From assembly GCA_001803565.1 (NCBI GenBank), contig MHDQ01000319.1:1-12258 (forward strand): a stretch of DNA of 12,258 nucleotides, in the 5' to 3' direction. This stretch comes from Nitrospinae bacterium RIFCSPLOWO2_12_FULL_45_22 (lineage in GTDB: Bacteria > 2-12-FULL-45-22). The number at the start of each line of letters is the position of its first letter. The first letter of the stretch is position 1. A program made the position numbers and the translations under genes. The notes under the pieces were generated by a model. That model worked only from the letters and a program-made list of their open reading frames with translations, was not told the origin of the DNA and made no database searches. Below are positions 1-12,258 of this stretch, one piece after another.

Positions 1-175
1 ATTTCCTGGCCTCTTGGCTTCCTAATAAAAAAGAAGGCAAAAAATAGGCATAATACGTAACTGTATTTATGAAATGAAGCACTAAGGTAAATTATTCCTC
101 AGCTTTGCATTTTACGCTTTCTTAATGTCTTCGTGTTTTCGTGACAGAGAAGAGTTGTTCGGGTGAACGCTTACT
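1..175. other. Leader region of der; no supported gene
   Basis: No supported gene lies here. Frame 1 is open from the left edge to a TAA at 58-60 and would give 19 residues ending in a basic KKKAKNR stretch. That could be the end of an upstream gene, but frame 2 also stops early and gives an equally short tail, so neither is called. Positions 129-143 contain CTTCGTGTTTTCGTG, a degenerate CACGAAGACACGAAG-type dispersed repeat on the other strand. I see no convincing promoter or strong Shine-Dalgarno site for der. Confidence 0.4.
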
Positions 176-1507
176 ATGCCAGAAAGGAAACCTACCGTTG
201 TCATTGTAGGACGGCCCAATGTAGGTAAGTCCACCCTCTATAATCGTATTGTTCACCGCCGTGATGCCATTGTTAATCATACTGCCGGTGTTACCCGGGA
301 TAGACAGGAAGCTAAGGCCCACTGGCGCGATAAAAGTTTTATCATTGCCGATACCGGTGGTTATGAAACGGTACCGGCAGATGACCTTACTGCCCAGATC
401 CAGCTCCAGCTAAACCAGGCTATTAAAAAAGCAGATATAATTATCTTTTTAGGGGATGCTAAAGAGGGATTAACCCTCCTGGATAGTCAGATGGCTTCCC
501 TCCTCAGGAAGGCAGATAAACCGATAATATTGGCTATTAATAAGGTTGATGCCCCTCAACACTATAATAGGGTCTATGACTTTTATCCCTTAGGCCTGGG
601 AGACCCTATCCCCATTTCTGCCGAGCATAATATTGGTGTTTCTGAATTATTAGACCGCGTAGAAAGGTTACTAGCTCCTAATGCTCCCGAGGATGAATCA
701 GAACCCACTATGCGGATAGCCGTTATTGGGCGGCCTAATGTGGGTAAGTCTTCCCTGATAAACAGGCTATTAGGAGAAGAGAGGGTTATTGTCCATCAAG
801 TACCTGGCACCACTAGAGATGCTGTAGACACCATCCTGGAAATAAAGGGCAGTAAATATGTTCTTACTGATACAGCCGGGATCAGGAAAAAAGGGAGGGT
901 AAGTGATAAAGTTGACAGGGTAAGTATGCTGATGGCCTTAAAACGGATAAAGCGCTCCGATATTGGTCTACTTCTCCTAGGTGCCGAGGAAGGGGTTACG
1001 GAGCAGGATGCCCGGATAGCCAGCTATGTACAGGAAGCCGGTCGGGCCATTATCATTGGGGTCAATAAATGTGACCTGATAGAGGATAATGATTATAATA
1101 GGGCTTTATTTAACCGGCGGATTAGAGAAAAGATGCCTTATCTGGATTATGCCTCGATATTTTTCCTTTCTACTAAAACGGGCCAGGGGTTAAATCGCCT
1201 GTTCCCTCTATTAAAACAAGTATTCAAAGAGTATAGCAAAGAGCTCCCTACTCCTAAACTAAATGACTTTCTTCAAGAAGCAGTACAAAGGCATACCCCA
1301 CCCCTGTACCGTCAGAAGCCAATAAAGTTTTACTATATAACCCAAATTATGACCCGGCCCCCATCCTTTCTCTGCTTTGTTAATTACCCCCAGGGTATTC
1401 AAGCCCCTTATCAACGCTATTTACAAAACCAATTAAGGGAGGCCCACGGTTTCCGGGGTACTCCCATCAGACTTCTCTTCCGGGCCAGAAAAGGAGATAA
1501 AACATAA
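176..1507 (+). CDS. der: Ribosome-assembly GTPase Der (EngA)
   Basis: Der is a GTPase needed for maturation of the 50S ribosomal subunit in the cytoplasm. The 443-residue product has the family's signature of two consecutive GTPase domains. Domain 1 has P-loop GRPNVGKST at 12-20, DTGG at 59-62 and NKVD at 122-125. Domain 2 has GRPNVGKSS at 185-193, DTAG at 232-235 and NKCD at 297-300. A KH-like RNA-binding domain follows from about 350 to the end. Length and architecture are normal for Der. The ATG at 176 is nine codons upstream of the conserved VVIVGRPN segment, as expected; the ribosome binding site is weak (GGGTG around 161). The gene stands alone on the plus strand, followed by nearly 400 bp of repeat-rich sequence before ahbA. 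Confidence 0.97.
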   Translation: MPERKPTVVIVGRPNVGKSTLYNRIVHRRDAIVNHTAGVTRDRQEAKAHWRDKSFIIADTGGYETVPADDLTAQIQLQLNQAIKKADIIIFLGDAKEGLTLLDSQMASLLRKADKPIILAINKVDAPQHYNRVYDFYPLGLGDPIPISAEHNIGVSELLDRVERLLAPNAPEDESEPTMRIAVIGRPNVGKSSLINRLLGEERVIVHQVPGTTRDAVDTILEIKGSKYVLTDTAGIRKKGRVSDKVDRVSMLMALKRIKRSDIGLLLLGAEEGVTEQDARIASYVQEAGRAIIIGVNKCDLIEDNDYNRALFNRRIREKMPYLDYASIFFLSTKTGQGLNRLFPLLKQVFKEYSKELPTPKLNDFLQEAVQRHTPPLYRQKPIKFYYITQIMTRPPSFLCFVNYPQGIQAPYQRYLQNQLREAHGFRGTPIRLLFRARKGDKT

Positions 1508-1535
1508 GGCATCCTTCATATCTGACCAGAAGTAG

Positions 1536-1570
1536 TTAGTGCCCATCCAGAAATGAAATCGTGGCACTAA
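1536..1570. repeat. Hairpin after der; extra copy of element end
   Basis: TTAGTGCC (1536-1543) and GGCACTAA (1563-1570) form a perfect 8-bp stem with a 19-nt loop, 28 nt after the der stop. The left arm plus loop (1536-1556) is nearly the same as the left end of the adjacent element at 1571-1592; both end in ATCCAGAAATGA. It therefore looks like a stray or nested copy of that terminal sequence. It could slow or end transcription of der, but no run of T follows, so it is not called a terminator. Confidence 0.6.
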
Positions 1571-1717
1571 TTAGTTTCCAATCCAGAAATGAGGAATTTT
1601 CCGCAAGGTCAAGGAAATCAAGGGATTATGCGGAGTCGTTTAGTACGTCGCACAAATAATCCCGCAGATTGACGCAGAGATTGTGGAAAAGGGCCATTTA
1701 TGGATGGAAACTAGTTA
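1568..1717. mobile_element. MITE-like palindromic element in der-ahbA gap
   Basis: The ends are imperfect inverted repeats: TAATTAGTTTCC at 1568-1579 against the reverse complement of 1706-1717 (11 of 12 match). The similarity continues inward through ATCCAGAAATG on the left and ATCCATAAATG on the right strand. An internal stem pairs GGGATTAT (1622-1629) with ATAATCCC (1656-1663). The element also carries a GCAGATTGACGCAGAG motif of a widespread dispersed type. It encodes nothing and is about 150 bp, as expected of a non-autonomous element. I found no clear target-site duplication, so mobility is inferred from structure only. Confidence 0.6.
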
Positions 1718-1790
1718 TACTGGTACGGGAAGGAAATGGAGGATTATTAGAGATAAAATGGATGAGTGGGTGTTATGTCGCCATTTTTAG
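1704..1790 (+). pseudogene. Possible remnant of an HTH_17/excisionase-type gene
   Basis: A 28-codon frame from an ATG inside the right end of the neighbouring element to a TAG contains GRKWRIIRDKMDEW. This closely resembles the last part of the excisionase-family helix-turn-helix domain, whose usual pattern is G-R-[RK]-W-[RK]-[IF]-x-[RK]-x-x-[LM]-[DE]-x-W. The helix-turn-helix itself would lie upstream, where the palindromic element now sits, and I find no matching residues there or on the far side. It is most simply a 3' fragment of a broken gene. The match is short and was made by eye, so chance resemblance remains possible. Confidence 0.35.
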
Positions 1791-1846
1791 CAGGGTTTAA
1801 ACTATCTGTCAATAGCTGTTTCTGGAGTTTCCCAGGGAGATTCTCC

Positions 1847-1874
1847 TTGACAACGGGCCATATTTCCATATAAA
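1847..1874 (+). promoter_or_regulatory. Sigma-70-type promoter for ahbA
   Basis: A perfect -35 TTGACA at 1847-1852 is followed, after 16 bp, by TATAAA at 1869-1874 (5 of 6 matches to the -10 consensus). Transcription would start near 1881, about 23 nt before the GTG start of ahbA. The position fits a promoter for ahbA-ahbB and originally moaA. Confidence 0.65.
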
Positions 1875-1904
1875 TATTGGCATATTCATCTTAGGGGGCA
1901 AAAA

Positions 1905-2351
1905 GTGGATTCAGTGGATAAAGAGTTATTAAATCAACTCCAGTCAGGATTACCTCTGGTTTCTCACCCCTTTAAGGCCCTGGGAGAGGCCCGGGAGCGG
2001 GATGAACAATGGGTCCTGGAGCGGATAAAGGAATTGCGGAGAGCCAAGATCATAAGACGTTTAGGTGGTATTTTTGATTCCAAGAGCCTGGGTTTTTCCA
2101 GCACATTAATTGCCCTCAAAGCCCCACCAGATAAGATAGATCAGGTAGCCACCATCATTAATGGCTACCCGGGCGTAACGCATAATTACCTGAGGGAACA
2201 TGAATATAATATCTGGTTTACCCTGACTGCCCCTTCACCGGCAGAATTAGAAAAAAACCTACAGGAAATTCTTAGAAAGACTGATGTTCCCGATCATCTT
2301 AATTTGCCCACCCAGAGGGTCTTTAAACTGAATGTAGAATTTTCTCTTTAA
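1905..2351 (+). CDS. ahbA: Siroheme decarboxylase subunit AhbA (Lrp/AsnC-like)
   Basis: AhbA and AhbB together remove the two acetate carboxyl groups (C12 and C18) of siroheme, giving 12,18-didecarboxysiroheme in the alternative heme pathway of sulfate reducers and archaea; relatives (NirD/L/G/H) act in heme d1 synthesis. The 148-residue product has an N-terminal winged HTH of the Lrp/AsnC type (about 1-60, including RRLGGIFDSKSLGF) and a C-terminal ferredoxin-like domain. The segment THNYLREHEYNIWFTL (92-107) carries the conserved His-Asn-Tyr and Trp-Phe residues of this family. The GTG start is chosen because AGGGGG lies six bases upstream at 1893-1898. ahbB follows 12 bp later. Being a tandem pair with ahbB, it is an enzyme subunit rather than a transcription regulator. 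Confidence 0.88.
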   Translation: MDSVDKELLNQLQSGLPLVSHPFKALGEARERDEQWVLERIKELRRAKIIRRLGGIFDSKSLGFSSTLIALKAPPDKIDQVATIINGYPGVTHNYLREHEYNIWFTLTAPSPAELEKNLQEILRKTDVPDHLNLPTQRVFKLNVEFSL

Positions 2352-2363
2352 GGGAAACTATCT

Positions 2364-2828
2364 TTGTTAGACGATCGAGATAAAGCTATTATCCAATGGT
2401 TACAAGGAGACCTCCCTTTAAAGGAGGCCCCTTATAAAGAAATAGCCGATGCCCTGGCCATGACTGAGGAAGAAGTGTTAGGAAGGATTGCCTCTTTTTT
2501 AGCCAGGGGTTATTTGCGGCGCATCGGGGCAGTCCTTTACCATCAGGAAGCTGGCTTTAAGGCCAATGCTATGGGGGTCTGGCAAGTCCCTCCTGATCAG
2601 GTAGAAAGGGTAGGGATGATCATGTCCTCTTTTACTGAAGTCTCTCATTGCTATGAACGTCCCACCACCCCGCAATGGCCTTACAATCTTTTTACCATGA
2701 TTCATGGGCGAGACAAGGAGCAATGCCAGAAAGTGGCGGAGGCTATATCGCATAAGACAGGAATAAAGGAATATCGCCTCTTATTCAGCATAAGGGAGCT
2801 AAAAAAGACCAGCATGAGCTATTTTTAA
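2364..2828 (+). CDS. ahbB: Siroheme decarboxylase subunit AhbB
   Basis: This is the partner subunit of AhbA, with the same fold: Lrp/AsnC-like HTH (about 1-60, RRIGAVLYHQEAGF) followed by the enzyme domain. The diagnostic block at 94-115 reads SHCYERP, then WPYNLFTMIHG, typical of AhbB/NirL/NirG proteins. The family acts on siroheme in the cytoplasm. The start is TTG, with AAGGG overlapping the ahbA stop (2350-2354), so the two genes are probably translationally coupled. Length (154) is normal. The downstream genes ahbC and ahbD, radical SAM enzymes that finish heme, are not in this window. The TAA stop at 2826-2828 sits inside the left copy of a 9-bp target duplication, so an element has inserted immediately after this gene without damaging it. 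Confidence 0.88.
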   Translation: MLDDRDKAIIQWLQGDLPLKEAPYKEIADALAMTEEEVLGRIASFLARGYLRRIGAVLYHQEAGFKANAMGVWQVPPDQVERVGMIMSSFTEVSHCYERPTTPQWPYNLFTMIHGRDKEQCQKVAEAISHKTGIKEYRLLFSIRELKKTSMSYF

Positions 2829-2831
2829 TTT

Positions 2832-2974
2832 GGGTGTGGCTATTTTCGGTCAGAAACCAATTAACCCTGTAGTGGCAGAGCCGGGTACCCTTTGGGTGCT
2901 ACTAGGAATGTCGAGCAAGCTCGACCACTACAAATTATATTATATAGGAGTTATGACAAAGAATAGCCACACCC
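2832..2974. mobile_element. 143-bp MITE between ahbB and moaA, with target duplication
   Basis: The ends are 21-bp inverted repeats at 2832-2852 and 2954-2974, matching at 18 of 21 positions, with the outer 13 (GGGTGTGGCTATT) identical. The nine bases outside each end are identical, TTTTAATTT at 2823-2831 and 2975-2983, as expected of a 9-bp target-site duplication. The element is too small to encode a transposase. Removing it and one duplication copy leaves ahbB and moaA 13 bp apart. A separate palindromic unit is nested inside at 2868-2932. The target is AT-rich, which slightly weakens the duplication argument, but the match is exact and abuts both ends. Confidence 0.8.
2868..2932. repeat. 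REP-like palindromic unit nested in the MITE
   Basis: TGTAGTGG (2868-2875) and CCACTACA (2925-2932) are perfect inverted ends. Inside are two hairpins: GTACCC-TTT-GGGTGC (2885-2899, with one G-T pair) and GTCGAGC-AA-GCTCGAC (2910-2925). The second hairpin with its right end matches a unit at 12039-12060 at 18 of 22 positions, so this is probably a family dispersed in the genome. Confidence 0.65.
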
Positions 2975-2993
2975 TTTTAATTTCCCTTATCCT

Positions 2994-3983
2994 ATGCTTA
3001 GTGATTCTTTTGAGCGCCAAATAGACTATTTAAGGATATCTATCACGGATCGGTGTAATTACCGTTGCCTATACTGTATGCCGGCCAATGGTATAGAACC
3101 AAAACCCCGACACCAGTTGCTGAGCTACGAAGAGACCCTTACGATTGTGGAACTCTTTGTTAAGCTGGGCTTATCTCGCTTCCGGATAACCGGTGGAGAG
3201 CCCTTAATTAGGAAAGGCCTGGTAGAACTGATAGGGGCTATAAGCCAGATAAAAGGGGTAGCAGACCTGGCCCTTACTACTAACGGAACCTTGCTGGCCA
3301 GGTACGCCCGGGCTTTAAAAGGGGCTGGGCTGAAAAGGATAAACATCAGCCTTGACTCGCTTAACCCACAAAAATATTATGAGATTACCCGGGGCGGTAA
3401 TATTCATGAAGTACTGGCGGGTATAGACGCTGCGCTGGATCTTGGGTTCTCCCCAATAAAACTAAATACCGTGGTTATCAGGGGAATAAATGATGATGAG
3501 CTGATAGATTTTGTACGTTTTGCCTCGGCTAAGCCCCTGGAGATCCGATTTATAGAATTTATGCCTCTGGGAAAAGAGGGTATCTGGAGCCCAGAAAAAT
3601 TTATCCCGGGAAAAGAGATCAGAGCCAGGATAACCAGGGAAATTCCTATAAATCCCATCACCGACACCAGAATAAAAGGTGGTGGCCCGGCAGAGTATTA
3701 CCAGATTAAAGGCTCCCCAGGAACTATTGGCTTTATTACTTCTTTGACAGAGAATATATGCCAACGCTGCAACCGGGTCCGTTTAACGGCAGATGGATAT
3801 TTACGCACCTGCCTCCTGGCCGACAGAGAGTATGATGTGAAGGCCCTTATAAGGGAGGGAGCTTCTGAAGAGGAAATATTGAGCTTTATCAGAGATGCTA
3901 TAAGGCAAAAGCCCCAGGGACGTTGCTTTAACCTGGATCAACCGCAAATATCACGCAGCCCTATGTCTGCTATTGGTGGCTAA
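2994..3983 (+). CDS. moaA: GTP 3',8-cyclase MoaA
   Basis: MoaA is a radical SAM enzyme that rearranges GTP to 3',8-cyclo-GTP, the first step of molybdenum cofactor synthesis. The product has the N-terminal cluster motif at C21, C25 and C28 and the SAM-binding GGEP at 67-70. A second 4Fe-4S site is formed by C256, C259 and C273 (CQRCNRVRL), and the C-terminal GG tail is needed for activity. Length (329) is typical. These features separate it from AhbC/AhbD, the radical SAM proteins more often found beside ahbAB. No other molybdopterin gene is in the window. The ATG at 2994 lacks a recognisable Shine-Dalgarno sequence. Before the insertion it would have been 13 bp from the ahbB stop and so probably translationally coupled; now 165 bp separate them. 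Confidence 0.95.
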   Translation: MLSDSFERQIDYLRISITDRCNYRCLYCMPANGIEPKPRHQLLSYEETLTIVELFVKLGLSRFRITGGEPLIRKGLVELIGAISQIKGVADLALTTNGTLLARYARALKGAGLKRINISLDSLNPQKYYEITRGGNIHEVLAGIDAALDLGFSPIKLNTVVIRGINDDELIDFVRFASAKPLEIRFIEFMPLGKEGIWSPEKFIPGKEIRARITREIPINPITDTRIKGGGPAEYYQIKGSPGTIGFITSLTENICQRCNRVRLTADGYLRTCLLADREYDVKALIREGASEEEILSFIRDAIRQKPQGRCFNLDQPQISRSPMSAIGG

Positions 3984-4011
3984 ACCGAACCTAGACAAAG
4001 GCAAACCCGGG

Positions 4012-4683
4012 TCATTTATTAGGCGTCGTGGCCTTTTTTGTCTGGGATTTCTTTTTGGGAGTAGCCTTTTTCTTTACTTTCGCCTTGGCCCCACGGGTCT
4101 GTTTTTTTGCTTTCTCAGTAAGGCCAGAGGTCTTTTGCTTCTCCACCTTCTTTTCCGAGACAGGCTTTGTTGGCATAAGCCCTTTTATTTCCACATCTGC
4201 CGTTAAAGTATCGGCCCCTTTGTCATCACCAAACCAGGCCACCTTCTCCTGCACCATCTGGAATTGAATTTTGTACTTTCCGGGTTTTTCAGGGGCCCTG
4301 ACATTTGCTTCTAAAGTTACCTGGGCCCCGGGAAGCAGGTCAAAAGGCATACTGGTCCTATCTCCGTCCCATATTATTACATTGCCTTTATCATCTAACC
4401 AATGATACGCCAGATTAACTTCGTAACCCCCTTCTGGTCCAGGCAAATGGGGCCATGATGTATCTCCTAAGTTTTTAATAGTAACAGGTACTTTCCTGGA
4501 CTCTCCCGGTTTAAGGGTAGCAGGAATTTGACTCTCCATGAACTCGACAAAATAAGCCGTCTCGGGCAGCGGCCCTGCTACTACAGCGGGCTTTTCTTTC
4601 TTCCCTTTGCATGATGAGGTTATCAGAAATAGTCCTATTAGCAGAGATAAAACTAATATAACACCAGCAGATTTTTTCATCAT
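4012..4683 (-). CDS. Lipoprotein, four-Trp Ig-like domain and Lys-rich tail
   Basis: Function unknown. The 223-residue product begins MMKK, has a hydrophobic stretch and then SSC with Cys25, a plausible though imperfect lipobox (Thr at -3), so it is probably an envelope lipoprotein. Residues about 52-166 form a beta-sandwich-like domain with four tryptophans (W77, W95, W105, W150). Segments YHWLDDKGN, WDGDRT, PGKYKIQFQMVQE and WFGD resemble NBR1-type (four-tryptophan) Ig-like domains, often found on bacterial surface and glycan-related proteins. The last 48 residues contain 18 lysines, with repeated AK, KKK and TPKKK, like histone H1-type tails. The ATG at 4683 is preferred over the GTG at 4689 because GAGGAGG (4691-4697) lies seven bases from the ATG but only one from the GTG. 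It converges on moaA with a 28-bp gap. Confidence 0.8.
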   Translation of the reverse strand: MMKKSAGVILVLSLLIGLFLITSSCKGKKEKPAVVAGPLPETAYFVEFMESQIPATLKPGESRKVPVTIKNLGDTSWPHLPGPEGGYEVNLAYHWLDDKGNVIIWDGDRTSMPFDLLPGAQVTLEANVRAPEKPGKYKIQFQMVQEKVAWFGDDKGADTLTADVEIKGLMPTKPVSEKKVEKQKTSGLTEKAKKQTRGAKAKVKKKATPKKKSQTKKATTPNK

Positions 4684-4737
4684 ATTCACCCCTCCTCGCT
4701 ACTTGTTAATGTCATGACTTTTAAATTAATTAGGATA

Positions 4738-4863
4738 CAGATTTTCACAGATTAACGCAGACAATATTAAGCCCTTGGTCATTGATCATTGACTAATGAC
4801 CAATGACAATAAGTTAAATCCTGAAAATCAGCGTCGGGTACCCAAGAATTGGGTGTGCATCCA
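4738..4863. repeat. Cluster of dispersed repeats downstream of E2 gene
   Basis: This 183-bp gap holds no gene. It contains CACAGATTAACGCAG, a motif of the widespread dispersed kind. TTGGTCATT (4775-4783) and AATGACCAA (4795-4803) form a perfect 9-bp stem. A third hairpin, GTACCCAA-GAA-TTGGGTGT (4838-4856), resembles the hairpin at 2885-2899 in the MITE. None is followed by a T-run in the direction of the E2 gene, so no terminator is called. Confidence 0.55.
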
Positions 4864-4872
4864 AAAAGGATA

Positions 4873-6123
4873 CTATTCTAATAAGATTAGCTCTGGTGCT
4901 TCCAGGTGTTGGATAACGGCATTAAGGAAGCCAGCAGCCTGACCACCATCCACTACCCGATGATCAAAGGAGAGGGAAAGGGCCATGATCTTTTGGGTAA
5001 CTATCTCTCCCTCTTTCATAGCTAACTTATCCTGAATCTTACCTACCCCCAGTATAGCTACCTCAGGATAGTTGATAATGGGGGTACCATAGATCCCGCC
5101 TAAGGCCCCATAGTCAGATATGGTAAAGCTCCCGCCCTTAAGGTCTATCAGGTCTATCTTGCGGGAACGGGCCTTTACTTTTAATTCTTGCAATATGCGG
5201 GCCAGTTCCAACAGTCCCTTCTGATCCGCTGCTTTTATAACTGGTACTATGAGTCCCTCTGGAGTATCAACGGCTATACCGACATTATAATATTTTTTCA
5301 GGTTAATAATCTCCTTTTCGTCGTCCAGGCTGGCATTTATATAGGGATATTCCTTTAGAGCTGCGACAGTGGCCTTTATGATGAAGGATAAGTAGGTAAG
5401 ATTCACCCCTTTTCTGGCAGCGGCTTCTTTGACCTTCTCTCTTATCCTTACCAGTTCTGTTACATTGGCTTCATCCATCATCGCTACATGGGGTGCCGTA
5501 TAGATGGATTTTACCATTTTTTTTGCGATGGTACGCCTCATTCCCCTCAGGGGTACCGCTTCGACCGGGCCATAAAAATCCTTCTCAGGCGCCACCTCGG
5601 GCACTAATTCTTCTTTAGGTTTTTTTATGGTCTCAGCAAATTTTCGTACATCCTTCTCTGTAACCCTACCCAGGGGACCAGTACCTTTGATTTGGGTTAT
5701 TTCTATCCCTAATTTCTTTGCCAGGGCCCGTACTGAAGGGATAGCCAGTACCCTTTTCTCTGCCTTTTCTTCCTCCTTTGCCTCCTCTTCGTCCGGGGCT
5801 TCTTCTAATACCCCTACTACCCCGACTGAAACAGGCTTTTCTTCCTCGATCTCCTCTTTAGCCAGGACAGGCTCCAGCCGATCACCCTTATCACCTATGA
5901 TTATAATTACCTGACCTACGTTGATTATCTCCCCTTCTCTCGCCAGGAGTTTTAATACTACACCGTTGCGGGGGGAGGGTATCTCTACATTAGCCTTATC
6001 GGTCTCTACTTCGACCATGGTCTGGTCTGCCTTCACCAGCTCCCCTTCTTTTACATGCCAGCGGATAATCTCGCCCTCAGCTATGCCTTCTCCTACATCA
6101 GGAAACTTAAATTCTGTGATCAT
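4873..6123 (-). CDS. pdhC: 2-oxoacid dehydrogenase E2 (dihydrolipoyl acyltransferase)
   Basis: E2 is the core of a pyruvate or branched-chain 2-oxoacid dehydrogenase complex. It moves the acyl group from E1 to CoA through a swinging lipoyl arm. The 416-residue product has one lipoyl domain (1-78; lipoylated K43 in ETDKANVEIP), then an acidic Glu/Ala/Val linker (about 85-123). A peripheral-subunit-binding domain follows (about 126-163, PSVRALAKKLGI and GRVTEKDV). The catalytic domain (about 186-416) has the DHRVVDGG motif with catalytic H388 and D392. The ATG is preceded by GAGGA within the E1 beta end, 12 bp from that stop, so the genes are co-translated. Substrate cannot be fixed from sequence; pyruvate is the first guess. 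Confidence 0.92.
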   Translation of the reverse strand: MITEFKFPDVGEGIAEGEIIRWHVKEGELVKADQTMVEVETDKANVEIPSPRNGVVLKLLAREGEIINVGQVIIIIGDKGDRLEPVLAKEEIEEEKPVSVGVVGVLEEAPDEEEAKEEEKAEKRVLAIPSVRALAKKLGIEITQIKGTGPLGRVTEKDVRKFAETIKKPKEELVPEVAPEKDFYGPVEAVPLRGMRRTIAKKMVKSIYTAPHVAMMDEANVTELVRIREKVKEAAARKGVNLTYLSFIIKATVAALKEYPYINASLDDEKEIINLKKYYNVGIAVDTPEGLIVPVIKAADQKGLLELARILQELKVKARSRKIDLIDLKGGSFTISDYGALGGIYGTPIINYPEVAILGVGKIQDKLAMKEGEIVTQKIMALSLSFDHRVVDGGQAAGFLNAVIQHLEAPELILLE

Positions 6124-6135
6124 CAGCCACTATCC

Positions 6136-7113
6136 TCAAAACGTCATAACTTTTTTTATCTCTTTAATGATCTGGTTTTCATTGGGCAAATAATACTCCT
6201 CAGCTTTTAGTAAGGGGAATACCGTATCGAAACCGGTTATCCGTTCTACGGGAGCTTGCAGATAGAGCATGGCCTTCTCATTTATCTGGGCTACGAGCTC
6301 TGCCCCGAACCCACAAGTCCGGGCCGCCTCATGTACTACTATAGCCCGACCGGTTTTTTGCACGGAATTGATAATGGTATCAATATCAAAGGGATAGATG
6401 CTCCGGATATCTATAACTTCCACCTCGATCCCTTCTTTTTGGGCCAGGGTTGCGGCTTTTAATGAAGGTGGCACCATAGCGCCCCAGCTAAATAGCGATA
6501 AATGGCCCCCTTCCCGTAATATTTTGGCTTGGCCCAGAGGTATGGTATATTCCTCTTCCGGGACCTCTTCTTTTATAGCCCGATAGACCTTTTTGGGTTC
6601 CAGGAAGATTACTGGGTCAGGGTCTCTTATAGCTGAGATCAACAAACCTTTGGCATCATAAGGGGTAGAAGGGATTACTACCTTAAGGCCCGGTGTATGA
6701 GCCAGGATAGCCTCGGTACTCTCTGAATGATGCTCTGGTGCCTTTATCCCACCACCATATGGCATCCGCACTACTAAAGGGCAGTGAAAACGGCCCCGGG
6801 AACGGGTACGGATACGGGCTGCATGCGAGATAAGTTGATCAAAGGCAGGATAGAGAAACCCCATGAATTGCAACTCCGCTACTGGCCTTAAGCCATATAC
6901 TGCCATACCAATTGCAGTACCGACAATACCTGATTCAGCCAGTGGGGTGTCAATAACTCGGTTCTCGCCAAATTTTTCTAATAACCCCACGGTCACGCGA
7001 AATACACCACCATTGCGGCCTACATCCTCACCCAGCACTACTACCCTTTCATCCCGCTCCATTTCCTGGTGTAAGGCGAGGTTTATTGCATCAACTATAT
7101 TTAACCGGGCCAT
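6136..7113 (-). CDS. pdhB: 2-oxoacid dehydrogenase E1 beta subunit
   Basis: This subunit pairs with E1 alpha to form the thiamine-diphosphate-dependent decarboxylase of the complex. The 325-residue product has the family pattern throughout. GEDVGRNGGVFRVT (28-41) is followed by DTPLAESGIVGTAIGMA, whose E60 is the glutamate expected to contact the thiamine aminopyrimidine. After these come RMPYGGGIKAPEHHSES (116-132) and the C-terminal transketolase-type domain with EVIDIRSIYPFD and HEAARTCGFGAEL. Length is normal. The ATG has AGGGAG nine bases upstream. E2 follows 12 bp later. The E1 alpha gene lies 149 bp upstream; that gap is almost entirely an inverted-repeat element, so the three genes are probably still one operon with an element inside it. 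Confidence 0.93.
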   Translation of the reverse strand: MARLNIVDAINLALHQEMERDERVVVLGEDVGRNGGVFRVTVGLLEKFGENRVIDTPLAESGIVGTAIGMAVYGLRPVAELQFMGFLYPAFDQLISHAARIRTRSRGRFHCPLVVRMPYGGGIKAPEHHSESTEAILAHTPGLKVVIPSTPYDAKGLLISAIRDPDPVIFLEPKKVYRAIKEEVPEEEYTIPLGQAKILREGGHLSLFSWGAMVPPSLKAATLAQKEGIEVEVIDIRSIYPFDIDTIINSVQKTGRAIVVHEAARTCGFGAELVAQINEKAMLYLQAPVERITGFDTVFPLLKAEEYYLPNENQIIKEIKKVMTF

Positions 7114-7138
7114 ACTTCTTTGCTCCCTTGATAAAGTT

Positions 7139-7253
7139 ACCGTTCACCGCCAAGACGCAGAGAATGCTAAGCATGTAGTGAGGAGTAAGGAGTTAGCAGT
7201 TACTGCTAACAGCTCACTTCTCTGTTATCTCTGTGTGCTCTGCGGTGAATAGT
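7139..7253. repeat. Inverted-repeat element between E1 alpha and E1 beta
   Basis: ACCGTTCACCGC (7139-7150) pairs with GCGGTGAATAGT (7242-7253) at 10 of 12 positions. The similarity continues inward through CAGAGA on the left and CTCTGTGTGCTCTG on the right. At the centre is a perfect hairpin, GTTAGCAG-TTA-CTGCTAAC (7192-7210). It belongs to the GAG/CAC-type dispersed repeats also seen at 11906-12127. The element fills most of the intergenic space and contains no reading frame. Confidence 0.6.
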
Positions 7254-7262
7254 TTTTAGAGA

Positions 7263-8342
7263 TCAACCCAGTGTTTCTAAAAGTTTAGCTAGCTGCTCTT
7301 TTAAGGTCCAGGGCATCTCGGCATAGGTATATTTGAAGACATCTTCTGGGCTGGGTGCGGGCCAGTTCTCAGCCTTATCGGTGGCCTTATCTACTAGTTG
7401 GGTCACCTCGTCCAATAGCCCCTTCTCATAGTCATCAGCCCATAAGCCTTTACCTTGCAGATATACCTGGAACCGCTTAATCGGGTCCCGCTCTTCCCAA
7501 AAAGCTACTTCTTCCTTAGTGCGGTATCGGGTAGCATCATCGGACGTAGTATGGTGACTAAGGCGATAAGTATACGCCTCAATAAAAGTTGGGCCACCAC
7601 CGGCATGGGCCTTAGCAATGGCCTCTTTGGTAATAGCATATACCGCCAGAACATCGTTCCCATCCACCTGGACCCCTGCAAACCCATAGGCAATAGCCTT
7701 TTGGGCCAGGGTCTTGGCGGCTGTCTGCCGTGCCCGGGGTATGGAAATGGCATATTGATTATTCTGGCAGAAAAATACCGTCGGGGCCTGAAAAACTCCG
7801 GCAAAGTTCATGGCCTCATGAAAATCCCCTTCTGATGTGCCACCATCACCAAAATATACCAGGGTAGCTACGTCATCTCCCTTGATCTTGGCTGCCCAGG
7901 CAGCTCCTACAGCATGAAGGGGCTGGGTACCCACCGGGATAGAGATAGGAAAGATATTGACCCCTTCTGGTGCAGCATTGCCCAATTCATTGCCCATCCA
8001 ATATAAGAAGACAGATTCCAGTGGCATACCTTTTACCACCATAGCAGCCATTTCCCGGAAAGTAGGGAACATCCAATCCGATCTTGGTAAGGCATAGGCA
8101 CTCCCTACCTCTGCTGCTTCCTGACCGCGTACCGGGGCATAGGTACCGAACCGGCCCTGGCGTTGGAGTTTTAATGCCTTGTCATCGGCCACTCGACTTA
8201 ATACCATGAACCGATAAAGGGTTTTTAAATCATCATTGCTTAGCTTGGGTTCCAGGTCGGGGTTGACTATCCGCCCATCTTTATCCAGTATCTGTGCCAT
8301 CTCCCCTTTCAAGGGATCATATTTTCCCAATAACGATAACAA
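7263..8342 (-). CDS. pdhA: 2-oxoacid dehydrogenase E1 alpha subunit
   Basis: E1 alpha binds thiamine diphosphate and, with E1 beta, decarboxylates the 2-oxoacid and passes the acyl group to the E2 lipoyl arm. The 359-residue product shows the thiamine-diphosphate motif from GDG (165-167) to NN (194-195), the YAPVRGQEAAEVG segment (68-80), and the active-site loop YRLSHHTTSDDATRYR (259-274). The loop reads like both pyruvate- and branched-chain-type enzymes, so the substrate is uncertain. The start is TTG, with AAGGAG upstream at a slightly long spacing of about ten to twelve bases; no ATG in frame precedes the conserved region. A strong promoter lies about 35 bp upstream. Gene order alpha-beta-E2 without E3 means lipoamide dehydrogenase must come from elsewhere. 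Confidence 0.92.
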   Translation of the reverse strand: MLSLLGKYDPLKGEMAQILDKDGRIVNPDLEPKLSNDDLKTLYRFMVLSRVADDKALKLQRQGRFGTYAPVRGQEAAEVGSAYALPRSDWMFPTFREMAAMVVKGMPLESVFLYWMGNELGNAAPEGVNIFPISIPVGTQPLHAVGAAWAAKIKGDDVATLVYFGDGGTSEGDFHEAMNFAGVFQAPTVFFCQNNQYAISIPRARQTAAKTLAQKAIAYGFAGVQVDGNDVLAVYAITKEAIAKAHAGGGPTFIEAYTYRLSHHTTSDDATRYRTKEEVAFWEERDPIKRFQVYLQGKGLWADDYEKGLLDEVTQLVDKATDKAENWPAPSPEDVFKYTYAEMPWTLKEQLAKLLETLG

Positions 8343-8380
8343 GGGTTGTACTCTCCTTTTCCGGATTAAGTTAGGGGCTT

Positions 8381-8409
8381 ATCTTATATCACCCGGCGCT
8401 TATTGTCAA
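8381..8409 (-). promoter_or_regulatory. Promoter of the E1-E2 operon
   Basis: On the minus strand a perfect -35 TTGACA (8409-8404) is followed, after exactly 17 bp, by TAAGAT (8386-8381). An overlapping TATAAG at 15 bp is a second choice for -10. Transcription would start near 8374, about 32 nt before the TTG of E1 alpha. The -35 lies within the last codons of the orphan reading frame. Confidence 0.6.
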
Positions 8410-8616
8410 TAAATCGAATCGAGTATTCGGATAATCCTTTTTGAATTTTAACAGTATATGCGGCTCTCGTTCATCTGGTGCTGACAATACTAGAAATGCT
8501 TTTTCATATTCCAACAAATGTCCAATGAGCCCGAGTATTTGTTCTTCCCTCAGGGCATTGATCGTTATTTTTGCTATACCTCCACCAACTGTAGCGGCTA
8601 TGACTCGTCCGTTTTC
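8389..8616 (-). pseudogene. Protein-like frame after trpB, no start codon
   Basis: Between trpB and E1 alpha a minus-strand frame runs open to a TGA at 8389-8391. It reads like real protein: [18 protein letters not shown], then LREEQILGLIGHLLEYEKAF, LVLSAPDEREPHILLKFKK and DYPNTRFDLLTISAG. The frame stays open back to a stop at 8707-8709 inside trpB, yet has no ATG, GTG or TTG upstream of the TTG pair at 8512-8517. An ATA at 8599-8601 overlaps the trpB stop, but ATA is a very rare start. I do not recognise the family. It may be the 3' part of a decayed gene, a small protein with an unusual start, or a product reached by frameshift from trpB. Confidence 0.4.
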
Positions 8617-9914
8617 TCTTTGGACAGGTCTCCTTTGAGATAGGCCTCGAACGCTCCCATATCGAAATGTCCGTGGCCGCTCAGGTTGAAAAGGATAACC
8701 CTTTCCTTACCTTCTTCTCGTGCCCGGAGAGCTTCATCAATGACCGCACGGATAGCATGGGAGGCTTCAGGGGCGCTAATAATCCCTTCGGTACGTGCAA
8801 AAATGAGAGAAGCTTCAAAACATGCTTGCTGTTCATAAGCTCGGGCTTCAATCAAGCCGTCTAACAAAAGCTGACTAACTAGAGGGGACATCCCATGATA
8901 ACGCAGACCTCCGGCATGGATTCCGGGGGGGACAAAATCGTGCCCCAGAGTATACATGGGTAGTAACGGGGTTTGGCGTGCTGCATCGCCAAAGTCATAA
9001 GTGAACTTTCCTCGGGTTAAAGTAGGACATGCTTCAGGTTCTACCGCAATTGCCCTCAGTTCTTTCCCATGTATCTTATCGCATAGAAAAGGGAAGGCCA
9101 GCCCGGCAAAATTACTCCCGCCACCACAGCAGCCGATGACTACCTCAGGGATGTCTCCTGCCTTTTTCAATTGCTTCTGGGCTTCTAGCCCGATCACAGT
9201 CTGGTGAAGCAAGACATGATTGAGGACGCTACCCAGAGCATATTTGGTATCAGCGTGTGAAAGGGCATCCTCGATAGCTTCACCGATAGCAATCCCCAAG
9301 CTGCCATTACAGTCAGGGTCACGCTCCAGTACTTCCCGCCCAGCGCAGGTATTAAGGCTGGGGCTAGGGGTTACTTTTGCTCCCCAAATCTTCATCTGTG
9401 TATGTCGGTAAGGTTTCTGCTGGTAACTAATCCGGACCATATAGACCTGGCATTCCAGCCCGAATAGATGACAGGCTAAACTCAAGGCGCTTCCCCACTG
9501 CCCTGCTCCAGTCTCAGTAGTTAGCCGCTTTACTCCTTCGACTTTATTATAGTATGCCTGGGCAATGGCAGTATTGGGTTTGTGACTTCCGGTAGGACTC
9601 ACACCTTCATATTTATAATAGATCCTGGCTGGTGTACTTAAATGTCTTTCCAGCCTGTAAGCCCGGTAGAGGGGTGTAGGTCGCCACAGTCTCAAAATTT
9701 CTCGCACTTCTTCAGGAATCTGAATCCAGCGTTCCTGGCTAATTTCCTGCTCGATAAGACCCTGAGGAAAGATAGGTGCCAGGGCTTCGGGATGCAGAGG
9801 CTCGCGGGTTTTTGGGTTAAGGGGAGGTTGGAGGGATCGTGGCAGGTCAGCTGCGATGTTATACCAGTAAGTCGGTAGTTCATTCTCTTCTAGTAAAACC
9901 TTGGTCTCAGACAT
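8598..9914 (-). CDS. trpB: TrpB2-type tryptophan synthase beta chain
   Basis: TrpB joins indole to serine-derived aminoacrylate on pyridoxal phosphate to make tryptophan. This 438-residue protein is of the longer TrpB2 class, marked by the N-terminal extension (about 1-75), the [12 protein letters not shown] segment and [13 protein letters not shown]. The lysine that should bind the cofactor is K112, the catalytic glutamate is E134 ([12 protein letters not shown]), and the phosphate-binding loop is CGGGSN (263-268). TrpB2 proteins lack normal TrpA contacts and often sit outside trp operons, as here, so indole salvage is a likely role. Other PLP chemistry on serine or phosphoserine is possible. 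The ATG has GAGG seven bases upstream. Its stop overlaps the orphan frame downstream. Confidence 0.92.
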
Positions 9915-9970
9915 CTTTTTGCCTCTTCTAATAATCGAGGAATCTTTTTTGGATGATTAATAACTTGACT

Positions 9971-10083
9971 TTGTCACATTTGCCCTGTCATTCTGAGCGA
10001 AGCGAAGAATCTCGCTCCTCACAGGCTGAGACCCTTCGCTTCGCTCAGTGTGACAAGCGAGAGGTTCAATTTTAATGTGACAA
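9971..10083. repeat. Nested inverted-repeat (REP-like) element upstream of trpB
   Basis: The outer ends TTGTCACATT (9971-9980) and AATGTGACAA (10074-10083) are perfect 10-bp inverted repeats. Nested inside, 9986-10012 and 10029-10055 are inverted repeats matching at 23 of 27 positions, built around CTGAGCGAAGCGAAG. They enclose a 16-nt centre. The GAGCGAAGCGAAG core is a motif common in dispersed repeats of many bacteria. No target duplication is visible. It lies 57 bp upstream of the trpB start. Confidence 0.7.
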
Positions 10084-10103
10084 TGTAAAGATAAAAGACA
10101 GTT

Positions 10104-10283
10104 CTAATAACCTCTATAGTTTAAGATAGTCAATAGCAAATAACTTGGCAGTAATGCCTCAGTTATAGGGGAAACATTTATATTACCAAAAGAATGGGAT
10201 TGCTGCATGCTAATGGGCAGATTATTTTCTCCCACCCCGCAAGGAATTACCATAGTTGGATGACCAGTTACATTCAAGTCACA
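10104..10283 (-). pseudogene. Decayed C-terminal fragment of an amidase-signature gene
   Basis: A minus-strand frame bounded by stops at 10284-10286 and 10104-10106 contains NVTGHPTMVIPCG followed by NNLPISMQ. This matches by eye the C-terminal block of amidase-signature enzymes (GatA and relatives), usually N-[LV]-[AT]-G-x-P-x-x-[SV]-[VL]-P-C-G-x-x-x-x-G-L-P-I-G-[LM]-Q. After MQ the sequence leaves the family pattern. Immediately upstream there is an in-frame TGA, with no trace of the catalytic Ser-Ser-Lys core nearby. It is therefore a remnant, not a working gene. It lies between the trpB-side repeat and tRNA-Pro in an otherwise geneless stretch of about 400 bp. Confidence 0.5.
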
Positions 10284-10328
10284 TCACTTGCTGAATATTC
10301 GGTTTTTAGTGCTGGCTCAAATACTTGT

Positions 10329-10407
<79 letters not shown>

Positions 10408-10440
10408 ACAAGGGAAGGAAAACTTAACCTTTCGCTTCAC

Positions 10441-11037
10441 TCAAGGCAGGCCCAGGCCTAAGAGGATTTGCTTTGCCTGGGTCAATGCTTTAGCCCGGTG
10501 GCTGATATGATTCTTTAAAGTCAGATCTAATTCTGCCATGGTCTTGCTGTATTCAGGTAAGTAGAAGATCGGGTCATAACCGAAACCTTTATCTCCTTGG
10601 CCCTTGAAGGCAATTAAACCTTCACAAACTCCCTGGCAGAGAAAGGGCTCTCGTCCTGGTTTTACAATAGCTATCAGGCAAATATAACGGGCAGTCCGTT
10701 GAGCCCAGGGTATATCCTTCAGATATTCTAATAACAATTGATTACGCTGACTATCAGTCAGCCCTTCACCTCCAAATCTTGCTGATTCTACCCCTGGCTT
10801 CCCGCCTAAAGCATCCACTTCTAAACCAGAATCATCCGCCAGGGTGATCTTACCGGTAATGTTAGCCACAGTTTGGGCCTTATGGATAGCATTTTCCTGA
10901 TAGCTGTTACGGGCTTCTTTAAGCGATATAGGATAAGGAAGATCAAGCAAGGTAGAGATTTTTAGGCCCCGATCCCCTAGGTAGCTCTTTATTTCTCTAA
11001 TTTTACCTGGGTTAAAAGTAGAGAGGACGATCTCCAA
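10441..11037 (-). CDS. rdgB: XTP/dITP diphosphatase (RdgB/HAM1 family)
   Basis: The enzyme cleaves XTP, ITP and dITP to the monophosphates and pyrophosphate, keeping deaminated purines out of DNA and RNA. The 198-residue product has STFNPGK (6-12), ADDSGLEVDALGG (67-79) with the acidic catalytic residue D69, ARFGG (86-90), FGYDPIF (152-158) and SHRAKAL (179-185). The start is TTG; AAGGAG lies just one base upstream, which is unusually tight, but no other start fits before the conserved IVLSTFNPGK. The gene begins six bases after the rph stop, the classic rph-rdgB pairing. The end of the gene and the bases beyond (about 10430-10445) resemble half of the GAAGCGAAG repeat at 9986-10055, possibly by chance. 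Confidence 0.95.
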   Translation of the reverse strand: MEIVLSTFNPGKIREIKSYLGDRGLKISTLLDLPYPISLKEARNSYQENAIHKAQTVANITGKITLADDSGLEVDALGGKPGVESARFGGEGLTDSQRNQLLLEYLKDIPWAQRTARYICLIAIVKPGREPFLCQGVCEGLIAFKGQGDKGFGYDPIFYLPEYSKTMAELDLTLKNHISHRAKALTQAKQILLGLGLP

Positions 11038-11043
11038 ACTCCT

Positions 11044-11760
11044 TCAGCCCCCCAAGACCTTTTTCTGCACCTCTATCAATTCCTTAATCCCTTTTTCTGC
11101 CAGGCCTAGCAACTCATCCATCTCTCTTCTACTAAAGGGTCTCCCTTCGGCAGTACCCTGGATTTCTACATAACGACCGCTGCCAGTCATCACTACATTC
11201 ATATCTACCTCACAAAGTGAGTCCTCCTGGTAATTAATATCCAGCAGGGATTTCTCCTCTAATATCCCTACGCTGGTAGCCGCTATATAATCTTCTAAAG
11301 GGATCTTCTCCAGTTTGCCTATCCTGACTAAGTAACGCAAGGCGTCATGCAAAGCTACAAATGAGCCGGTAATAGAGGCGGTTCTGGTACCGCCATCGGC
11401 CTGGATAACATCGCAGTCCAGCCAAATAGTTCTTGATCCCAAGGCATTGAGGTCTACTACCGACCTTAAAGATCTCCCTATAAGGCGTTGGATCTCCTGG
11501 GTTCTACCGCCAATTCTTCCCCTGGTGGCCTCCCGGGGTATGCGGTTCTGGGCTGATCGAGGCAACATACCATATTCGGCTGTTACCCACCCTTGATCGC
11601 TGTCTCGCAAGAAAGGGGGGACAGAGTCTTCAATAGTAGCGGTACATATAACCCTTGTATCTCCTACAGATATTAATACTGAGCCCTCAGCATGCTTGAT
11701 AAAATTACGGACCATCTTTACAGGACGTAATTCTTCCGGGCTACGGCCGTCATTCCTCAT
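11044..11760 (-). CDS. rph: Ribonuclease PH
   Basis: RNase PH is a phosphate-dependent 3'-to-5' exoribonuclease that trims tRNA precursors in the cytoplasm. The 238-residue product begins [14 protein letters not shown], the family's usual N-terminus, which supports the ATG start. [14 protein letters not shown] (60-73) precedes the ring-interface helix. R86 (in IGGRTQEI) and the phosphate-binding R126 (in [10 protein letters not shown]) fall at the same numbers as in well-studied homologues, and D180 and D186 are the expected metal-binding aspartates. Length is normal. A GGAAGGG sequence lies directly before the start. It is first in the rph-rdgB-tRNA-Pro unit and has a good promoter about 60 bp upstream. 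Confidence 0.97.
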
Positions 11761-11819
11761 CCCTTCCTACCTTTCTTCAATGTACAAAGACATAATTTTA
11801 GCTACCTTTCCTCTCCTAT

Positions 11820-11850
11820 ATTATAACATACCGGGGTCTTCCGCAATCAA
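11820..11850 (-). promoter_or_regulatory. Extended -10 promoter of rph-rdgB-tRNA
   Basis: On the minus strand a perfect TATAAT (11825-11820) is preceded by TGT, giving the extended -10 form TGnTATAAT. A partial -35, TTGATT (11850-11845), lies 19 bp upstream; the long spacing is tolerable with an extended -10. Transcription would start near 11813, about 53 nt before the rph ATG. Confidence 0.65.
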
Positions 11851-11853
11851 TTT

Positions 11854-11868
11854 CCTGTTTAGAACAGG
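11854..11868. promoter_or_regulatory. Perfect inverted repeat just upstream of the rph -35
   Basis: CCTGTT-TAG-AACAGG is a perfect 6-bp inverted repeat with a 3-bp centre, ending four bases upstream of the proposed -35 hexamer. Size and place suit a dimeric regulator's binding site. No regulator gene is nearby, so this is inference from symmetry alone. Confidence 0.3.
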
Positions 11869-11905
11869 TTTTGTAACTGTTTAGCCAAATAAAGTTTTAA
11901 ATTCT

Positions 11906-12127
11906 GTTTAGCCACAGAGGCACCGAGAACACGGAGGAAGATATTTGATTAATACTAGGCCCAGGGAGAGTCAACAAAAACTGTAGCATGAAAGTCTTCG
12001 GCCCGAAGGCCTCAGGCTGAGGGCTTGCTTTCATAACTGCGAGCAAGCTCGCACGCTACATCTCTGAACCTTAGTAGACAGTTAATTTTTTCTTTTCTCT
12101 GTGAACTCTGTGTCTCCGTGGCTAAAC
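11906..12127. mobile_element. Nested palindromic element upstream of rph
   Basis: The 31-bp ends at 11906-11936 and 12097-12127 are inverted repeats matching at 25 of 31 positions. The first ten bases, GTTTAGCCAC, are identical, followed by a GAG-CAC-GAG-CAC-GAG rhythm. A second hairpin-rich unit lies inside at 11982-12060. The element has no coding content. An extra CTGTTTAGCCA just outside the left end (11875-11885 region) suggests an additional partial copy of the terminus. No clear target duplication is seen. Confidence 0.6.
11982..12060. repeat. Three-hairpin unit inside the rph-upstream element
   Basis: The ends are TGTAGC and GCTACA, extendable to TGTAGCATG against CACGCTACA (8 of 9). 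Inside are three hairpins in a row: CTTCGG-C-CCGAAG (11996-12008), CCTCAG-G-CTGAGG (12010-12022) and GCGAGC-AA-GCTCGC (12039-12052). The right third is related to the unit at 2868-2932. Confidence 0.65.
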
Positions 12128-12163
12128 ACTTACGTTTATAGCCGTTTTAAAAGGGGAAGAGAT

Positions 12164-12258
12164 TTAGAGGTCTATCTGGCAGACTTGACTGGGGTCAATG
12201 GGTAAGAATCTATTACCTATTTTGATAAACTTATCCGGTTGGTCAGTAACGTAATAGT
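12164..12258 (-). CDS. C-terminal end of an unidentified gene (partial)
   Basis: A minus-strand frame enters from the right edge and ends at TAA (12164-12166) after 30 residues. It reads YYVTDQPDKFIKIGNRFLPI, then DPSQVCQIDL, with a balanced protein-like composition; the other frames here close sooner. The family cannot be named from so little. It would lie upstream of rph in the same direction, separated by about 400 bp of repeats and the rph promoter. Confidence 0.4.
   Translation of the reverse strand, partial: YYVTDQPDKFIKIGNRFLPIDPSQVCQIDL

Follow-up and report, generated by a model that had tools for sequence, protein, structure and literature searches.

The window, a stretch of 12,258 nucleotides, belongs to a genome assembly of 3.67 Mb in 321 contigs, estimated to be 85% complete, and carries a heme/molybdenum cofactor gene cluster on its forward strand. 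This comprises ahbA (positions 1905-2351), encoding siroheme decarboxylase subunit alpha (NF040708, 175 bits), ahbB (2364-2828), encoding subunit beta (NF040707, 203 bits) with its frame and C-terminus intact, and moaA (2994-3983), encoding GTP 3',8-cyclase (TIGR02666, 381 bits). A further gene on the reverse strand (4012-4689) encodes a probable lipoprotein with a lysine-rich tail and an Ig-like domain matching N_BRCA1_IG at 25.5 bits, which is below the cut-off. The spacer between ahbB and moaA contains a MITE of 143 bp (2832-2974, forward strand), flanked on the left (2823-2831) and on the right (2975-2983) by exact copies of the target-site duplication TTTTAATTT, the left copy of which includes the ahbB stop codon TAA (2826-2828). 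Both the intact duplication and the position of the stop codon within it had been proposed in a first-pass annotation of this DNA, and both are borne out, the borders being common to other copies of the element.

The element begins with the left terminal inverted repeat GGGTGTGGCTATTTTCGGTCAGAA (2832-2855), from which a conserved left arm extends to approximately 2867, and ends with the right terminal inverted repeat on the opposite strand (2951-2974). When GGGTGTGGCTATTTTCGGTCA is aligned with the reverse complement of TGACAAAGAATAGCCACACCC, the first 13 bp pair perfectly and 18 of 21 positions match overall (three mismatches), so that the 21-bp inverted ends of the first-pass annotation are correct in length and imperfect in sequence. 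A 13-bp inverted pair combined with an exact 9-bp flanking repeat, found once in the real window, was found in none of 200 windows simulated from a first-order Markov model of the window. The element strand is predicted to fold strongly (-58.1 kcal/mol, z -6.7). No transposase gene is present within the 143 bp; the sole reading frame, of 23 codons and putatively coding (2953-3024, forward strand), begins inside the element, crosses the right border and runs over the start of moaA in a different frame. Plasmid records resembling the insertion region were not found.

Complete copies of 143, 131-132, 111, 106 and other lengths, with shared borders, occur elsewhere in the same genome, as do many fragments, and the 13-bp end is found 41 times exactly and 24 times with one mismatch, compared with 12 occurrences of the reversed control pattern. 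The 9-bp flanks are identical in six of 15 complete copies, agree at 8/9 positions in five and at 7/9 in one, and show no clear duplication in three (L003, L009 and L013); flanks mispaired between copies reached 8 or 9/9 in 13 of 210 combinations (6%). The duplications of the 11 copies with agreement at 8 or 9/9 lie nearly all at different sites, with an AT-rich target consensus of roughly AAATNATTT; thus copies with the same borders and different 9-bp duplications, to which the first-pass annotation had looked as a check, do exist. In one copy (L007, 1489-1499) the MITE abuts the end of a gene, whose stop codon TAG spans the junction: its T is the final base of the duplication, and its AG comes from the start of the element, where these bases are altered.

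The nearest copy to that in the window lies on contig C40 (L009, C40:2527-2806) and consists of halves of 72 and 73 bp, respectively 100% and 99% identical to the window copy, such that a single base differs in all. Since this copy is one base away and the duplication in the window is intact, the insertion event looks recent, as had been suggested previously, and the near-identical sequence supports a recent burst of the element. The two halves on C40 are separated by an insert of 137 bp that starts with TACACAGCG, ends with CGCTCTGTA and bears CGTCATTCCGGC-type (CGTC) REPs.

A candidate transposase source is present on contig C10, where a reading frame that runs off the contig scores 203 bits against the ISKra4 transposase model NF033572 over its C-terminal half, the cut-off of 205 bits being set for the whole protein and the C10 gene being partial. 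A distance of 25 bp separates its stop codon from the outer border of an end, TGACAAAAAATAGCCACACCC, in which 20 of 21 positions agree with TGACAAAGAATAGCCACACCC of the MITE; this is the transposase-side end only, the gene being cut by the contig end and the left end not seen. The transposon with the same ends envisaged in the first-pass annotation is accordingly seen in part, as a transposase gene with the expected end, and not as a complete element. No solved structures of the transposase were found. A protein search located ISKra4 elements on Calothrix and Nostoc plasmids, whose ends are GGGTGCGGCTCTT and whose duplications, ATATGATTT and TTTTAATAT, are exact; the ends of the MITE likewise begin with GGG, resembling named ISKra4 members, and compared with these elements (p-MULT 4; ISCasp3 of Calothrix and the Nostoc SO-36 element) the MITE end GGGTGTGGCTATT agrees at 11 of 13 positions. 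Both have exact, AT-rich 9-bp duplications, and a transposase of the family is encoded in the MITE's own genome, whereas the MITE differs in being 143 bp long and devoid of a transposase gene. Insertion upstream of sigma-A promoters is a trait of only some ISKra4 family members, and inspection of the sequences beside the 15 copies, without statistics, revealed nothing consistent in the way of sigma-A promoter-like sites. Published work on this transposase group gives its direct repeats as 8 or 9 bp long (PMC3942029), which fits the 9-bp duplications of the MITE copies. On the combined evidence of the C10 transposase with its matching end, the cyanobacterial ISKra4 ends and the 9-bp duplications, the element is, as judged from sequence, an ISKra4-derived MITE.

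The interior of the MITE, which the first-pass annotation did not mention, is a separate REP-type repeat. This core (2868-2932, forward strand) is a GTAG-type, REPIN-like REP pair, TGTAGTGGCAGAGC...GCTCGACCACTACA, with GTAG feet and an inverted pair of hairpins, the first of which is altered in the window copy; as DNA the window core folds no better than shuffled sequences (z -1.0), compared with z -5.4 for the core of a 131-bp sister copy. Elsewhere in the genome the core (TGTAGTGG...CCACTACA) recurs at various sites, in some cases alone (L022, L023 and L101) and in others inside another inverted-repeat element (L104, L106, L108 and L109), which has AATTAGTTCCCACTGAAAAAT ends and holds the pair in the opposite layout. 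Conversely, the same MITE arms enclose a GTAACTC...GAGTTAC core at L037, L045 and L057 and a GTAGGGG...CCCCTAC core at L049. Because the core occurs outside the MITE and the same arms carry other cores, the MITE is composite. A short Y1 (IS200-like) transposase gene, RAYT-like in having GTAACTC REPs on both sides, lies on contig C37 (L113, approximately 1267-1890); for GTAGTGG, only one related palindrome was found beside a Y1 gene, on contig C141.

With regard to the host genes, removal of the element and one duplication leaves a gap of 13 bp between ahbB and the moaA ATG at 2994, and recomputation thereby reproduced the spacing given in the first-pass annotation. That annotation also held that moaA lacks its own Shine-Dalgarno site, and indeed no such stretch precedes moaA, whereas most genes in the window have one; the 19 bp 5' of the moaA start are identical with or without the element, and therefore the insertion removed no Shine-Dalgarno site. 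Because the ahbB stop codon lies in the duplicated bases and these 19 bp are unchanged, the proteins encoded by ahbB and moaA are intact. The description of the two genes as an operon is, however, unproven, as is the proposed reliance of moaA on translational coupling to ahbB, and the gene pair is not conserved: moaA was found within approximately 1.5 kb of none of 29 other ahbB loci, some of which are short, and a same-order relative (G001) has a different gene in the place of moaA. A search for the orthologous empty site among 60 relatives and in the genome collection returned nothing usable. In the mRNA the element is predicted to form a strong stem, with the moaA start region outside it, and such a stem between ahbB and moaA would likely separate their expression in part.

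Several other accounts of the spacer were considered. The strong fold, the co-directional genes on either side and a run of T residues after the right arm would all suit a regulatory RNA or terminator hairpin native to the ahb-moa locus, with the 9-bp repeat arising by chance; however, the 143-bp sequence and its relatives are present at numerous unrelated loci, where the 9-bp duplications differ, an Rfam search with the element returned no family match and a terminator scan found none at its right end. We regard a native riboswitch or terminator as refuted by the dispersed copies, and a native origin of any such kind as extremely improbable. Scarcely more credible is the proposal that the whole 143-bp unit was moved as a REPIN by a RAYT transposase acting through the REP core, with the arms as passengers. 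Whilst the core is REP-like and the genome does contain Y1 transposase genes, this is disfavoured by the 9-bp duplications, which adjoin the arms and not the core, and by copies with different cores that retain the same arms and type of duplication.

Derivation from another group that generates 9-bp duplications, such as ISLre2, is also very unlikely, even though the ISLre2 and ISKra4 groups are related (PMC3942029) and the transposase beside the matching end does score against ISLre2. That score is only 57 bits, as against 203 bits for ISKra4, PF06782 (UPF0236) was not found in the genome, and named members of the ISKra4 family closely match the MITE in their ends and in the type of target; ISLre2/UPF0236 was consequently rejected as the source. 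More room, albeit not much, may be left for retention of the insertion for host benefit, through uncoupling of moaA from ahbB, provision of a start region (the 23-codon frame) or of an RNA processing site. Promoters and RNase III cleavage sites borne by MITEs provide precedents, as reviewed in PMC10969869, and the right arm does contain AGGAG and an ATG. The AGGAG that precedes the 23-codon frame is, however, only 2 bp from its ATG, a promoter search within the element found none, the copies are scattered and diverse, as those of a selfish element would be, and the insertion in the window looks young; on balance we consider a benefit to the host unlikely.

We are therefore highly confident in the ISKra4-group reading overall, namely that of a non-autonomous MITE mobilised in trans and carrying a REP-pair core. 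On this reading the MITE is a member of the ISKra4 group (p-MULT 4, Mutator-like transposases), and its GGGTGTGGCTATT ends would be recognised in trans by a transposase encoded at another locus of the same genome, in an IS of the ISKra4 family. This enzyme would cut an AT-rich target similar to AAATNATTT with a 9-bp stagger and join the element to it, resulting in duplication of TTTTAATTT. An ancestral MITE probably acquired the GTAG-type REP pair through the pair's own RAYT-type route, and the pair would now travel as a passenger. A probable source of transposase and a rule for target sites can so be assigned to this unnamed MITE family, and a puzzling spacer in the cofactor gene cluster is explained as a young transposon insertion.

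MITEs containing REPs and MITEs within operons are already known; the present family is new. The Chunjie MITE of Geobacter uraniireducens (Chen et al. 2008), to the extent that it is described in a review (PMC10969869), similarly shows insertion in an operon, conserved ends, direct repeats and several copy sizes, and differs in sequence. QMITE2 of Coxiella burnetii (PMC5896051) is likewise a MITE with a GTAG REP and has duplications of 7-11 bp, its shorter copies being essentially REPs, but its sequence is unrelated to that of the present MITE and its REP is a target of IS1111. The core at 2868-2932, with relatives outside the MITE, resembles the GTAG REP pairs described in PMC3733652 and PMC2817692, and shares GTAG feet and paired inverted hairpins with GTAG/CGTC REPs and REPINs more generally (PMC3733652, PMC3116915, PMC2817692). 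REP dimers within longer palindromes are also known (PMC3733652); unlike GTAG REPs, however, the surrounding palindrome here is an IS-derived MITE with duplications of its own, and several REP-like pairs are found in the same arms.

In a limited literature search, we did not find a description of the exchange of several kinds of REP within one set of MITE arms. Between L001 and the copies at L037, L045, L057 and L049 the arms are common and the middles differ (GTAGTGG, GTAACTC or GTAGGGG), in the manner of a reusable cassette. It is conceivable, though we think it rather doubtful, that the ISKra4-derived arms do act as such a cassette, which at least three kinds of REP pair have entered repeatedly, each of two unrelated transposition systems thereby spreading the elements of the other; repeated entry might arise because an extruded MITE hairpin offers the single-stranded target preferred by RAYT (Y1) transposases. 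The exchange provides a modest, testable lead on how REPs and MITEs may aid each other's spread. Among 60 relatives only the REP part of the element (24-29 bp) was detected, in one genome of another lineage (G039), where the 24-bp REP part is distributed over loci L061-L081 and is repeated in tandem in places (C131:30711-30758).
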